From a virus, in IMG/VR virus record IMGVR_UViG_3300043425_000318, positions 1-58,621 of that record: DNA of 58,621 nt; one strand, given 5' to 3'. Under the pieces are notes generated by a model, which ran no database searches, was not told where the DNA came from, and saw only the letters and a list, made by a program, of their open reading frames with translations. Of the stretch, positions 1 through 58,621 are shown piece by piece (position 1 is the stretch's first letter; each line of letters begins with the position of its first letter). The translations under genes and the position numbers were made by a program.

Positions 1-2
1 TT

Positions 3-623
3 GAAAAGTCTGAGCTAGATTGGAAGGCTCTGTTCGAATGCCTTAACAAGATTCGCGCAGAACTAAAGGAGTATTTTCCTTACCGAGTTATTGATGTTGA
101 AGCTGCAGAAGCAGACGATATCATCTCAACTCTTGTCACTGAGTTTAGTTCAGAGCTAAATACTGGTGAGAAAATTCTCATTCTATCAGGCGATAAAGAT
201 TTCATTCAATTGCACATTTATCCTAATGTAAGACAGTATGATCCTACCCGCAAGAAGTGGGTTTCTCACGAGGATCCGGAACGTTTTCTTCACGAACATA
301 TCCTAAAGGGAGATGCTGGTGATGGCATTCCTAACGTCCTTTCCCCTGATAATGTTTTTGTTGTTGGCGATCGCCAGAGACCACTGACAGCAAAGAAGAT
401 GGAAAAGATTATGGGAACTGATCTAGAAGATATGGATACAGTTACTGCCCGTAATTATTCTCGTAACGCAAAGCTAATCGATCTCAGTTTTACTCCTGAC
501 TTCATTCGTGAGAAGGTTATGGAGCAGTTTGACGCACAGTCAAATCGCGATCGTAGCAAACTACTAAATTATTTTATAGCAAACAAACTCAAAAACCTTA
601 CTGACTGTTTGAGTGATTTTTAG
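3..623 (+). CDS. rnh: RNase H / 5'-3' exonuclease, T4 Rnh-like (5' end missing)
   Basis: The C-terminal part of a FEN-1-family nuclease whose T4 homologue removes RNA primers from lagging-strand fragments. The frame is open from base 3, so the start lies outside the window. The visible part carries the family's metal-site motifs EAAEADDI and LSGDKDFIQL, then GDAGDGIPN, which matches the helix-hairpin DNA-binding segment. About 206 residues remain of a family usually near 300. It heads a tightly packed plus-strand run. The family call rests on these motifs and is firm; activity is inferred. Confidence 0.93.
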   Translation, partial: EKSELDWKALFECLNKIRAELKEYFPYRVIDVEAAEADDIISTLVTEFSSELNTGEKILILSGDKDFIQLHIYPNVRQYDPTRKKWVSHEDPERFLHEHILKGDAGDGIPNVLSPDNVFVVGDRQRPLTAKKMEKIMGTDLEDMDTVTARNYSRNAKLIDLSFTPDFIREKVMEQFDAQSNRDRSKLLNYFIANKLKNLTDCLSDF

Positions 624-632
624 GAGATATAA

Positions 633-1052
633 ATGGCTGTCCTTGGAATGTATGAATTTCTACACAAGGTTTCAAAACTAAAGAAGACGCAAGAAAAGGT
701 AGACAATCTAAAGGCTAATGATACATTTGCTCTACGAATTGTTCTACAAGCAATCTTCGATCCAAACGTAAAGTTTCTATTGCCAGAAGGCGAACCCCCA
801 TATAAGCCCAACGATCTTGTTGATCAGCAGCATGTGTTCCACAAGGAAGCTGATAAGATTAGGTATTTCGTCGAAGGATTTCATCCTACGCTCAACCAGA
901 CAAAGCGAGAGACTATGTTTGTTGAGTTCCTAGAAAGATTAGATCCAGACGATGCAAAGCTTGTCCTAGGAATGAAGGATAAGAAGATGCCATTTCCAGG
1001 CATCACAGTTCAACACGTTAAAGAAGCACTACCAGGACTAATCGCAGAATGA
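633..1052 (+). CDS. Conserved T4-like phage protein (DUF6433-like)
   Basis: A 139-residue soluble protein of unknown function. It resembles from memory a small family common in cyanophage-type T4-like genomes: N-terminal MYEFLHKVSKLKK, a central LPEGEPPYKPN segment and a C-terminal LDPDDAKLVLGMKDKKMPFPGIT. An AGGAGAT ribosome site precedes the start. The stop overlaps the next start as ATGA, so the two are probably translated together. No catalytic motif is seen. Position next to rnh suggests replication or transcription support, but that is inference. Confidence 0.75.
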   Translation: MAVLGMYEFLHKVSKLKKTQEKVDNLKANDTFALRIVLQAIFDPNVKFLLPEGEPPYKPNDLVDQQHVFHKEADKIRYFVEGFHPTLNQTKRETMFVEFLERLDPDDAKLVLGMKDKKMPFPGITVQHVKEALPGLIAE

Positions 1053-1276
1053 GCAAGTCAGCACTAAAGAAGTTTAAGAAGAACGATTATTCGGATCATG
1101 AAGAGTATCATGAAGACCCTCGTAATCGTGTTAATAAGTATAAGGAAAAGCGTGTGGAACGTGCTCTACGTACCAAGGATATCTCTAGTCTTCTAGAAGA
1201 AGACGATGATGACTTTGACATCTCTGAGATTTGCGCAGGGACTACTCGTGGGCATATTATTGAAGAGGACGACTGA
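1049..1276 (+). CDS. Small acidic hypothetical protein
   Basis: Seventy-five residues, unrecognised. The first half is basic and rich in Lys/Arg (KSALKKFKKND, NKYKEKRVERALR). The second half is strongly acidic (LLEEDDDDFDISE, IIEEDD). Such a split charge pattern is common in small phage regulators, but no fold can be assigned. The start overlaps the previous stop by ATGA and its own stop overlaps the next start by TGATG, which supports it being a real coupled gene. Confidence 0.65.
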   Translation: MSKSALKKFKKNDYSDHEEYHEDPRNRVNKYKEKRVERALRTKDISSLLEEDDDDFDISEICAGTTRGHIIEEDD

Positions 1277-1488
1277 TGGAACCTTTACAGTTTTGTTATT
1301 GGCTACAGGGATTTGCTGAGATTAACGGTGAGCCTCCAACGGAGGCTCAGTGGCAAGCAATTCGTGAACATCTACAGACAGTTTTCGAAAAGAAGACTCC
1401 CAAGTATATCCCCAGAAATACAACTGCAGCGCCAGTCGCAGATTCTACTGATTGGAAACCTGTCATCCCATCTAGGGCAGTTTGCTAA
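1276..1488 (+). CDS. Small conserved phage protein (FCYWLQGFAEI motif)
   Basis: Seventy residues. The N-terminal FCYWLQGFAEINGEPPTEAQW followed by IREHLQTVF is a pattern seen in small hypothetical proteins of many tailed phages, probably a helical bundle. The last third is a Pro/Thr-rich tail with no clear fold. Start and stop both overlap their neighbours (TGATG upstream, TAATG downstream). Function unknown. A different-frame reading at 1313-1501 is a shadow of this gene. Confidence 0.7.
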   Translation: MEPLQFCYWLQGFAEINGEPPTEAQWQAIREHLQTVFEKKTPKYIPRNTTAAPVADSTDWKPVIPSRAVC

Positions 1489-1709
1489 TGCCTATCTATA
1501 AGTTTCTCAACACACAAACCGAAGAAGAATGGGAAGAGCTTATGTCCATTTCAGAAATGGAATCTAAGCTATTAGAGCATCCTCATGTCAAACTTCTCCT
1601 CAATGGTGCGCCCATGGTCACTGGTACCATGGGTAAGAACACACCAATGAAGAAGATCAAAGATTCTACTTCGATAAACAAACCTTTCTTAGATTCAACA
1701 GGTAAGTAA
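1488..1709 (+). CDS. Small FmdB-related phage protein, copy 1
   Basis: Seventy-three residues beginning MPIYKFLNTQTEEEWEELMS, then NGAPMVTGTMGK. This is the layout of small phage proteins related to the FmdB N-terminus (MPTY-F-x-T-G-E-FEEFMSIS...NGAP), but no CxxC zinc pair is present. The start is placed at 1488, not 1482, because TAATG couples it to the previous stop and because MP-Y is the family N-terminus. A second, rearranged copy follows at 1709 and 2405. Function unknown. Confidence 0.7.
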   Translation: MPIYKFLNTQTEEEWEELMSISEMESKLLEHPHVKLLLNGAPMVTGTMGKNTPMKKIKDSTSINKPFLDSTGK

Positions 1710-1738
1710 TGCCAACATATAAGTTTTTAAAAACTTGA
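1709..1738 (+). pseudogene. Truncated start of a second FmdB-like copy (MPTYKFLKT, stop)
   Basis: Directly after copy 1, TAATG opens MPTYKFLKT and then hits TGA. The nine residues match the family N-terminus. The expected continuation (TGEEYEEFMSIS) appears only at 2405, after the homing endonuclease gene. The most economical reading is that the endonuclease gene landed near codon 9 of this copy and the downstream part gained a new start. The stop lies just after a perfect 16-nt palindrome at 1721-1736. It could also be a small leader peptide. Confidence 0.55.
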
Positions 1739-1742
1739 GAAT

Positions 1743-1750
1743 CATAAATA
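1743..1750 (+). promoter_or_regulatory. Possible late promoter (CATAAATA) for the GIY-YIG gene
   Basis: One base away from the T4 late element TATAAATA. With T4 spacing, transcription would begin near 1756, inside the upstream arm of the hairpin at 1751-1805, so late transcripts would lack part of that arm. Confidence 0.45.
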
Positions 1751-1805
1751 GTTGTGTCCGTCACGAGTTGGCGCTCCGCGGACTCTATGTCTAGGAGGAC
1801 ACAGC
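1751..1805 (+). promoter_or_regulatory. Hairpin over the ribosome site of the GIY-YIG gene
   Basis: GTTGTGTCC (1751-1759) pairs with GGACACAGC (1797-1805), with one G-U pair. This buries the end of the AGGAGG ribosome site (1793-1798) and the spacer before the ATG at 1807. A second hairpin lies inside the loop (GAGT..ACTC around GCG..CGC). In T4, I-TevI is silenced this way on early transcripts and freed on late ones. Confidence 0.6.
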
Positions 1806-1806
1806 T

Positions 1807-2403
1807 ATGTATTACATATACGCATATATTTCTAATAAAAATGGAAATCCCTATTATATAGGTAAAGGAACAGGTAATAGAGCATATAAAAAACATGGTA
1901 AAATACCTGTACCGAAAGAACATAATAGAATTATTATAATGGAAAAAAATTTGACAGAAATAGGAGCTTTTGCTTTAGAAAGATTTTATATTAATTGGTA
2001 TGGAAGAAGAGACATAGGTAATGGCACACTGTTAAATATGACTGATGGCGGCGAAGGAATTTCCAATATTTCTTCTATTACAAGAAAAAGAATGAGCGAT
2101 TCTGCTAAAAAACCTAAACCTTGGGTGTCAGAAAGATGTAAATCCAATCCCCCAAGAAAAGGAACAACTACCTCTGAAAAAGCAAGAGAAAATATGAGAA
2201 TTGCTGCTAAGAAAAATCCTAGTAAATATTGGTTAGGTAAATCCAGAGACGAAGAAACTAAAAACAAAATATCAGAATCAAAAAAGGGTGCAATACAAAC
2301 AGAAGATCATAAGAGAAAAAATTCTGAAAAAATTAAAGAATTGTGGAAAGACCCTGTTTGGAGAGAGAAAATGTTAGCCGCAAGAAAGAAAAAGGATTCT
2401 TAA
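1807..2403 (+). CDS. GIY-YIG homing endonuclease
   Basis: Free-standing mobile endonuclease of 198 residues. The N-terminal nuclease shows [20 protein letters not shown], a GIY-YIG variant, then RAYKKHG and an Arg/Glu-bearing helix ([12 protein letters not shown]). The C-terminal half is a run of NUMOD3-type DNA-binding repeats ([52 protein letters not shown]). It interrupts a duplicated small gene. Base composition is clearly more AT-rich than its neighbours, as expected for a mobile gene. Expression is probably held down early by the 5' hairpin. Confidence 0.9.
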
Positions 2404-2404
2404 T

Positions 2405-2650
2405 ATGTGCCCTACTTATTTATTTCGTAATGATGAAACTGGTGAAGAGTATGAGGAATTCATGAGCATCTCTGCTCTTGAAGTCTATCTTGAAGAGAAT
2501 AAACACATCACTCAATTAGTCAATGGCGCTCCAATGATACACTCTGGTAGAGGCATGGGTAAACCTGATGATGGTTTCCGTGACCTACTTAAACACATTA
2601 AAAAGGGTAATCAAAAAGGCATTAGCAGGAGCACCATCCATACATTTTAG
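2405..2650 (+). CDS. Small FmdB-related phage protein, copy 2 (remodelled start)
   Basis: Eighty-one residues, MCPTYLFRNDETGEEYEEFM, then NGAPMIHSGRGMGKPDDGF. This is the full family layout. Compared with the usual MPTY start there is an extra Cys, and the gene begins one base after the endonuclease gene's stop. This fits a gene whose 5' end was rebuilt when the endonuclease gene inserted; the old start is still visible at 1709. Function unknown. Confidence 0.68.
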   Translation: MCPTYLFRNDETGEEYEEFMSISALEVYLEENKHITQLVNGAPMIHSGRGMGKPDDGFRDLLKHIKKGNQKGISRSTIHTF

Positions 2651-2657
2651 AGGCAAA

Positions 2658-3422
2658 ATGGAAGAAGAAATCCTAGAACCAACAAAAAGATTAACTCGTA
2701 AAGAAAAAAGACTTCTTCGACAAGGAAAAACAAAAGAAAGTTCTCAACAGCAAAAGCTAAATTTTAACCTAAGACATTTCGATCCTCTTACAGATAACCA
2801 GAGGATTGCTTTTAGATCTTTTGCTGACGAAAAGAATCTAATGTTACATGGTATAGCCGGAACTGGTAAATCGTTCATGGCGATGTATCTTTCTCTGAAA
2901 CAGATACTTAATAATCCGGACAGTTCTTTTAAAAAGATCGTTATCGTGCGTACAGTCGTGCCTACCAGAGACATGGGCTTCCTGCCAGGTAACTCTAAAG
3001 AAAAGACTAAGGTTTATGAGGCTCCTTACTACGCAATATGCTCCGAGCTATTTGGTAGAGGTGATGCCTATGAGTATCTAAAGCAGAGAAACTTGGTTGA
3101 GTTTATTTCTACTTCCTTTATTCGTGGTATTACCCTCAACGATTGTATTGTAATTGTGGATGAAATGCAGAATGCTACTCTTCACGAACTAGATTCAGTA
3201 ATCACACGTGTAGGACATAATTGTAAGATCATATTCTGCGGCGATTTCCGCCAGTCTGACTTTACAAGAGAACACGAGAAGAATGGATTGACTGACTTCA
3301 TGAGAGTTATCAAGAGTATGCGTTCTTTTAATTTGATTGAGTTTAATGCAGAAGATATTGTTAGATCTGCTCTGGTTAAAGAATATATAATTCTAAAAGA
3401 TAAGATGAGGATTGTGGTATGA
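2658..3422 (+). CDS. phoH: PhoH-like P-loop ATPase
   Basis: A 254-residue PhoH-family ATPase. The basic N-terminus (TRKEKRLLRQG) leads into a P-loop GIAGTGKS at about residues 65-72, RTVVPTRDMGFLPGN, a Walker B IVIVDEMQNAT near residue 158 and the sensor CGDFRQSD. PhoH proteins are widespread in phages; an RNA-linked helicase role is proposed but not settled. The start is set at the ATG at 2658, which has an AGAGG site; an upstream ATG at 2568 would overlap the previous gene. The stop overlaps the next start. Confidence 0.9.
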   Translation: MEEEILEPTKRLTRKEKRLLRQGKTKESSQQQKLNFNLRHFDPLTDNQRIAFRSFADEKNLMLHGIAGTGKSFMAMYLSLKQILNNPDSSFKKIVIVRTVVPTRDMGFLPGNSKEKTKVYEAPYYAICSELFGRGDAYEYLKQRNLVEFISTSFIRGITLNDCIVIVDEMQNATLHELDSVITRVGHNCKIIFCGDFRQSDFTREHEKNGLTDFMRVIKSMRSFNLIEFNAEDIVRSALVKEYIILKDKMRIVV

Positions 3423-3787
3423 GTTTATTTCAGCTAGGAAAGTTCACCAGTCATTCTGGTAATGAGCTAAATTGGAAATTAGAATGTGACGCTCTAACGG
3501 ATGATGATTGGGATTGTCTTGCCAAGATGATTTCTGATCGTATTATGTTTCACGAAGTAGTAGGAATACCAAGAGGCGGAAATAAACTTGCCTCTGCGCT
3601 ACAAAAATATTGTGAAACAGAGAAAACACATCAGACTTATCGTCTTGTTGTGGATGATGTATGGACGACAGGAACATCCATGCTAGAAGTTATTGGTGAA
3701 GATGATTTTGGTTACGTGGTATTCGCTAGACAGAGAATACCGCCACTTTATCCTGTTAGGGCTTTATTTACAATGGATATCTTATGA
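3419..3787 (+). CDS. Phosphoribosyltransferase-fold protein
   Basis: 122 residues with the type I PRTase signature VVDDVWTTGTSM at about 77-88, which binds the PRPP ribose-phosphate, and VGIPRGGNKLASAL at about 48-61, the pyrophosphate loop. It is shorter than the usual 180 residues or more and lacks a clear hood, so its base substrate cannot be named. ATGA overlaps on both sides place it in the PhoH-nuclease operon. It may serve nucleotide salvage or be a regulatory relic. Confidence 0.75.
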   Translation: MSLFQLGKFTSHSGNELNWKLECDALTDDDWDCLAKMISDRIMFHEVVGIPRGGNKLASALQKYCETEKTHQTYRLVVDDVWTTGTSMLEVIGEDDFGYVVFARQRIPPLYPVRALFTMDIL

Positions 3788-4446
3788 GAAAAACATTTAA
3801 ACACAATCTCGTACCAGAGATTGACATTAATACAACTACCATAGATGGTAAGAGATATTATGTGTTACCGAACGGTGAGAAATTCCGTTCGGTAACAACC
3901 GTATTAGATGGAGCTATGGATAAAACAGCACTACACGAATGGAGGAAAAGAGTAGGACATGAGGAAGCTCAAAAAATTTCTACACAAGCTGCTCGTCGTG
4001 GAACCGCCGTACACTCTATCGCAGAGCGTTATGTCCTCAACGAAGAGAACTATCTTCGGGGCGCTATGCCTTCTGGAATTGATGCTTTCAAAGGTGTTCA
4101 AACGCTCTTAGATAAGCATGTTGATAATATTCTAGGCATCGAGCTACCATTATATTCTGTTGCTCTTAAGACAGCTGGACGTTGCGATCTCATTGCTGAG
4201 TTCGATGGTGTTCCTTCTGTAATTGATTTTAAAACAAGCCGTAAATTAAAAAAGGAGGAGTGGATTGAAAGCTACTTCCTCCAGACAACAGTATATTCTA
4301 TGATGTTTGAATGGATCTATAAGATAAAGATCCCACAAATAGCAATCCTAATAGCAGTTGACCACGAACCTCCACAGCTATTTGTGAAAGATCGTGGTCA
4401 ATATGTAGATAGAGTTATCGATATCTTTACAGCACAAACAGGATAA
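3784..4446 (+). CDS. PD-(D/E)XK nuclease (Cas4/exonuclease-like)
   Basis: 220 residues. Visible motifs in order: RRGTAVHSIAERY with His77, GIELPLYS with Glu120, AGRCDLIAEFDG with Asp134, IDFKTSRK with Asp148-x-Lys150, and ESYFLQTTVYSMMF with a motif-IV Gln. This is the full PD-(D/E)XK active-site set as found in phage exonucleases related to Cas4/RecB. Likely role: DNA end processing in recombination or host DNA breakdown. It is the last gene of the plus-strand run and its end overlaps a convergent minus-strand gene by 20 bases. Confidence 0.85.
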   Translation: MRKTFKHNLVPEIDINTTTIDGKRYYVLPNGEKFRSVTTVLDGAMDKTALHEWRKRVGHEEAQKISTQAARRGTAVHSIAERYVLNEENYLRGAMPSGIDAFKGVQTLLDKHVDNILGIELPLYSVALKTAGRCDLIAEFDGVPSVIDFKTSRKLKKEEWIESYFLQTTVYSMMFEWIYKIKIPQIAILIAVDHEPPQLFVKDRGQYVDRVIDIFTAQTG

Positions 4447-4756
4447 TAACGCCTAAGATAACAAGAGTCCAGAATAATTCTGACCAAGACTTTATCTTAG
4501 GTTTTCTTCCTCTTCTCTTAGAGAAACCGCCAGTAGTTTTACTGGTAGTATACCAAGAGTTCTGGCCTACCTTTTGCGACTGAGTGAACCTAGATCTACC
4601 TGTCTTTTGATTTGTAGAATAGGTTACTCTTGTTCTACCTATCCCCTTACCATTACTGTAAGACATGGAAGAAGTTGTGCCTCTGCCACCTCCCCAAGAA
4701 GTAGTAGTTCTAATTGGTCCTGATTTCTTTGAAATTCTAGTTCTTACTGTTCCCAT
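4427..4756 (-). CDS. Small basic membrane-anchored protein
   Basis: 109 residues, unrecognised. The first 85 residues are low-complexity, rich in Ser, Thr, Gly, Arg and Lys (TTTSWGGGRGTTSS, SRFTQSQKVG, SKRRGRKPK). The end is one hydrophobic segment (LFWTLVILGVIILFVL), a C-terminal membrane anchor. It resembles from memory small phage proteins of unknown role that carry repeated basic GKT-type motifs. It lies convergent with the nuclease gene and downstream of the deaminase. Confidence 0.65.
   Translation of the reverse strand: MGTVRTRISKKSGPIRTTTSWGGGRGTTSSMSYSNGKGIGRTRVTYSTNQKTGRSRFTQSQKVGQNSWYTTSKTTGGFSKRRGRKPKIKSWSELFWTLVILGVIILFVL
4452..4501 (+). terminator. Possible terminator between converging genes
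   Basis: CCTAAGATAA (4452-4461) and TTATCTTAGG (4492-4501) form a perfect 10-bp stem with a nested CAGAA/TTCTG hairpin, followed on the plus strand by TTTTCTT. It lies just past the plus-strand nuclease gene and inside the 3' end of the opposing gene. Confidence 0.5.
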
Positions 4757-4764
4757 ATGATTAT

Positions 4765-5178
4765 TTAGGCGTAGTCAATCCCATACATCCCAGGATCGTC
4801 TGTGGAATACACAACCATCTTAATTCCAAAATGTTCGATAGCTTTCTTACATCCTGAACAAGGTTCTGCTCTTCCATCAACCCACCCACTATCTCCTTTC
4901 TGTTTCTTTTTTACTCTATAAACATAGAGAGTCGCACGCTTCATATCTTCAGCGTCAATGTGTTTGAGCGCATTGACGATACAATCAATCTCTGCGTGCT
5001 TAAAGATTGATTCTGAATTCTTGGAGAATCTTTTTTGCAGGGGATGAGACTTATCAGAGTTATATCCTATGCTGATTACCTCGTTTTGGATAACGAGGCA
5101 AGCAGCGAGTTTCATTTTCATTTTATTGGAAATAGCCATTCGACGAGTAAAGGCCATATACTTATCGTCGCGAGTCAT
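4765..5178 (-). CDS. dCMP/cytidine deaminase-family protein
   Basis: A zinc-dependent deaminase-fold enzyme of 137 residues. From the ATG at 5178: His61-Ala-Glu63 (zinc ligand and catalytic acid) and Pro106-Cys107-Ser-Gly-Cys110 (two zinc ligands). Likely converts dCMP to dUMP or acts on a related base to adjust nucleotide pools, as T4 Cd does. A TTG start at 5190 would add four residues, but the ATG sits just after GGGTAG and is preferred. It has its own promoter and a leader hairpin just upstream. Confidence 0.82.
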   Translation of the reverse strand: MTRDDKYMAFTRRMAISNKMKMKLAACLVIQNEVISIGYNSDKSHPLQKRFSKNSESIFKHAEIDCIVNALKHIDAEDMKRATLYVYRVKKKQKGDSGWVDGRAEPCSGCKKAIEHFGIKMVVYSTDDPGMYGIDYA

Positions 5179-5192
5179 CGATCTACCCAATG

Positions 5193-5214
5193 AAAAAGGA
5201 GGGAAGATCCCTCC
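5193..5214 (-). terminator. Terminator-type hairpin in the deaminase leader
   Basis: On the minus strand GGAGGGA-TCT-TCCCTCC is followed by TTTTT. It lies after the 5258-5662 gene but also downstream of the deaminase promoter and before its ATG, so it may act as an attenuator. Confidence 0.6.
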
Positions 5215-5225
5215 AATTATCAGTA

Positions 5226-5254
5226 ATTATATCGCTTAATTGCGATAAAGTCAA
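5226..5254 (-). promoter_or_regulatory. Sigma70-like promoter with internal palindrome, for the deaminase
   Basis: Minus strand TTGACT (5254-5249), 17 nt, TATAAT (5231-5226). The spacer contains TATCGC-AATTAA-GCGATA (5230-5247), a 6-bp inverted repeat placed like an operator. Confidence 0.72.
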
Positions 5255-5257
5255 GAA

Positions 5258-5662
5258 TTAAATTCTAACATCAGCAAGCTGAGTACCGATCTTAAAAATT
5301 CGATTACAATATAGAGCTCGCCTAGTCATAACATCTTCTCGAACAAAAGAATATCTTCGGCCAGTTTTAATTTGTGAGCCTTTTTGTGTCGTCCAATCAT
5401 AGTCTCCATACTTGATTTCTTCGTATTCGCCATCAGACGAATAAACAATGCGAGTCCTAGTAGAAGGAACATCTCCTACGGAAGTACCAACGAATTCATA
5501 GGTTTCTTTATTACGACGAACTCCTAGAAACTTAGCAGTATAAACATTAACTCTATGAGAATAACCAGTAGTAACAACTACTACCTCATCTCCAGGATTA
5601 ATAGTCTGACCGATTTCGTTAGTGAAAGGTTCTGCCACTACATTCGTATAACACTTGCCCAT
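5258..5662 (-). CDS. Hypothetical protein, beta-rich
   Basis: 134 residues, unrecognised. Sequence alternates short hydrophobic and charged stretches (GDEVVVVTTGYSHRVNVYTAKFLGV, split by turns), as in a small beta-barrel, and has two Cys (residue 4 and CNR near 118). There is no signal peptide or membrane segment. It begins just downstream (in transcription) of the tRNA array and ends immediately before the deaminase promoter. A GGAGATAG ribosome site precedes the ATG. Confidence 0.65.
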   Translation of the reverse strand: MGKCYTNVVAEPFTNEIGQTINPGDEVVVVTTGYSHRVNVYTAKFLGVRRNKETYEFVGTSVGDVPSTRTRIVYSSDGEYEEIKYGDYDWTTQKGSQIKTGRRYSFVREDVMTRRALYCNRIFKIGTQLADVRI

Positions 5663-5701
5663 TATCTATCTCCGTTTTATCATGATGAATTAAATCAAAA
5701 C

Positions 5702-5776
5702 TGGAGCGGTAAGTGGGAGTCGAACCCACGCTTACAGGGTGGAAGCCTATCGTGCTACCGTAACACTTCTACCGCT
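5702..5776 (-). tRNA. tRNA-Gly(TCC)
   Basis: Acceptor AGCGGTA/TACCGCT pairs fully. The anticodon loop CTTCCAC gives TCC. The T-loop is canonical and CCA is encoded. Last tRNA of the array in transcription order. Confidence 0.95.
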
Positions 5777-5783
5777 TAACTTT

Positions 5784-5858
5784 TGGATGGGGATCAAGGA
5801 TTCGAACCTCAACTACCTGAGTCAGAGTCAGACGTTCTGCCAGTTAAACTAATCCCCA
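5784..5858 (-). tRNA. tRNA-Gln(CTG)
   Basis: Starts TGGGGAT with a U1-A72 pair typical of tRNA-Gln. Loop CTCTGAC gives anticodon CTG. CCA is encoded after discriminator T. It pairs with the second Gln tRNA (TTG) at 6827. Confidence 0.92.
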
Positions 5859-5859
5859 A

Positions 5860-5936
5860 TGGTGCCGGCAGCAGGAGTCGAACCCACGACCTTCTCATTA
5901 CAAGTGAGTTGCTCTACCGTCTGAGCTATACCGGCA
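5860..5936 (-). tRNA. tRNA-Thr(TGT)
   Basis: Acceptor TGCCGGT/GCCGGCA, loop CTTGTAA (anticodon TGT), canonical T-loop, encoded CCA. Its 5' end directly abuts the stop codon of the secreted-protein gene at 5937. Confidence 0.94.
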
Positions 5937-6347
5937 TTAATACGCTGGAACTAAACAACTCTGAACTAAATCTGCTCCACCAAAAAGTTGACCAAATAAA
6001 TCATAAGGATCAATATACATGGCACAGTTACCAGAAGTTGCCACAGGAACGTTAGTAGGATATCCTGGAGGCGAATAGATATTCGATGCTTCTGGTGTTG
6101 GTACAGAGTTATATACAGGAACCAACGGTACAGGTTGAACAGGAACTGCTACTGGAACTGCAATGGTAGAACTGATTGGTCCAGGACCAGCAGGAACATA
6201 CTCAATTGCAACAGGAACAGTCTTTACAACCTTTTTAATAACTTTCTTTTGAACATTGATATTACAGTTATTACAAACATCAATGTTATAATTACTGGCT
6301 GCAGCTGGAGTTGATACCAACATGAGAGCAATAACAATGTTTTTCAT
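5937..6347 (-). CDS. Secreted Val/Pro-rich protein
   Basis: 136 residues from the ATG at 6347; a longer frame to 6515 only reads through the neighbouring gene. Residues 1-22 (MKNIVIALMLVSTPAAA) are a Sec-type signal peptide. The mature part starts SNYNIDVCNNCNINVQKK with two Cys, and continues as a low-complexity stretch rich in Val, Pro and Ala (IAVPVAVPVQPVPLVPVY). The C-terminus holds two more Cys. Likely exported to the periplasm or envelope. It follows the next gene by one base. Function unknown; superinfection or envelope effects are possible. Confidence 0.68.
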   Translation of the reverse strand: MKNIVIALMLVSTPAAASNYNIDVCNNCNINVQKKVIKKVVKTVPVAIEYVPAGPGPISSTIAVPVAVPVQPVPLVPVYNSVPTPEASNIYSPPGYPTNVPVATSGNCAMYIDPYDLFGQLFGGADLVQSCLVPAY

Positions 6348-6348
6348 A

Positions 6349-6636
6349 TCAGTAACCGTAGTAGTATGCACGTCCTGGGCGATAATAATACGCAGGAGGA
6401 GCAACAGGGACAGCATAATAACCACCATACGGAGGATAATACCCATATCCTGGTCTACCATAATTCCAATATGGATTGGCAGCACTAGCGATAGCTGCTC
6501 CAGCCAGAGCACCAATAGCTAAACCAGCAGCAGCATTATAACCATAACCGTAGCCATAACCTCCCCAATACTGGGCGTTTGCTGGTTGCATACTCAAACC
6601 AAGAAACAATGATAACGATAAGATAATCTTTTTCAT
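6349..6636 (-). CDS. Secreted Gly/Tyr-rich protein with glycine-zipper stretch
   Basis: 95 residues. A signal peptide (MKKIILSLSLFLGLSMQPANA) with a good AxA cleavage site is followed by GGYGYGYGYN, an AAAGLAIGALAGAAIASAA segment that looks like a glycine-zipper membrane element, and a Tyr/Pro/Gly tail (YYPPYGGYYAV). Composition resembles small bacterial envelope proteins. A GGAGAGAG ribosome site and an upstream late element (6682-6689) suggest late expression together with the following gene. The role is unknown. Confidence 0.72.
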   Translation of the reverse strand: MKKIILSLSLFLGLSMQPANAQYWGGYGYGYGYNAAAGLAIGALAGAAIASAANPYWNYGRPGYGYYPPYGGYYAVPVAPPAYYYRPGRAYYYGY

Positions 6637-6681
6637 TTTCTCTCTCCAAAAGAGAGGACTAACCGTGGGCCCTCACGAGTC

Positions 6682-6689
6682 TATTTATA
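6682..6689 (-). promoter_or_regulatory. Late promoter element (TATAAATA) for the secreted-protein pair
   Basis: Minus strand TATAAATAG, about 45 nt before the ATG at 6636. A perfect match to the T4 late consensus recognised by gp55-type sigma. Confidence 0.65.
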
Positions 6690-6704
6690 GCGACCAACCT
6701 AAAC

Positions 6705-6780
6705 TGGCTCCCGAGGAAGGACTCGAACCTCCGACAAAGTGATTAACAGTCACCTACTCTACCAACTGAGTTACACGGGA
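6705..6780 (-). tRNA. tRNA-Asn(GTT)
   Basis: Anticodon arm GGTGA-CTGTTAA-TCACT gives GTT. Canonical T-loop TTCGAGT, encoded CCA. The acceptor TCCCGTG/CTCGGGA has one T-T mismatch at the sixth pair. Confidence 0.93.
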
Positions 6781-6789
6781 ATATAACAT

Positions 6790-6817
6790 ATTGTAACTTA
6801 TTTAGTCACAAAGTCAA
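6790..6817 (-). promoter_or_regulatory. Sigma70-like promoter before tRNA-Asn
   Basis: Minus strand TTGACT (6817-6812), 16 nt, TACAAT (6795-6790), about 10 nt before the tRNA. Confidence 0.65.
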
Positions 6818-6826
6818 GTTCTTTTT

Positions 6827-6900
6827 TGGATCGGGGACAGGGACTCGAACCCCGACAATCAGATTCAAAGTCTGACGTTCTACCATTAAACTATCCCCGA
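6827..6900 (-). tRNA. tRNA-Gln(TTG)
   Basis: Acceptor TCGGGGA/TCCCCGA, anticodon arm TCAGA-CTTTGAA-TCTGA (TTG), encoded CCA. Its anticodon arm is copied exactly (15 nt) in the structured RNA at 11654-11910. Confidence 0.95.
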
Positions 6901-6906
6901 ATAAAC

Positions 6907-6998
6907 TGGTGCGTGGAGATGGATTCGAACCACCAATGTTACCACAAAGGGAACGGATTTACAGTCCGTCGCAACACCACCGTCGTTGCCGTCCACGC
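6907..6998 (-). tRNA. tRNA-Tyr(GTA)
   Basis: Class II tRNA with a long variable arm. Acceptor GCGTGGA/TCCACGC, anticodon arm ACGGA-CTGTAAA-TCCGT (GTA), encoded CCA. Confidence 0.95.
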
Positions 6999-7120
6999 AT
7001 ATTCCATACACCTTATCGGTTTAGCCCTTTAGCTAAAGCAGTCAACAATCCGATATTCACGAGCTTTCCCTGCTGTTATTCTCGTTAGGTCTCTCCCGTG
7101 TATCTAGAAAACGGGATAAC
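6999..7120 (-). ncRNA. Structured spacer A: three hairpins with possible kissing loop
   Basis: 122 nt between tRNA-Tyr and tRNA-Ile with no tRNA or gene. Stems seen: TATCGG (7014-7019)/CCGATA (7050-7055), containing TTTAGC (7020-7025)/GCTAAA (7032-7037); ACGAG (7059-7063)/CTCGT (7081-7085); CCCGT (7095-7099)/ACGGG (7111-7115). AGCAG (7037-7041) can pair with CTGCT (7070-7074) in the next loop. The strand is assumed from the flanking tRNAs. Confidence 0.45.
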
Positions 7121-7196
7121 TGGTTGTCCCTGCTGGCTCCGACCCAGCGACCTCAGTCTTATCAGGACTGCGCTCTACCAACTGAGCTAAGGGACA
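7121..7196 (-). tRNA. tRNA-Ile(GAT) with unusual T-loop
   Basis: Acceptor TGTCCCT/AGGGACA, anticodon arm CAGTC-CTGATAA-GACTG (GAT), encoded CCA. The T-loop reads GTCGGAG instead of TTCGAAN, so T54 is replaced; the T-stem GCTGG/CCAGC is intact. Confidence 0.92.
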
Positions 7197-7216
7197 TTAA
7201 TTCTTACTGTTCACAT

Positions 7217-7245
7217 ATATTACCCTAGATTGACATAAAAGTCAA
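7217..7245 (-). promoter_or_regulatory. Sigma70-like promoter before tRNA-Ile(GAT)
   Basis: Minus strand TTGACT (7245-7240), 17 nt, TAATAT (7222-7217), about 20 nt upstream of the tRNA. Confidence 0.65.
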
Positions 7246-7251
7246 CCAATT

Positions 7252-7325
7252 TGGTACTGGGACCAGGTATCGATCCTGGACTCTGAGGTCCACAACCTCA
7301 GGTGCTACCACTACACTACCCCAGC
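7252..7325 (-). tRNA. tRNA-His(GTG)
   Basis: Anticodon arm TGAGG-TTGTGGA-CCTCA gives GTG. Acceptor GCTGGGG/TCCCAGT with G-U pairs at both ends, encoded CCA. The T-loop is ATCGATA, lacking T54. Confidence 0.92.
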
Positions 7326-7329
7326 AAAT

Positions 7330-7407
7330 TGGAGTTGCGGATGGGATTCGAACCCACATGAAGAGGTTTTGCAGACCTTGCCGTAACCGTTCCGGACACA
7401 CCGCAAC
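7330..7407 (-). tRNA. tRNA-Cys(GCA)
   Basis: Acceptor GTTGCGG/CCGCAAC with discriminator T (U73, a Cys identity base), loop CTGCAAA (GCA), encoded CCA. Confidence 0.94.
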
Positions 7408-7413
7408 ATAAAC

Positions 7414-7490
7414 TGGAGTCCCTGGTAGGATTCAAACCCACAACCCTCGGTTTCGAAGACCGATGCTCTATTCAGTTGAGCTACAGAGAC
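7414..7490 (-). tRNA. tRNA-Arg(TCG)
   Basis: Acceptor GTCTCTG/CAGGGAC, anticodon arm TCGGT-CTTCGAA-ACCGA (TCG), T-loop TTTGAAT, encoded CCA. Discriminator T is unusual for Arg. Confidence 0.92.
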
Positions 7491-7491
7491 A

Positions 7492-7568
7492 TGGTGCCCT
7501 CGGTCAGATTCGAACTGACACTTGGTTGATTTTGAGTCAACTGCCTCTGCCGGTTGGGCTACGAGGGC
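7492..7568 (-). tRNA. tRNA-Leu(CAA), short variable region
   Basis: Acceptor GCCCTCG/CGAGGGC, anticodon arm GTTGA-CTCAAAA-TCAAC (CAA), T-loop TTCGAAT, encoded CCA. Only five variable-region bases are present; bacterial Leu tRNAs normally have a long variable arm. Confidence 0.88.
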
Positions 7569-7591
7569 AAGTAAGTTTCCTGGTGCGCTAT

Positions 7592-7804
7592 CTACCCATT
7601 AGGCATAGAAGAAGCGTGGAAACTCTTATTCTTTACAATAATCAACATGCGTTCACACAACAAACTCTCATATGTATAAACGCCGGGATCAAGATTGATC
7701 CAGTTGTCTCTCGGTTTCACAGGCATATCGCAGTATACCGATACAGTCTTATCTTTTCCTACAATACCCGCTCTCAATCTAAACAACGTTTTTTCGTTGT
7801 TCAT
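7592..7804 (-). CDS. Small hypothetical protein inside the tRNA array
   Basis: Seventy residues from the ATG at 7804, chosen because AAGGAA precedes it; upstream in-frame codons have no ribosome site. Sequence MNNEKTLFRLRAGIVGKDK with later CDMPVKPRDNW and ESLLCERMLIIVKNKS. No known motif, signal or membrane segment. It lies between tRNA-Leu(CAA) and tRNA-Leu(TAG), with a late-type element 100 nt upstream. Confidence 0.5.
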   Translation of the reverse strand: MNNEKTLFRLRAGIVGKDKTVSVYCDMPVKPRDNWINLDPGVYTYESLLCERMLIIVKNKSFHASSMPNG

Positions 7805-7903
7805 GATATATTTCCTTTTCGTAGGATGGTGCTTGTTCCTAGAATTCAACTAGATCCTTCCGTTCTTCAGACGGACGTGCGCAGCAGCTACACCAAACAA
7901 GCA

Positions 7904-7911
7904 TATTTATA
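7904..7911 (-). promoter_or_regulatory. Possible late promoter element (TATAAATA)
   Basis: Minus strand TATAAATATG just below the CCA end of tRNA-Leu(TAG), about 100 nt before the small gene at 7592-7804. Confidence 0.4.
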
Positions 7912-7912
7912 A

Positions 7913-7989
7913 TGGTGCCCCTGGTAAGATTCGAACTTACAACCTCCTGATTCTAAGTCAGGCATCTCTTCCAGTTGGACTACAGAGGC
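7913..7989 (-). tRNA. tRNA-Leu(TAG), short variable region
   Basis: Anticodon arm CCTGA-CTTAGAA-TCAGG (TAG), acceptor GCCTCTG/CAGGGGC, encoded CCA. Again only five variable bases, as in the Leu(CAA) gene. Confidence 0.88.
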
Positions 7990-8098
7990 ATAAACTTACG
8001 GGATCGTTTAGTAGCAGGTTTACCCCCTGGTCATTTATACTACTACTGCGTATCCCTGCCAGCAACCCCTCTGTGCGTCCACAGCGATTCACTGGAAT
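7990..8098 (-). ncRNA. Structured spacer B: nested hairpins
   Basis: About 109 nt between tRNA-Val and tRNA-Leu(TAG). Nested stems GGGAT (8000-8004)/ATCCC (8052-8056), AGTAG (8010-8014)/CTACT (8040-8044), CAGG (8015-8018)/CCTG (8026-8029), then a separate CTGTG-CGTC-CACAG hairpin (8071-8084). No ORF or T-arm. Function unknown. Confidence 0.4.
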
Positions 8099-8174
8099 TG
8101 GTAGACGATGACAGGTTCGAACTGCCGACCTTCGCTGTGTAAAAGCGTTGCTCTCCCAACTGAGCTAATCGTCC
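8099..8174 (-). tRNA. tRNA-Val(TAC)
   Basis: Acceptor GGACGAT/ATCGTCT, loop TTTACAC (TAC), T-loop TTCGAAC, encoded CCA. Confidence 0.93.
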
Positions 8175-8359
8175 ATAATTCTGTCTGTTTTTCTTCCCCA
8201 GGAAACAGAAAACCTAGTGTGCAAGGTTCCGCCCGCTACGCAGACGGTCTCTGGAAGGCACATAACAGTCGGGCTGTTGGAACGCCTGCCCTGGCGGTTG
8301 AAATCTCGACTCCAACTGTGTTTCAACAGACCTTTCCATTGAAACAATTCAACATCAAA
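8175..8359 (-). ncRNA. Structured spacer C: four hairpins
   Basis: 185 nt between tRNA-Pro and tRNA-Val. Perfect stems: CTGTTT (8185-8190)/AAACAG (8203-8208); TGTGC (8218-8222)/GCACA (8258-8262); AACAG-TCGGG-CTGTT (8264-8278); GTTGAAA (8297-8303)/TTTCAAC (8321-8327). A weak 60-codon frame (8165-8347) overlaps the tRNA and is not credited. Confidence 0.4.
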
Positions 8360-8436
8360 TGGTCGGGGTAGCAGGATTCGAACCTACGACATCTTGCTCC
8401 CAAAGCAAGCACTCTACCAGACTGAGCTACACCCCG
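8360..8436 (-). tRNA. tRNA-Pro(TGG)
   Basis: Acceptor CGGGGTG/TACCCCG, anticodon arm CTTGC-TTTGGGA-GCAAG (TGG), T-loop TTCGAAT, encoded CCA. Confidence 0.95.
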
Positions 8437-8443
8437 ATAAAAC

Positions 8444-8517
8444 TGGCACCGGCGGAAGGAGTCGAACCCTCGCCCTCTGTTTTGGAGACAGATGTGCTAC
8501 CGTAACACTTCACCGAT
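8444..8517 (-). tRNA. tRNA-Trp(CCA)
   Basis: Anticodon arm TCTGT-CTCCAAA-ACAGA (CCA), discriminator G, encoded CCA end, T-loop TTCGACT. Acceptor ATCGGTG/CGCCGGT uses two G-U pairs. Confidence 0.93.
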
Positions 8518-8523
8518 ATAAAC

Positions 8524-8618
8524 TGGAGGCCCGTTAGCGGTCAGATAGCACAATACAAGCAATGGACTGCTCGCATCTATCGACATGCACCCCGTAGATT
8601 TATATCCCGTGACGGGCC
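8524..8618 (-). ncRNA. Structured spacer D: tRNA-like acceptor with CCA but no tRNA core
   Basis: On the minus strand it starts GGCCCGT (8618-8612) and ends ACGGGCC-T-CCA (8534-8524): a perfect 7-bp helix, a discriminator and CCA, 95 nt in all. Inside are GCAT..ATGC, GATAG..CTATC and a CGAGCA-GTCCAT-TGCTTG hairpin, but no D-arm and no foldable T-arm. It may be a degenerate class II tRNA or a tRNA mimic. Confidence 0.45.
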
Positions 8619-8696
8619 AAGCACGGCACATAAGACACACATTGTCCTCGCACCTTTCGGCATAGCGGATCCAGTTTGAGGAATATGTATCTATAC
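8619..8696 (-). other. Gap with weak secondary structure
   Basis: Seventy-eight bases between element D and the odd tRNA(CAT). ACATA (8628-8632)/TATGT (8684-8688) encloses CCTC (8646-8649)/GAGG (8678-8681). No gene seen. Confidence 0.3.
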
Positions 8697-8772
8697 TGGA
8701 AGCGGGTGTGGGAACTGCCCCCACTTCTATCGGCGTATGAAACCGACAAGATACTAATACCTCCCACCCGCA
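8697..8772 (-). tRNA. tRNA(CAT) with non-canonical core (Met or Ile2)
   Basis: Seventy-six bases that fit tRNA numbering exactly: anticodon arm TCGGT-TTCATAC-GCCGA (CAT at 34-36), T-stem GTGGG/CCCAC, encoded CCA. But base 8 is G, the D-loop has no GG pair, the T-loop is GGCAGTT, and pair 1-72 is T-T. An unpaired 1-72 is a hallmark of initiator tRNA. It may be an initiator-like, Ile2-type or degenerate tRNA. Confidence 0.7.
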
Positions 8773-8781
8773 ATAAACTCT

Positions 8782-8809
8782 AGTATACTTTATTTAGTCA
8801 AGATGTCAA
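8782..8809 (-). promoter_or_regulatory. Sigma70-like promoter before tRNA(CAT)
   Basis: Minus strand TTGACA (8809-8804), 16 nt, TATACT (8787-8782), ending about 10 nt before the tRNA. Confidence 0.7.
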
Positions 8810-8817
8810 TAAAAAAG

Positions 8818-8901
8818 TGGCGGAGGATGAAGGAATCGAACCATCAACCTTTCGGTGGCGCAGTTTTCAAGACTGTGTGTGCACCATGCACGCCATCCTC
8901 C
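8818..8901 (-). tRNA. tRNA-Ser(TGA)
   Basis: Class II tRNA. Acceptor GGAGGAT/ATCCTCC, loop CTTGAAA (TGA), long variable arm, discriminator G, encoded CCA. Confidence 0.93.
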
Positions 8902-9068
8902 GTGTGTATATTTATCCAAGTTCTACACTTATCATCTAACTCACATTGTCTTGCTTCAGCGATCTTTCTTGGTATGAAAAATCTAGCATCAATAAAGTCC
9001 AATGCGAAATATATTATAAAAAATATCACACCAAAAGTAAAGGGATATTTTTCGTGTAGATATTTCAT
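8844..9068 (-). CDS. Possible small membrane protein overlapping tRNA-Ser
   Basis: Seventy-four codons from the ATG at 9068. Residues about 8-26 (PFTFGVIFFIIYFALDFI) form one membrane helix; the rest is polar with two Cys. The TAGGAGCTACCA end of tRNA-Glu supplies a ribosome site. The 3' third runs through tRNA-Ser on the same strand, which is unusual, so the true end or even coding status is uncertain. The AT-rich 165-base gap between the tRNAs otherwise shows nothing. Confidence 0.4.
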   Translation of the reverse strand: MKYLHEKYPFTFGVIFFIIYFALDFIDARFFIPRKIAEARQCELDDKCRTWINIHTEDGVHGAHTVLKTAPPKG

Positions 9069-9069
9069 T

Positions 9070-9144
9070 TGGTAGCTCCTAGGGGAATCGAACCCCTCTT
9101 CCAAGATTGAAAGTCTTGTGTCCTAACCGATAGACGAAGGAGCC
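9070..9144 (-). tRNA. tRNA-Glu(TTC)
   Basis: Acceptor GGCTCCT/AGGAGCT, anticodon arm CAAGA-CTTTCAA-TCTTG (TTC), T-loop TTCGATT, encoded CCA. Confidence 0.95.
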
Positions 9145-9160
9145 ATAAACTCATATTACC

Positions 9161-9188
9161 ATTATACCGTTTTCTGTCAAAAAGTCAA
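9161..9188 (-). promoter_or_regulatory. Sigma70 promoter (TTGACT-16-TATAAT) before tRNA-Glu
   Basis: Minus strand TTGACT (9188-9183), 16 nt, perfect TATAAT (9166-9161), about 17 nt before the tRNA. Confidence 0.75.
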
Positions 9189-9189
9189 G

Positions 9190-9280
9190 TGGCGGAGAGT
9201 GAGAGATTCGAACTCTCGGAACCGTGTTAGGGTTCAACTCGTTAGCAGTGAGCCGCCTTCGACCACTCGGCCAACTCTCC
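9190..9280 (-). tRNA. tRNA-Ser(GCT)
   Basis: Class II, acceptor GGAGAGT/ACTCTCC, loop CTGCTAA (GCT), long variable arm, discriminator G, encoded CCA. Confidence 0.94.
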
Positions 9281-9285
9281 ATAAT

Positions 9286-9377
9286 TGGTAGGCATGGTGG
9301 GACTCGAACCCACTGAAGAACACCCATCTGATGCTAAAGGCTTTATAAGAGCCTCCCCGCTACCCAGCGTCACGCCC
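9286..9377 (-). tRNA. tRNA with UAU anticodon and long variable arm (Ile?)
   Basis: Acceptor GGGCGTG/CATGCCT, anticodon arm AGGCT-CTTATAA-AGCCT (TAT), T-arm GTGGG-TTCGAGT-CCCAC, encoded CCA. Between anticodon arm and T-arm lie 24 bases with a CATC/GGTG hairpin, a class II variable arm not expected for Ile. The D-arm looks short (CGCT-GGGT-AGCG). Confidence 0.82.
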
Positions 9378-9391
9378 AAGATCATAAAACT

Positions 9392-9399
9392 TATAAATA
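9392..9399 (+). promoter_or_regulatory. Late promoter element (TATAAATA) for the inserted GIY-YIG-like gene
   Basis: Perfect plus-strand TATAAATA, 29 nt before the ATG at 9428 and opposite in direction to the tRNAs. Confidence 0.65.
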
Positions 9400-9427
9400 A
9401 TAGCAGCAGATACAAACGAGGCAAAAT

Positions 9428-9997
9428 ATGAAAGCGTACACTTACACTATAGTCCATATCACTACTGGTATTATTTATTACGGTGTCAGAAAATCTTCTA
9501 TAAATGATATTGGCGTTCAATACTTTTCTTCATCAAAAATAATCCAAAGACTTATTGAGTCTGAAGGTGTTGAAAACTTTTTATTTAAAATTAGAAGAAA
9601 ATTTAATACATACGAAGAAGCTCGTAACCACGAAACAAAGTTTCTTCAAAGAGTTAAAGCAGTTTCTAACCCTAAATTCTATAACCAGGCAATATCATCA
9701 CCAAGAGTATGTTTAAAAGACTCTGTATCAGAGGATAGAAGAAGAAAATCTATATCTGATTCGATGAAACTGTTATGGCAATGTAAAAAATATAGAGACA
9801 GACAAACATTTAACAAAATTTCCAAAGAAGAAAGAGTAGAAAGAGGAAGAAAAGGCGGTTTAGCTGCAGCTAAAACAAGAACCAAAAACCCAAATCCTAC
9901 TTATAGTCAAGTTCAAATAACTAAAAATGGTAAATTTAAAACAATAAAAAGAAATCAAGTTCCTGCGTATAAAAAATACGGTTGGGAACGAGTCTGA
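9428..9997 (+). CDS. GIY-YIG-type homing endonuclease in the tRNA array
   Basis: 189 residues on the opposite strand to the tRNAs. The N-terminus YTIVHITTGIIYYGVRKS is a GIY-YIG variant. EARNHETKFLQRV supplies the conserved Glu region. The C-terminal half is basic, with ERVERGRKGGLAAAKTR like NUMOD-type DNA-binding segments. It is AT-rich against its surroundings. It carries its own late element upstream and a terminator at 10115-10144, so it is a self-contained cassette like the seg genes of T4. Confidence 0.8.
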   Translation: MKAYTYTIVHITTGIIYYGVRKSSINDIGVQYFSSSKIIQRLIESEGVENFLFKIRRKFNTYEEARNHETKFLQRVKAVSNPKFYNQAISSPRVCLKDSVSEDRRRKSISDSMKLLWQCKKYRDRQTFNKISKEERVERGRKGGLAAAKTRTKNPNPTYSQVQITKNGKFKTIKRNQVPAYKKYGWERV

Positions 9998-10006
9998 TAT
10001 GGGACC

Positions 10007-10095
10007 ATAGAAAGATACACTCAGAATGCTGACCTACTAACAGTTTCCAACTCTCTTAGTAGCGGCATTGGAAATGTCTGAATGTATCTTTCTAT
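10007..10095. ncRNA. Structured RNA E: long helix closing an H-type pseudoknot
   Basis: A perfect 13-bp inverted repeat (10007-10019 with 10083-10095) is extended by TCAGA (10021-10025)/TCTGA (10077-10081). Inside, CTACTAA (10034-10040) pairs with TTAGTAG (10056-10062), and TTTCCAA (10044-10050) with TTGGAAA (10068-10074). The pairings interleave, so they form a pseudoknot. Either strand could carry it: the endonuclease transcript (+) or the tRNA transcript (-). Confidence 0.6.
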
Positions 10096-10114
10096 AGACC
10101 ATAAAATAAATGGG

Positions 10115-10144
10115 CAATGCCAGTTGCAACTAACATTGTTTTTT
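10115..10144 (+). terminator. Terminator for the inserted GIY-YIG gene
   Basis: CAATG (10115-10119) and CATTG (10134-10138) enclose the palindrome AGTTGCAACT and are followed by TTTTTT on the plus strand, ending the plus-strand cassette. Confidence 0.6.
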
Positions 10145-10147
10145 CAT

Positions 10148-10190
10148 CTATGTCGCAAGCCCGCTGGGGAGTCGAACCCCCATAGACGCC
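10148..10190 (-). ncRNA. T-arm-like fragment (tRNA remnant or mimic)
   Basis: Minus strand GGGG-TTCGACT-CCCC is a perfect tRNA T-arm and is followed by AGCGGGC-T, but only about 20 nt separate it from the next tRNA, so no D-arm or anticodon arm exists and CCA is absent. TCTATG (10148-10153)/CATAGA (10181-10186) form a stem around it. Confidence 0.4.
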
Positions 10191-10202
10191 CATATTCAAA
10201 AA

Positions 10203-10278
10203 TGGCGGGAATGACGAGTTTCGATCTCGCTACCTCAGCAGTGACAGTGCTGCGCTCTCCCAATTGAGCTACATCCCC
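10203..10278 (-). tRNA. tRNA-Asp(GTC)
   Basis: Acceptor GGGGATG/CATTCCC, anticodon arm CAGCA-CTGTCAC-TGCTG (GTC), discriminator G, encoded CCA. T-loop ATCGAAA lacks T54. Confidence 0.94.
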
Positions 10279-10287
10279 AATGTTAAT

Positions 10288-10423
10288 TTTCGGGCAGACG
10301 AGGACACACATTCGTCTCTTCTCCACATTTGTGCAGCGCCGTGGCTAGCCGTATATACTTGCACCACAAATGCGCTCCTGTCGCTACGTGCTGACAGGTA
10401 TGTGGCTACGTATGCACCCGAAA
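10288..10423 (-). ncRNA. Structured RNA G: closed four-way junction of three hairpins
   Basis: Terminal helix TTTCGGG (10288-10294)/CCCGAAA (10417-10423) encloses three perfect hairpins: AGACGA (10296-10301)/TCGTCT (10312-10317), CATTTGTG (10326-10333)/CACAAATG (10365-10372) and CCTGTC (10377-10382)/GACAGG (10393-10398). This is a cloverleaf-like layout of 136 nt with no tRNA sequence motifs. It sits between tRNA-Ala and tRNA-Asp. Confidence 0.55.
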
Positions 10424-10425
10424 CT

Positions 10426-10501
10426 TGGTGGAGGATACCGGGATCGAACCGATGGCCTTCTGAATGCAAATCAGACGCTCTCCCAACTGAGCTAATCCCC
10501 C
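10426..10501 (-). tRNA. tRNA-Ala(TGC)
   Basis: Acceptor GGGGGAT/ATCCTCC, anticodon arm TCTGA-TTTGCAT-TCAGA (TGC), T-loop TTCGATC, encoded CCA. Confidence 0.95.
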
Positions 10502-10509
10502 AAAAACTT

Positions 10510-10517
10510 TATTTATA
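10510..10517 (-). promoter_or_regulatory. Late-type element (TATAAATA) before tRNA-Ala
   Basis: Minus strand TATAAATAAAG ends 9 nt before the tRNA start and overlaps the stop of the 66-residue gene. Confidence 0.5.
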
Positions 10518-10713
10518 CTGCAAGACTCAAGAAATACTGATCAAGGTATTCATCAAATCCAAAAAGATCCCTAACCAAGTTGTTTAGAATCTTTTCTTGA
10601 ACTTCTTTATTATGACGATATCCATGAGGCCACCAAAGATGGCGAAGATACTCACGATAATGTTCAGAATACGAAAGATCAACCATTTCCATAAATGTAT
10701 ACTTGCGCTTCAT
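10513..10713 (-). CDS. Small hypothetical protein in the tRNA array
   Basis: Sixty-six residues from the ATG at 10713; a GTG at 10722 would add three. MKRKYTFMEMVDLSYSEHYREYLRHLWWPHGY, split between two amphipathic stretches, then NNLVRDLFGFDEYLDQYF. Rich in aromatic residues, no signal or membrane helix. The AGGTGAG ribosome site overlaps the end of the HNH gene. Unrecognised. Confidence 0.55.
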   Translation of the reverse strand: MKRKYTFMEMVDLSYSEHYREYLRHLWWPHGYRHNKEVQEKILNNLVRDLFGFDEYLDQYFLSLAV

Positions 10714-10722
10714 GACACTCAC

Positions 10723-11115
10723 CTATATTAGTTTAGAGTACTTATGTCTTTCTTTGTTTCCTTTGCCTTTATTCAAAGCTTTCCAAGTAGGCGTCAATGA
10801 ATGACAGTTTGGACAAAGAACTTTAAGGTTATCTTCTTTACAATTTTTACAATCACCATCTATATGATCGATTTCTAATGGCGTTTTACCTGTAATTGGA
10901 TTGATTTTATCCCAACCACATTCTGAACAACTATAATTAGATTTCTCTAACATATAGTTTCTTATATGCGATTTAATCCTCAATCCTGCTTTATAACCTT
11001 CATCGTTTCCATCAAACCATTCTTGTAATAGTTTTTTGGTTCTGAGTTCGCCTTGACATTTATTATTGCAATATTTTCCAACTTTTATTTCTTTACCACA
11101 ATTTAAGCAATGCAT
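10723..11115 (-). CDS. HNH homing endonuclease
   Basis: 130 residues. The N-terminal zinc-finger-like CLNCGKEIKVGKYCNNKCQG and central CSECGWDKINP are paired Cys sites. The HNH core is PLEIDHIDGDCKNCKEDNLKVLCPNCHSLTPTW, broken here as motif EIDHIDGD, NLKVLC and CPNCHSLT. This is a common free-standing phage HNH type. It is AT-rich, sits between tRNA-Ala and tRNA-Lys, and has a late element 31 nt upstream. Likely mobile. Confidence 0.9.
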   Translation of the reverse strand: MHCLNCGKEIKVGKYCNNKCQGELRTKKLLQEWFDGNDEGYKAGLRIKSHIRNYMLEKSNYSCSECGWDKINPITGKTPLEIDHIDGDCKNCKEDNLKVLCPNCHSLTPTWKALNKGKGNKERHKYSKLI

Positions 11116-11145
11116 CTAATACCTCATAAACTGACGCCTTTTGCT

Positions 11146-11153
11146 TATTTATA
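11146..11153 (-). promoter_or_regulatory. Late promoter element (TATAAATA) for the HNH gene
   Basis: Minus strand TATAAATAAG, 31 nt before the ATG at 11115, in an AT-rich stretch. Confidence 0.6.
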
Positions 11154-11166
11154 AATTTATAAATTT

Positions 11167-11242
11167 TGGTAGACCCACTCAGATTTGAACTGAGATCACA
11201 TGGATTAAAAGTCCAGTACTCTACCTATTGAGCTATGGGTCC
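11167..11242 (-). tRNA. tRNA-Lys(TTT)
   Basis: Acceptor GGACCCA/TGGGTCT, loop CTTTTAA (TTT), T-loop TTCAAAT, encoded CCA. Confidence 0.95.
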
Positions 11243-11251
11243 ATATAAAAC

Positions 11252-11335
11252 TTGATACACAACGCCTCTCCACGTATCTGGTAGCTATCTCCATACCCGC
11301 TTCCTTGAGGTCGGCGTCCCGTTGTTGTGTATCAA
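11252..11335 (-). ncRNA. Structured RNA H: 84 nt closed by a 12-bp helix
   Basis: TTGATACACAAC (11252-11263) is the exact complement of GTTGTGTATCAA (11324-11335). Inside, CCTC/GAGG and GTAT/ATAC are nested. The helix ends two bases short of the CCA of tRNA-Lys(CTT) and ten bases from tRNA-Lys(TTT), so it fills the spacer between two Lys tRNAs. Confidence 0.55.
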
Positions 11336-11337
11336 TA

Positions 11338-11413
11338 TGGTAGACCGAGAGGGGATCGAACCCACGACAAGCCGATTAAGAGTCGGCTGCTCTACCAACT
11401 GAGCTATCGGTCC
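11338..11413 (-). tRNA. tRNA-Lys(CTT)
   Basis: Acceptor GGACCGA/TCGGTCT, anticodon arm GCCGA-CTCTTAA-TCGGC (CTT), T-loop TTCGATC with one T-stem mismatch, encoded CCA. Confidence 0.94.
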
Positions 11414-11415
11414 AT

Positions 11416-11579
11416 AATGTTACTGCGTCAACGGATTAGCATAATGACCGGACTTTGCAACCGGAACCTGGATCCCATACGAGACCTTTTTACGGTCTCT
11501 CCGGTCACCTTTGCTAACTTTACAACACATTACTGTCAACGTTTCGAACCGTAGTCTAATCCGTTGACGCAGTAACATT
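11416..11579 (-). ncRNA. Structured RNA I: 24-bp terminal helix with competing strand
   Basis: Bases 11416-11439 are the exact reverse complement of 11556-11579. Inside are TGACCGGA (11445-11452)/TCCGGTCA (11500-11507) capping GAGACC (11481-11486)/GGTCTC (11494-11499). GTCAACG at 11535-11541 repeats the terminal-helix strand at 11427-11433, so either can pair with CGTTGAC (11562-11568). A T-loop-like TTCGAA (11543-11548) follows. The helix runs into the CCA of tRNA(CAT). Confidence 0.65.
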
Positions 11580-11653
11580 GGTGCTGGTAGTTGGGATCAA
11601 ACCAACCTTAGACGCCTTATGAGAGCGTTTCGACATCCTGCCGACCTACCAGC
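11579..11653 (-). tRNA. tRNA-Met(CAT) (or Ile2)
   Basis: Acceptor GCTGGTA/TACCAGC, loop CTCATAA (CAT), T-arm GTTGG-TTTGATC-CCAAC, encoded CCA. Unlike the copy at 8697 its core looks normal. Whether it reads AUG or, after lysidine modification, AUA cannot be told by eye. Confidence 0.9.
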
Positions 11654-11910
11654 GAAATTGGTCCGCCCTATCAGGGGATTATCTCCAACCCAATTTAATC
11701 TTATCCCATGCCGACGGACAACATGAGACTACACCATTCCTGTTAAACTAAATGTACACCCGGAATGGCCGATATACACTTATTCGCAGTCAGTGTTTCC
11801 CTCTCCTATCAACCCTTGACGGGATGCATTCTACGGAAACATATCGAATGCACATCGGCTATTTGCTCTCTGCAAATCCACAAACAGATTCAAAGTCTGC
11901 CGTGGAATTC
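11654..11910 (-). ncRNA. Structured RNA region J: pseudoknot, junction and anticodon-arm copy
   Basis: 257 nt between tRNA-Thr and tRNA(CAT). AAATTGG (11655-11661)/CCAATTT (11690-11696) interleaves with GTCCG (11661-11665)/CGGAC (11715-11719). Then CCATTCC (11734-11740)/GGAATGG (11762-11768); GCCGAT (11768-11773)/ATCGGC (11854-11859) enclosing ACACT/AGTGT and TGCATTC (11825-11831)/GAATGCA (11846-11852); ATTTGC/GCAAAT (11861-11877); and CCAC/GTGG (11878-11905) enclosing an exact copy of the Gln(TTG) anticodon arm (11885-11899). It may be more than one RNA. Confidence 0.55.
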
Positions 11911-11986
11911 TGGTGCTGCTAGAGAGAATCGAACTCCCGACCCACTGATTACTAATCAGTTGCTCTACCAACTGAGCTACAGCAGC
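11911..11986 (-). tRNA. tRNA-Thr(AGT)
   Basis: Acceptor GCTGCTG/TAGCAGC, anticodon arm ACTGA-TTAGTAA-TCAGT giving AGT, T-loop TTCGATT, encoded CCA. A34 is rare in bacterial Thr tRNAs. First tRNA of the array in transcription order. Confidence 0.92.
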
Positions 11987-11992
11987 GTTGTA

Positions 11993-12256
11993 TTAAAGGC
12001 CAGCGGCCAGAGCTCGATAACCAGCAGCAATTAGCTTGCGGTTTGGAGTACCAGCACGATACTTAGCAACAGTCTCACCCTTGGCATTCTTGCTCTCGTT
12101 TAGATAGATAGCATAACCCATCTGACGAATCTGGTAAACAGCATCATGCGGATTAGCGACACCATAACGAGCCTTAATCTGCTGAGCTGTTAGCTGCTCG
12201 CCACGAGCAACAAGAGCCTCGAACACCTTATCAACCTTAGTAGCATTCTGAACCAT
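11993..12256 (-). CDS. Small winged-helix-like phage protein
   Basis: 87 residues. The middle, LTAQQIKARYGVANPHDAVYQIRQMGYAIYLN, reads as a helix-turn-helix followed by a short wing, a layout common in small proteins of T4-like cyanophages. The C-terminus is Ala/Arg-rich (NRKLIAAGYRALAAGL). Likely DNA- or RNA-binding, target unknown. It ends six bases before tRNA-Thr, so the tRNA array may be transcribed through it. Confidence 0.72.
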   Translation of the reverse strand: MVQNATKVDKVFEALVARGEQLTAQQIKARYGVANPHDAVYQIRQMGYAIYLNESKNAKGETVAKYRAGTPNRKLIAAGYRALAAGL

Positions 12257-12269
12257 TATATATTCTCCA

Positions 12270-12443
12270 TTAAAAGATATCTACAACACGACCATTAGAG
12301 TCAACTGCACGGATCCGAGCATCCGGAAACTGCCACTGCAGCTGGCGCATTCCATCCCGATACAAGAGAGGAATATTTTGAGTATACGAATACGTACGCC
12401 AGTTGCCCGTCTGATCCTGAAGCTGAATTTCGATCATGTCCAT
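12270..12443 (-). CDS. 57-residue hypothetical protein
   Basis: A short open frame starting MDMIEIQLQDQTGNWRTYSY and ending ARIRAVDSNGRVVDIF. AAGGGG lies 7 nt before the ATG and a sigma70-like promoter sits about 30 nt upstream. The sequence has the alternating pattern of a small beta sheet (DSNGRVVDIF, a beta hairpin). It fills an otherwise empty 200-base gap between two small genes. Unrecognised. Confidence 0.62.
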   Translation of the reverse strand: MDMIEIQLQDQTGNWRTYSYTQNIPLLYRDGMRQLQWQFPDARIRAVDSNGRVVDIF

Positions 12444-12460
12444 ATCCGTAACCCCTTTTC

Positions 12461-12658
12461 TTAGCTTAGAGTAATCTTACTATATTCTTCGAGAAAAGTC
12501 AAGACATTTTTTAGGTCAGAGAAGATAAACTTTTTATTCTGCCAACTGTCGCTATGATCGTTGCCAGAGACCTCGACCATCCAACCATTCTCGTATCGAT
12601 TGACAGTAACACTGTCAGAAACATTCATAAACGCATCACTTAGCTTAATCTGAGCCAT
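12461..12658 (-). CDS. 65-residue hypothetical protein
   Basis: MAQIKLSDAFMNVSDSVTVN, then RYENGWMVEVSGND and a helical C-terminus FSDLKNVLTFLEEYSKITLS. Likely a small alpha/beta protein: strands carrying the Trp-rich middle and a closing helix. No known motif. AGAGGATAAT precedes the ATG. Its 3' end contains the -10 and -35 of the promoter for the next small gene. Confidence 0.6.
   Translation of the reverse strand: MAQIKLSDAFMNVSDSVTVNRYENGWMVEVSGNDHSDSWQNKKFIFSDLKNVLTFLEEYSKITLS
12474..12502 (-). promoter_or_regulatory. Sigma70-like promoter for the 57-residue gene
   Basis: Minus strand TTGACT (12502-12497), 17 nt, TAAGAT (12479-12474), inside the 3' end of the upstream gene. Confidence 0.5.
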
Positions 12659-12659
12659 A

Positions 12660-13085
12660 TTATCCTCTTCGAGATTTAGTCCCTACAGTCGTCAAATCAA
12701 CGTTGGGACCGGCATACTGTAAACCGCCCTTGTTATAGAGGGGCATAACCAGAGAAGCTTTACGGAGGATTTCCTCCTGCACATGCTCTGGTTCTTTATG
12801 AAGATTGGTCATAATATCTCGCTTAGAACAATCACCAGCGACCAACTCTTTGTCGTCGTAGTGGCGAGTAGATCGATCAACCATCATAGAATCATTATAA
12901 CCCGAACGCCACATTTTGTCAAGTACTTTTTTATCTTTTTTCGAACGGATTTGATCCGGATGGACTCCGTTCTTCATCAGCCAACGATCGTGATCTGACA
13001 CGAGCTTAGTCTTGGCTGCTGGCTTCTTCTTACGTTTACGAGTGTTCGTAGTCGTATAGAAGGCGGGTAAAATATGCATAGACAT
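12660..13085 (-). CDS. Basic hypothetical protein
   Basis: 141 residues, unrecognised. N-terminal third is strongly basic (NTRKRKKKPAAKTK), followed by VSDHDRWLMKNGVHPDQIRSKK, RSTRHYDDKE and a C-terminal PLYNKGGLQYAGPN segment. The basic start suggests nucleic-acid binding; a similar short 'HDRWLMKxGVHP' pattern is common in small phage proteins from memory. It has its own consensus promoter upstream and a second perfect promoter inside the coding region. Confidence 0.6.
   Translation of the reverse strand: MSMHILPAFYTTTNTRKRKKKPAAKTKLVSDHDRWLMKNGVHPDQIRSKKDKKVLDKMWRSGYNDSMMVDRSTRHYDDKELVAGDCSKRDIMTNLHKEPEHVQEEILRKASLVMPLYNKGGLQYAGPNVDLTTVGTKSRRG
12894..12922 (-). promoter_or_regulatory. Perfect sigma70 consensus promoter inside a gene
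   Basis: Minus strand TTGACA (12922-12917), exactly 17 nt, TATAAT (12899-12894), within the 12660-13085 coding region. It could drive the small genes downstream. Confidence 0.7.
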
Positions 13086-13108
13086 AGAGTTCTCCCTATC
13101 GTATGCTT

Positions 13109-13137
13109 ATATTACCCTAGATCCGGAAAAATGTCAA
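13109..13137 (-). promoter_or_regulatory. Sigma70-like promoter for the 12660-13085 gene
   Basis: Minus strand TTGACA (13137-13132), 17 nt, TAATAT (13114-13109), about 24 nt before the ATG. Confidence 0.7.
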
Positions 13138-13316
13138 GCGATATTTTCTAGGATCTTTTTTATTTTTTCTACTTCAGGATTATATTCGTTTTCGAGTATA
13201 TGTCTCGCGAGTCTATGATTTTCGAATCGCAATTCATGTAAATATTTAAATCTAGAGTCTATAATTCTCTCTAGAATAGCAGGAATTTCTTCTAATTTCT
13301 CAGAGGTTTCCGACAT
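13134..13316 (-). CDS. Small helical hypothetical protein
   Basis: Sixty residues, almost entirely helical and charged: EKLEEIPAILERIIDSRF, LHELRFENHRLARHILENE, PEVEKIKKILENIA. Likely a short coiled coil. Its start overlaps the end of the previous gene by 17 bases, and its 3' end contains the -35 of the next promoter. Unrecognised. Confidence 0.55.
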   Translation of the reverse strand: MSETSEKLEEIPAILERIIDSRFKYLHELRFENHRLARHILENEYNPEVEKIKKILENIA

Positions 13317-13647
13317 CTACATCATCCTTACTGCTTTCGACCATTATATACTTGGCTTCTGGATGTAACTCCATGTAAGCATCTAATAATTCTCTAATAC
13401 TAGAAAGTCTTTTTGAAATATCTCTTATAGTATTATGAACTGCAGGATCGTTAATACCTTCTTCTAGGTCCGTCAACGCAGCATCTAGATTCATATCGGC
13501 AGAATAATCTACTTGCCATTTGAAAATACTACCGTCTTTATCTAATTCTTCATTTAGCTTACTTGGCGGAAAAAGTATATCCTTAATCTGTTCAAGTCTT
13601 TCTTCGGCAGGAGTATTATTCTTTTTTACAATTTTAAATGGCCACAT
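13300..13647 (-). CDS. Hypothetical protein downstream of regA
   Basis: 115 residues: WPFKIVKKNNTPAEERLEQI, then DILFPPSKLNEELDKDG, a central acidic helix region LDAALTDLEEGINDPAVHNTIRD and LRELLDAY-like C-terminal helix. No catalytic motif or membrane segment. It follows regA by 15 bases in the same transcriptional direction. Function unknown. Confidence 0.6.
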   Translation of the reverse strand: MWPFKIVKKNNTPAEERLEQIKDILFPPSKLNEELDKDGSIFKWQVDYSADMNLDAALTDLEEGINDPAVHNTIRDISKRLSSIRELLDAYMELHPEAKYIMVESSKDDVDVGNL

Positions 13648-13662
13648 AATATATTCCTTCAG

Positions 13663-14064
13663 TTACTTCTTCTTACGACCCATGTTATATTTAGCTTCTA
13701 GATTCCATTCATGCTTTTCTTTGTGATTAATAATCTTAATCTGACTCATGGAAGCTAGTGGCTCAGTAATACGTTCTGGTTCTACTACCTTTAACAGACC
13801 CCATTCTTGGAGTAACTGAATGATTTTATTACGTCGTCCCTTATCTTCATCAGAGAAATTAGATGGCTTACCATCTATACTAAACATCTCTTTAAAATGA
13901 ACAATGTAATATTTACCCTGCTTATGGAATATATGACAGGACTGATAGAGCTTCTTCTCTTTACGAGAAGCCACACCGATACGTGTTAGGGTTTCTTTGA
14001 TTTTGAGAAAATCTTCTTCTTCGGCGATCTTCACCTCAATTAGAGAATCTAAAAGTTCATTCAT
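13663..14064 (-). CDS. regA: RegA translational repressor
   Basis: 133 residues, close to T4 RegA (122). Matching blocks: EDFLKIKETLTRIGVA, KLYQSCHIFHKQGKYYIVHF, KEMFSIDG and the C-terminal KEKHEWNLEAKYNMG. RegA binds AU-rich start regions of early mRNAs and blocks ribosome loading. The C-terminal KKK extension is short. It follows gene 62 with a 4-base overlap, the T4 order 44-62-regA. Gene 43 polymerase, which follows regA in T4, is not here. Confidence 0.93.
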   Translation of the reverse strand: MNELLDSLIEVKIAEEEDFLKIKETLTRIGVASRKEKKLYQSCHIFHKQGKYYIVHFKEMFSIDGKPSNFSDEDKGRRNKIIQLLQEWGLLKVVEPERITEPLASMSQIKIINHKEKHEWNLEAKYNMGRKKK

Positions 14065-14519
14065 TTGACTCCACCTTTATTATTTTTATTCTTTATAAAA
14101 TTCAATTGTTCCGCAGTAAGTATTTTTAAAGCTTCTTTAGTGCGCACAATATTATATTTATAATAGTCGGAAACTAGAGATTGGAGCTCTTCCTTTTGCT
14201 TACGATCTTTCTTTTCTTTATCTGTTTCTTTAACACCCTTCATTCTTTTCTTACGAATGGAATTATAAAGATAATCATAATGCATTTGATCTGTTACGCC
14301 ATAATGACAATTCATTTCGTTGGCATAAAGGATGGTTTCTCTATAATTTGATAGGACACTATTAGTTCTCCATTGACTATAATCAGTGTCAATCTCGATT
14401 TCTTTCCCAGAGGTAATAGAATTTTCATACCGCCAGTCATATCTGGGTTTCTCCAATTTAATTTCTTGTTTAGGTTCTTTTCTCTCCTGTAACGTAACGT
14501 CTAGAAACTTAGTCATCAA
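14061..14519 (-). CDS. 62: Clamp loader small subunit gp62
   Basis: 152 residues, somewhat shorter than T4 gp62 (187). In T4 gp62 joins four gp44 subunits to open and load the gp45 clamp. Sequence similarity is modest: SQWRTNSVLSNYRETILYAN, EMNCHYGVTDQMHYDYLYNS and basic helix KKRMKG. The call relies chiefly on its place between 44 and regA, its size and these segments. Its start overlaps the gene 44 stop. Confidence 0.85.
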   Translation of the reverse strand: MMTKFLDVTLQERKEPKQEIKLEKPRYDWRYENSITSGKEIEIDTDYSQWRTNSVLSNYRETILYANEMNCHYGVTDQMHYDYLYNSIRKKRMKGVKETDKEKKDRKQKEELQSLVSDYYKYNIVRTKEALKILTAEQLNFIKNKNNKGGVK

Positions 14520-15454
14520 ACGAACTCACATTCAATCATAATCTCAATCAGAAAAGCCATAAAGTTGATCTCTGGATTAGCAGCAAATGCATTCTGATAC
14601 TGATACTTTGAAAGGCTCAGAACTAGTGCTGGTGCTGATTGCTTGGTACAAATATCAGAAGAAATATCATAGAACTGATTATACAGATAATTAACATCAG
14701 TGTCTAGGTTATTCTTAACCCACTTACGGATCTCTGTGTAATTCTGACTCTTAAGAAACCCAACCAATTCCTTGATTGATGATTCTGTCATATTTGCTAG
14801 AATACCAGAATCAATCTTACCTGTTGCTGAATAACGCTGTAGTTCATTTAGAACACGACGCCAATCTGGGAAGTGCTTGTTAATTACCTCAGCAACTACT
14901 GCCTTGTCGTATTCCACACCTTCTGACTCGAGGATGGTCTGAACACGCTTGAAGAACTGACCAGCCAACTTGGCCATGGACTTCTTAGGAATCTTGAAAT
15001 CAATTACAGAACATCTGGAGTGCAGAGGATCGATGATTCGATTCTTGAAGTTGCAAGTGAGGATGAAACCGCAATTCCTGGAAAATTCTTCCATAAAATT
15101 ACGAAGTGCGGGTTGAGTAGAATTGGCATTAAGATAATCCGCTTCGTCAAGGATGACATATTTCCTGCCACCTGATAATGAAACGGATGACGCAAAGTTG
15201 AGTATTTCGTTACGAAGTGTGTCGATATTGCCATTCATAGATCCATTAATTACGATATAATCACAACCTAACTGCTCAAGCATAGCACGTGCAACAGTTG
15301 TCTTACCAACGCCTGCCGAGCCTGCTAGAATTAGATTAGGAATATTCTTTTGATCAACAAACTGTTGAAAGGTTGCCTTCAGATCACAAGGAAGGATAGT
15401 ATCTTCAATTGCCTTTGGACGATACTTTTCAACCCAGAGAAATTCTTCATTCAT
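14516..15454 (-). CDS. 44: Clamp loader ATPase subunit gp44
   Basis: 312-residue AAA+ ATPase. Start WVEKYRPKAIEDTILP is typical of the family. Walker A GSAGVGKTT at 45-53, Walker B with DEAD at 103-106, sensor FILTCNF near 130-136 and the SRC arginine finger at 146-148. It hydrolyses ATP to load the gp45 sliding clamp. Start overlaps the stop of the zinc-protein gene upstream by ATG sharing, and the gene is followed directly by 62. Confidence 0.97.
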   Translation of the reverse strand: MNEEFLWVEKYRPKAIEDTILPCDLKATFQQFVDQKNIPNLILAGSAGVGKTTVARAMLEQLGCDYIVINGSMNGNIDTLRNEILNFASSVSLSGGRKYVILDEADYLNANSTQPALRNFMEEFSRNCGFILTCNFKNRIIDPLHSRCSVIDFKIPKKSMAKLAGQFFKRVQTILESEGVEYDKAVVAEVINKHFPDWRRVLNELQRYSATGKIDSGILANMTESSIKELVGFLKSQNYTEIRKWVKNNLDTDVNYLYNQFYDISSDICTKQSAPALVLSLSKYQYQNAFAANPEINFMAFLIEIMIECEFV

Positions 15455-15687
15455 TATTTCACCTCATCATATTGTAGCGACCAAACACGACCTTGGTATT
15501 TTGCCCAACAGTCAATACATTGATTTCTTACCTGCTCTCCATATCTTTTAAGTTTATTCAACTTAGAAGGAGTTTCGCAATAAAATTCATGAATGTATTT
15601 TACATCTTTACATGCATTGCATTTCTTAGTTGCAACTTCTGGACCAAACACTGTTTGAATAACTATCGGATCTGGTATCTTTCTCAT
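15454..15687 (-). CDS. Small zinc-binding protein between genes 45 and 44
   Basis: 77 residues. KKCNACKDVKYIHEFYCETPS and VRNQCIDCWAKYQGRVW hold two CxxC pairs, a likely zinc site resembling small bacterial and phage HNH-like or DUF zinc fingers, but without HNH residues. In T4 this slot holds rpbA, an RNA-polymerase-binding protein; no similarity to RpbA is obvious. It follows a terminator after gene 45 and couples to gene 44. Confidence 0.7.
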   Translation of the reverse strand: MRKIPDPIVIQTVFGPEVATKKCNACKDVKYIHEFYCETPSKLNKLKRYGEQVRNQCIDCWAKYQGRVWSLQYDEVK

Positions 15688-15704
15688 AATATAAACCTCA
15701 CATC

Positions 15705-15728
15705 AAAAAGAAGGGGACCGTAGTCCCC
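15705..15728 (-). terminator. Terminator after gene 45
   Basis: Minus strand GGGGAC-TACG-GTCCCC (15728-15713) followed by TTCTTTTT. Would lower expression of 44/62/regA relative to the clamp. Confidence 0.8.
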
Positions 15729-15733
15729 AACTA

Positions 15734-16387
15734 TTAGAAAGTTGACGTCTGTTCAACAGCAATGTAGTATTCAACTTCATCTCGGACAAAGTGAGAAATA
15801 CCCTTTGCTGAAATACTGACATCGTAATCGCCAGGAATAATCTTGATATTCTCTGCCTTAAAGATTGCCTTAAAAGCCTTATCAGTTTCTCCAATCTGGA
15901 TCGAATAAACGTCACCGCTTGGGTTCTTTGAATCAGCTGCCTGTAGGAATAGGTTACTACCATCACCCATGACAACAATCTCAGGAAGAGCAAGAATGCC
16001 AGCAGCCTTCTCGACATCCTTTAGGTTCTCGTTAGTGAGTCTAAAGGTAACGTCGATAGATGGAAGATTAATCTCCCTATCTGGTGCCTTGGTTACCGAA
16101 TTCTCGTCAGCATAAACATAATGAGTCTTACGATTATTGTCGCAAATATCAACAGACCTATCTCCAAACTTAAAATCTGGATCAGTGAAAGTGCTAACGA
16201 TCGAAATGAAACGATCGAGATTATAAATTGCAAATCGCTTATCAAAGTCAGTCTTAACCTTTGCCTTGGCCATGATTGTCTTAGTCGGTGAAATCGTCTT
16301 TAGAACGTTGCCTTCCTGAATGACAATGGATGGATTAATCTTAGCAAAATTCTTTAGAACGTTAACTGTATCTGTATCAATTTTCAT
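15734..16387 (-). CDS. 45: Sliding clamp gp45
   Basis: 217 residues (T4: 228). Trimeric DNA sliding clamp that gives polymerase processivity and, in T4, activates late transcription with gp55 and gp33. Recognisable segments: VNVLKNFAKINPSIVIQEGN at the start, FDKRFAIYNLDRFISIVSTF, and the C-terminal YDVSISAKGISHFVRD. A terminator follows, and the gene order 45-(small)-44-62-regA is T4-like. The hypermodification module lies directly upstream. Confidence 0.95.
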   Translation of the reverse strand: MKIDTDTVNVLKNFAKINPSIVIQEGNVLKTISPTKTIMAKAKVKTDFDKRFAIYNLDRFISIVSTFTDPDFKFGDRSVDICDNNRKTHYVYADENSVTKAPDREINLPSIDVTFRLTNENLKDVEKAAGILALPEIVVMGDGSNLFLQAADSKNPSGDVYSIQIGETDKAFKAIFKAENIKIIPGDYDVSISAKGISHFVRDEVEYYIAVEQTSTF

Positions 16388-16403
16388 AATATACCTTCTC
16401 CTA

Positions 16404-17276
16404 TCACTTAATGTTAGACTTCATCATTTTCTTAGATTTAAGAGCGCCTGGATCAGCTGTAGCTGAAGCGCCGATACTAGCTAGATCAGCAAGAGAACCA
16501 CCAAAGATATAAGTTCCAACATGCTGCATCTTCATCCATGGGCAGAACCATGTACGTAGTCCAATATCCTGAGCCTTCTGACAGAACCAATAATCTTCTG
16601 ATAGATAACGCTTTGACTTTGGATCAATTTCAGCCTGGAAAAACTGTAGAATTTCTCGAGTACCATCAAAATGTTCCGTACGAACATGGTCTGGCTTATA
16701 AGAATACTGATCCTTGTAATGGTCGTAAAATTTCTGCATGGCTTTCTTAGAAACCATCATAAATCCAGTTCCGATTTCTAGGACTTCAACTGGTTCGCTT
16801 AGTGGGATTGAAGTTTGATTACCCTTTGGGTTGAATACATAATCGCCAACAAACTTTTCTAGAACGCCTGGGTCATCATCAGCAACACCCTTATCTACAG
16901 CGTGCTTAATCTTTTCCCATGAGATACACTTCTTAGGATATGGTCCGCCAATAATGTCAAACTTTTCCTCTTCTTGAGCTTGTAGAGCCATAAGAGCGAT
17001 AACATCTTGTGGATTAAATCCAATGTCAGCATCAATAAACATTAGATGTTGCGACTGAGAACGCATAAATTCATCACAACAATAATTACGAGCACGAGTA
17101 ATTAGCGACTCGTTAAAAAGATAATAATATTGTAGAGGAATACCATACTGAGTACAAAGAGCAGATAAGTCTGCACAAGACTTAGCAAACATACCAGCAC
17201 ACTGGCCGCCATACATTGGCGTGGCAACAAACAAACCACGCTCTCTCAACTTTTCAATAGGAATCTTAATTTCCAT
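16404..17276 (-). CDS. GT-A-type glycosyltransferase (hypermodification module)
   Basis: 290 residues. NESLITRARN at 55-64 and FIDADIGF at 80-87, whose DxD (82-84) would bind the metal and sugar nucleotide, are typical of an Anp1/Mnn9-like GT-A family common in phages. Later, EIGTGFMMVSKKA and LSEDYWFCQKA match the acceptor-side motifs. Its place two genes from the TET-type oxygenase suggests it adds a sugar to modified DNA, possibly as a second sugar. A virion-protein target cannot be excluded. Confidence 0.82.
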   Translation of the reverse strand: MEIKIPIEKLRERGLFVATPMYGGQCAGMFAKSCADLSALCTQYGIPLQYYYLFNESLITRARNYCCDEFMRSQSQHLMFIDADIGFNPQDVIALMALQAQEEEKFDIIGGPYPKKCISWEKIKHAVDKGVADDDPGVLEKFVGDYVFNPKGNQTSIPLSEPVEVLEIGTGFMMVSKKAMQKFYDHYKDQYSYKPDHVRTEHFDGTREILQFFQAEIDPKSKRYLSEDYWFCQKAQDIGLRTWFCPWMKMQHVGTYIFGGSLADLASIGASATADPGALKSKKMMKSNIK

Positions 17277-17290
17277 TCAAATCACCTTTC

Positions 17291-17485
17291 TTACTTAATC
17301 AATGTTGTTTTATATTTACAACTTTTGCAATGAACTTTTTTTCGTGGAGGAAAGGTTAACAAAACAACTTCTGGTTCTGATTCAAACATTTCATCGCCAC
17401 AATGCGGACATTGAACACCAGTTCCTACTTCTTTTAAAGCGTAGTGTTCATACTTCTCGCGATTATGTTCTTCGATAGTCTTCAT
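17291..17485 (-). CDS. Small zinc-ribbon protein
   Basis: Sixty-four residues. QCPHCGDEMFESEPE and VHCKSCKYKTTL give two CxxC knuckles, a zinc ribbon. The N-terminus is charged and helical. It overlaps the start region of its upstream neighbour by 23 bases. Probably a small nucleic-acid or protein-binding adaptor; role in the modification module is possible but unproven. Confidence 0.7.
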   Translation of the reverse strand: MKTIEEHNREKYEHYALKEVGTGVQCPHCGDEMFESEPEVVLLTFPPRKKVHCKSCKYKTTLIK

Positions 17486-17831
17486 TTACTTCCTTATAGT
17501 GGTCCACATATAACATCATTATAACGTAATGCAGAACTTTTAGCAAGTCATCTTTATTGCTGCCATGCTTTTTTCCATAGCGCCAAAGATACTTAATAGC
17601 TGTGTTTCGGAAGGTAGGCATAGATTCACCAAGGGCGAGCCACACATCAAAACATTCTATATTCTGCTCTTCAGTCATATAATGCTGCCCATATGTTTTA
17701 TCGATATAGGCATGGAAGTCAGCAATAATCTGGTCTTCCTTATATTTGTATTTAGTTGGCGCCAAACCATATTGCTGTTGTTTAATAGCATCCTTTAATG
17801 AAATCCAATTATCGTCGCATAATTTTGTCAT
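17463..17831 (-). CDS. DUF3310-like protein
   Basis: 122 residues. The C-terminal half TFRNTAIKYLWRYGKKHGSNKDDLLKVLHYVIM matches from memory the DUF3310 helical pattern (N-A-I-K-Y-x-W-R-x-G-K-K ... DL-K-A), a MazG-like helical family seen in phages and sometimes called nucleotide kinase. An N-terminal 60 residues hold no known domain. Start overlaps the glycosyltransferase stop by ATGA, so it is co-translated with the module. Confidence 0.7.
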   Translation of the reverse strand: MTKLCDDNWISLKDAIKQQQYGLAPTKYKYKEDQIIADFHAYIDKTYGQHYMTEEQNIECFDVWLALGESMPTFRNTAIKYLWRYGKKHGSNKDDLLKVLHYVIMMLYVDHYKEVNEDYRRT

Positions 17832-18613
17832 CAGAAAAAACTCTCCAGTGTATTGCCTTTAACACGCATATCCTTCAATCGAAGTTCAGCGTTACCAGTT
17901 GTCTCACGAATATACATCGTGCATAAATCAGGAAACATGTCTGCAATCTTTTTAATAGATTCATAAACATATTCTTTGGTACGAATTGTCTGTAATCCGC
18001 CATCTTCTTTGTAATAATTAGATTTAACTGTGAGATAATCAAATCGAACAACTGCATCATTCTTTACATACTGGCGAATAGAATATTCGTAATCTTCACC
18101 ATGATTTGTCACACGTTCAAGAAATGGATCATGATCTACAATCACACCAAACATTGAAGCAATAACATAACAGAGCTTAGTGTAAACTCTATCCTTCATA
18201 AAGTATGCATTTGAGGCAGCATAGATGCCAAACGTTTTCGCACCAACCTTTTCGCATTCTTCAAACCCCTTGATGATGAAGTCTTTCTCAAGGTCTTCGA
18301 GCCTACCAAGTTTCTGCTCGGAGATTTTCTTCTGAACTTCTTCAACATCATCATCAAACATCACCAACTTAGTGCCTTCAGGATAATACTTTTCAATAAA
18401 GTTACGTTGCGCTCCAATGGTATGAACACCGACCACTAACTTCTGATAAGGAGTTCCTCCTAAAGACTTCTTATAAGCGGCAAGTTCTTCTTCATCCGCT
18501 ACAAAGATTGTAATTCGTGACGGATCGATATTATAACTCTCTAAAACTTTTAGAGTCTTTTTCTTAATAGTTTCTGGGCGCTTATACGAAGGAATAGCAA
18601 TTTGATAATCCAT
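17831..18613 (-). CDS. TET-associated glycosyltransferase (TAGT-like)
   Basis: 260 residues. N-terminal YQIAIPSYKRPETI, a nucleotide-sugar-binding GT-A start, then GVHTIGAQRNFIEKYYPEG and FDDD at 86-89 as metal site, and NHGEDYEYSIRQ as the likely catalytic acid region. This matches the family described next to TET/JBP oxygenases in phages, which puts sugars on 5-hydroxymethylcytosine. Directly downstream of and ATG-overlapping with the oxygenase gene, which strengthens the call. Confidence 0.85.
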   Translation of the reverse strand: MDYQIAIPSYKRPETIKKKTLKVLESYNIDPSRITIFVADEEELAAYKKSLGGTPYQKLVVGVHTIGAQRNFIEKYYPEGTKLVMFDDDVEEVQKKISEQKLGRLEDLEKDFIIKGFEECEKVGAKTFGIYAASNAYFMKDRVYTKLCYVIASMFGVIVDHDPFLERVTNHGEDYEYSIRQYVKNDAVVRFDYLTVKSNYYKEDGGLQTIRTKEYVYESIKKIADMFPDLCTMYIRETTGNAELRLKDMRVKGNTLESFF

Positions 18614-19998
18614 TAGAAAAATCCTTCTAGGCTTGCAACTTCATCCTTACCATAAGGATCAATCATACCATGTTCATGGAGATAATCATACCATTCTTTT
18701 TCTTCCCACATTCCTGGTGAAACTCCATTCCACAACGGACGATGTAAACGATGATCCTTATTCATGCGACGTTCTTCAACATATTGCTTACGCAATGCTT
18801 CGTAGTCATAACCCTTTAGCTCAAGCATCTTCTCTCGGAAATAACAAACTACGGAGATTCTCTCGCAAGCAGGATCATCAGGATTGTTAAGTACAATAGG
18901 TGTATTTCCATGAATAATTTCATGATTATTAACAAGAAGGAGATCGCCAGGACGAACATCAACAGCAATCCTATACTCAGGGAAAATAAGATAACCACCA
19001 GTATAATCTCCTGAGCCTAGAACAAGAAGGTTTGATAATCCTGATTCAAGATCACCAGCATCTCTGTGCGCTGCAGTTCTGAATGTTTTATTAACAGTGA
19101 TTGTAGTAAACACTGTTCCTGGAACTAGGAAGCGTGGATCAAGCTTATCTGCAGCAGCACGCTGATTCTTCCAACGCCAAGGAAGGAGTTCGCGAAAACC
19201 CTTGTTTAGGGTTTGGAGGAATGGATATGCTTGCTCAAATAGCTCTGGGTATTTCTCAGTATATGAAGTTGGACGCCCATAAGGAATGCGAGGGTAACGA
19301 TCGTACCAGCCAGCCACACCTGAGAACACGGACTTGGCATAATTTGTGGTCGAAGCCCACTTTTCTGCAACCATTCTTGCTTCTTCACGAACCATCTCCT
19401 TTGGTTTATTACTAAGGCCATCGACCCACTTATCGAACCAACCATGATACTCAGGATAAACCTTTTCGACCTCAGAACGAAGCCAAACAGTGCCACGAGT
19501 TTCGTCTACTGGCTTATATTTAGGATCGTTATACTTAGCACGAATGCTTTCTACTGAAGTTTCTTCGTCAAAATAAGATTCTAAGTTAGCAGCATCTAAC
19601 TGAAGAAAGTCTAGCATCTCAGCCTGATAAGGAGTAACCCAATCACGACCGCCACGACCTTCGCATGCAAGCATTTCTCCACGAGGCCCAGCAGCTAGAC
19701 CACGGTTCTGCGATTCAGTAGCTGCACCCCTTAGACCAAGATATGCTTCATGACATTCTTGCTTGGAGAAATAATTCTTACGAAACTTAAAAGCAATACG
19801 TAGTTCGTCATTACCCTTTTCGCAAGTATCACAATCATTCATACCGCAATCTGCCTTGGTAATGACATCGCAGTTCGGCGGCATGAAACAATCTGTATCT
19901 TTTGTGATTAAAACATCATAATGACTTTCGTCTAGAAATGTTCCTAGAAGATGTTCAGAATCATGTTTTTCTCTTGCAACAATACGTTTAACCATCAC
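18613..19998 (-). CDS. TET/JBP-type 2-oxoglutarate Fe(II) dioxygenase
   Basis: 461 residues. The C-terminal double-stranded beta-helix has His311-x-Asp313 (AAHRDAGD), distal His363 (IIHGNT) and 2-oxoglutarate Arg380 (ERISVVCYFRE), the full iron and cosubstrate set. LSNLLVLGSGDYTGGYLIFPEY between them is typical of the TET/JBP family. The N-terminus has five Cys at 37-59, possibly zinc-binding. Phage members oxidise 5-methylcytosine in DNA to 5-hydroxymethylcytosine. No cytosine methyltransferase is in the window, so 5mC must come from elsewhere in the genome or host. Confidence 0.88.
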   Translation of the reverse strand: MMVKRIVAREKHDSEHLLGTFLDESHYDVLITKDTDCFMPPNCDVITKADCGMNDCDTCEKGNDELRIAFKFRKNYFSKQECHEAYLGLRGAATESQNRGLAAGPRGEMLACEGRGGRDWVTPYQAEMLDFLQLDAANLESYFDEETSVESIRAKYNDPKYKPVDETRGTVWLRSEVEKVYPEYHGWFDKWVDGLSNKPKEMVREEARMVAEKWASTTNYAKSVFSGVAGWYDRYPRIPYGRPTSYTEKYPELFEQAYPFLQTLNKGFRELLPWRWKNQRAAADKLDPRFLVPGTVFTTITVNKTFRTAAHRDAGDLESGLSNLLVLGSGDYTGGYLIFPEYRIAVDVRPGDLLLVNNHEIIHGNTPIVLNNPDDPACERISVVCYFREKMLELKGYDYEALRKQYVEERRMNKDHRLHRPLWNGVSPGMWEEKEWYDYLHEHGMIDPYGKDEVASLEGFF

Positions 19999-20374
19999 TT
20001 ACTCCATAAAGAATCTTTTTAATGTCAGGAGCCGTCCAACCCTCTGGCTTTAAAATCTTACCATCATCACGACGAATTGGTTTACCATCAACTAACTTTG
20101 CCATGTTTGATCGATGAACCTCATCGAATACTTTATCAAGAGGAATACCATACGAAACAGCAGTGCCACATACAATGTAAATAATATCAGCAAGCTCTTT
20201 AGCGATGTTTTCCAAGTCGTTATTATACTCGCCTTCGTTGTATTCGTCAAACTCTTCTTCTAGAAGTCTCATTCGTAAAGCACGTTCAGAGTTATCAGGA
20301 AAAGCTGGAGCCTGTCCTACGTTCTGACCTACTGCTGTTTGAAACTCTTTTACATCTTTATAAAAATTAGTCAT
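19988..20374 (-). CDS. MazG-like nucleotide pyrophosphohydrolase
   Basis: 128 residues. LLEEEFDEYNEGEYNNDLENIAKELADIIYIV, split as EEEFDEYNEG and ELADIIYIVCGTA, gives the ExxE...ExxD metal-binding helices of the MazG/HisE superfamily. VFDEVHRSNMAKLVDGKPI and DDGKILKPEGW match the C-terminal part common in bacterial and phage PRA-PH-like enzymes. Likely cleaves dNTPs to dNMP plus pyrophosphate, which could tune precursor pools. It overlaps the oxygenase start by 11 bases. Confidence 0.82.
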   Translation of the reverse strand: MTNFYKDVKEFQTAVGQNVGQAPAFPDNSERALRMRLLEEEFDEYNEGEYNNDLENIAKELADIIYIVCGTAVSYGIPLDKVFDEVHRSNMAKLVDGKPIRRDDGKILKPEGWTAPDIKKILYGVSDG

Positions 20375-20930
20375 TCATCCACTCCGGCGGGTTACGGTTT
20401 TTCCAAGTATGAAGATGAGTTTTACCCACCTTGTAATAATTACGATAATTCTCTATCGGATCCGAAGATACAATATACTTAGGATCCATACAAGATGGCA
20501 TGGTTGTCATATCATATTCAGTTAAGTTTTTGGGAGGAGAGCACAGAGTCGCAGAGATTTCACCATAGCACTTATGAGTCTTATCGTAACGATAAGTGTA
20601 TTCTTCCATCAATGCAAAGAAATGATCTACGAGCCAATTGTAATTCTCTACGCTCGTGCGAGCCCAGATAGCAGAAGGATGATTGATGTGCGTAGCTGAA
20701 TAGATAATGTGCTCGCGAGCATCATTTAGTAACCACCACTTCTTCTTACGAGTCTTAACGTTCCCGTCTTCCTGTTCAACCTGAACTTCTAACTGAATCT
20801 CTCTACCATCAAGAATACGATGTGCAGTAGAAAGAAGCTGAGCAGATTCTAGGATCATCTTAACGACATGACGATCTACCATCCACTCGGCAGCTTGAAC
20901 AGGATTATCAGAAATATAAAAGATGTTCAT
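20367..20930 (-). CDS. Conserved phage protein, Pyr_excise-like
   Basis: 187 residues. NIFYISDNPVQAAEWMVDRH, VVKMILESAQLLSTAHRILDG, THINHPSAIWARTSVENYNWL and DPIENYRNYY form a pattern common in phage proteins that databases often link to the T4 endonuclease V (pyrimidine-dimer excision) family. The catalytic N-terminal Thr of endonuclease V is not obvious here, so repair activity is unproven. TAATG couples it to the small membrane protein upstream. Confidence 0.68.
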   Translation of the reverse strand: MNIFYISDNPVQAAEWMVDRHVVKMILESAQLLSTAHRILDGREIQLEVQVEQEDGNVKTRKKKWWLLNDAREHIIYSATHINHPSAIWARTSVENYNWLVDHFFALMEEYTYRYDKTHKCYGEISATLCSPPKNLTEYDMTTMPSCMDPKYIVSSDPIENYRNYYKVGKTHLHTWKNRNPPEWMND

Positions 20931-21088
20931 TAATTATCCCAATAGAGAAACAACTTAACCCAAATATAAACTAAAAAGCACAAAATAGCAAATAATGCTA
21001 AATCTTCAATCTTGTGCATTAACTCTACTAGATTGTCGAAATGAAAATATCTTTCGTTCAATCCTGCTATATCGAACCATTTACCCAT
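20930..21088 (-). CDS. 52-residue membrane protein
   Basis: A short frame MGKWFDIAGLNERYFHFDN then a hydrophobic helix LALFAILCFLVYIWVKLFLYW to the C-terminus: one membrane segment. The start has GGAAG five bases upstream and overlaps the deformylase stop by 8 bases; the stop TAATG couples to the next gene. Both couplings argue that it is real. Unrecognised; perhaps a small envelope-active peptide. Confidence 0.65.
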   Translation of the reverse strand: MGKWFDIAGLNERYFHFDNLVELMHKIEDLALFAILCFLVYIWVKLFLYWDN

Positions 21089-21554
21089 TTTTCTTCCACT
21101 TCCTTATGGCTTGATCTCTGTGAAATTTATTAGCTTGGTCATAAAACCTTTTACCTTCTAAATGATCATACTCGTGCTGAAAACATCTAGCAGTCATTCC
21201 AATAAATTGTTTCGTGATTGTATCTCCATTAGGAGTGGTGAATCTAACTCTTATCATCGATGGTCTTTTAATTTTAACATAAAGATTAGGATAAGAAAGA
21301 CAACCTTCCTCTAGAGTTACTGTTTGATCGCTTATCTGAACTATCTTAGGATTATAGCAAACGAAATTTTCAGGAGAACCACGCATAGCGAATATGCGAT
21401 ATGGAACTCCGACCTGATTAGCAGCCAATCCTAATCCGTTTTTCTCGTGCATATATTTTACTAATGTCTGAGCAAACTGCACGGGATCAAACGGAGGATC
21501 TTTGAAATCAAAGTCTTCGCATTTCTCGAGTAAATATCTATCATCTAGATTCAT
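21081..21554 (-). CDS. def: Peptide deformylase
   Basis: 157 residues, full length for the family. All three motifs are present: GLGLAANQVG at 40-49, EGCLSYP with Cys85, and HEYDHLEG with His127, Glu128 and His131. It removes formyl groups from nascent proteins using a metal ion. Phage-encoded deformylases occur in several T4-like marine phages. It lies just downstream of gene 46. Confidence 0.96.
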   Translation of the reverse strand: MNLDDRYLLEKCEDFDFKDPPFDPVQFAQTLVKYMHEKNGLGLAANQVGVPYRIFAMRGSPENFVCYNPKIVQISDQTVTLEEGCLSYPNLYVKIKRPSMIRVRFTTPNGDTITKQFIGMTARCFQHEYDHLEGKRFYDQANKFHRDQAIRKWKKNG

Positions 21555-21584
21555 ATTATAACCTCAATTGTAAATAAAGCAATA

Positions 21585-23291
21585 TTATTCTTGGATCTGA
21601 GAGAAATTTTTATTCTTAACGAATTTCAAGACGTTATTGAACTTCTCGTTGAGATGTTCTTTATGTGATATGATTATAATGTTACTATCTTTTGATATAT
21701 CTCGGATAATATTCATTAGATAGTCTACAGCATTCATATCCAAAGAAGAGTCAAATACTTCATCCATTATAAGAAGATTTGTATTAATCGAATTACGCAA
21801 TTTAGCTACTGCTCTCCAAGTAAACAATAACGCTAGATCGATCTTTTGTTTTTCGCCTTCCGAGAAAGAAGCATATGTAAAGTCGTCTCTGTATCTGGAC
21901 TTTATAGTCTCGTTAAACTGCTCGTCAAGTTCAAAAGAAACAAAGAAATCCATAGCAGAAAGATACTTATTAATAAGTTTGTTAATAACAGGTATATATT
22001 GTTTGACGATTTTAGACTTAATACCGCCGTCCTTTAACAATATCCCAGCAGCAGTCAATAGGTTTCTTTCCTCGATTAGTTTATTATATTCGCCTTCAAT
22101 CTGTTTAATTTCTAATTGAAAATCTGCAACCTTATCCTCGGATACAGTTTTAATTGGTTTTTGTAAGCTATCAATTTCTTCCTCTAAAGATCGAGAATAT
22201 TTTGTTAGAGAATTGATAGTAGTTTTACATTCAATTTTCTTCATTTCTAATGACCGAATTTCGTTAATTAATTCCATAATTTGATTTAATCTATTATTAG
22301 TTGTCTCATATTCCACTAGCAACAGATTAAGACCATCTTCGATCTCTTTCTTTTGGATATTCTTTTCTTCTATAGTTTTTAACCTAAAGTCTTCAGCGAT
22401 ATGCTGTTTACAAGTAGGGCAATTTTCATGGTTTTTGAAAAAGTCTAGATCGCTATTCAACAACGAAACTTTAGCTTCAATCTGATGCCTTAGTTTAGAG
22501 ATTTTGTTGATCTTTTTAGAAACAGTTTCTTCATCTTCCGTCTTAGAACATAGAGTTTCAATTTGAGTTTCTAAATCAGAATATTTCTTGTTAAGATCTT
22601 TTACTTTATTCTCAGTTTCGTTTATTAATTTTTGTTTTTCTTTAATGGTTTTAGCAATGTTTTCGTTAACCTCTTGCATATGCTGTTTGGTTAATTCTAA
22701 TTTTGATTCTACTAACTTTTTATTGTTTAACGAATCGGTAATAGACCCACTATTAATTAACACTTTATCTTTTAATAGAGAGTTCATTATAGTGAATATA
22801 TGTAAATCTAAAAGGTCTTCAATAATCTCTCTACGCTGGCCAGCAGGTAACTGCATAAATGGTTGGAATGTAGCCGAGCCTAGAACAACTACTTGATTAA
22901 AAGACTTTTGATTTACTTTGATAATCTGCTTTTCTAGAATTTCTTGGTAATCTTTCATTTCTGCAGACTGATTAAGAAGCTTATCATTCATATAAACTTC
23001 AAATATAGTCGGCTTCATACCACGAATAATCTTATAATTATTCATACCAATAGTAAATTCAACTTCTACTACGCAGTTTTTTTGAGTAATAGAATTAATT
23101 AATTGTGGTTTTGTAATTTTACGGAAAGGTTTACCAAACAGAACAAAAGATAAAGCGTCTAAAATGGTTGATTTACCAGCGCCATTAGTTCCGACTATTA
23201 GCGTAGTTTCTTTATTAAATAAATCAATCTCGGTAAACACATTACCAGTAGATAATAGATTTTTCCATCTTAATTTCTTAAAGATTATCAT
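21585..23291 (-). CDS. 46: Recombination nuclease ATPase gp46 (Rad50/SbcC-like)
   Basis: 568 residues (T4: 560). Walker A GTNGAGKST at 34-42, two long coiled coils flanking the zinc hook CPTC at 291-294, signature FSEGEKQKIDLALL and Walker B LLIMDEVFDSSLD near the C-terminus. With gp47 it resects DNA ends for recombination-dependent replication and degrades host DNA in T4. Follows gene 47 by eight bases. Confidence 0.96.
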   Translation of the reverse strand: MIIFKKLRWKNLLSTGNVFTEIDLFNKETTLIVGTNGAGKSTILDALSFVLFGKPFRKITKPQLINSITQKNCVVEVEFTIGMNNYKIIRGMKPTIFEVYMNDKLLNQSAEMKDYQEILEKQIIKVNQKSFNQVVVLGSATFQPFMQLPAGQRREIIEDLLDLHIFTIMNSLLKDKVLINSGSITDSLNNKKLVESKLELTKQHMQEVNENIAKTIKEKQKLINETENKVKDLNKKYSDLETQIETLCSKTEDEETVSKKINKISKLRHQIEAKVSLLNSDLDFFKNHENCPTCKQHIAEDFRLKTIEEKNIQKKEIEDGLNLLLVEYETTNNRLNQIMELINEIRSLEMKKIECKTTINSLTKYSRSLEEEIDSLQKPIKTVSEDKVADFQLEIKQIEGEYNKLIEERNLLTAAGILLKDGGIKSKIVKQYIPVINKLINKYLSAMDFFVSFELDEQFNETIKSRYRDDFTYASFSEGEKQKIDLALLFTWRAVAKLRNSINTNLLIMDEVFDSSLDMNAVDYLMNIIRDISKDSNIIIISHKEHLNEKFNNVLKFVKNKNFSQIQE

Positions 23292-23299
23292 ATGTCAAA

Positions 23300-24370
23300 T
23301 CACTCAACTGTAAGAGCCTCATTATAAAGTTCTATAATCTTACTTTCTAATCTAGTTTTATCAACGCCCTTTACTTCAGCGCCCGTAATATACTTCTTAA
23401 AAATTTCAATTGTAGATTCGGCTTCGTCAACAATTTCCTGATCTTCTTCCATGTTTAGGTTTAGATGATCTTCTACAATTTGAATATCAACAGGATTCTG
23501 TTTTTCTATATTCTCTACGAATTTTTCAAACCAATAAGGATTGTTCTTTTCGGTAATAATGATCTTGATTGTTTTATTTTTAAACTGACTATAATCAACC
23601 TCAGAATCTACGAACTTAGGATCGCCATCATTATACCAAAACTTATGAAACATCTTATATGGATTTTCAATAAACTTTAGATCTCTCGTTTCCGTGTCAA
23701 ATATATGAAAGCCACGTGGATCATCGTAATCAGACCAAGTAAACTCTGCAGGAGAACCAAGATAATGAATGTTGCCACGGTTTGAGCGATGATGAAAATG
23801 CCCAGAGCAGACAAGATCAAAACGTCCGAACACATTTGGATCATCTCCATGAGAAACGATAGAACCTTTGAACATTTCGAATCCCTGAATTTCCAAATGT
23901 CCGAAAGCAATTTGTGCATCTGTTTCCTTAATTAATTTGAAGGAGTGTTCTTTATTATCATCGCAAATCCAAGGAATGAATAAAATCTTGGTATTATCGA
24001 ACACTACTTCGGTTGCTTTATCATAGATATTTAGAGTAGTGTAATTAATATAACTACCGAAAAGTTCAGTGAAAGAAGAAACCTCGTTAGTGTTCTTATG
24101 ATACGTGTCATGGTTACCAATAATCTGGTGCCAATTAATACCACGCTCGAGCGCAGGCTCAATCAGATCTTTCCTAAGACGAAAAGCTGTATAAGTGTTA
24201 ATATATTTACGGCGATCTACAATGTCGCCCAAATGTACAATTGTTTTAATATTATGAACGTCTAGATATTTGTAGAAAACATCATCATAAAATTTCTTCA
24301 TATAATCGTGAAAAGCCATAGAGTCATTTCTGACTCCTGCATGCGAATCAGTAATTAGAGCAATTTTCAT
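23300..24370 (-). CDS. 47: Recombination nuclease gp47 (Mre11/SbcD-like)
   Basis: 356 residues (T4: 339). Metallophosphoesterase motifs in order: ITDSHAG, HLGDIVDRR, IGNHDTYH, AFGHLEIQG and CSGHFHHRS. It forms the nuclease partner of gp46. The C-terminal third has helix-rich sequence for gp46 contact. Overlaps the preceding small gene by ATGA. Confidence 0.96.
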   Translation of the reverse strand: MKIALITDSHAGVRNDSMAFHDYMKKFYDDVFYKYLDVHNIKTIVHLGDIVDRRKYINTYTAFRLRKDLIEPALERGINWHQIIGNHDTYHKNTNEVSSFTELFGSYINYTTLNIYDKATEVVFDNTKILFIPWICDDNKEHSFKLIKETDAQIAFGHLEIQGFEMFKGSIVSHGDDPNVFGRFDLVCSGHFHHRSNRGNIHYLGSPAEFTWSDYDDPRGFHIFDTETRDLKFIENPYKMFHKFWYNDGDPKFVDSEVDYSQFKNKTIKIIITEKNNPYWFEKFVENIEKQNPVDIQIVEDHLNLNMEEDQEIVDEAESTIEIFKKYITGAEVKGVDKTRLESKIIELYNEALTVE

Positions 24371-24555
24371 TTTCTACCTGAATACGTCTGACCAAAGTCT
24401 ACGAAATTATGCTTCTTATACTGCGCCTCAGTATACTCTCGAATAGCATCTAGACGCTGTAGTAGCACTAGTCGTTCATTGGCGCTAAGATTTTTATCAT
24501 ACAATCTGTTTGCTATATCCTGCACATTGACAGGAACGAGATGTTCATTCTTCAT
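24367..24555 (-). CDS. Small protein between 55 and 47
   Basis: Sixty-two residues, MKNEHLVPVNVQDIANRLYD, then KNLSANERLVLLQRLDAIREYTEAQYKKHN. Mostly helical; ends FVDFGQTYSGRK. Both ends overlap coding neighbours (ATGA with 47, 11 bases with 55). A short gene in this slot is common in cyanophage-type T4-like genomes. Function unknown. Confidence 0.65.
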   Translation of the reverse strand: MKNEHLVPVNVQDIANRLYDKNLSANERLVLLQRLDAIREYTEAQYKKHNFVDFGQTYSGRK

Positions 24556-25099
24556 CGTTTTCTACCTCTGAGAATTTTTCTACTCCAGTAAGTTTACTCG
24601 GTTTTTTGGTTTTTGTCAACTTATCTTCAAAGTTGCGAACCATTTCATCTGAATACTCGTTGTTGATTTTATTACCAGTAATATACATTTCTCTAGCGAT
24701 ATCTTCCATCAAATTAGAGTTGATGTAATTTTTGTGTTTAATGTATGTCTGTTTCTTTTCTTTCTGGATTCTTCTAAGAAAAGCATTCCAAGCAATCTGT
24801 GTAAAATAAGCAAAAGGATTATTTGTTTTATCTGGATCGAAATTATCTACTGCGGATATACAGTCCATAATACCATCACTAATCATATCCTGTTTATAAG
24901 TGTAACCTGAGAAATTTGGTTTCTTGGCTAGGTTGTTACAAATTAAAAGAATAGATTCGCCGATATACCTCGGGACTTGTGGTTTATCAGCATCGTGTTC
25001 TAACGCATGTTGTAAATCATTTTTATAATGAATCATCGCTCCGTAGAGAGTCTTGTTGTTGATGTAATTTGTTTTTCTCTTAGACTTTTTTACTTCCAT
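24545..25099 (-). CDS. 55: Late sigma factor gp55
   Basis: 184 residues (T4: 185). Matches T4 gp55 in order: NYINNKTLYGAMIHYKNDLQ, RYIGESILLICNNLAKKPNFSGYT, DMISDGIMDCISAVDNFDP and NPFAYFTQIAWNAFLRRIQKEKK. These make the sigma2-like region that binds RNA polymerase and reads TATAAATA. The late elements found before capsid and fibre genes in this window fit it. Confidence 0.95.
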   Translation of the reverse strand: MEVKKSKRKTNYINNKTLYGAMIHYKNDLQHALEHDADKPQVPRYIGESILLICNNLAKKPNFSGYTYKQDMISDGIMDCISAVDNFDPDKTNNPFAYFTQIAWNAFLRRIQKEKKQTYIKHKNYINSNLMEDIAREMYITGNKINNEYSDEMVRNFEDKLTKTKKPSKLTGVEKFSEVENDEE

Positions 25100-25109
25100 A
25101 ATATATTCC

Positions 25110-25137
25110 TTGACTTTTTGACAAGCACGAGTATAAT
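25110..25137 (+). promoter_or_regulatory. Plus-strand sigma70-like promoter antisense to uvsW
   Basis: TTGACT (25110-25115), 16 nt, perfect TATAAT (25132-25137) in the 58-base gap between gp55 and uvsW, pointing into uvsW on the opposite strand. Possibly an antisense RNA, possibly chance. Confidence 0.4.
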
Positions 25138-25157
25138 CACTAGTGCACCAGTTGAAG

Positions 25158-26612
25158 TTAAATATCTATTCCTACTTTATAGATCTTGTATTCAAACTTC
25201 TCTTCGTTATATGTTTTAATTCTTTCCATAAAGTGTAGTAACGTATAGTTCTTCTTATTCTTCCAAGACATATCATCAGCTATATCATATAGAGTTGAAC
25301 TTGTCTTAGACTCAGATTTTCTTAGTCCTCTTCCGATCGATTGAAGATTGCGGATACGAGACTTCGAAGGCGAGGCAAATATAATATTGTGAAGGTTTCG
25401 TATATTAACACCAGTGGAAAAAGTACCAAAACTTGCAACGATAATAGCATTGCTCTCTTCTTCGACAATTTTACGAATTCCTTCGCGATCGTCGCCACTA
25501 ACTTCGCCTGAGACGAAAAATACGTTACGATTCTTTCCAGCTTCTTTAGTAAGATCGTTGAATAATGCTTTACCATGTTTTTCTACGTATTGAAAAAGTA
25601 ATAGAGTGTTACCTTCTAATGAAAGAGTTAGATTACGAATGAATTTATTTCTTGCTTCTAATCTAACCAGGTAATCCATCTCTGCCTGATAATCATTGGC
25701 CTTGGCTATCATCTTTCTTACTTCATCTGGATAAGAAAGAACAATAGCTTTGATCTTAAAGTCAGCTAGATGCTTCTGCTCTATCAACTCAGCAGTAGTA
25801 GTTACTCTTCTGACTGCTCCAAAGAGCCCTTCAAGAACGAGGCGGTGGGTTTCAGAACCATCCAATGTTCCGGTAAATCCAAAACGGTAGCGTGTTCCGG
25901 ATAATTTAGTAAGTATAGAAGTAAGAGATTTTGCTTTGAAGAGATGAGCTTCGTCTCCGATGACAACATCAAATGAATCAAAGAATTCTTTAGGTAACTT
26001 GTATACGCTTTGCCAAGTTGTGATGGTGATAGGTTTTGTTGTTCCCTTGTCCTGTCCAGCGAACACACGATGAACAAAAGTATCGGAGTCGAAACCATAG
26101 TCAGCAAAATCACTGGAAAGCTGGCTAACAAGAGAAGTAGTTGGTACAATGATGAGAGTTCTTTTTGCATAATACCTCACAAGTAAATAAATAATAAACG
26201 ACTTACCAGAAGCAGTTGGAGAAAGAAGTAGAGCTCTACGTTCTCTTACAGCGTGAACGAAAGCATCAATCTGATAATCTCTTGGCTGCATGGTTGGCTT
26301 TAGTTTTTCTATGAAATCTTTTGCTTCTTTCACAGAAAAATTTTCAGAAGAGAAGTCTGATGTATATTCTAGTTCGTATTCTCTAGACTTACAGAACTCT
26401 TCAATGTATTTTGTAAGACCAGCATATAGCAAACCAGTCATTACATTCAAAAGCCTAATCTTACCGTCCCAAAACTTAGAACGATAAGCAGGCATGAACT
26501 TAGCACCAGGAACTTCGAATGTAAAATATTCACTCAATTCCATCATGATCGAGGGTTCAGCTTTTATCTTTATGTAAACCTCGTCGTATTTTTCTACTTG
26601 AACAGTATCCAT
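25158..26612 (-). CDS. uvsW: UvsW recombination helicase
   Basis: 484 residues from the ATG at 26612, chosen because GGGAGCATAATG couples it to uvsY and MDTVQV aligns with the T4 start; a start at 26639 would add nine residues. N-terminal DNA-binding part FMPAYRSKFWDGKIRLLN, then SF2 motifs: SPTASGKS, IGDEAHLF, GFTGTLDG and QSIGRGLRKS. It unwinds R-loops and branch-migrates junctions in T4. Confidence 0.95.
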   Translation of the reverse strand: MDTVQVEKYDEVYIKIKAEPSIMMELSEYFTFEVPGAKFMPAYRSKFWDGKIRLLNVMTGLLYAGLTKYIEEFCKSREYELEYTSDFSSENFSVKEAKDFIEKLKPTMQPRDYQIDAFVHAVRERRALLLSPTASGKSFIIYLLVRYYAKRTLIIVPTTSLVSQLSSDFADYGFDSDTFVHRVFAGQDKGTTKPITITTWQSVYKLPKEFFDSFDVVIGDEAHLFKAKSLTSILTKLSGTRYRFGFTGTLDGSETHRLVLEGLFGAVRRVTTTAELIEQKHLADFKIKAIVLSYPDEVRKMIAKANDYQAEMDYLVRLEARNKFIRNLTLSLEGNTLLLFQYVEKHGKALFNDLTKEAGKNRNVFFVSGEVSGDDREGIRKIVEEESNAIIVASFGTFSTGVNIRNLHNIIFASPSKSRIRNLQSIGRGLRKSESKTSSTLYDIADDMSWKNKKNYTLLHFMERIKTYNEEKFEYKIYKVGIDI

Positions 26613-27046
26613 TATGCTCCCATGGTGAACTTTTGCCAATCAATAGCATTACCAATATGAAAACTTCTATTAACAATAGTCTTAATGATTGATTCTAGAA
26701 GTTCTATCTTTTCTTGTTGATAACCAATTTTAAGAGACAAATTAATAATGTCTTCATCAGCATCCATATACATTGGTATATCTCCCTTTAGGATCATACC
26801 TTTTGGAGGAAGCTTCCAACCTTTATCTTTTGTCTCTTCGTTTGGGCCTTGTGTGAAAAATTCAAATTTGTCAAGCTTTAGACGCTTTAATTCTGTCTCT
26901 TGTTTTCTGAGAATCAGTTTTTCCTTGACAAAAATTTTATAATATTTATGATGTAGCTTCGGTATATTGAGGGCTTCTTGACCCAGTTCAGTATTATCGA
27001 TCTTTGCATCAACTTGCCAATTTTCTAAGATTTCATCAATAGTCAT
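26612..27046 (-). CDS. uvsY: UvsY recombination mediator
   Basis: 144 residues (T4: 137). MTIDEILENWQVDAKIDNTE and IPKLHHKYYKIFVKEKLIL then KLDKFEFFTQGP are typical of UvsY in T4-like phages of the cyanophage branch. It loads UvsX recombinase onto gp32-covered single strands. It precedes uvsW directly, as in T4. A consensus promoter lies 30 nt upstream. Confidence 0.9.
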   Translation of the reverse strand: MTIDEILENWQVDAKIDNTELGQEALNIPKLHHKYYKIFVKEKLILRKQETELKRLKLDKFEFFTQGPNEETKDKGWKLPPKGMILKGDIPMYMDADEDIINLSLKIGYQQEKIELLESIIKTIVNRSFHIGNAIDWQKFTMGA

Positions 27047-27077
27047 AACTCTCTCACAGTTTTCATCTAATATTTTA

Positions 27078-27106
27078 TATTACTATATTTCTAGAAAATT
27101 GTCAAA
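27078..27106 (-). promoter_or_regulatory. Sigma70-like promoter for uvsY-uvsW
   Basis: Minus strand TTGACA (27106-27101), 17 nt, TAATAT (27083-27078), about 32 nt before the ATG. Separates early recombination genes from the late structural genes upstream. Confidence 0.7.
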
Positions 27107-27623
27107 CTTTTATTATGTCATAGTAAGTATATTTAAACTCGGCCGAAGCTTCTGTATATATGACATTTTCATCTGTAGTATTAAAAACAATACCCGAAAG
27201 AGAAATAGGAAAAGCATCTGCAAAAGTTATATCATAGTTTGCAGATTTAGTGCTGGATAAAACCATTAAAGATATATCAGATTTCAGCCCTTCGCCTGTA
27301 TATTCTTGCTTAGAAGAAATATTTCTATACTCTTCGAAATCCTTTGGCTTACCTAAAGCTTTTACCCAGTTATGAATCTCGAGGTAATTCTGAAGATCTT
27401 CATCTACTTTAAAAGTTATGGAAAGGTTTCCATAACTGATATGTTCACCAGAATATGGGATGTTCACGAAAGGGTTTGGTGAAGCTATTGGTGGTAATTC
27501 CATGGGAGGAATATTTACTTTTTGAATAAAAAAGTTAACATGGGGCGAACGCTTCAATTGAAATTTGAAGTTTAAAGGTGAAAGAAAATTTCTATTAGAA
27601 GGCGTATTATCTATCGCTGACAT
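27102..27623 (-). CDS. Tail tube-like structural protein (gp3 candidate)
   Basis: 173 residues. NFKFQLKRSPHVNFFIQKVNI, then PFVNIPYSGEHISYGNLSIT and VDEDLQNYLEIHNWVKALG is a pattern found in tail-tube-fold proteins of T4-like phages. Size and position between gp23 and uvsY fit the head-proximal tail completion protein gp3 of cyanophage relatives. It has its own late element and ribosome site (AAAGGAG). gp3 versus another tube-fold protein is undecided. Confidence 0.65.
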   Translation of the reverse strand: MSAIDNTPSNRNFLSPLNFKFQLKRSPHVNFFIQKVNIPPMELPPIASPNPFVNIPYSGEHISYGNLSITFKVDEDLQNYLEIHNWVKALGKPKDFEEYRNISSKQEYTGEGLKSDISLMVLSSTKSANYDITFADAFPISLSGIVFNTTDENVIYTEASAEFKYTYYDIIKV

Positions 27624-27640
27624 GTTAACTCCTTTTCAAC

Positions 27641-27648
27641 TATTTATA
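27641..27648 (-). promoter_or_regulatory. Late promoter element (TATAAATA) downstream of gp23
   Basis: Minus strand TATAAATAG right after the gp23 terminator and about 18 nt before the ATG at 27623. Confidence 0.75.
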
Positions 27649-27650
27649 TG

Positions 27651-27678
27651 AAAAAAGGGGCGATCCGAAGACCGCCCC
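27651..27678 (-). terminator. Strong terminator after gp23 (UUCG tetraloop)
   Basis: Minus strand GGGGCGGTC-TTCG-GATCGCCCC (27678-27657), a 9-bp stem with a UUCG loop, then TTTTTT. Fits very high gp23 transcription ending here. Confidence 0.9.
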
Positions 27679-27686
27679 AGTTTCTA

Positions 27687-27710
27687 GTTTTCGGCTCTTC
27701 GTCCGAAAAC
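27687..27710 (-). other. Second hairpin in the gp23 3' end
   Basis: GTTTTCGG (27687-27694) pairs with CCGAAAAC (27703-27710) just after the gp23 stop, upstream of the terminator. May protect the capsid mRNA 3' end. Confidence 0.55.
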
Positions 27711-27713
27711 AAA

Positions 27714-29090
27714 TTACATAAGGTTAGTAACAATAACTCTACGATAGTACTTGTTAGTGCTAATAACGTTAGAACGACCAAAGCCCTGTGTAAGACCTTC
27801 AGCGAATGGGTTTGCGACCATGCCGTAACGAGTCTTAAAGCCGATCTTTGGCTGGAAGCTTGACTGATCAACTGCACGAACCATCTGTAGTGGAACGTAT
27901 GGGCAATAGAATAGACCAGCGTCGAAAGCTGATGAACCCTTATAACCAACAGTTAGATAGTTTCCGCCAAGAGCGTATGGATCGATATAAACACGTAGAC
28001 GACCATTTAGAATACCAGCGAAAGTATTTCCAGTATCGTCAACCTGTAGGTTGTTTGAATTAAGAGCAGGAGCGTAGTCAAGAACACCAGCCATCTGTAG
28101 AGCAGAAGCAACGTCTGAAGAACAGATAACGATGTTACCCTTACCACGACGAGTCTGCTTGGCGATCTGGTTAGCTTCACGCTCTAGCTGGAACATTAGA
28201 CCCTTGAACTTTTCAACTGACCAACGACCGTTTGAGTCAGTGTCAAGATCGAACACGCCTGGAGTAGTTGTGTTTTCCTGAGCGCCAGCCTCAGCAGTGA
28301 TGTTGATAGTACGAACAACTTCACGGTTGATTTCAGCTAGAATTTCTGCTGAAAGAATGTTAGCTAGTTCTGTTTCAGCGTCGAGACCATGGATAGCCTT
28401 AAGATCCTGGGCTAGTTCCATAGTATACTCTGCCTTTAGAGCACGAGTGTTAGCTGTAACAGTAACCTTCTCAATTGAGAATGCCATCTGTGGGAAAGCA
28501 GTGTTTGAGTCAGTTCCAAGAGCTTCAGCCTGGAAAGTACCCATTGCAGCACCAGTGTTATAGGTGTTGACTGCTGTTAGTGGTGAAGTGTTAGTTGCAC
28601 CTGGGATAGTACCAACATGCTTCTGACCGAAGGTGTTAGCACCAGATGTAACAGAAGAGAACTGAGTGTTAACTTCGTTATAGAATGTTTCTGCGCCAGC
28701 GTTGTTATAGCTAGTTGTATTAGCATAACGTGAACGCATTGCGAAGATAAGACCAGTTGGTCCAGTCATTGGCTGAACGCCGCAGATGTCGTATGCCATT
28801 AGGTTTGGCATTGCACGACGAACTAGAGAAATAAGAACTGGATCGAAAGTATCGATACCACCAGTACCCTGAGTGGAGCTTGAAGCGCCCATTAGGTTAG
28901 ATGGAACTAGTGAACTTGTTTCTGTTAGTGTCTGATAGTCACCGTGTGCTGCTGATTCACGGAGAGCCTTCTCTGTGTTCTCGAGCATAACTGCAGTGAC
29001 TGAACGGCGGTGCTGATCCTTAATGGCGCCAAGAGCGTCATGGTCAAGGACTGGTGCCCACTTGTTTTGAATTTCCTCAGCTAGATACAT
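27714..29090 (-). CDS. 23: Major capsid protein gp23
   Basis: 458 residues (T4 precursor 521). N-terminal LAEEIQNKWAPVLDHDALGA belongs to the part removed by the gp21 protease in T4. Later segments FDPVLISLVRRAMPNLMAYDICGVQPMTGP, split as LVRRAMPNLMAYD and GVQPMTGPTGLIF, and PFAEGLTQGFGRSNV are hallmarks. HK97-fold shell subunit. A late promoter precedes it, a strong terminator follows. No gp24 vertex paralogue in the window. Confidence 0.97.
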   Translation of the reverse strand: MYLAEEIQNKWAPVLDHDALGAIKDQHRRSVTAVMLENTEKALRESAAHGDYQTLTETSSLVPSNLMGASSSTQGTGGIDTFDPVLISLVRRAMPNLMAYDICGVQPMTGPTGLIFAMRSRYANTTSYNNAGAETFYNEVNTQFSSVTSGANTFGQKHVGTIPGATNTSPLTAVNTYNTGAAMGTFQAEALGTDSNTAFPQMAFSIEKVTVTANTRALKAEYTMELAQDLKAIHGLDAETELANILSAEILAEINREVVRTINITAEAGAQENTTTPGVFDLDTDSNGRWSVEKFKGLMFQLEREANQIAKQTRRGKGNIVICSSDVASALQMAGVLDYAPALNSNNLQVDDTGNTFAGILNGRLRVYIDPYALGGNYLTVGYKGSSAFDAGLFYCPYVPLQMVRAVDQSSFQPKIGFKTRYGMVANPFAEGLTQGFGRSNVISTNKYYRRVIVTNLM

Positions 29091-29124
29091 TTGTTTTCCT
29101 TTCTACTAGAAAATATACTTTATC

Positions 29125-29132
29125 TATTTATA
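29125..29132 (-). promoter_or_regulatory. Late promoter element (TATAAATA) for gp23
   Basis: Minus strand TATAAATAG about 35 nt before the ATG at 29090. Confidence 0.8.
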
Positions 29133-29137
29133 ATAAA

Positions 29138-30298
29138 TTACTTTTTAACTGTTCTGGAGATAGCGGCTAGATAACGTCCTACTGTTGGGTCGACGTTCTT
29201 AGTTTCGCTTACTTCTCCTTCAAAAGTTTCTTCTTCAATGTTTGAAGAATGCGAAGTTGATTCAACCTTAAAATAGTTTTCTTTGACAATCATTAGCTTC
29301 TTAGCATAAGTGTCAAGATCACCATCAAACTCGATACCTTCAACAAGAGCAGCGAACTTTTCCTGCTGTGTCAATGCTAGATCGGAAGCAAGACTTTCAA
29401 CAATGTCCTGTCTTTCGTTCTCAGCAGCAAGGCTCTTTAGCTCAAAGTTCTCAGTAATAGTTTCATCAAGTTTTTCTTCTAGGGCAGCAACCTTTTCAGC
29501 CATTGCTTCTAGAACATCGACCTTTTCTTCTGGTACACTAATATAGTGCTCAGCGAATAGGTTCTTCAATCCTTCCATGAACTCTTCTGCGAGTTCATTG
29601 CGTAGGGTTGATTCAATAGCTACTTCGTTTTCCTTCATCCAGTTTTCAACAACATAATCGAGATATGTGTCGAGCTTTGATGTTAGTTCTTCGCCGAAGT
29701 TTGCAATTTCTTCCTGTAGTGCTTCTTCATATGCTTCTTCAAGACGAGCAGTTTCAGCAACCATTCTTGCGGAAACAGCTGCTTCGAATAGAGTAGCAAC
29801 ATTATCCTTAAATTCTTCTGAAAGATCCTGACCATTGAACATTTCTTCAATGTCTTCCTTGACGTTTAGCTTAGGCATAGCGTCACGAGTCTTTGGTGCA
29901 GACTTACCAGTAGCATCGGAAGGCTTCATGTCAAGAGTTGACTGATTAGCGGCTGACTTATCGCCAACGCCATAATCCTTACCTGGACCAAACTGAGACT
30001 GAACCTGATTGAAGAAATTGATAAGATCTGACTTACCCATTCCGGCCATTACATTCATAACACCATGCATAGCGCCAAGCTTTGACATTGGGTCTGATGA
30101 ACGTGCCTTTGGATGTAGTGATGAAGCAGCAAGAGTTTCTTCTGAAACATCATCTTTCTTTTCGTGCTTTTTCTTCTTCATCTTCTTAGAAGACTCTTCG
30201 TCTTCTTCCTCTTCTTCTTCCTCTTCGTGCTTTGCTTCAGATACAGCAATATCTTCTAGTTCAACAAAGTCCTCGAGGTCGTGTTCGTTATTAGCCAT
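29138..30298 (-). CDS. 22: Prohead scaffold protein gp22
   Basis: 386 residues, longer than T4 gp22 (269). The extra length is an N-terminal low-complexity region: EEEEEEEEDEESS followed by KKMKKKKHEKK. The C-terminal 250 residues are coiled-coil forming and acidic (MAEKVAALEEKLDETITENF) and end DPTVGRYLAAISRTVKK. It builds the inner core on which gp23 assembles and is then degraded by gp21. Between 21 and 23 as in T4. Confidence 0.92.
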   Translation of the reverse strand: MANNEHDLEDFVELEDIAVSEAKHEEEEEEEEDEESSKKMKKKKHEKKDDVSEETLAASSLHPKARSSDPMSKLGAMHGVMNVMAGMGKSDLINFFNQVQSQFGPGKDYGVGDKSAANQSTLDMKPSDATGKSAPKTRDAMPKLNVKEDIEEMFNGQDLSEEFKDNVATLFEAAVSARMVAETARLEEAYEEALQEEIANFGEELTSKLDTYLDYVVENWMKENEVAIESTLRNELAEEFMEGLKNLFAEHYISVPEEKVDVLEAMAEKVAALEEKLDETITENFELKSLAAENERQDIVESLASDLALTQQEKFAALVEGIEFDGDLDTYAKKLMIVKENYFKVESTSHSSNIEEETFEGEVSETKNVDPTVGRYLAAISRTVKK

Positions 30299-30329
30299 TT
30301 AAATAGTCTCCTATTTTAGAAATTTATTA

Positions 30330-30337
30330 TATTTATA
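30330..30337 (-). promoter_or_regulatory. Late promoter element (TATAAATA) for gp22
   Basis: Minus strand TATAAATATAA about 32 nt before the ATG at 30298, just below the gp21 stop. Confidence 0.75.
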
Positions 30338-30341
30338 TTAA

Positions 30342-31004
30342 TTAGTCTTTTAGAGTTAGGGATGATAAATACTCTTCAAAAATAGCAAGTTTCTTTTCTT
30401 CTAACTGCGATTTTGATAGAGTATGAATATACTTCTTTGTTTCATGAAGTTTTTCTTCGTGCCATGTGTTATGAACTGGATCATAGATCCAATCAACATT
30501 TTCCATAATACCATTTACAAAACAACCTGGTCCGCTTGGGTCGGAAACGATATCAACTGTAGAAAGTTTAAAGTCTGGTTGAACAACCATAACTCCATTG
30601 CTTTCTTTCAAAGATCCCATACCACGAGTAGAAACGCCAAGCTGTCCGCCTGATTCTAGGAGACCACGAGCAATTTCGCCCATAGGCGTTGATGTTATTT
30701 TGGCTTTACCATTAACAAAATTACCATCCCAATTAAGTTCTGTGATGATGTGAGAAACGCGATCTAAATTAATTGTCGGACCAGCAGGATGATTTAGTTC
30801 GCCGAAAGCTCTTTTTGCTTTTACAACTTCTCTGAGATATCTTTCTACTTCTTTTTCAAGAATGTCTTTCTTATATAGTCTACCATTCTTGTTCTTTTCT
30901 TCAGCAGTCATGAAGCGGCCAGTAATGTAATGATGTTTCTTACCGTCTTCGGATCTCTCTGTGATATATTGTGTATCTTCTGTTAATTCGGCGATGAGTT
31001 TCAT
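30342..31004 (-). CDS. 21: Prohead protease gp21
   Basis: 220 residues (T4: 212). Herpes-type serine protease: GELNHPAG carries the likely catalytic His, GVSTRGMGS the catalytic Ser, and DIVSDPSGPGCFVNGIM follows. It cleaves the scaffold and the gp23 N-terminus in the prohead. It sits between portal-side genes and gp22 as in T4. Confidence 0.95.
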   Translation of the reverse strand: MKLIAELTEDTQYITERSEDGKKHHYITGRFMTAEEKNKNGRLYKKDILEKEVERYLREVVKAKRAFGELNHPAGPTINLDRVSHIITELNWDGNFVNGKAKITSTPMGEIARGLLESGGQLGVSTRGMGSLKESNGVMVVQPDFKLSTVDIVSDPSGPGCFVNGIMENVDWIYDPVHNTWHEEKLHETKKYIHTLSKSQLEEKKLAIFEEYLSSLTLKD

Positions 31005-31005
31005 T

Positions 31006-31251
31006 TTACCCTCTGTAAGCGACTGGTGTTGCTAACATACCAGTTCCTTGAAGTGTGTCTGTTAAATCTTTAACGACAAAGATTGGTGCTGTATTTGTAA
31101 CTGTTGTGTTAGCGTATACAACTCCGTTAGCATAAGCGATGTTTAAAACAGCTGCAGTAGTTGGATTCACAACTCTACAAAGATTTGCAGTGTTACCAAA
31201 ATTGTTTGCTGTTGAGATTGCTCTTTCGGCGCCAAGTAATTTAATAAACAT
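31006..31251 (-). CDS. Small virion-associated protein (unassigned)
   Basis: 81 residues. FIKLLGAERAISTANNFGNT with a C-terminal LQGTGMLATPVAYRG is a pattern in small structural proteins next to the protease gene in phages of this branch. The sequence is neutral and beta-strand-like (ANGVVYANTTVTNTAPIFVV). It could be a head decoration protein. Placed between gp21 and a Cys-containing protein; coupled ends. Confidence 0.6.
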   Translation of the reverse strand: MFIKLLGAERAISTANNFGNTANLCRVVNPTTAAVLNIAYANGVVYANTTVTNTAPIFVVKDLTDTLQGTGMLATPVAYRG

Positions 31252-31847
31252 TATAGAGTCCCCACATCTAATCTACCAGTAGTATATCCTGCAGCGCCTG
31301 GTCCAGTATAATCTGTATTAGTTGCTGTTCCTGACTCTGACTGACCATGCATCTTCCATGCCTTAGCATAAAGAACCTGCATGCCTTTTTCTTTACCGTA
31401 TTCTTTTACGAAACGTTCTTTGTTGGACTTAATCCACTTTTCAATCTTTGGGTTTTTTGGAGCTACTTCGTTAATAGCTTCTTCTTTAATTTTCTTATCA
31501 AGAAGAACCTTCTTACCCTTTTTCATATCCTTTGGTTCTGTACCAGTAGGACAGGCAGCTTCACCATGAACTTCGCACATTACGCCTTCGTTTGTTTGAT
31601 TACAAGAGGCTTCATAAACTCCATCTTTCTGGAACTTATACTTCGTAGTTTTTTCTGACCCGCCCTTCTTACCCTTGAACGCAGCTTCAGCATCATGAGG
31701 ATAATCATGAGTTTCAATTTCATGCTTCTTGATGAACTTTACACCATCAGGACCATTCCACTGATAAAGGTTTTTATCGTCGATGTCTGGCGGAGAAACT
31801 TTGCTTTTCTTCTGACCAGCTAAAATATCTTTAAGACTCTTCGCCAT
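31251..31847 (-). CDS. Hypothetical protein in the head-gene cluster
   Basis: 198 residues. N-terminus SLKDILAGQKKSKVSPPDID, central KYKFQKDGVYEASCNQTNEG and CEVHGEAACP with three Cys, then a helical block KIEKWIKSNKERFVKEYGKEKG and VLYAKAWKMHGQ. The last block is a recurrent motif in virion proteins of large phages. It lies between the core protein and gp21; role unknown. Confidence 0.6.
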   Translation of the reverse strand: MAKSLKDILAGQKKSKVSPPDIDDKNLYQWNGPDGVKFIKKHEIETHDYPHDAEAAFKGKKGGSEKTTKYKFQKDGVYEASCNQTNEGVMCEVHGEAACPTGTEPKDMKKGKKVLLDKKIKEEAINEVAPKNPKIEKWIKSNKERFVKEYGKEKGMQVLYAKAWKMHGQSESGTATNTDYTGPGAAGYTTGRLDVGTL

Positions 31848-32046
31848 AATCCTCTTCCTCTGAGTTATCTATTTCTTCTTCAGAATTGTAACCATACATT
31901 TGCTGAGCAACAGCAATTTTTTTATCTTCTATAGCTGCTGAGATGCGATCAATAATCAAATCATTGAACGCAGCCTCGAAATCTGTTGGCTTTTGCTCTA
32001 GAGCAGCTACAACTAAATCTGTCATTTCATATTTATGATCTGTCAT
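31831..32046 (-). CDS. Prohead core protein (gp67/gp68-like)
   Basis: 71 residues. MTDLVVAALEQKPTDFEAAF, then IIDRISAAIEDKKIAVAQQMY and an acidic tail EEEIDNSEEEDYGEES. The pattern matches the small prohead core proteins that in T4-like phages lie between portal gene 20 and protease gene 21. It would be degraded by gp21 during maturation. Whether it is the 67 or 68 counterpart is not decided. Confidence 0.75.
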   Translation of the reverse strand: MTDHKYEMTDLVVAALEQKPTDFEAAFNDLIIDRISAAIEDKKIAVAQQMYGYNSEEEIDNSEEEDYGEES

Positions 32047-32055
32047 AATAACACC

Positions 32056-33888
32056 TTATTGTTGTTGAGTTGGTTGCGGAGCGCCACCTGCTTGCGCTCT
32101 GCTTACTAAATCTGGATTTTTAGCAATTATTTGCACTGCTGCTTTATACTTGGCTTCGTCGGCCATAGTTCTATTAGCTTTTGGCATTTTCTTCATCTGG
32201 TCTACGATGATTTGAGCATTACGTACTTGTTCCATTTTCTGAGCCATTTCAGGATCAGATTCAGTAGAACCTTCTGTACCAGGTTGAAGTTGTTGTTGCT
32301 GCTGTTGCAATGCTTCTTGCTGTTGTTGCATTTGAGCTTCGGCTTGTTGTAGTAACATTTCATTGTTTATTACAGTTGGGTTGACCCATCTATAATCGCC
32401 TTGCTCCGAAAGTTTATTCTCGATCTTAATATTCTTATCGTTATTGATAATATCTTCATCTGACTGTCGGAGAACGTTTTTACGAACCCAATCGTGAGAA
32501 TAATATTTACCAATCATATCTTGAACGTTTCTAGCTTGATTAATTCTACCTTCAAGAATTTCAGAATCTTTAAGTTCAGTGAAGTAATTATCCTTAGAGA
32601 AATCAAAACGAATATTATCGGAAAATAATTTCCAATCTTCTAAAGTGCAAATACCCTTCAGCACTAATTGTTTTTCTAACATTTTACTGAAGAGATGAGC
32701 GAATCTGTTTCTTAGTCTTGTTGTGAACTTAGTAAACTTTAATTCGTCTCTAGTAATTTCAGTAGCTCTACCAACTGAGAATAGAGCATCGGAATTTAAT
32801 CTTGACACTGGGACGTTTAGAGAGTTTAAGAATTTCTTCTGGAAATACAAAACGTCATCCATCTGTCCTAGTGTCTGACCGCCTGGTAGGGTAGTAACCT
32901 CCGTACCTCTACCACCTTCGCGACGAGGAAGCCAATAGTCTTCTAACATAGTCATGAACTTGCGGTCATCTCTGATGTCGCCTGTTTGGGCGTCATAAAT
33001 TAAACGGTTCTTATGCTTTACCATAATGTCACGAACATACTGCTCGGCCTTCATCTTAGGAAGATTACCAACGTCAATATACCAAATACGACGTTCTGGT
33101 GCACGAGCAAGACGATAGATAACTAGAGCGTCTTCTAATGTTCTTAATTGATTGAGAGGCTTAATAGCTTTATGAAGATAGGAAAGAACCATTGTGCCTT
33201 GATTGTCTGTTAGACCTGACACAACGTGTAGAATAGAATCCCTAGCGATCTTTAGACCTGTAGTTGATGGTCCCACTGCTTTATTACCAAAGTTAAAACC
33301 TTTATCGTTGAAGATAAAATATTCATTAACAGTTTTAGTAACAACTGCATCGCCTGGATTGTTTGCTTGAATCTTTTTCTTTTGGACCTCACGGACTTTA
33401 CGAATCTTACGTGGGTCGACGTATCTTACTTCTTTAATACCTGCTGATGGGTTCTTGTCATCAATGATTACATGATAATATAAACGACCATCAATATACC
33501 AACGACGATAAATTTCGTAAGCATATTTGTTAAATTCAAGAATATTTAAACAATTCTGAAATTCTTCACGAATAGCCTTCTTAATATTATCGTTTACTTT
33601 TAGATCTTCAAGATTGATCTTTACAACGTGTTCTTCGTCTATAGCAATAGATTCGTTTACAATTTCATCAACAGCAGCATCGCATTCTGGTTGTAGTGAC
33701 ATCTCACGATATTTTGTAACTAGCTCAGCTTCTGATCTTACTGTACCATCAAGATCAACATACGTGCCAAACGCACCTCCTGCTGAAACGACAACTGCTC
33801 CGTCGTCTGAATCTCTCTCTGGAGCAAACGAAGGTAATTCTGGTTCTGGGCGTTTTTTTCTGAATTCGAAGCCGAATAATTCTGCCAT
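32056..33888 (-). CDS. 20: Portal vertex protein gp20
   Basis: 610 residues (T4: 524). Segments RYVDPRKIRKVREVQKK, YLHKAIKPLNQLRTLEDALVIYRL, APERRIWYIDVGNLPK and the stretch with DYWLPRREGGRGTEVTTLPGG are classic gp20. The C-terminus adds a Gln-rich low-complexity region (QMQQQQEALQQQQQQLQ). The dodecameric portal carries the terminase and the neck. A strong hairpin precedes the gene. Confidence 0.97.
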   Translation of the reverse strand: MAELFGFEFRKKRPEPELPSFAPERDSDDGAVVVSAGGAFGTYVDLDGTVRSEAELVTKYREMSLQPECDAAVDEIVNESIAIDEEHVVKINLEDLKVNDNIKKAIREEFQNCLNILEFNKYAYEIYRRWYIDGRLYYHVIIDDKNPSAGIKEVRYVDPRKIRKVREVQKKKIQANNPGDAVVTKTVNEYFIFNDKGFNFGNKAVGPSTTGLKIARDSILHVVSGLTDNQGTMVLSYLHKAIKPLNQLRTLEDALVIYRLARAPERRIWYIDVGNLPKMKAEQYVRDIMVKHKNRLIYDAQTGDIRDDRKFMTMLEDYWLPRREGGRGTEVTTLPGGQTLGQMDDVLYFQKKFLNSLNVPVSRLNSDALFSVGRATEITRDELKFTKFTTRLRNRFAHLFSKMLEKQLVLKGICTLEDWKLFSDNIRFDFSKDNYFTELKDSEILEGRINQARNVQDMIGKYYSHDWVRKNVLRQSDEDIINNDKNIKIENKLSEQGDYRWVNPTVINNEMLLQQAEAQMQQQQEALQQQQQQLQPGTEGSTESDPEMAQKMEQVRNAQIIVDQMKKMPKANRTMADEAKYKAAVQIIAKNPDLVSRAQAGGAPQPTQQQ

Positions 33889-33905
33889 TTATTTCTCCAA
33901 GTGTA

Positions 33906-33925
33906 GGAGGGAGTTTCCTCCCTCC
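33906..33925 (-). other. Stable GAAA-tetraloop hairpin between gp19 and gp20
   Basis: Minus strand GGAGGGAG-GAAA-CTCCCTCC, an 8-bp stem with a GNRA loop, no T-run after it. It may set mRNA processing or protect the gp20 message. Confidence 0.65.
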
Positions 33926-33938
33926 AAATAATATAGTG

Positions 33939-33946
33939 TATTTAGA
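33939..33946 (-). promoter_or_regulatory. Possible variant late element (TCTAAATA) before gp20
   Basis: The 14-nt string AATAATCTAAATAC occurs here and again before gp13 (42233-42240), each time in a gene gap. Confidence 0.4.
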
Positions 33947-34558
33947 TTATTCCTGCGGACCAGTATTGGTCAAGCCAAGATATGGAGTAATCTTTCCAGA
34001 AGTCTTGACTGTAGTACCTTCGTCAACTGGTAACCAATAATCATATGAAAAGTTAACTGTGAACTCTTCAATAGCATTCTGAGTATCCCAGCCAAGACCG
34101 ATACCGCTTACCTGTGTTGGGAAAGCGCCGACTAGCTGATAAACACGAAGAATTTCGCCGTCCTTACTGAACTGAGTTACGTCAACAGCAAATGCTTTAT
34201 ATTGTTCAAAAGCAGCTTCTGGTAGACGAACGTTAGTCTGCATAGTATTGATAGCGTTGTGCCAAGCTTCAAACATAGAACGAACTGAGAAGTCTTCGTC
34301 GTTCATTATTGTGATTGACCAATCAGCAAAAGTTCTTTCGCCAGCAACCTTAATTCTACGACCGAAATATGGAATTTCAATATTAGTAATTGTTGACTCT
34401 GGTAATTCCGCTGCTCTACAAGTAAATACCAACTTTCTGAATGCTTCCGGATTTAGCGGAAGTGTTGGAGGTGGAGTTACTTGTACCTGGAATAGAGCAG
34501 GGCGAGCTCCGCCCCACTGCATTCCGTTTGCTTTGAAAGAGTTAATATTAAAAGGCAT
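33947..34558 (-). CDS. 19: Tail tube protein gp19
   Basis: 203 residues (T4: 163). FTCRAAELPESTITNIEIPYFGRRIKVAG, here seen as CRAAELPESTI, EIPYFGRRIKV and ERTFADWSITIMNDED, matches the tube fold, followed by FEQYKAFAVDVTQFSKDG and NFSYDYWLPVDEG. Rings of six subunits form the inner tail tube. Lies between sheath gene 18 and portal gene 20 as in T4. Confidence 0.95.
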   Translation of the reverse strand: MPFNINSFKANGMQWGGARPALFQVQVTPPPTLPLNPEAFRKLVFTCRAAELPESTITNIEIPYFGRRIKVAGERTFADWSITIMNDEDFSVRSMFEAWHNAINTMQTNVRLPEAAFEQYKAFAVDVTQFSKDGEILRVYQLVGAFPTQVSGIGLGWDTQNAIEEFTVNFSYDYWLPVDEGTTVKTSGKITPYLGLTNTGPQE

Positions 34559-34590
34559 CTATGTTACTCCTTTGAGATTTTTATTATTTA

Positions 34591-37158
34591 TTAAAACTTT
34601 CCGATAACTTCAGAGAACTGTACTCCAGAAGGAACAGCTACGAAGTTAAGCTGGATAAAGTTGATGCTTCTCGCAGGTTTGATATAGATATCTCCGACAA
34701 ACTGGTTACTATCAATAATCTGCTGAGTATTGTTAGTATCGTCACAAACAACATGGAAATCAGTAATACCACGACGGCCCTGAATGGTGCGTAGATATGG
34801 GATTACAAGATTACGGAACTGTGCTCTTGTAAACGCATCGTTGAATTCGAACAACTGATACTTAGCAGCAACTGAAATTGCTTTCTCAAGAACGATAAAC
34901 AATCTACGAACGTTAATACGATCAAAGGCAGATGGTTTAGCCTGTAGGGTCTTATCTCCGAAGAGGATAGTTCCCTGACCTGGGAAAGTAACAACTGGGT
35001 TAATACCGTTGCTGTATAGAACATCTCTTTCAGCCTTGCGTGGATTCCATGCTAGCTTAACTAGGTTCTTGATCTGACCACGGTTGAAACCAGCTGGTGA
35101 CCACCAAGCGTCATTAGTGTTATCTGTTCTTACGCAGATACCAGCGATGTCGCCGTTTAGTGGTACCCAACGATAAAGATCGTTATAACGATCGTACTGA
35201 TACTTCCAACCTGAATCAAGAACAGCGTAAGAAGTGCTAGTGATAGCTCCTCTCCATGCTCTTAGGTCAGTTGTCTCGTTTCCAACGTTGTTTAGAACTA
35301 GAGACTTATCTGGTGAAATAAGAGCAACGCAATCTCTTCTTCTTTCGCAGATGTTTTCGATGATATAATTAGCTAGCTGGAAGTTCTGAACAGTTCTTCC
35401 GTTGATTGCAGTAGAACCACCAACTGGCTTGCCCTGTAGAACTAGAGAAATGTCAATATCTTCTGGTGATGCGAACAAGTCGTATGCAGCGCCAAGAATA
35501 CCTAGCGAAGCGTCGTTTTCGTTTCTACCATCAGCGCCTAGCTGCAACTGAATGCTTGCAGGAGCAGTAGAAGTTGCAGAAATAAGATTTAGTGAGTTGG
35601 CAGAAGGAGCAGTGCCACGATCATTAGCCCACCAAATATATTCAGAACTCTGATTAATAACGTCCTTATAATAGTTAAGGGAATTATCAGCATTCTTTGC
35701 GTCTGTTGCTCTTGAAACGCCCTTGTAAACTTCTAGGACAGTTCCTGGGGTTCCAGTAAATGCGCCACCATCGTCAACTACTACAACATGAAGCTCGTCG
35801 CTTGCAGCAGTATTACCGTTGAATAGGACATAGTTAGACTGACCTGGTGCAGTTTCTACAACATTAAAGAATTCCCAATAACGGTCAACTGTCTGAGTTG
35901 TATAGTTTTCACGAAGTCTATATGGGTCTTCGAATTGAACTGATAGAACACGATAGTTAGCTGTTAGAACTGAGTTGGAACCTGGAGTTGCAACAAGATC
36001 AATTTCAGTTCCAAAAGGATTATTAGAAAGCTTTAGGCCGCTAGAGTTAGCTTGAATAACATGATAACTTGTACCGTTAAGCAGACCGTTAACTTCTGAT
36101 TCACCAGCACTGTTAGCATACACAACAATATCGCCATTAGTAAATGGATTACTTGGAACAGAAATAAAGTTAATGTTGCTATTTACTGCAGTGTTTCCTA
36201 CGAAAGTGGTGACTGCAGTAGTATTAGCAGCGATAGTCGAAGATCTAACCTGTAGATACTGAACACCAAGAGTGCTATTACCAGCAAGAATCTGATCGCC
36301 AACAGCAATCTTTGAGATTACTGAGTTTGTAACAGCGTTAGTTGAACCTAATACCTTCATGGTAGCTACGTTAGAACCAACTCTGAATTCCATAACAGCG
36401 TTAGCAGTAATACCAGAACCAGCAGTGTTAGCGCCGAATAGAGGAATTGCAGAATTGAAGCTATCAGCGTTATCGCAAACTGCAACTCTTAGAGAGTTAC
36501 CAATTGCACCTGGGAACTTAGCAACATAAACAACGTCTGTATCGAAAGTTCCATCTTTCTGAGCATAATGAGTTTCGTTCTTAACAATCTGATTAACAAG
36601 GTTAGCTGCCTTGGCTACAGTGTTTGAAGGATCAAATCCAACAGCAGTATATACTGTTTCAGGACGCCCGAAATAGAAATTTACGTTAGTGAATGAAGAA
36701 GCTGTGTTCTTGTTCATCACAATATGTGAAGAATTCTTTGAAACAACTATGAACGAAGCTACGTTACCAGTAAGAACGCTATTGTTTCCTACTTGAGTTA
36801 CATACATACCAACTGTAATGGCTGATGTATCGCCAACGTTTAGAATGCTATTTGCACCACCTGCAGCGTTTGCTGAAACAAATGGAGTTGCGCCTGAAGT
36901 GTCAGCAGCACGTGCTACATATAGGCGATTAGCGTAAGATAGGAAGTTGGCTGCTGAGAACCATGTCTCGGCGTTGAAGTTTGTTGGTTTACCAAATCTA
37001 GAAACGAGACTATTCTCAGTGTCTACTAGAATTCTCTCTCCTACTGGACCCCAACGGAATACGCCAGCGATAGCACCGTCGCTAGTAGCGACTGATGGAA
37101 CCACTGTAGTTAGGTCGATTTCAGAGACATTTACACCTGGACTTAATTGGAAAGCCAT
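34591..37158 (-). CDS. 18: Contractile tail sheath protein gp18
   Basis: 855 residues, longer than T4 gp18 (659). N-terminal SPGVNVSEIDLTTVVPSVAT and the C-terminal half with GRTVQNFQLANYIIENICER, CVRTDNTNDAWWSPAGFNRG, and FNDAFTRAQFRNLVIPYLRT are conserved sheath segments. About 200 extra residues lie in the middle (200-400), a beta-rich insertion likely exposed on the sheath surface. Contracts during injection. Confidence 0.96.
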   Translation of the reverse strand: MAFQLSPGVNVSEIDLTTVVPSVATSDGAIAGVFRWGPVGERILVDTENSLVSRFGKPTNFNAETWFSAANFLSYANRLYVARAADTSGATPFVSANAAGGANSILNVGDTSAITVGMYVTQVGNNSVLTGNVASFIVVSKNSSHIVMNKNTASSFTNVNFYFGRPETVYTAVGFDPSNTVAKAANLVNQIVKNETHYAQKDGTFDTDVVYVAKFPGAIGNSLRVAVCDNADSFNSAIPLFGANTAGSGITANAVMEFRVGSNVATMKVLGSTNAVTNSVISKIAVGDQILAGNSTLGVQYLQVRSSTIAANTTAVTTFVGNTAVNSNINFISVPSNPFTNGDIVVYANSAGESEVNGLLNGTSYHVIQANSSGLKLSNNPFGTEIDLVATPGSNSVLTANYRVLSVQFEDPYRLRENYTTQTVDRYWEFFNVVETAPGQSNYVLFNGNTAASDELHVVVVDDGGAFTGTPGTVLEVYKGVSRATDAKNADNSLNYYKDVINQSSEYIWWANDRGTAPSANSLNLISATSTAPASIQLQLGADGRNENDASLGILGAAYDLFASPEDIDISLVLQGKPVGGSTAINGRTVQNFQLANYIIENICERRRDCVALISPDKSLVLNNVGNETTDLRAWRGAITSTSYAVLDSGWKYQYDRYNDLYRWVPLNGDIAGICVRTDNTNDAWWSPAGFNRGQIKNLVKLAWNPRKAERDVLYSNGINPVVTFPGQGTILFGDKTLQAKPSAFDRINVRRLFIVLEKAISVAAKYQLFEFNDAFTRAQFRNLVIPYLRTIQGRRGITDFHVVCDDTNNTQQIIDSNQFVGDIYIKPARSINFIQLNFVAVPSGVQFSEVIGKF

Positions 37159-37263
37159 TTTTTTCTCCCTTTTTTAGGATGTCAATTAAATGTTTTTTGT
37201 ATTTATTATTTTTTACTTTTAGACCGCTAGTTTCATCCTTACAAAGAGAGCGTTTATAGTTAT

Positions 37264-38904
37264 TTAGAAGTCTCTTGGTGTATCCCACATCCAGCTGTCA
37301 GGGACATATCGTTCGTATTCTTCTTCAATAAAGTCATCTCGACCTGAATCCACAAATCCAAATGGAGCCAGATCTTGTTCTATATCTTCTTCAGTTTTAT
37401 CTCTCAGAGACATGAGGGTGTTAATATTAGTATAATCTTTAAAATACTGTTGGTCCGAAAGCCAAGCAAATAGAACCAAACACATAACCAAGTCGTCGTG
37501 TTTACCAGGTTCTGCCTCGAAAGATTTGCCTTTCTTAGAAAAAGTTCCCAGTTCGCTGATGGTATTAATATCTCTGACCACCATTTGGTTCTGTTCTACT
37601 AAAAGTTTTAGAATAGAACAACCTATGGATTTAACAATTTTAGTAGTTCTGATACCCTTATCTATTGATCCGCCACCAAACCCAGTCGTAATTCTTTTAC
37701 CAGATCTTCCTGCATTTTCAGTGAACAGAACGTTCTCGTAACCAAAATCATAGTTCAAAGAAGTTGATACTTGTTCGCCAATATCGTTTACTTCGACGAG
37801 AACTGAAGCGTTATTATAGGCTTTGGCTGTTCTGTAAATAATGTCAGCATAATCCAGTGGAGTAATGGCATTGTTTCTGTAAACTGCAGCTTGTTGGTAT
37901 GGCATACGAGTGACATCCATAAGCTGAAAGGCAGAATAATCTAATCCCTTACCCCTAGAAACGTCGCATACCATCATATAAACATGATCTTTTTCTGGAT
38001 GAGCGAACTGAGTTAAACCGTCTTTTTGTAAGATTGGGTTACTAGAAACTAGCTCTTTAAGCTTCCAACCAGCAATCAGAGTTCCGGAAGAACCTAAGAA
38101 TTCGCAGTTATATTCCTGATCAAACTTTTCGTGATCAAAGTTCATACCTGCTAAGGTTTCGGCTTTCCACTTTTCGTCTCTTCCTGGGACGCTAGTCCAG
38201 TGCACTAGGATAGGATGGTAACCATTTTGACCTTTTTGAGCGTTCGCCCAAGTAGCGTGAAAGTGGTTCAAACCATTAGGCGTAGAAACTAGGATAATCT
38301 TAGATTCAAGGCCAGAAGAAATAGTAGGATAAACTGAGGTGAAGAACTCGTCCCAGTTATCAATGAAGGCCGCTTCGTCGATGAATAGAAGGTTGATAGT
38401 ATAACCACGGATGGCAGAACCAGAAGTAGCAGCAGCCAAAACACGACTGTTGTTTTCTAGAACGAATGAACCTTTGTTCCACTCGACCACGCCCTGTTGT
38501 AGCCATTTTGGTAAGTGTTGGTAAGCCAACTGAACTCGACCAAGAATTTCTCGAGCCGTATCGCCCTTATTGGCTAGAAGAGCAACGGTTTTATCAGGAT
38601 GGAAAATGATATACCAAAGAATGAAAGCGCAGGTTGTAGTTGACTTACCTGCCTGTCTTGCCGTTGTAACGATTGTATAACGATTATCCTTGAAGGATTT
38701 AACCATATCCTTCTGATACTCATACATGTTAAAGCTAGTAAGACCCTCATTAATAGAGATGATCTTCATATAGTTTTCAGTAAAATAAACGGGATCTTCT
38801 TGACACTTGACGTACTCCTGAACGAGTTCAGGAGTCCATTCGATGTTTTGATTAGTCTTTTTTAGAAGAACATTACCCTTATAACCACCAACCAAATCAT
38901 TCAT
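37264..38904 (-). CDS. 17: Terminase large subunit gp17
   Basis: 546 residues (T4: 610). ATPase half: VTTARQAGKST Walker A, LLFIDEAAFIDNW Walker B, LVSTPNGLNHFH coupling motif. Nuclease half: MVCDVSRGKGLDYSAF, VEVNDIGEQVSTSL and the acidic KHDDLVMCLVLFAW. Packages DNA by headful with gp16. Start overlaps gene 16 by eight bases. Confidence 0.97.
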   Translation of the reverse strand: MNDLVGGYKGNVLLKKTNQNIEWTPELVQEYVKCQEDPVYFTENYMKIISINEGLTSFNMYEYQKDMVKSFKDNRYTIVTTARQAGKSTTTCAFILWYIIFHPDKTVALLANKGDTAREILGRVQLAYQHLPKWLQQGVVEWNKGSFVLENNSRVLAAATSGSAIRGYTINLLFIDEAAFIDNWDEFFTSVYPTISSGLESKIILVSTPNGLNHFHATWANAQKGQNGYHPILVHWTSVPGRDEKWKAETLAGMNFDHEKFDQEYNCEFLGSSGTLIAGWKLKELVSSNPILQKDGLTQFAHPEKDHVYMMVCDVSRGKGLDYSAFQLMDVTRMPYQQAAVYRNNAITPLDYADIIYRTAKAYNNASVLVEVNDIGEQVSTSLNYDFGYENVLFTENAGRSGKRITTGFGGGSIDKGIRTTKIVKSIGCSILKLLVEQNQMVVRDINTISELGTFSKKGKSFEAEPGKHDDLVMCLVLFAWLSDQQYFKDYTNINTLMSLRDKTEEDIEQDLAPFGFVDSGRDDFIEEEYERYVPDSWMWDTPRDF

Positions 38905-39313
38905 TATTCTTCATATCCTTAAGAACTTTTTGAAGTTCTGCAGTAGAACCAACGAACAAATTGTTATTGATAGTTTGGGCTTTATCGTTGATTGGGGAAT
39001 CTTTAGCGTCAATCTCACGGATCTTAGTTTGGAGTTCTAAGAGATCTTTGTTGGTATTTACTATGGTGTCCATGAGTTTAGCCAACACTTCAAACGCACG
39101 TGGGTGTTGAGACTGAGTAGCTATTTCTGTTAGCGTATCCATTGCTTCTTTACCAGTTTGAATAACTTCGTAAAGATTTGCTCTAGCCGCCTCGAAATCA
39201 TTCTTTGCTGAATCATCATGAGCTTGAGCTAACATTTTTTCTATTTGTAATTCATGTTGTAAAGGAGCAATGCCAAGAGCCTTGCCAATAGGATCATCAT
39301 CTTTTTCTGTCAT
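38897..39313 (-). CDS. 16: Terminase small subunit gp16
   Basis: 138 residues (T4: 164). DDPIGKALGIAPLQHELQIE, then long helices EVIQTGKEAMDTLTEIATQS and TIVNTNKDLLELQTKIRE, a coiled-coil core as in T4 gp16. Starts packaging and stimulates gp17 ATPase. ATGA overlap with gene 15. Confidence 0.92.
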   Translation of the reverse strand: MTEKDDDPIGKALGIAPLQHELQIEKMLAQAHDDSAKNDFEAARANLYEVIQTGKEAMDTLTEIATQSQHPRAFEVLAKLMDTIVNTNKDLLELQTKIREIDAKDSPINDKAQTINNNLFVGSTAELQKVLKDMKNNE

Positions 39314-40167
39314 TCTATCTCATCTGCGTCATAAATTTGAGTTATAAATCCGAAATCGTCATCAACTTCAATTTGAGCGTAAGGAAGAGTTCCTGTATTA
39401 GCATTAGGCCCACCATAATAATTTATAGGATTATTGTTTGCATCTAAGCCAGGTTGAACTGTAATTCTTTCTTCGATAGGCGAAATACCTCTGCCTTGAG
39501 CAGCAGTGTTTGTTGATGGTATATAAAAATTACCTTTAACAAACTTAATAATGTTAGAAGATTTTACTGGCCCGTAGAGATAACCCTTTAATACAAAATC
39601 AAGCTGCCAAATGATAGCTCTTCTTTCGGTATACTGACCATCATAATTATCAGTGTAACCTATGTTATTTAGGATGATAGGAATATCCATAGTAACGTTT
39701 ACTTCAGGAATAAGGTTACAAGTCGTAGTCCAATCAGGAGTAAAATAAGGTAAAATCTGTTCAATAATCTTAGTTCCATCTTCAGCATTTTTAGCATACA
39801 CATAAACTTTAAATTCTATGTTATAAGGAACAGGATTATACTGATACTTGAACTTATTAGCTGTAGTAGCATCACGCACAGAAGCTTTTCCGATTGTGTT
39901 TAATTTTCTAGAACCGTCATAAACCATTTTACCCATCTCAAAAGAAATCATAGGTAAAGGAGCTACGGCGCTCTGAGAGTCCAACGCTGGATCTTGTTTA
40001 ATACGTGCCAACATTTTATCTTTTGGGGCATAAGTAATTGGAACTTGCATAAGAGATGTTACTTCGCCAGCTTTATTTGTTCTTGTAATGCGAATTTGAT
40101 TGAGCAAAGTTCCCATTAAAATAACGTATTTACGAATAAGGCCGAAGTAAAAAGGTGATCCAAACAT
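39310..40167 (-). CDS. 15: Tail terminator/sheath stabiliser gp15
   Basis: 285 residues (T4: 272). FGSPFYFGLIRKYVILMGTL, QVPITYAPKDKMLARIKQDP, KYQYNPVPYNIEFKVYVYAK and EQILPYFTPDWTTTCN align with T4 gp15. The hexamer caps the tail and joins it to the neck. A single-base gap separates it from gene 14. Confidence 0.95.
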   Translation of the reverse strand: MFGSPFYFGLIRKYVILMGTLLNQIRITRTNKAGEVTSLMQVPITYAPKDKMLARIKQDPALDSQSAVAPLPMISFEMGKMVYDGSRKLNTIGKASVRDATTANKFKYQYNPVPYNIEFKVYVYAKNAEDGTKIIEQILPYFTPDWTTTCNLIPEVNVTMDIPIILNNIGYTDNYDGQYTERRAIIWQLDFVLKGYLYGPVKSSNIIKFVKGNFYIPSTNTAAQGRGISPIEERITVQPGLDANNNPINYYGGPNANTGTLPYAQIEVDDDFGFITQIYDADEIE

Positions 40168-40890
40168 TTATATTTTTCCTTCGCTGAATGGATCAATAGA
40201 ACTAAAGTCTACGAACAAATCAGATTCTTGTTGTATCTCTTCGTTATCTGCAGCTGGTACCAAATCATCCATTGAAGAATTTTCTAGAACAATATAATCA
40301 CCATCTTCGGTGACAATCTTTTCATCTAGTTGGTTTTTGATAGTCCAGTAAAGAACGTTAGTGTCAAACTTTTTCTGAATAGAATCAATTTCTGGTATAC
40401 CTGTTGAGAAGGTTTCGCCAGAGTATTCAAATACTTCGCAGGTCATTTCCCATGTTTGTAAAGCGCCAAGCTGATAAAACATCTCATACTTGTTTACAAA
40501 CTTAATCTGAAACCCTCTTTTGTTTAAAGGAAAATAAATTATATCTCCTTCATTAGGTCTTATTTGGGTTGTAAATTCTCCAACTTCTTCGTTGAATCTT
40601 CTTCTAGATACAGAGAACACAACTTGATTGCGTATTTCAACACCAAACTTAGACAGAAATTCTTGATCTCCGCCAAAACCATCAATAGATTTGATATACA
40701 TTTCTATTGGATATGCAATCTCATAAGAAGATTGATCGTCAGCACCATAAACGTCGTCGTAATTGTTTAGTTTACGTGGCAAATAATAAACATCATGTCC
40801 ATATAGGCGAATTGATTCAACGATAAGATCTTCAATCAACAGCTGTTCTTGTGAAGCCTGAAAATTATTAACAAAAAAATTAGTGGCCAC
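40168..40890 (-). CDS. 14: Neck protein gp14
   Basis: 240 residues (T4: 256). NFFVNNFQASQEQLLIEDLI, SIRLYGHDVYYLPRKLNNYD and ALQTWEMTCEVFEYSGETFS match the family. With gp13 it forms the head-tail collar. The start codon is GTG (with GGGAG upstream), which overlaps the end of the homing endonuclease gene by 11 bases, so the inserted gene may have changed the original start. Confidence 0.95.
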   Translation of the reverse strand: MATNFFVNNFQASQEQLLIEDLIVESIRLYGHDVYYLPRKLNNYDDVYGADDQSSYEIAYPIEMYIKSIDGFGGDQEFLSKFGVEIRNQVVFSVSRRRFNEEVGEFTTQIRPNEGDIIYFPLNKRGFQIKFVNKYEMFYQLGALQTWEMTCEVFEYSGETFSTGIPEIDSIQKKFDTNVLYWTIKNQLDEKIVTEDGDYIVLENSSMDDLVPAADNEEIQQESDLFVDFSSIDPFSEGKI

Positions 40891-41464
40891 GTTTAATCTC
40901 CCAATATTTTTTTCTGGCTTCTGACATTTTTTGTTTAGTTTCTTCTGATTTAGGAGATCTGTTTTTTCCTATCCTGTTTAACGACATTTTATTCTTTGAA
41001 TCTTCAGAATGTTTTCTGCCCAACATAGGGTTACGTTCTCTATCGTAGGAACCGTTAGCTTTTCTGGTAGAAACCATTTTTTTAACGCTTTCTTCGGATA
41101 GACCTTTTTTATTTCTTTCTGATAAATCTAATCTAATTCTACCAACATGTTTGGACGCTATTTTTCTTTTGGTCTCTTCTGTATGTTCTTTTAAATAAAA
41201 TTTATTATCGCAATTGCGCCTATTATAAAACTGTTCATCAAGTGCTGCATTTACAGACTGTAAAATTTTTGCTTCCAAATTTCTTACATCATCAAAAGAC
41301 CCTTCAGCAACAATCTGTCTACTAAAATCTTCTGGTCTTTTATTATACTCTTCTATCATATATTTACTAGAACAAATATATCCATCATCGATCGAACCCT
41401 TGTGGGATCCAACGTATAACATATTAGTTTTCTTATCTGTCCAACAGTAAACGAAAGCTTTCAT
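40880..41464 (-). CDS. GIY-YIG homing endonuclease between 13 and 14
   Basis: 194 residues. Nuclease: FVYCWTDKKTNMLYVGSHKG (GIY-YIG variant), YICSSKYMIEEYNKRPED and RNLEAKILQSVNAA with the conserved Glu. C-terminal half carries NUMOD3 repeats: TEETKRKIASKHVG, NPMLGRKHSEDSKNKMSLNR and SEETKQKMSEARKKYW. It is co-oriented with the late operon and squeezed between two neck genes with 6 bases on one side and an 11-base overlap on the other. Confidence 0.92.
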   Translation of the reverse strand: MKAFVYCWTDKKTNMLYVGSHKGSIDDGYICSSKYMIEEYNKRPEDFSRQIVAEGSFDDVRNLEAKILQSVNAALDEQFYNRRNCDNKFYLKEHTEETKRKIASKHVGRIRLDLSERNKKGLSEESVKKMVSTRKANGSYDRERNPMLGRKHSEDSKNKMSLNRIGKNRSPKSEETKQKMSEARKKYWEIKRGH

Positions 41465-41470
41465 ATATTT

Positions 41471-42211
41471 CTAACCAATCATATCCGTAGCTGGTAATGA
41501 GTAGCTGTAAATCATTTCTTTTTCTAACTGTTCTCTTTCGTTTGTAGCTTCATCATAAATTCTTTGACCGTTGAATTCTAGACCACCAGGAAGTTTCATA
41601 CCCTGAAACTTTTTCAAATTCTGACCCCACTGCTGCTTTATCAAACAAGCAGCATAACGCTGTAACCAACGATCATTCCATGCATCAACATATACATCAG
41701 GATCTACAACCTGGTACGCTTCAACAATCAAATAGTTTCCTACTGCAACTTGATCCCATGACATATCGATGTATAAACGGTTTATGTGTCGATTATATCT
41801 TAGCGGCTGTTGACCAACCAGCATCTGTTCGAGGAATTGAACATGATTCATGGCCATGTAATATGGAACCATTGACACTGATGTCAAAGTATAAAGGTCG
41901 TTTAGTGCAATCTGGTATCGAATATTAAAAAGATTGTTTAGACCAAGAGCAGAACCTAGCGGAAATATATTTACTGCGCCAATAATATTCTCAGGAAGAG
42001 TAATATACTTGTTAGCTATATCAGTTGCATCAATTTGTTTTTTATAATATGTCTTTTCGGAACCATCGAAATGATAATCCCAATACCAACGAAGAGCTTC
42101 GTCGATACGATCAGAAACTTGATCGTCGTCAACATTAATCTCAATGACTGGTTTACCCAATCTTCTCAAGCAATGTTCAGCGAATTCTGTTCTTGTTGTT
42201 GGGACTGCCAT
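41471..42211 (-). CDS. 13: Neck protein gp13
   Basis: 246 residues (T4: 309). RTEFAEHCLRRLGKPVIEIN, VDDDQVSDRIDEALRWYWDY and PENIIGAVNIFPLG, then KQQWGQNLKKFQGMKLPGGL, match gp13. Forms the collar with gp14. Preceded by a possible variant late element. Confidence 0.95.
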   Translation of the reverse strand: MAVPTTRTEFAEHCLRRLGKPVIEINVDDDQVSDRIDEALRWYWDYHFDGSEKTYYKKQIDATDIANKYITLPENIIGAVNIFPLGSALGLNNLFNIRYQIALNDLYTLTSVSMVPYYMAMNHVQFLEQMLVGQQPLRYNRHINRLYIDMSWDQVAVGNYLIVEAYQVVDPDVYVDAWNDRWLQRYAACLIKQQWGQNLKKFQGMKLPGGLEFNGQRIYDEATNEREQLEKEMIYSYSLPATDMIG

Positions 42212-42227
42212 TTTGCTCTCTTTTGTT

Positions 42228-42644
42228 TTAAGTATTTAGATTATTAGATTCGAACCATTCTAATTTATCGTTATCCCAACCGTAAAGTTTGCCATCGGTT
42301 GGATAAGGAACTGGTGGAATCCACTGTCCTGTAGTTTCGTTTAAAGTCCAAGTATCAGAAAATATAAAAATACTTTTGGTAAACTTTATCTTTTCTTCTT
42401 TTTCAATTTCAGTTAACGGTCTAACATTATGAACATCTTGCCAAAACCCATTAACTTTTTCATAAGTTGTACCTACAAATGTTTCTAAAAAGTTAACAAC
42501 AGGAGGAGCGATACGTATAAACTCTTCTAAACCATCTGGTGGATTGTCAGGGTCAAAATCTTTAATTAACTGAGATAAATTTTCTGCTGTGTATGGATGT
42601 TCAAAAGGGTTTCCCTCCACTACTCTTATAAAACAACGCATCAT
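42228..42644 (-). CDS. Accessory protein after the adhesin (tail-fibre assembly-like)
   Basis: 138 residues from the ATG at 42644, set by AAAGGAGATT; the longer frame to 42773 has no ribosome site. CFIRVVEGNPFEHPYTAENL, DNPPDGLEEFIRIAPP, VNGFWQDVHNVRPLTEIEKE and Trp-rich end WDNDKLEWFESNN. The layout resembles small proteins that follow fibre genes in marine T4-like phages, perhaps chaperones. Unproven. Confidence 0.6.
   Translation of the reverse strand: MMRCFIRVVEGNPFEHPYTAENLSQLIKDFDPDNPPDGLEEFIRIAPPVVNFLETFVGTTYEKVNGFWQDVHNVRPLTEIEKEEKIKFTKSIFIFSDTWTLNETTGQWIPPVPYPTDGKLYGWDNDKLEWFESNNLNT
42233..42240 (-). promoter_or_regulatory. Possible variant late element (TCTAAATA) before gp13
   Basis: Shares AATAATCTAAATAC with the gap before gp20; about 22 nt before the gp13 ATG. 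Confidence 0.4.
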
Positions 42645-42652
42645 AATCTCCT

Positions 42653-43336
42653 TTATGAATAAGTAAAGTATATAGCTCCAGGAGCACCTAGCTGACCGTT
42701 TGCTCCAACGCCAGCATAACCAATACCTCTTGCACCAGCTGCTCCTACTGTATAGGTATAAGATGTTCCCCATTCAGGATAACCAGCTGTAGCAGCATAC
42801 GTCCAAGTCTGAGTAGTTTTACCACCATTACCACCTGTACCACCTTGACCATACGCAGAATAACCGCTGGCTCCGCCTGCAGCGCCACCGCCAGTTGTTA
42901 CAGTTCCTCCAGAACCACCACCAGCAGTTCCTACAGCACCAAAGTTACCGAATCCATCTTGGCCTCCACCACCACCGCCTCCGTTAGCAACAACGTTAGT
43001 TGTACTGAAAAAAGTAGTAGCTCCGCCAGCACCACCTGCTGTACCTCCTCCATAAAATAGCCAGCACTGTCCGCCGCCGCCACCTCCGCCGCCTCTACAA
43101 TCAGCAGTCAAATACTGATAAGGAGGTGGAGCGTATGAGTATGTGCCAGGCACTGTTTGACTTGCAGTTCCAGAAGCTGGTTTGTTGTATGCTTGTGATA
43201 AAGATATCTGCCCGCTTGGTATTCCCAATAAAGTTCTAACTTTAGAATCGTTTAAACTTACAACAGTGCCAGAAGCGCCTTTTGTAATGGTTCCAATGTC
43301 ATTTAATGATATCGTACCAGATGCTGGTGTTGGCAT
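42653..43336 (-). CDS. Glycine-rich distal fibre adhesin (gp38-like)
   Basis: 227 residues. An N-terminal attachment part (PTPASGTISLNDIGTITKGA) is followed by many polyglycine blocks: RGGGGGGGGQC, GGGTAGGAGGATT, ANGGGGGGGQDGFG, TAGGGSGG. Short variable strings separate them. This is the design of T2/S16-type gp38 adhesins, where polyglycine helices form a sandwich and the loops bind the receptor. Its start overlaps the stop of the chaperone-ended fibre gene, the T2-like 37-38 order. Confidence 0.82.
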   Translation of the reverse strand: MPTPASGTISLNDIGTITKGASGTVVSLNDSKVRTLLGIPSGQISLSQAYNKPASGTASQTVPGTYSYAPPPYQYLTADCRGGGGGGGGQCWLFYGGGTAGGAGGATTFFSTTNVVANGGGGGGGQDGFGNFGAVGTAGGGSGGTVTTGGGAAGGASGYSAYGQGGTGGNGGKTTQTWTYAATAGYPEWGTSYTYTVGAAGARGIGYAGVGANGQLGAPGAIYFTYS

Positions 43337-45891
43337 TATCTATTGCTCTTTAGTTGGTCAATCTCAGACTTCAATTCTTTGATTGCCTCAATCAACAAAG
43401 GAATAATCTTTTCATATTGAACAGTGAGATAGTTCTCTCCAGACTTAGAGTATTCAACACCATGCTTGACATCGATATCAAATGGTGCCTGCTTGACAGC
43501 CATTGGAAGAACTTGTTCGATTTCCTGAGCAATAACACCAACCTGAGTTGACTTGTCTGTGTAACCATAAGACGCTGCAATGTCATTGCTGTTATAAGTC
43601 ACGCCGCTGATCATTGAAACCTTTTCAAGAGGATTATCTATTTTCTTGATATTTTCCTTGAGTCTCTTATCAGAATAGTAAGCGGTGATATTGTTTGTGG
43701 CACGAATTTCACCAGCAATCGCAGAAGCAGCAGTACCAACTCCGATTGAATTAAACTGAGAATTCTGGGTGGTGCTAGTAAACGTTGTAGCAGAACCAGC
43801 AGTAGTTGCTGATCCAGCAGTAGTAGCAGATGTAGCAGTAGAGGCAGTTGTGGCAGTAGCAGCATTACCGGAAATACTAATACCCCAAGTTCCAGAAGCA
43901 CCAGTTCCTGTTAATGAAGGAACACCGATTTCTGTTAGCGACCAAGAAACTGCTGCTGAACCGTCAACTGATTTGGCAGTACCACCAATTGTGATTGATC
44001 TTGCAGTTCCCCATGTAGCTGTTGTAATATTAGCGGAACCATTAAACGAAGTACCGTTAATATTTCTAGCAGTTTGTAGAGTTGTAGCAGTTCCAGCATT
44101 GCCTGATGCATTACCTGTAATGCTGATGCCCCAAGTTCCGGAAGCGCCAGTTCCTGTTAATGTTGGCGAATAAGAATTATAATTGCCCGAATTAAGATAA
44201 GTTACCCATGCGCCAAATGCGCCATTTTGAACGTTACGTGTTCTAAGGGTATTGGCATTATCTTCCCAACCCCATGCAACCTGGACGCCCCAAGTGCTTG
44301 AATTATTATTGTGCCTAAAGTTTTCTTGAAACCACCAAGAACCACCAGGACCACCAGTAGAAGTACCTGTAGAAGTGTCGCCTCTTAGGTTCATGCTTCC
44401 AGCTGGAGTATTTGCGAAATCTGTATTCCAATTTGAAGCGAATGATTGTGTTGTGTTTATAGAATATGTAGCAGTAGTTGCTGTTCCTGCGTTTCCAGTT
44501 ACGTTGATTCCCCAAGTACCAGAGGCATCGCCACCAGTTCTAGTAGGAACATTAAGCGAACCACGCATACCAGCAGCATCGTTCTTACGAACAAAATCAT
44601 CATAAGAACTATAAAATATAGTATCTCCGGTTCTTGATGAGGAAGCGTGAGACATGTTCAAATATTGACTGTATAGATAAACGCCAAATAAATGACCAGA
44701 ACCATCTCTTAGAGCAACAGTTGATCCAGTAGCTGTTGAAGCTACGCCATAACCAGCAACAGTTGCAGCATTACCAGTGATACTAATACCCCAAGTACCA
44801 GAAGCTCCAGTACCTGTTAACGAAGGAACACCGATTTCTGTTAGCGACCAAGCAACACCACCAGAACCATCAACCAGCTTACCTGTGTTTCCGATAGTTA
44901 AGGTTCTAGCAGTTCCCCAAGAAACAGTAGTAATATTAGCAGAACCATTAAACGAAGTTCCGTTAATTGTTCTAGCAGTAGTTAAAGTTGCAGCTGAACC
45001 TGAAATATTAATACCCCAAGTTCCTGATGCATTACCGCCTGTTAGAGTTGGTGCGTACGAGTTATAGTTTGATGAGTGAAGTAGTGCGGACTGCGAACCG
45101 CAACCAGTAATATCGAGTGTAACACCACGGAAACTTCCAGCACCTTCAAATATACGAATTGCATTTGAAGCATTATCAATGATGATATTGCCTGCTAGTG
45201 TTGAGTTAGTCGCTTTTTCAAATGTAATTTCTGCGCCTTCGTTAGCGTTATCTTGCTTACGAACTGTGAAACCAGCAGGAACACTAACTGCGCCTGTTGA
45301 AGTTAATCCAGCAAAAGTAGGAGAAGCAGTAGTTCTTACATCTTGATTTAGAGGGTACTGAGTAATATTAAGAGAATTGATACTCCAGTTACCAGAAGCA
45401 TTCGTTTGAACTGCAGAAGTAAGGTGAGAAATTGATGCTTTACGATAAAACCCGTCAGCAGCATTAGTAACAATTACTTGCGAAACTGCTGGATTTTCTC
45501 CACTAGCTGTATTACTGTTAATGTAATTGAAATAAGCATAATTACTAGCATCTCTAACAACTATAGTGTTCATAAAAGCAGAAGTAGAGGCGCTATAACC
45601 ATCAACAGTCTCAGCATTACCAGTAATGTTAATGCCCCAAGTACCAGAAGCTCCTGTTCCGGTTAGCGTTGGAGAATATGAATTATAATTACCAGCGTGA
45701 AGAACCTGATTACCGCCTTGAGTGATGGCGCCAGTAGCGTTCAGAGTTCCGGAAACAGCTAATTTTGAAGAAGGATTCGAATCTCCAATACCAACATTAC
45801 CGCCTAATAAAACGGTAACTGCTGTTCCTAATGTTGTGTTATTTGCTCCGGTAACTAAACCGTTTTTTACTCTGAAATCTAAAGTCGCCAT
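43336..45891 (-). CDS. Tail fibre with S74 intramolecular chaperone
   Basis: 851 residues. Repeats of SLTGTGASGTWGI and GNYNSYSPTLTGTG-type strings fill residues 70-700. The C-terminus, YYSDKRLKENIKKIDNPLEK, GVIAQEIEQVLP and a final coiled coil, is the endosialidase-type S74 chaperone that trims itself after trimer folding, usually before the SDKRLKE Ser. Likely the distal long fibre subunit bearing the Gly-rich adhesin encoded next. Confidence 0.9.
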   Translation of the reverse strand: MATLDFRVKNGLVTGANNTTLGTAVTVLLGGNVGIGDSNPSSKLAVSGTLNATGAITQGGNQVLHAGNYNSYSPTLTGTGASGTWGINITGNAETVDGYSASTSAFMNTIVVRDASNYAYFNYINSNTASGENPAVSQVIVTNAADGFYRKASISHLTSAVQTNASGNWSINSLNITQYPLNQDVRTTASPTFAGLTSTGAVSVPAGFTVRKQDNANEGAEITFEKATNSTLAGNIIIDNASNAIRIFEGAGSFRGVTLDITGCGSQSALLHSSNYNSYAPTLTGGNASGTWGINISGSAATLTTARTINGTSFNGSANITTVSWGTARTLTIGNTGKLVDGSGGVAWSLTEIGVPSLTGTGASGTWGISITGNAATVAGYGVASTATGSTVALRDGSGHLFGVYLYSQYLNMSHASSSRTGDTIFYSSYDDFVRKNDAAGMRGSLNVPTRTGGDASGTWGINVTGNAGTATTATYSINTTQSFASNWNTDFANTPAGSMNLRGDTSTGTSTGGPGGSWWFQENFRHNNNSSTWGVQVAWGWEDNANTLRTRNVQNGAFGAWVTYLNSGNYNSYSPTLTGTGASGTWGISITGNASGNAGTATTLQTARNINGTSFNGSANITTATWGTARSITIGGTAKSVDGSAAVSWSLTEIGVPSLTGTGASGTWGISISGNAATATTASTATSATTAGSATTAGSATTFTSTTQNSQFNSIGVGTAASAIAGEIRATNNITAYYSDKRLKENIKKIDNPLEKVSMISGVTYNSNDIAASYGYTDKSTQVGVIAQEIEQVLPMAVKQAPFDIDVKHGVEYSKSGENYLTVQYEKIIPLLIEAIKELKSEIDQLKSNR

Positions 45892-45918
45892 GGTTCCCTA
45901 TCCCCTATGGTATTTTTA

Positions 45919-46272
45919 TTATTTATTCTTTTTATTTCCCTTTGACCAAGGAAATGTATCTTCTACTACAATTAGTTTCTTTTCTTCTATTTGTTTGGCG
46001 ATAATGTTATTAACATGATCGTCTAAAGATTCAGAAACAAACATCTTTACCCATTTAATAACATCTGCTTCTTTTAACTTATTATAAGGCAGAAACTTAT
46101 AATTATCTGGGTATGTAACAGTTTTTGGATCTAACAAACCTTCGAAAGAGCCTTCATGGCCCTCTTCGTCGACGCCTCGTTTTCTCCATATAACTTCAGT
46201 AATTATATCTTCGTCTTTATCGTTTTTCTTGTATTTCAGAGAAACAATAGACCAGTCATATTTGATAGTCAT
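45919..46272 (-). CDS. Small tail-region protein, paralogue 3
   Basis: 117 residues: MTIKYDWSIVSLKYKKNDKD, EVIWRKRGVDEEGHEGSFEG, FLPYNKLKEADVIKWVKMFV. It shares the layout Y-x-W..V-x-W-x-x....F-x-P-Y/F-x-x-L-x-E-x-D-V-x-x-W with the genes at 46274 and 55938. All three end in P-W-x. Probably a beta-sandwich accessory protein tied to the fibres. Lys-rich tail. Confidence 0.65.
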   Translation of the reverse strand: MTIKYDWSIVSLKYKKNDKDEDIITEVIWRKRGVDEEGHEGSFEGLLDPKTVTYPDNYKFLPYNKLKEADVIKWVKMFVSESLDDHVNNIIAKQIEEKKLIVVEDTFPWSKGNKKNK

Positions 46273-46273
46273 T

Positions 46274-46669
46274 TTAAGTATTACTTGTTGATGTATTAGT
46301 TACAGGTGCTGTATTACTTACAGCAGTATTAGTAACAGGAGCCCATGGTAATGGTGGCTCAACGATTGGATTTTTCTTTTCGTTGATCTGTTTTAGAATT
46401 TGACCATTAACGTGATCTGCATAATTACCAACAACAACTGCTTGAATCCATGATAGAACATCTGCCTCTGTCAAATCTTCGAAAGGAATAAATGATGTCC
46501 CGGCAGGCATGTTATTGAGAGGAAATGGAGTGGCTCCACTAAAAGTTCCTTCATTACCATTTTCATCAGTACCAATTTTCTTCCAATAAGTCTGAACGAC
46601 TATATCAGGAGTATCGTTGAAAGTTGTGGTTTTCATACCAGTAACTTCCCAAGTGTATGTAATAGCCAT
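46274..46669 (-). CDS. Small tail-region protein, paralogue 2
   Basis: 131 residues: MAITYTWEVTGMKTTTFNDT, VQTYWKKIGTDENGNEGTFS, FIPFEDLTEADVLSWIQAVV, then PLPWAP and a Thr/Asn/Val/Ala repeat tail (VTNTAVSNTAPVTNTSTSNT). Paralogue of its downstream neighbour and of 55938. The tail repeat is a likely slippage-prone region. Function unknown. Confidence 0.65.
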   Translation of the reverse strand: MAITYTWEVTGMKTTTFNDTPDIVVQTYWKKIGTDENGNEGTFSGATPFPLNNMPAGTSFIPFEDLTEADVLSWIQAVVVGNYADHVNGQILKQINEKKNPIVEPPLPWAPVTNTAVSNTAPVTNTSTSNT

Positions 46670-46712
46670 AATTTCTATCTCCTTTAATGCGATATTTTAT
46701 ATTTAGGTTGAA

Positions 46713-47159
46713 TTATAACTTTGCTGCGTCAATGAAAAACTGATCAATCTGTTGAGTTGACCAACCTAAAGCGTTGCCAACAGCATTAGTGAATGGATGA
46801 TTTCTCTCAAATACTGTTGCTCCTGCTAACAACATTGTTGCTGCAAACTTTTCAGACGAATTTTGTATTCCATCAACAATACTTTGAAGAACTGTTGGAA
46901 TTGTGCCAGTCTGAACAGCGGCCAATGCTTCTGCTTGTGAAATAACACCAAGTATAGCTGCCTGTTGAAAAAACTGACGATCTGATATTGTCGAGGGAAC
47001 AGGAAGTAACTCTGATTCTGGTTCTTCTGGTGTATTACCTTCAGATAACCAAGTTTGATATTCTTCCCATTCTGTTTCGTTTTCAGGACCGATGATTGCT
47101 CCATCGGTTAGACGAACTACAGCTTCAGTATCGTTTCTAGATTTATAATTGAGTGTCAT
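46713..47159 (-). CDS. Fibre-associated small protein
   Basis: 148 residues from the ATG at 47159, which shares TAATG with the fibre stop; an upstream frame extension has no support. TLNYKSRNDTEAVVRLTDGA, EWEEYQTWLSEGNTPEEPES and a helical C-terminal half (QFFQQAAILGVISQAEALAA). The 'W-x-E-Y-x-x-W-L-x-E-G-N-x-P' string is frequent in proteins following phage fibre genes. Possible assembly factor. Confidence 0.6.
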   Translation of the reverse strand: MTLNYKSRNDTEAVVRLTDGAIIGPENETEWEEYQTWLSEGNTPEEPESELLPVPSTISDRQFFQQAAILGVISQAEALAAVQTGTIPTVLQSIVDGIQNSSEKFAATMLLAGATVFERNHPFTNAVGNALGWSTQQIDQFFIDAAKL

Positions 47160-50100
47160 TAGTTCCATCCCCAAATTTGAATAACGCCAGTTGAAATATT
47201 ACCAGATGACATATAGACCTGAAGACCTGTAATCGTTGTAGTAACATTCAAAGAACCTGTACCCCAACATCTACAATATCCTGCAGTGCTTGAATCTAAA
47301 CCTCCGGAATCGACTATGTATTGTTTGAAACCAGTTGCTTGGTTAGCGTTTGTCAATAAAACTGTACCCGTAAATCCATTACTTGCTGTATTAGAAACTC
47401 TGTTACCTGCTGAAAGATCAACATAAGTTGTGGACGCTCCTGCTGTTGAACCTCCTGTGTTGAACACAGCAAGATAGTTTAGATAATTTGCTGCTTGATA
47501 CGAACCATTACTATAAAACTGTAATCTTAGATTCGTTGATGTTGTTACAGGAACGATATTTGTGAAAATAATTTCATAATATCTATATCCGCTTAGTGCT
47601 GTTGTGGAAAGGGTTGCAGAATTTGATGCTGTAAGAGTTGCAATAAGAGTCTTACTGCCTGTTCCGACAACAGTTAGATTGTTTAGTCTTGTGGTGCTGT
47701 TAGGGTCTACATAATAGTTTGTATCATCAAGATCGTAATGTATATTAGAACGTGATTGGTTGGTCATATATGTAATAGAGTTTGGTAAATCGACATACCA
47801 ACGATATGAAGAAGCTGACCATCCACCAATACCAAACACTCCATCAGCACGAAGATGCATATGAGCACCATATGTGCCCTGACAGTGAAAAGAAATAGCA
47901 GCAAGATTTGAATCGCCAGTACCACCAGCGTTCATAATTTCTAAGCCAGTAACATTACCAGTAGTTGCAGAACCTGCGTATGGTCCAATTCTAAAATGCC
48001 CTGCTACTTGACTACCACCATTGGGGTTCAAATAATAATTTGTATCGTTGCTATCATAGAAGATAGGTGTTCTTATATTAGAATAATGCCATAGATAATC
48101 TGTCGTGATGTGTGCTAAATGTGTTAAGACAGTGCTTGTCTTATGATAGAACCTGAAATCACCACCCCAATCACTAAATGCCATAACATCAGCAATAGTT
48201 GTCGCAGGAAAAGCGCCAAATGTTGATGGATAACCACGGAATGTAATATCATGATATCCATCAGAATAACCAGCTCTTGCCCATAGACCACCGACATCTT
48301 GAAGAGACAATGAACTTAGTAGAGAAGTTCCATTGCCATTAACATAATATGCAGTATTATCCCTATCATAGTAAATAGGAGAATATGCAGCACCAACAGA
48401 AGAAAGAGTACCACCAAAAACAGCATCGTTGTTTGTGAGATTTATGGTGAGAGGCCATTGAGAATTAACTTGCGCCCAAGTTTCTGTATCAACGCCGCCT
48501 CTAAGAACGTATAACAAATTAGAATTACAATGAATCATTGCTGAATTATGATCTGTATCTCGTAAGAAAATTGTTGGCGATGTTCCTCTAAGAACAAAAT
48601 CATTACTAGTCCAACGACTAATAGTATCATCAGAATCGTAGAAGATTGGTGCTCTTGCAGAACCGCTTATTTGCGCAAATCCACCACCGCTTGCTATGTT
48701 GACTCTAGTATTACCTCTATCCCAAGCAATAATGCCTCCGCCAGAACCAGAATATAATCCCCAGAATGTAGAGTTATTGAATAGATAAGCAGAGTTTTGA
48801 CCAGTGAAATTAGCAATTAACTGACCTTCTGTAGCTGTTGCTGCTGTTGCAAAACTATTAAGCGAAGTGGATCCTAGATTGGCTATTTGACTATTAACAA
48901 TAGTCAACAAACCAGCACCAGAAAGGGTTAGGGCGAGCGTAGTTCCGCCATACCATTTGAACTGCGCTCCAGTATTAATTACAGAATTCCATAAAGTGTT
49001 ATTCTCAATACCAATAGCATAATCAGCAGCAGAAGCGGCAAGAGATGGATATAATACTAACTTGGTTCCAGCAGAACGAGTAGTAAAAGTTGGAGCAGCA
49101 ACGCCAGCAGTATTCCAAGTGATATAGTTGCTTGTAGCATTATTAAATTGAATGGCGTCAACACCACCAGATATGATAAGATCAGTGGGAATACCTACAT
49201 ACGAACCTGCAACAGTTGTTATCTGCGAAGTAGAACCAAGAACAAATGGTCCTCCATCGTTTCTTATAACAACAGCATTATTACCACCATCAGTATTTCT
49301 TGTAGAACCGTTAACGAATGCAACAAGTTTAGTGCCACCATCGTTTGCTGCTGACATGATATTGTTGTAGGATGCTGCTCCTGCAACGTCGTTGATATGT
49401 AATGCAGAAGTTGTTCCGGACCATAGCGATACTCTAGTTAATACTGATGTACCATTAGGATCAGAATAATAAGCAGTATTATTACTATCATAAAAGATAG
49501 GCGCTCTGAAATCGTTACTTGTTCCAAAGGTACCATATCGATCTAGATATGCTGTTCCGGTATACGAAACGTTTGCTCCAGCAACACCAATCGGTGCAGT
49601 GAGAAAACTAATGTATCCATCGGAGCTATCTACAGAGAATGAGATAGTAGCAGCACCACTATTTGCACTGTTGTTGATATACTTTAGCGAACCATCCATG
49701 TAGTTACCTGCACGGAAGTTCCAGTTACCACCACCATCGTTTGATGTGATACGCTTGTGCTTGGTGGACTGGAAAGTTATGACGCCCCAATCAACGTAGA
49801 GACCACCAAAATTCGACCAATCGTTAGGATTCATATAGTAAGCAGTATTGTCACTGTCATAGAAAATAGGCGCTCTGAAATCGCCAGTAGCGTTTCCTGT
49901 ACCACTAACTGTCAATTTTTGAGTCGGGCTTTGAGTTCCTATTCCAACGTTACCACCAAAAGCAGAAATACCTATATCACGTTTTGTGGCAGAATTTGTT
50001 GGATCAAACGCTTCTATACTAGCAGAAGTTGCGTTTTGACTATAAATTGCAATCGTAGATTGGGTATTTGTTGAACCACCAAGCCAACTAGTACCAACAA

Positions 50101-51607
50101 CTTGAAAATTTGTCGAGGGTGAAATTGTTCCTACACCAACGTTGCCGCCGCTAAGAAGGGTGATTCTATTAGACGCATTTGACCTAATATAAAAAGGAAC
50201 AGCGGTATCTGTACCTACGCTGCCAGCGGTACCATCAAAGTTGAGTGTTCCCCATTGTACATTTTGTGCAGCATTTGTGAATTGTAGAACGGCATTGACA
50301 GCCGATGTTCCACCGCCGGGATAAATTCGAACACCATAGTTACCACCACCGGTTCTAGCAATAATACCAAGACTATCAATTGTATGTAAACCTGCAAAAG
50401 TAGCAGCATTCAAAACGGACGTTCCTGCGCCGTCAATATAGTAACCAGTATTGTCGCTATCGTAGAAGAGTGGTGATCTTACAGAACCTGCCGCTGCCGT
50501 ATAAGTTCCGCCAAGTGATATGACTTGAGGAGAATTACCAGTGCGTGTTACAGTTAACCAATTTACCGCCGCTGTATATGTATCATTGACTGTTCTAAAG
50601 TTTAATGTACCATCGCTTCCTGAGTATGTATCCCAAAACTTATTATTAGCTGCTGCGCTATCATGCTGCCAAATGAAAACGCCGCTGTTCAATATTCTAT
50701 ATTGATCTGAATATATTGAACTAAATCTAGAAGCGGATGCAGCATCAACATAAAAACTTGTATTATTACTGTCATAAAAGATAGGAGAACGAATATCGAC
50801 ATATCCAGTAATACTACCACTTGAAGCGATTCTCATTGCTTCAGTGTAAGCCGCACCAGCAACAGTAAATGACATTGCTGAATCTGAGTGTAAACCTAAA
50901 CCAATATTTGCTTTATGGAATAAAGTAGGTTTACCTGTTACTGAAGGAGTTGTTCCTGCACCATTTAGAACAATCTGCGCTGTTCCTGGACCTGATTGAT
51001 TATCCCCGCCATCTCCAACAGTAAACCTTACTGATGCTGTAGCGGAACCTATACGCACATTACCATTAGAAGACAAACGCATTTTTTCGGTACCATCAGT
51101 ATACCAAACTTGAGCTCCGCCTGCTTGCGTAGTAAATTCCATCTGATTAGTAGAAACACCAATACCATAATGACTAGAGCCGTCAGTCCACACACGAAGT
51201 TTTGGTGCGCTGCCAGCACTGCTGTTGTATGTGCCTCCTATATCAATTACATCTGGAGTTGCTGTTGATGTTGAAGTAATAGTTCCTATTGATAGTTTGT
51301 TACGAGGTGAGGTAGTTGCAATACCAATATTACCATTAGAAGGTATTACTAAGAAACTTGAACCAAGAGTAATTGTACCCGCATTACCTGCAGTATCTAT
51401 TAAAAGATTACCGCTTTCTGTTCCCAGTTGCGAAGCAGATACTTTGCCGTTTACATTTAATCTAGCCGAACCAGTAGAAGACGTTCCGACTCCGACAGTT
51501 CCATTAGCGGCAACAAATAAAGCAGTCGCAGTACTATTAGCAAAAATACTAGCAGTATTTGCATTTATAGAAGTGTTTACTGTGGAATTACCAACAAATA
51601 AGGTCAT
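47159..51607 (-). CDS. Large repetitive tail fibre protein
   Basis: 1482 residues. More than ten copies of a string like SPIFYDSNNTAYYVDPNGTS recur about every 60-120 residues, a repeat common in phage fibres that marks short beta-helical or triple-helix segments. N-terminal LFVGNSTVNTSINANTAS lacks the attachment motif seen in the upstream fibre. C-terminal 130 residues (IATLTASNSATLSTTALSGY) look like a distinct jelly-roll-type head. The start overlaps the upstream fibre's stop, so the pair may form one filament. Confidence 0.85.
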   Translation of the reverse strand: MTLFVGNSTVNTSINANTASIFANSTATALFVAANGTVGVGTSSTGSARLNVNGKVSASQLGTESGNLLIDTAGNAGTITLGSSFLVIPSNGNIGIATTSPRNKLSIGTITSTSTATPDVIDIGGTYNSSAGSAPKLRVWTDGSSHYGIGVSTNQMEFTTQAGGAQVWYTDGTEKMRLSSNGNVRIGSATASVRFTVGDGGDNQSGPGTAQIVLNGAGTTPSVTGKPTLFHKANIGLGLHSDSAMSFTVAGAAYTEAMRIASSGSITGYVDIRSPIFYDSNNTSFYVDAASASRFSSIYSDQYRILNSGVFIWQHDSAAANNKFWDTYSGSDGTLNFRTVNDTYTAAVNWLTVTRTGNSPQVISLGGTYTAAAGSVRSPLFYDSDNTGYYIDGAGTSVLNAATFAGLHTIDSLGIIARTGGGNYGVRIYPGGGTSAVNAVLQFTNAAQNVQWGTLNFDGTAGSVGTDTAVPFYIRSNASNRITLLSGGNVGVGTISPSTNFQVVGTSWLGGSTNTQSTIAIYSQNATSASIEAFDPTNSATKRDIGISAFGGNVGIGTQSPTQKLTVSGTGNATGDFRAPIFYDSDNTAYYMNPNDWSNFGGLYVDWGVITFQSTKHKRITSNDGGGNWNFRAGNYMDGSLKYINNSANSGAATISFSVDSSDGYISFLTAPIGVAGANVSYTGTAYLDRYGTFGTSNDFRAPIFYDSNNTAYYSDPNGTSVLTRVSLWSGTTSALHINDVAGAASYNNIMSAANDGGTKLVAFVNGSTRNTDGGNNAVVIRNDGGPFVLGSTSQITTVAGSYVGIPTDLIISGGVDAIQFNNATSNYITWNTAGVAAPTFTTRSAGTKLVLYPSLAASAADYAIGIENNTLWNSVINTGAQFKWYGGTTLALTLSGAGLLTIVNSQIANLGSTSLNSFATAATATEGQLIANFTGQNSAYLFNNSTFWGLYSGSGGGIIAWDRGNTRVNIASGGGFAQISGSARAPIFYDSDDTISRWTSNDFVLRGTSPTIFLRDTDHNSAMIHCNSNLLYVLRGGVDTETWAQVNSQWPLTINLTNNDAVFGGTLSSVGAAYSPIYYDRDNTAYYVNGNGTSLLSSLSLQDVGGLWARAGYSDGYHDITFRGYPSTFGAFPATTIADVMAFSDWGGDFRFYHKTSTVLTHLAHITTDYLWHYSNIRTPIFYDSNDTNYYLNPNGGSQVAGHFRIGPYAGSATTGNVTGLEIMNAGGTGDSNLAAISFHCQGTYGAHMHLRADGVFGIGGWSASSYRWYVDLPNSITYMTNQSRSNIHYDLDDTNYYVDPNSTTRLNNLTVVGTGSKTLIATLTASNSATLSTTALSGYRYYEIIFTNIVPVTTSTNLRLQFYSNGSYQAANYLNYLAVFNTGGSTAGASTTYVDLSAGNRVSNTASNGFTGTVLLTNANQATGFKQYIVDSGGLDSSTAGYCRCWGTGSLNVTTTITGLQVYMSSGNISTGVIQIWGWN

Positions 51608-54600
51608 TGAATCTCTTCCAGTTTAAATTTGAATCTTTTTCCGTTTTTGTTATTTATAATGTAGAGATCGTTTTCGCCTTCTTGGATTGTCCAGTTACCA
51701 GTAGTCTTATCAACGTCATTACCTTTTGAGTTTTCGTTAGAAAGATGTAAGTCGCCTGTATAGATGTTTGCCCATCTCATAGTAAGCGAACCTAAATTAT
51801 AGGTATTGTCTGCTCCTGGAAGAACGTTACCAGAAGCATCGATTGATAATCTTCCAGTTCCTCCAGTATGGAAAGTTAAAGTGGAACCACCAACTGTTAA
51901 AGGTTGATAAGAAGCGTAGCCTGTATTATCTACTCCTTCAACAGAACAACCTCCTGTACCTGTTACAATTCTTACAGCCTTCGTAGCTCCTGCAAAATAA
52001 GCAGGAACGCCATCAGCTGCTGAAACTACTAGTCTAGAATTTGTTGTTGTAGTACCGATAGCGACGTTACCGCCAGTATCGATTCGCATTTTTTCAGTAC
52101 CGCCTGAAGCAGTAACAAAAATAAGAGGATAATTACTAATTGTTCCCAGATAACCAGCAGTAGCAGTGGGATTTAATTGAATAGAAGAAACAGAACTACC
52201 AGTTCCATCTATTCTAAGAGTAGCGTCTGTTCCAGAAAGATGAAGTTTTGTTGATGGAGAGGCAGTTCCACATCCAACATTACCGTTAGCAGCAACATAT
52301 AATGAATTAGTCGGAGCTCCTGTACCAACAAAAAACGGAGCAGTCCAAGTAGAAGAATTTGCAACATCTGGAACTGATCTGATTGTAAAATTATTAGAAA
52401 GAGCGCTCAGAGCCCAATCGTCGCCATCAGTTTCTCTTAGATATAAAACTGGTCCTGTTCCTGACACTACTAACTTAGTATTATATGCTAAATCTGTAGT
52501 AAAGTCTGTGGTTCCTACGCTAAAAGAACCTGCAGTTGAAACTGTGTCAGCAAAATAACCAGTACCGCTAACTGATAATTTATGCGAAGGAATTCCATTA
52601 GCAACACCAACGTTACCATTGGAGCTTAACAACATAACTGTAGTGCTATTAGCGCCTAAAGATAAATTTTTCCCATCTCTGGCCCAAGCCAGCATGGTAG
52701 TACTGTCGCCATATCCAACAAATCCAACGCTTTGTGAATTTGCATACATATAATCAGTAAAACCAGTTCTAGTATCTCCTTGGGATATATTAACCCAACC
52801 AACAGAAGCAGCGCCACGATTGGTAATTATTCCAGCTACATCAAGTTTTTGAGATGGAGAGCTAACGCCAATACCAACATTACCACCATTAATGTAATTT
52901 ATTCCTGAAGCTCTTAGTATAACATTTGGTGTTCCCGCTAAGTTTAAAGATAAAACACCATTGTCGTTTGTAGCAGACTGACCATAGAGTTTAGCAAACT
53001 CATAAGTACCATTCTGCATCGTAAGACCGTTAAATTGTGTGGCCGAATTCATACGAATCATACCGGCAACATCTAATAAATTGCTTGGTGAATTAGTTCC
53101 TATACCAACATTACCTGCAAAAAAGTTATCAGCAGTGCCGCCAGAGTAAACATTCCAACGACCAGTTCCACTAGGAATATCACTACGAAATCCGTAGTTA
53201 TTAGTTGCTCCAGTAAGAGATGATGCAACATAAAACCCAGACTGACTTGTTATAGTTGCAGACGCACCGTATGTTGCTTGTCCTGCAAGAAAATGATACA
53301 AATTAGGTAGAGTAAATACTGCGTTTGCAACAGAAGGATAAGAAGCAATATTAATAAAATTTGTCGTCGTTGATGACGAAATTAATTGCGCCGCTTGTAA
53401 AGTTCTAGCCGCAGCGACAGCAGGAGCATTACCGCCAAACAACATAGAAACTGAACCTGTTGTTGTAGTTCCAACAGATATAGTTCCATCAGATGCGATT
53501 CGCATACGTTCGGCGTTATTTGTATAAAATGTTATGGGAGCAGCTTCTATTGTCTTTAATCCTAACTGCCCTGTACCACGATGGCTAATTTCAGAACCGC
53601 TATTTGCTCCAACATTGTCTCTAATGATTCTTAAACCATAATCGGTGTAAGTATCGTCACCTATAAAATCAATAAGAGCGTAACGATTTCCGGTCCCTAA
53701 TCCATTGACCTCAATTGAACCGCTTGCGAAACGATTGTTCAATATTCTTGTTTCGCCGTTTACCTCTAACTTATACCCTGGTGTTGAAGTTCCAATACCA
53801 ACATTACCATTGGCAACAAAATATGTTCCAGTTCCGATAGTAGCTGTATTAGTAGAAACTACCAAAGAAACAGTATTAGTCATAGTGGAATTAGCAGTAA
53901 ATGAAGTTCCTACTGTATGACTAGCAGCGTTAACTGTTCCTGTATGATACGCTCCTGAACCATTAGCAACAAACCAGTTAGTGCTTGTATTACCAGCAAA
54001 GTATGTATTTGCCTGGAAATTTGCTACCTTAAAACTTGTATTTGTAGTATCGATGAATACGCTTTGATCTGGTTCTGGTAAATACCCATCAAAAACTTTC
54101 CAGATACCATCAGATGCATCTCTAAAGAATCCGGCGTGCTGATATGTTCCATCATTATAACCAGCAGCAAAACCTAAATCTGGATTCGAATCTGTTTTGC
54201 CTCTAGCAACACCGCCAGAAACATAAGAAGCAGTATTAGTGTTAGCTACTACGAAATGTGTTGCATTAGCCAAAAAAATGTTATTATAATTACCATTATA
54301 CGAAGAAGGGTTAACCCCAGTTATTGTTACGTCCCAACCAGTAGAATAATTATTGTTAGCAGTAAATGTTACATAAGTTCCATTACCGGAGATATTAGTG
54401 ATATTCGCTGATATTCCTTGATTCAAATATAACATATTATCAGTAAAGCTAACAGTATTACCTTGTAAGGTAATAGTAGTGCCATTAACTGTTAGATTAC
54501 CAGAAACTGTAATATTACCGAACGTAACTGTATCGTTAGTACGAACGTTTTGATCCATACGATATGGAAGTCTGGCTTCTGCTAAAGTTCCTGTATTAAT

Positions 54601-55314
54601 ATTAGAGGCGTTTGAAGCAAAAGCTATAGCATTAGAATAAGCAGTAGCTGCATTACTAGTAATAGCTGCATTAGCAGTAGCAATTTTACCATCAACATAC
54701 GATACAGCATTAGAATAAGCAGTAGCTGCATTACTAGTAATAGCTGCATTAGCAGTAGCAATTTTACCATCAACATACGATACAGCATTAGAATAAGCAT
54801 TAGATGCTGTTGATTCAGAATAAGATCTTAAATCTGAAGAAGTATTACCACCAACAGTTGTTGCGTTATTTGCATTTAATGTAGCAATATACGAAGCATT
54901 TACAAACAAACCTGATGTATTAGAAACAATACCGTTATTAGCAAGAACATATATTGTTCCGTTTGTGGTGATTGGTCCGCCTACTAGGCCATTTGCCGTG
55001 TTTATTTCATTTACTGTTCCTGTTCCTGCTGTCGCCCAGAAAACTTGTGAACCATTAGAGGAAAGAACTTGACCGCTTACGCCTAATGAACCATTGGCAT
55101 AAACAGAATCAACTATTAAATTGTTGATAGAGGCATTAGAAGAAACGCTTATATTTGAAAGGTTCGAACCTATTTCAAATACATTAGATCCATCTGACGA
55201 ATAAAGAATCTTATCAGTCAAATTTATGGCTAATTCACCAATAGAAAGCGTGGATGTATTTGGAACTTTGCCTGCTACAGAAGAGCGGCGAAGTTTAAAA
55301 ACCGTATTAGCCAT
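51604..55314 (-). CDS. Large tail fibre protein with attachment N-terminus
   Basis: 1236 residues. ANTVFKLRRSSVAGKVPNTS, LSIGELAINLTDKILYSSDG is an N-terminal motif shared with the 56283 fibre and frequent in T4-like cyanophages. Then two perfect 26-residue repeats (NAVSYVDGKIATANAAITSN), GNVGIGTSTPGYKLEVNGE-type repeats, and near the C-terminus NLGSLTMRWANIYTGDLHLS followed by a short coiled-coil-like end. Likely proximal fibre or baseplate-linked fibre. Confidence 0.85.
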   Translation of the reverse strand: MANTVFKLRRSSVAGKVPNTSTLSIGELAINLTDKILYSSDGSNVFEIGSNLSNISVSSNASINNLIVDSVYANGSLGVSGQVLSSNGSQVFWATAGTGTVNEINTANGLVGGPITTNGTIYVLANNGIVSNTSGLFVNASYIATLNANNATTVGGNTSSDLRSYSESTASNAYSNAVSYVDGKIATANAAITSNAATAYSNAVSYVDGKIATANAAITSNAATAYSNAIAFASNASNINTGTLAEARLPYRMDQNVRTNDTVTFGNITVSGNLTVNGTTITLQGNTVSFTDNMLYLNQGISANITNISGNGTYVTFTANNNYSTGWDVTITGVNPSSYNGNYNNIFLANATHFVVANTNTASYVSGGVARGKTDSNPDLGFAAGYNDGTYQHAGFFRDASDGIWKVFDGYLPEPDQSVFIDTTNTSFKVANFQANTYFAGNTSTNWFVANGSGAYHTGTVNAASHTVGTSFTANSTMTNTVSLVVSTNTATIGTGTYFVANGNVGIGTSTPGYKLEVNGETRILNNRFASGSIEVNGLGTGNRYALIDFIGDDTYTDYGLRIIRDNVGANSGSEISHRGTGQLGLKTIEAAPITFYTNNAERMRIASDGTISVGTTTTGSVSMLFGGNAPAVAAARTLQAAQLISSSTTTNFINIASYPSVANAVFTLPNLYHFLAGQATYGASATITSQSGFYVASSLTGATNNYGFRSDIPSGTGRWNVYSGGTADNFFAGNVGIGTNSPSNLLDVAGMIRMNSATQFNGLTMQNGTYEFAKLYGQSATNDNGVLSLNLAGTPNVILRASGINYINGGNVGIGVSSPSQKLDVAGIITNRGAASVGWVNISQGDTRTGFTDYMYANSQSVGFVGYGDSTTMLAWARDGKNLSLGANSTTVMLLSSNGNVGVANGIPSHKLSVSGTGYFADTVSTAGSFSVGTTDFTTDLAYNTKLVVSGTGPVLYLRETDGDDWALSALSNNFTIRSVPDVANSSTWTAPFFVGTGAPTNSLYVAANGNVGCGTASPSTKLHLSGTDATLRIDGTGSSVSSIQLNPTATAGYLGTISNYPLIFVTASGGTEKMRIDTGGNVAIGTTTTNSRLVVSAADGVPAYFAGATKAVRIVTGTGGCSVEGVDNTGYASYQPLTVGGSTLTFHTGGTGRLSIDASGNVLPGADNTYNLGSLTMRWANIYTGDLHLSNENSKGNDVDKTTGNWTIQEGENDLYIINNKNGKRFKFKLEEIQ
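51651..51658 (-). promoter_or_regulatory. Late promoter element (TATAAATA) for the 47159-51607 fibre
   Basis: Minus strand TATAAATAAC inside the 3' end of the upstream fibre gene, about 44 nt before the ATG at 51607. Confidence 0.55.
54629..54784 (-). repeat. Perfect 78-bp tandem duplication in the fibre gene
   Basis: Two identical 78-bp units (54629-54706 and 54707-54784) with the start of a third copy beyond 54785. Each codes for 26 residues, so the frame is kept. Likely an expansion/contraction hotspot. Confidence 0.9.
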
Positions 55315-55331
55315 TCTAGGCTCCCTAATAC

Positions 55332-55347
55332 CTCAGTATATACTGAG
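55332..55347 (-). other. 16-nt perfect palindrome between fibre and coiled-coil genes
   Basis: CTCAGTATATACTGAG in the 38-base gap before the 1236-residue fibre. No T-run; possibly a regulator site or RNA hairpin. Confidence 0.45.
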
Positions 55348-55352
55348 TTAAA

Positions 55353-55901
55353 TTAAAATTCGTCCGGAGGCAATATTGCCTGGGCTGGTTTCTTTTTTAC
55401 ATTATTTTCTTTTTTTGGTTGAGTTGAATTACCTTTCAACTCTTCGTTTTCTCTATATAAAGTATTTAGTTCTTCGTTTTGTTTTTGTAATTCCCTGCGA
55501 ATTTCTTCGACTTGCTTAGAAGAATTTTTATTATTTTGTTTAATCTCTGACAATTCATCGAGGGCTGCAGCCAACTCTTTTGTTTTAGACAACAATGATG
55601 ACTCTAAGTCTTTTATTTCAGACTCATAAAAAGATTGTTTTTCTAACAGTTGATTTTTTTCTATAGAAAGTTTTTCAACACCAAGAGTTGCTTGACTGGC
55701 TAACTCAGTCTGTTGATTTAAATGTAAAGATAGTTCTTCTATACGCCTATTAGCCTCTTGTAGAGAACTCATATAAGCTAATAATTTAATTTCAAAATCT
55801 ACGTTTTTTCTAACATATTCCAGAAGCAATGTTTCGTGTTTCTGGATATATGCTGTTAAATAATTTTCTCTATCAGTTACTTTTTCGCTTGACTCCATCA
55901 T
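55353..55901 (-). CDS. Coiled-coil protein in the fibre cluster
   Basis: 182 residues, nearly all heptad-like from 20 to 155: TLLLEYVRKNVDFEIKLLAY, IEELSLHLNQQTELASQATL, IKDLESSLLSKTKELAAALD, VEEIRRELQKQNEELNTLYR. Basic/Pro tail (KKKPAQAILPPDEF). No known family. It may be a trimerising rod or chaperone for the neighbouring fibres. Confidence 0.7.
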   Translation of the reverse strand: MMESSEKVTDRENYLTAYIQKHETLLLEYVRKNVDFEIKLLAYMSSLQEANRRIEELSLHLNQQTELASQATLGVEKLSIEKNQLLEKQSFYESEIKDLESSLLSKTKELAAALDELSEIKQNNKNSSKQVEEIRRELQKQNEELNTLYRENEELKGNSTQPKKENNVKKKPAQAILPPDEF

Positions 55902-55937
55902 AAATCTCCAGTATAATTCATATGTGACGTTGAAGTA

Positions 55938-56264
55938 TTAATTCCAAGGTAAAGGAGGAGTTACTACTGGAGGATTCTTTAACGAATCAATAGAAGCTTG
56001 TAGACTAGATTGGAACGAAGCTATTTTATCTTCTCCAATAGCTTCTTCTAACCATAATACTACTTGTTCCTTAGTTAGTTCTTCATAAGGAATAAAATCT
56101 GTAATATCGTCAGCGTTTAAAGCTTGTGAACCATAAACATCGGCATAATATTCGCCGTCTTTTGCAGTATATCTCCAATGAACGTTGAATACTACTTCCG
56201 GAAGTTTATCCTTTACAGTATAACATTCTAATTGTGAAATTACCCAATCATATACAATAGCCAT
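55938..56264 (-). CDS. Small tail-region protein, paralogue 1
   Basis: 108 residues: MAIVYDWVISQLECYTVKDK, VVFNVHWRYTAKDGEYYADV, FIPYEELTKEQVVLWLEEAI, PPLPWN. Same layout as the genes at 45919 and 46274. It follows a fibre gene directly. Three diverged copies in 10 kb suggest that each goes with a fibre or tail part. Confidence 0.65.
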   Translation of the reverse strand: MAIVYDWVISQLECYTVKDKLPEVVFNVHWRYTAKDGEYYADVYGSQALNADDITDFIPYEELTKEQVVLWLEEAIGEDKIASFQSSLQASIDSLKNPPVVTPPLPWN

Positions 56265-56282
56265 TTTTAACTCCTAAAAGTA

Positions 56283-57935
56283 TTAGAAACTACCACCATC
56301 AAGGTAGTCGTAAAGTAGAGCAGATCCATTAGACTGTAGAACGTATCCTTCAGAACCTAATGATAATTTGTTATATCCATTTGTTGCATTACCCACAAGG
56401 ATAGACTGATTCTCTGAAGTCTTATAACCAGTACCACCTTCTGTTCCAGCTAGAGCGGTAGATAAAGTTAGGCTGTTGGCAACAAAGTTAACACCAAGGG
56501 TGCTGTTAGCTGTGATTTGAACGTTAGAGCTATTAGCAACTAGAGCGCCATTAATACCGTATGGAGCTAGATATGCTTGAAGAGTTCCAGTAGCAGCATT
56601 AATATCTACTGTTGTAGATGTATTTGGGTTAACTGATGTTGAGAAAAGCTTAAAGTAAGGATTGCCAGCAGAAGAACCACCAGCAACACGAACAAGACCA
56701 GAATACCAAACATTGGTATTATTACCTGCTGGAGAATACCAGCCAGTATCAACTAAGTCAGTCTGGTTATTATTATACGCAAGCTCGATAATATTGTCGT
56801 TAACTTGAATAGTTGAAACGTTAACTGTAACAACAGCACCAGAAACGAAAAGGTTTCCAGTGATGTTTGCATCTCTTACGTTTAGGGTTGCTGAAGTCGC
56901 ATTAACTGACTCGCCAGTATAAACTAGAGATGTGCTGTTTACAGTATAGGCAGTGCCAATAGAGTAAGATAGAGCGTTAACAGTATTTTCAACAAACACT
57001 CCAGAAGAATTAGCAACTACGTCGTTATCGTTAACTTTGATAACGCCCTGTGTAATCTGAGTGTTTACTGAAGAGTTTCCTACCACCACAGTAGTAGAAT
57101 TAGCGTAAACGCCTCCAACACCAGTAGTAGTGTTACCTACATTGAAAGATGTAGAATTGACTGTTCCAGTGTGATAAAGGCCAGAACTGTTAGCAACAAA
57201 AGAAGTTGGAATGTTAAATGCAACAGAGGTATTTGTAGTGCCTTCTATAATAAGGCCGCTGTTACCATTAATCAATCCTGAAGCGTGTATTGTGTTGGCT
57301 TTTACGATCCAACGTTCGTCGTCGCGACCTAACTCAGAACCTACAGTGTTAGATACAGGATAAACACCAGAAGTATTAGCTAGATTTCCTGCGGTAGAAA
57401 GAACTGCTGCGTTGACTGTTCCAGTGTGATAAAGGCCTGTAGAGTTCGTAACAAGAGAGCTACCAATAGTTATTGCTGATGCGTTGACAAAACTTGTCCA
57501 AACATTATTGGCAGTATAAAGAGTGTTGGTAACTTTATCAAAGGTAAACCCAGAGACGCCATTAGCAACTCCGGAGTCGTTAAACTGAACATAAGTATTA
57601 GCGCCAGAAGTACCAGTACCCCAGTAAACAGCAGAACCGTTTGTAACAAGAACCTGACCGTTTGAACCAGCAGAGCCATTAGCGACTAGAGATGTTACAA
57701 CAGCATTTGCGACGATAACTTTATCTATACCGCCTGTTGCGTTTGCAACGAGAGCCTGATTATTAGTTAATACGCCTGGATACTGAGCGCCACCAATTCT
57801 TAGTACGCCAGTGCCGTCGGGAAGTCCTATGTGTAACGTGTTACTGGCTTGAGTAAAGGCCAATTCGCCGTTAGATAGACCTGACACCGTAGCATTAGCT
57901 ACCGATCTTTTGATTTGAATTCTATTATTGGCCAT
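56283..57935 (-). CDS. Tail fibre-like structural protein
   Basis: 550 residues. Starts ANNRIQIKRSVANATVSGLS, NGELAFTQASNTLHIGLPDG, the same N-terminal type as the 51604 fibre. Then TGLYHTGTVNA-type repeats and a central VNVSTIQVNDNIIELAYNNN, VDTGWYSPAGNNTNVWYSGL segment, and C-terminal GTEGGTGYKTSENQSILVGN. Typical of the fibre/structural proteins of marine T4-like phages. No chaperone domain. Confidence 0.8.
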   Translation of the reverse strand: MANNRIQIKRSVANATVSGLSNGELAFTQASNTLHIGLPDGTGVLRIGGAQYPGVLTNNQALVANATGGIDKVIVANAVVTSLVANGSAGSNGQVLVTNGSAVYWGTGTSGANTYVQFNDSGVANGVSGFTFDKVTNTLYTANNVWTSFVNASAITIGSSLVTNSTGLYHTGTVNAAVLSTAGNLANTSGVYPVSNTVGSELGRDDERWIVKANTIHASGLINGNSGLIIEGTTNTSVAFNIPTSFVANSSGLYHTGTVNSTSFNVGNTTTGVGGVYANSTTVVVGNSSVNTQITQGVIKVNDNDVVANSSGVFVENTVNALSYSIGTAYTVNSTSLVYTGESVNATSATLNVRDANITGNLFVSGAVVTVNVSTIQVNDNIIELAYNNNQTDLVDTGWYSPAGNNTNVWYSGLVRVAGGSSAGNPYFKLFSTSVNPNTSTTVDINAATGTLQAYLAPYGINGALVANSSNVQITANSTLGVNFVANSLTLSTALAGTEGGTGYKTSENQSILVGNATNGYNKLSLGSEGYVLQSNGSALLYDYLDGGSF

Positions 57936-57974
57936 TTAAACAGGGCTCCCTTGAAATTTTTATATATTTATTGA

Positions 57975-58244
57975 TTAAAAAACTCCACCATCCAAATCGC
58001 CGTCAATAAAACCAAAAGTCAATTGTTTCACTTGATATGTGTCGGTCGTAACATCATAAACTAATGTAGAACCTTCGGATCTTTGAGAAACTCCTACGTC
58101 TCTCAATTCGTCGATGGTATCAACGCCAGATGCAATAGTTGGAATATTTTTAAGCGTCACTGGCGTGGTTGTGTCGATAACGCCAGCTGTGGCGTTTGTT
58201 GAAATTCTTACGTTTCTTTTTCTCGATACAACGACGTTTACCAT
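57975..58244 (-). CDS. Small virion structural protein
   Basis: 89 residues: NVVVSRKRNVRISTNATAGV, TIDELRDVGVSQRSEGSTLV and YDVTTDTYQVKQLTFGFIDG with a C-terminal DGGVF. The 'DELxDVxxxxRxxGSxLVYD..TDTYxVK' string is frequent in structural proteins of marine T4-like phages. Probably baseplate or fibre linked. Gene ends 40 bases before the fibre. Confidence 0.65.
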   Translation of the reverse strand: MVNVVVSRKRNVRISTNATAGVIDTTTPVTLKNIPTIASGVDTIDELRDVGVSQRSEGSTLVYDVTTDTYQVKQLTFGFIDGDLDGGVF

Positions 58245-58247
58245 CTA

Positions 58248-58580
58248 TTATCTCGTTACTTGTGGTGTCACAGTTACTATACCTTCAACAACTCTAGAGA
58301 TAGCGTTAGTGGAAGATTGTGTTAATTCTACGTCATAAACGTATCTACCAGCTGTTAATAACCCAGTCTGATTAGCTGTAAGAGACAAAGATATCTGGCC
58401 AGAAGAAGTGTTTATAGATGTCGCGAAAGCTGTAGAATTAGAAGAAGTATACCACTTTCTAAGTTGAGCGTTAGCGGTAAATCCATCCAATCCAAGTGCA
58501 TCGCCGTTATCGTCTGTTAGATCTAGATCAACACTAAAAGTTGTACCTTGATCTATGACTAGGTTAGCCTTTGTTGCCAT
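58248..58580 (-). CDS. Small virion structural protein (Ig-like)
   Basis: 110 residues: NLVIDQGTTFSVDLDLTDDN, FTANAQLRKWYTSSNSTAF, RYVYDVELTQSSTNAISRVV, EGIVTVTPQVTR. An alternating-strand pattern of an Ig-like fold seen in phage tail accessory proteins. TAATG overlaps with the partial upstream gene, three bases to the next one. Confidence 0.65.
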   Translation of the reverse strand: MATKANLVIDQGTTFSVDLDLTDDNGDALGLDGFTANAQLRKWYTSSNSTAFATSINTSSGQISLSLTANQTGLLTAGRYVYDVELTQSSTNAISRVVEGIVTVTPQVTR

Positions 58581-58621
58581 TATGCGTTAATCCTAGTAAA
58601 TGCTACTGTAGTAGAAGATGG
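58580..58621 (-). CDS. C-terminal end of an upstream gene (partial)
   Basis: The frame reads PSSTTVAFTRINA then TAA, whose last base begins the ATG of the next gene (TAATG). Only 13 codons are in the window; no family can be named. Confidence 0.5.
   Translation of the reverse strand, partial: PSSTTVAFTRINA

What the first reader, a model, noticed from the sequence alone, without database searches (positions are those of the whole stretch)
6999..11910. A family of structured non-tRNA RNAs interleaved with the phage tRNA array
About ten spacers of 85-260 nt between tRNA genes have no ORF and no complete tRNA, yet carry perfect inverted repeats (up to 24 bp), multi-arm junctions and possible pseudoknots. 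Several begin or end within a few bases of a tRNA, so they look like RNA units released with the tRNAs. They share no obvious primary sequence. T4 has two stable RNAs of unknown role (C and D) among its tRNAs, and large phages carry GOLLD/ROOL RNAs near tRNAs; these are smaller and much more numerous. They could be decoys, tRNA-processing aids or anti-defence RNAs.
Basis: partly seen in the sequence, partly recalled or inferred. Interest (0 to 1): 0.9.

Follow-up and report, generated by a model that had tools for sequence, protein, structure and literature searches.

The report
Structured RNA genes among phage tRNAs
Between the 27 tRNA genes of this phage lie at least four short, unrelated, folded RNAs whose stems are kept by matched mutations in other phages and which have different tRNA neighbours in different phages; they match no family in the RNA library searched and their job is unknown.

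Summary
The array (27 tRNAs, all 20 amino acids, minus strand, 5702-11986) has structured spacers, including a perfect 24-bp inverted repeat, but they are not one family and not all are supported. Four are separate RNAs whose helices show compensatory changes in other phages: F10 (6999-7120, probably with a pseudoknot), F11 (7574-7624), F7 (11254-11333) and F8 (11418-11577). None matches Rfam. Of 29 copies, 24 start or end within 11 nt of a tRNA, and the neighbouring tRNAs differ between phages, as if the RNAs were exchangeable genes of the array. F1 and F6 are conserved, but covariation is not above chance. F3, F5 and F9 have no homologue in the loci held and F2 only a 3' piece; F9 carries a 19/20 copy of the array's tRNA-Gln(UUG) anticodon arm. 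One listed spacer is mostly an ORF. Models of F7, F8 and F11 find nothing convincing in phages T4, DLP6 and Melnitz. Most likely the RNAs are co-transcribed with the tRNAs, freed by tRNA maturation and act in trans as stable RNAs, in the manner of T4 RNA C and D. The structure is shown by covariation; release, stability and any decoy role are inferred.

The parts
5702..11986 (-). tRNA array: 27 tRNA genes, all 20 amino acids
   Evidence: ARAGORN; Rfam tRNA
6999..7120 (-). F10: structured RNA, six helices, one of them a proposed pseudoknot; between tRNA-Ile and tRNA-Tyr
   Evidence: 4 distinct sequences: all 116 cells paired, 7 of 29 pairs changed on both sides (5/500 shuffles reach this number, 0/500 the score); between Glu and Arg in L307
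7574..7624 (-). F11: 51-nt RNA, 7-bp outer helix, inner helix CGCU/AGCG, CACC bulge; 5 nt before tRNA-Leu(caa)
   Evidence: 5 of 7 outer pairs covary in 7 sequences; covariance model R1
7595..7804 (-). small ORF, not part of the RNA set
   Evidence: tblastn relative 40% over 52 aa in nine loci of the L044 group
7990..8098 (-). F1: conserved spacer, candidate RNA
   Evidence: L025, 81% identical in aligned columns; compensated pairs not above chance (376/500); folding 6/300
8177..8228 (-). F2 3' element, possible H-type pseudoknot (my reading)
   Evidence: recurs in L010 (E 4e-5) and weakly in L077 (E 0.75)
8518..8696 (-). F3: candidate without homologue in the loci held
   Evidence: folding 13/300; only identical copies; no blastn match in phages
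10005..10105 (-). F5: long hairpin just behind the homing-endonuclease gene; strand of action unknown
   Evidence: 0/300 on both strands; only identical copies
10279..10425 (-). F6: conserved spacer, candidate RNA
   Evidence: L044 86% identical; compensated pairs not above chance (400/500); folding 17/300
11254..11333 (-). F7: structured RNA closed by a helix of 10 pairs plus one A-C mismatch in the window; hairpin with GACG loop
   Evidence: 5 distinct sequences, 5 of 14 pairs changed on both sides (22/500 shuffles reach this number, 0/500 the score); different neighbours in L117
11418..11577 (-). F8: structured RNA closed by a 22-bp helix, core CGGUUCGAAACGU
   Evidence: 10 distinct sequences: 99.5% of 220 cells paired, 10 of 22 pairs changed on both sides, 0/500 shuffles
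11654..11910 (-). F9: candidate without homologue in the loci held; 11880-11899 copies the tRNA-Gln(UUG) anticodon arm (19/20)
   Evidence: folding 4/300; anticodon-arm match 32.2 bits, best of 100 shuffled sets 28.2

Best explanation
The array is mixed: besides 27 tRNAs it holds several unrelated small structured RNAs. Shown: helices kept by compensatory change in four of them, limits close to tRNA ends in most copies, and different tRNA neighbours in different phages. Inferred: they move as units; they are transcribed in one strand with the tRNAs, set free when the neighbouring tRNAs are matured (RNase P at the tRNA behind, 3' tRNA processing at the tRNA before) and, in F7, F8 and F11, protected by a closing helix. 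As stable RNAs of infection they act in trans, in the manner of T4 RNA C and D. My best guess for the action is binding or baiting of host factors that handle or attack tRNA. Step by step: selected RNA structure 0.95; exchangeable genes of the array 0.8; accumulation as separate stable RNAs 0.55; bait for tRNA-directed factors 0.2.
For: F8: 10 of 22 pairs changed on both sides, 99.5% of cells paired, 0/500 shuffles for these. F11: 5 of 7 outer pairs covary. In the held loci all 10 distinct matches to the F11 motif with an outer helix of at least 7 bp lie within 70 nt of a tRNA; of 25 distinct matches with 5 bp or fewer, 24 have no tRNA on the same strand of the locus held and one has it 4.7 kb away. 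F7: 5 of 14 pairs. F10: 7 of 29, nothing broken. A pairwise test that presupposes no structure: F10 0/500; F11 0/500 and 16/500; F8 against L052 4/500; F7 19, 27 and 51 of 500. Spacing: F10 3-4 nt behind and 5-9 nt before tRNAs in 4 of 4; F7 10-11 nt before a tRNA in 5 of 5; F11 within 9 nt of a tRNA in 9 of 10; F8 2-5 nt before a tRNA in 6 of 10. Neighbours differ: F10 Ile/Tyr or Glu/Arg; F8 Met/Lys, Ser/Ala, or before Asn or Glu; F11 before Leu, Phe or Trp or behind Asn. F7, F8 and F11 occur at one place each in the 136-kb sister contig. F9 carries an anticodon-arm copy. T4 RNAC and RNAD lie in a tRNA cluster and are late RNAs of unknown function, Northern assay (PMC9697503, passages).
Against: No transcript data. 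F1 and F6 show no covariation above chance. F3, F5 and F9 have only identical copies and F2 only its 3' piece among the loci held. F8 against L025 fails the pairwise test (342/500; I blame the alignment). One of the five measures, further pair types, is not above shuffles in any of the four (F8 180, F10 343, F11 109 and F7 447 of 500). Copies were gathered partly by patterns and, for F8, by a matching 9-nt arm, so core identity and part of the pairing are selected for. G-U against A-C departures, 7 to 2, do not settle the strand (p 0.18). The whole-spacer helix test finds 0 of 28 in four cultured phages. For the anticodon-arm idea: of 29 near-copies in spacers 20 have a T-arm behind them, i.e. 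are missed tRNAs, and the reverse-complement control gives 7 hits. F8 stands 84-119 nt from the next tRNA in 4 of 10 copies.
Confidence: 0.5

Rival explanations
1. Cis-acting processing or insulation elements: the helices place or block RNase cuts so that the tRNA precursor is taken apart correctly, and have no role once freed.
For: They sit in the tRNA-sense strand, and 24 of 29 copies start or end within 11 nt of a tRNA.
Against: 9 of the 26 gaps between neighbouring tRNAs of the array are only 1-10 nt long, so those tRNAs do without such an element; the same RNA stands before different tRNAs, and behind one F11 copy the next tRNA is 747 nt away; F10 is 94% identical over its whole length among four sequences.
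Confidence: 0.25
2. DNA-level elements: palindromes or recombination and homing sites that happen to lie in the array.
For: Two endonuclease genes lie in the array; F5 touches one of them; the arms of perfect repeats can be kept alike by gene conversion.
Against: F10 and F11 have short interrupted helices with long conserved stretches between them, and F10 a crossing helix with a covarying pair, unlike palindromes; G-U pairs outnumber A-C 7 to 2, though not significantly.
Confidence: 0.08
3. Decayed tRNA genes and neutral spacer, with thermodynamic stability by chance.
For: F2, F3 and F6 do not fold better than shuffles at the 2% level; tRNA-like pieces exist at 10159-10202 and in F9.
Against: Covariation speaks against it for F7, F8, F10 and F11. 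It stays open for the 5' part of F2, F3, F6 and F9.
Confidence: 0.1

Closest known systems
T4 RNA C and RNA D (species 1 and 2)
   Same: Small RNAs of 139 and 119 nt encoded in a phage tRNA cluster; late, function unknown (PMC9697503, passages).
   Different: No match of models R1, R2, R3 at E<=0.1 in the whole T4 record; T4 has two, here at least four.
GOLLD RNA (RF02032)
   Same: Phage and prophage RNA often near tRNA islands (PMC12286853, passages); L190 holds a GOLLD and an F11 in one tRNA array.
   Different: No GOLLD match in the window at gathering score or in 5600-12300 to E 3; the Rfam model has 416 positions, these RNAs are 51-160 nt.
ROOL RNA
   Same: Large structured RNA near phage tRNA islands (PMC12286853, passages).
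   Different: No match in the window.
Phage tRNAs that evade tRNA-cutting defences
   Same: Same kind of gene array; a setting where RNA baits would pay (PMC10264068: abstract start and one passage; PMC11555353: abstract start and two passages).
   Different: Those are decoding tRNAs; these RNAs are not called as tRNA by ARAGORN or Rfam.

Membership tests
tRNA | cloverleaf recognised by ARAGORN or Rfam RF00005 | tested here: not met
   none of the four RNAs is called
GOLLD (RF02032) | match to the Rfam model at its gathering score | tested here: not met
   window without match; L190 shows that the search works, 189 bits
ROOL | match to the Rfam model at its gathering score | tested here: not met
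T4 RNA C/D | encoded among the tRNA genes of a phage, same strand | tested here: met
T4 RNA C/D | common descent, seen as a covariance-model match | tested here: not met
   R1 (F11), R2 (F7), R3 (F8) on the T4 record: no match at E<=0.1; no model was made for F10
T4 RNA C/D | accumulates as a separate stable RNA in infection | not testable with these tools
   no transcript data for this phage
Any Rfam 15 family | match at gathering score | tested here: not met
   21 matches, all tRNA

The most novel reading that the evidence does not exclude
Phage tRNA arrays are general RNA-gene arrays: many unrelated, fast-turning small RNA families are swapped between positions like tRNAs, alongside GOLLD in some phages, and serve as a changeable set of baits against host factors that attack or handle tRNA; F9 with its tRNA-Gln anticodon arm would be one such bait.
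Probability: 0.2. Interest if true: 0.92.

Novelty: new variant of a known kind. Interest (0 to 1): 0.7.

Why it matters
T4 RNA C and D were still of unknown function in 2022 (PMC9697503, passages; that they have been known for decades is recalled), and GOLLD and ROOL near phage tRNAs are likewise unexplained (PMC12286853, passages). A phage clade with four covarying RNAs in one array, each recurring in other phages, turns one-off oddities into comparative material: conserved cores can be mutated, and the RNAs can be sought in cultured phages with known hosts. It also means that spacers in phage tRNA arrays should not be read as empty.

Tried and rejected
One common family: models R1, R2 and R3 each find only one place in the window's sister contig, at three different places; F10 has no model. 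Known family: Rfam negative. Cultured phages by blastn: eight spacers queried, seven without any match (F8, F9, F3, F2 at E<=0.01; F7, F6, F1 at E<=1), F11 only 18-21-nt matches at E 6; F10 and F5 were not queried on their own.

Weak model hits not counted as members: R3 in L096 (E 0.0096, 0.0023), L190 (0.34 and 0.0084), L018 (0.089), L057, L034, L041 (0.93), Melnitz (0.068); R1 in DLP6 (0.091), a second place in the L272 record (0.076), and 25 of 44 matches with E 0.006 or more.

Rows dropped: F8 pattern matches gave 15 distinct entries, 11 with a matching closing arm, of which two are the same RNA, so 10 went into the alignment; the four left out are L092 (cut by the contig end), L096, L100 and L102; L100 and L102 have no tRNA in the locus. 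F10: 4 of 7 distinct pattern matches; the other three have no tRNA and share nothing else with it by eye. The matches for F7 and F11 were limited to those within 260 nt of a tRNA; one search dropped that limit for F11. In one search spacers overlapping annotated genes were left out for the cultured phages only.

Literature: eight searches listed, among the 8 to 20 rows shown each, no title or abstract start on a set of small RNAs inside phage tRNA arrays; the library holds open-licence papers only. Passages only were read in PMC9697503, PMC12286853, PMC9004378, PMC11555353, PMC10264068, PMC9964418 and PMC2864571.

Notebook slips: says 7 of 56 relatives' spacers, one search gives 7 of 69; one search says 26 F11-like sequences without the helix, one search gives 25.
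Full report
Setting. The window is a 58,621-base virus record of IMG/VR. Its clamp-loader protein is closest, among 50,697 phage records, to Stenotrophomonas phage DLP6 (62.7%) and Methylophilales phages of the Melnitz group (61.7%), so I take it for a T4-like phage. ARAGORN finds 27 tRNA genes, all on the minus strand, 5702-11986, at least one for each of the 20 amino acids. The host is unknown.

What lies between the tRNAs. Of the 26 gaps, 9 are 1-10 nt. Four short AT-rich gaps (6781-6826, 7197-7251, 8773-8817, 9145-9189) hold minus-strand promoter-like sites that match 9 to 11 of 12 consensus bases, among them the two best of the region; but the number of such sites in the region, 15 against a mean of 12.3 in shuffles, is not unusual, and similar sites lie at 12283 and 9041. 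Two endonuclease genes sit in long gaps: 9428-9997 on the plus strand (homing endonuclease, PHROG E 5e-15; Pfam GIY-YIG E 0.0014, below its cut-off) and 10723-11115 on the minus strand (HNH, PHROG E 2e-15; Pfam below cut-off). An ORF at 7595-7804 has a relative at 40% over 52 aa in nine loci of the L044 group. The remaining spacers are the subject.

Folding alone. On the tRNA strand six of eleven stretches are reached by at most 6 of 300 shuffles: 7574-7624, 7990-8098, 10005-10105, 11243-11337, 11414-11578 and 11654-11910; the other five are not that good. This is a weak test: 6999-7120 fails it (89/300) and is nevertheless one of the best supported RNAs.

F8 (11418-11577). The perfect 24-bp repeat is there. 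blastn found the RNA in relatives and a pattern scan with its core in further contigs. On ten distinct sequences the 22-bp closing helix is paired in 99.5% of 220 cells and 10 of 22 pairs are changed on both sides; no shuffle of 500 reaches this, nor the covariation score, while the number of pair types is not above shuffles (180/500); sliding the partner by one to three columns drops the paired share to 24-52%. Two cautions: the sequences were gathered with a pattern that contains CGGUUCGAAACGU, so the invariance of that segment is imposed, and only those with a matching 9-nt closing arm were taken, so part of the pairing is selected; the kinds of pair were not. Of the four entries left out one is cut by its contig end, and two have no tRNA in the locus. 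The segment looks like a tRNA T-arm (my reading). A pairwise test without a given structure supports F8 against L052 (4/500) but not against L025 (342/500), where I think the plain alignment is poor.

F11 (7574-7624). A 35-55-nt RNA with a 7-bp outer helix of which five pairs change on both sides, an inner helix CGCU/AGCG and a CACC bulge, in seven distinct sequences. The inner parts were in the search pattern, the outer helix was not. In a pattern search of all held loci that asked neither for the outer helix nor for tRNAs, all 10 distinct sequences with an outer helix of 7 bp or more lie within 70 nt of a tRNA; of 25 with 5 bp or fewer, 24 have no same-strand tRNA in the locus held and one has it 4.7 kb away. 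The 10 are not independent: they fall into about four lineages (the window's clade, L190, the L226 group, L010), some loci had been fetched for their arrays, and among the 25 about eight are versions of one sequence. The model R1 matched L010, not used to build it, at E 1e-8, five bases behind a tRNA-Asn.

F10 (6999-7120). A relative in L259 differs at 15 places; 10 of them form five compensated pairs, one more makes a G-U, none breaks a pair. Those helices were picked by eye, so a test over all helices possible in both sequences was run: 7 compensated pairs against 1.67 on average, 0/500. A scan then brought two more distinct sequences, which test the structure fixed before: all 116 cells pair, 7 of 29 pairs change on both sides (5/500 shuffles reach that number, none the score or the number of cells; pair types 343/500), three of them in one helix that differs in all four sequences. 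The crossing helix (GCAG/CUGC, elsewhere GAAG/CUUC) makes a pseudoknot likely, on one covarying pair.

F7 (11254-11333). Five distinct sequences, 5 of 14 pairs changed on both sides, 98.6% paired, score 0/500, number of such pairs 22/500, pair types 447/500, on an alignment fitted to the model. The pairwise tests give 19, 27 and 51 of 500. The one unpaired cell is an A-C in the window's own closing helix.

Not supported by covariation. F6 (86% identical to L044) and F1 (81% to L025 in aligned columns) are conserved between phages, but compensated pairs are not above chance (400/500 and 376/500). F3, F5 and F9 have only identical copies among the loci held, F2 only a 3' piece. F5 is a strong hairpin on both strands just behind the endonuclease stop codon and may belong to that gene.

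Gene-like behaviour. F10 lies 3-4 nt behind and 5-9 nt before tRNAs in all four copies; F7 10-11 nt before a tRNA in all five; F11 within 9 nt of a tRNA in nine of ten; F8 2-5 nt before a tRNA in six of ten, 84-119 nt in the other four. The neighbours differ: F10 stands between Ile and Tyr in three and between Glu and Arg in L307; F8 between Met and Lys in the window, Ser and Ala in four others, before Asn or Glu in five; F7 between two Lys tRNAs in three, between Asp and Lys in L117 and before Lys in L118, where the tRNA before it, a tRNA-Asp, was missed by ARAGORN; F11 before Leu, Phe or Trp or behind Asn. This argues against a fixed role for one tRNA. In the 136-kb sister contig F11, F7 and F8 occur at one place each.

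tRNA likeness. F9 holds a 19 of 20 copy of the array's own tRNA-Gln(UUG) anticodon arm, above the best of 100 shuffled sets, and the local fold shows it as a hairpin with a seven-base loop. A wider search over 208 spacers gave 29 near-copies of anticodon arms: 20 have a T-arm pattern behind them and are missed tRNAs, 9 including F9 do not, and several of those still look like tRNAs; the reverse-complement control gives 7 hits. I take F9 as a pointer, no more.

How general. In nine environmental arrays 7 of 69 spacers are closed end to end by one helix at p<=0.02, in the window 2 of 10, in four cultured phages (DLP6, KVP40, Aeh1, CcrColossus) 0 of 28; T4 had no spacer of that size (annotated genes were left out for the cultured phages only). 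The test is crude: it scores 0 of 13 in L190, a contig with 30 tRNAs that has an F11, a GOLLD RNA (189 bits) and four spacer RNAs that share one outer helix around unlike interiors. So mixed RNA arrays are not confined to the window's clade, but nothing here shows them in the cultured phages looked at.

What it most likely is. See Best explanation. RNA structure is shown by covariation and change of neighbours by position; movement as units, release by tRNA maturation and stability are inferred; the target is unknown. T4 RNAC and RNAD, the nearest analogue, are late RNAs still without known function (PMC9697503, passages). By descent these RNAs are not shown to belong to any named family; by manner they resemble T4 RNA C and D.

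Noticed in passing
L190:311-775 (-): GOLLD RNA (RF02032, 189 bits) with a tRNA-Asn inside, in the same tRNA array as an F11 copy.
   Followed up: partly
L190:78-228, 2660-3004, 4753-4874, 6424-6592 (-): Four inter-tRNA RNAs share an outer helix of the kind UAUAAAAACACAUU / GUGUGUUUCUAUA, with small differences, around unlike interiors.
   Followed up: no
L190:5420-5546 (-): RNA closed by a 22-bp helix, 3 nt before tRNA-Lys; weak match to the F8 model (E 0.34, 0.0084; fold).
   Followed up: partly
L025:7569-7680, L044:12220-12325, L052:14857-14961, L054:5162-5316, L068:19027-19231: tRNA-like RNA with 3' CCA, long variable arm and T-arm but, by my reading, an anticodon loop that varies from 3 to 9 nt; beside Phe and Leu tRNAs; not called by ARAGORN, and in L025, L044 and L052 not by Rfam.
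   Followed up: partly
L044:14620-14760, L052:16658-16798, L027:9507-9649, L045:17831-17966: About 140-nt RNA between Cys and Ile tRNAs, closed by a 9-12-bp helix, core ACAGGCUCGUGCG; seven distinct sequences (for the helices).
   Followed up: no
window 8177-8228 (-), L010:5114-5166, L077:13402-13439: Recurring element that could form an H-type pseudoknot.
   Followed up: partly
window 10159-10202 (-): T-arm and acceptor 3' part of a lost tRNA directly behind tRNA-Asp, near the homing-endonuclease gene (read).
   Followed up: no
window 9428-9997 (+) and 10723-11115 (-): Homing endonuclease and HNH endonuclease genes inside the tRNA array.
   Followed up: partly
window 5702-11986: The 27 tRNAs cover all 20 amino acids.
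   Followed up: no
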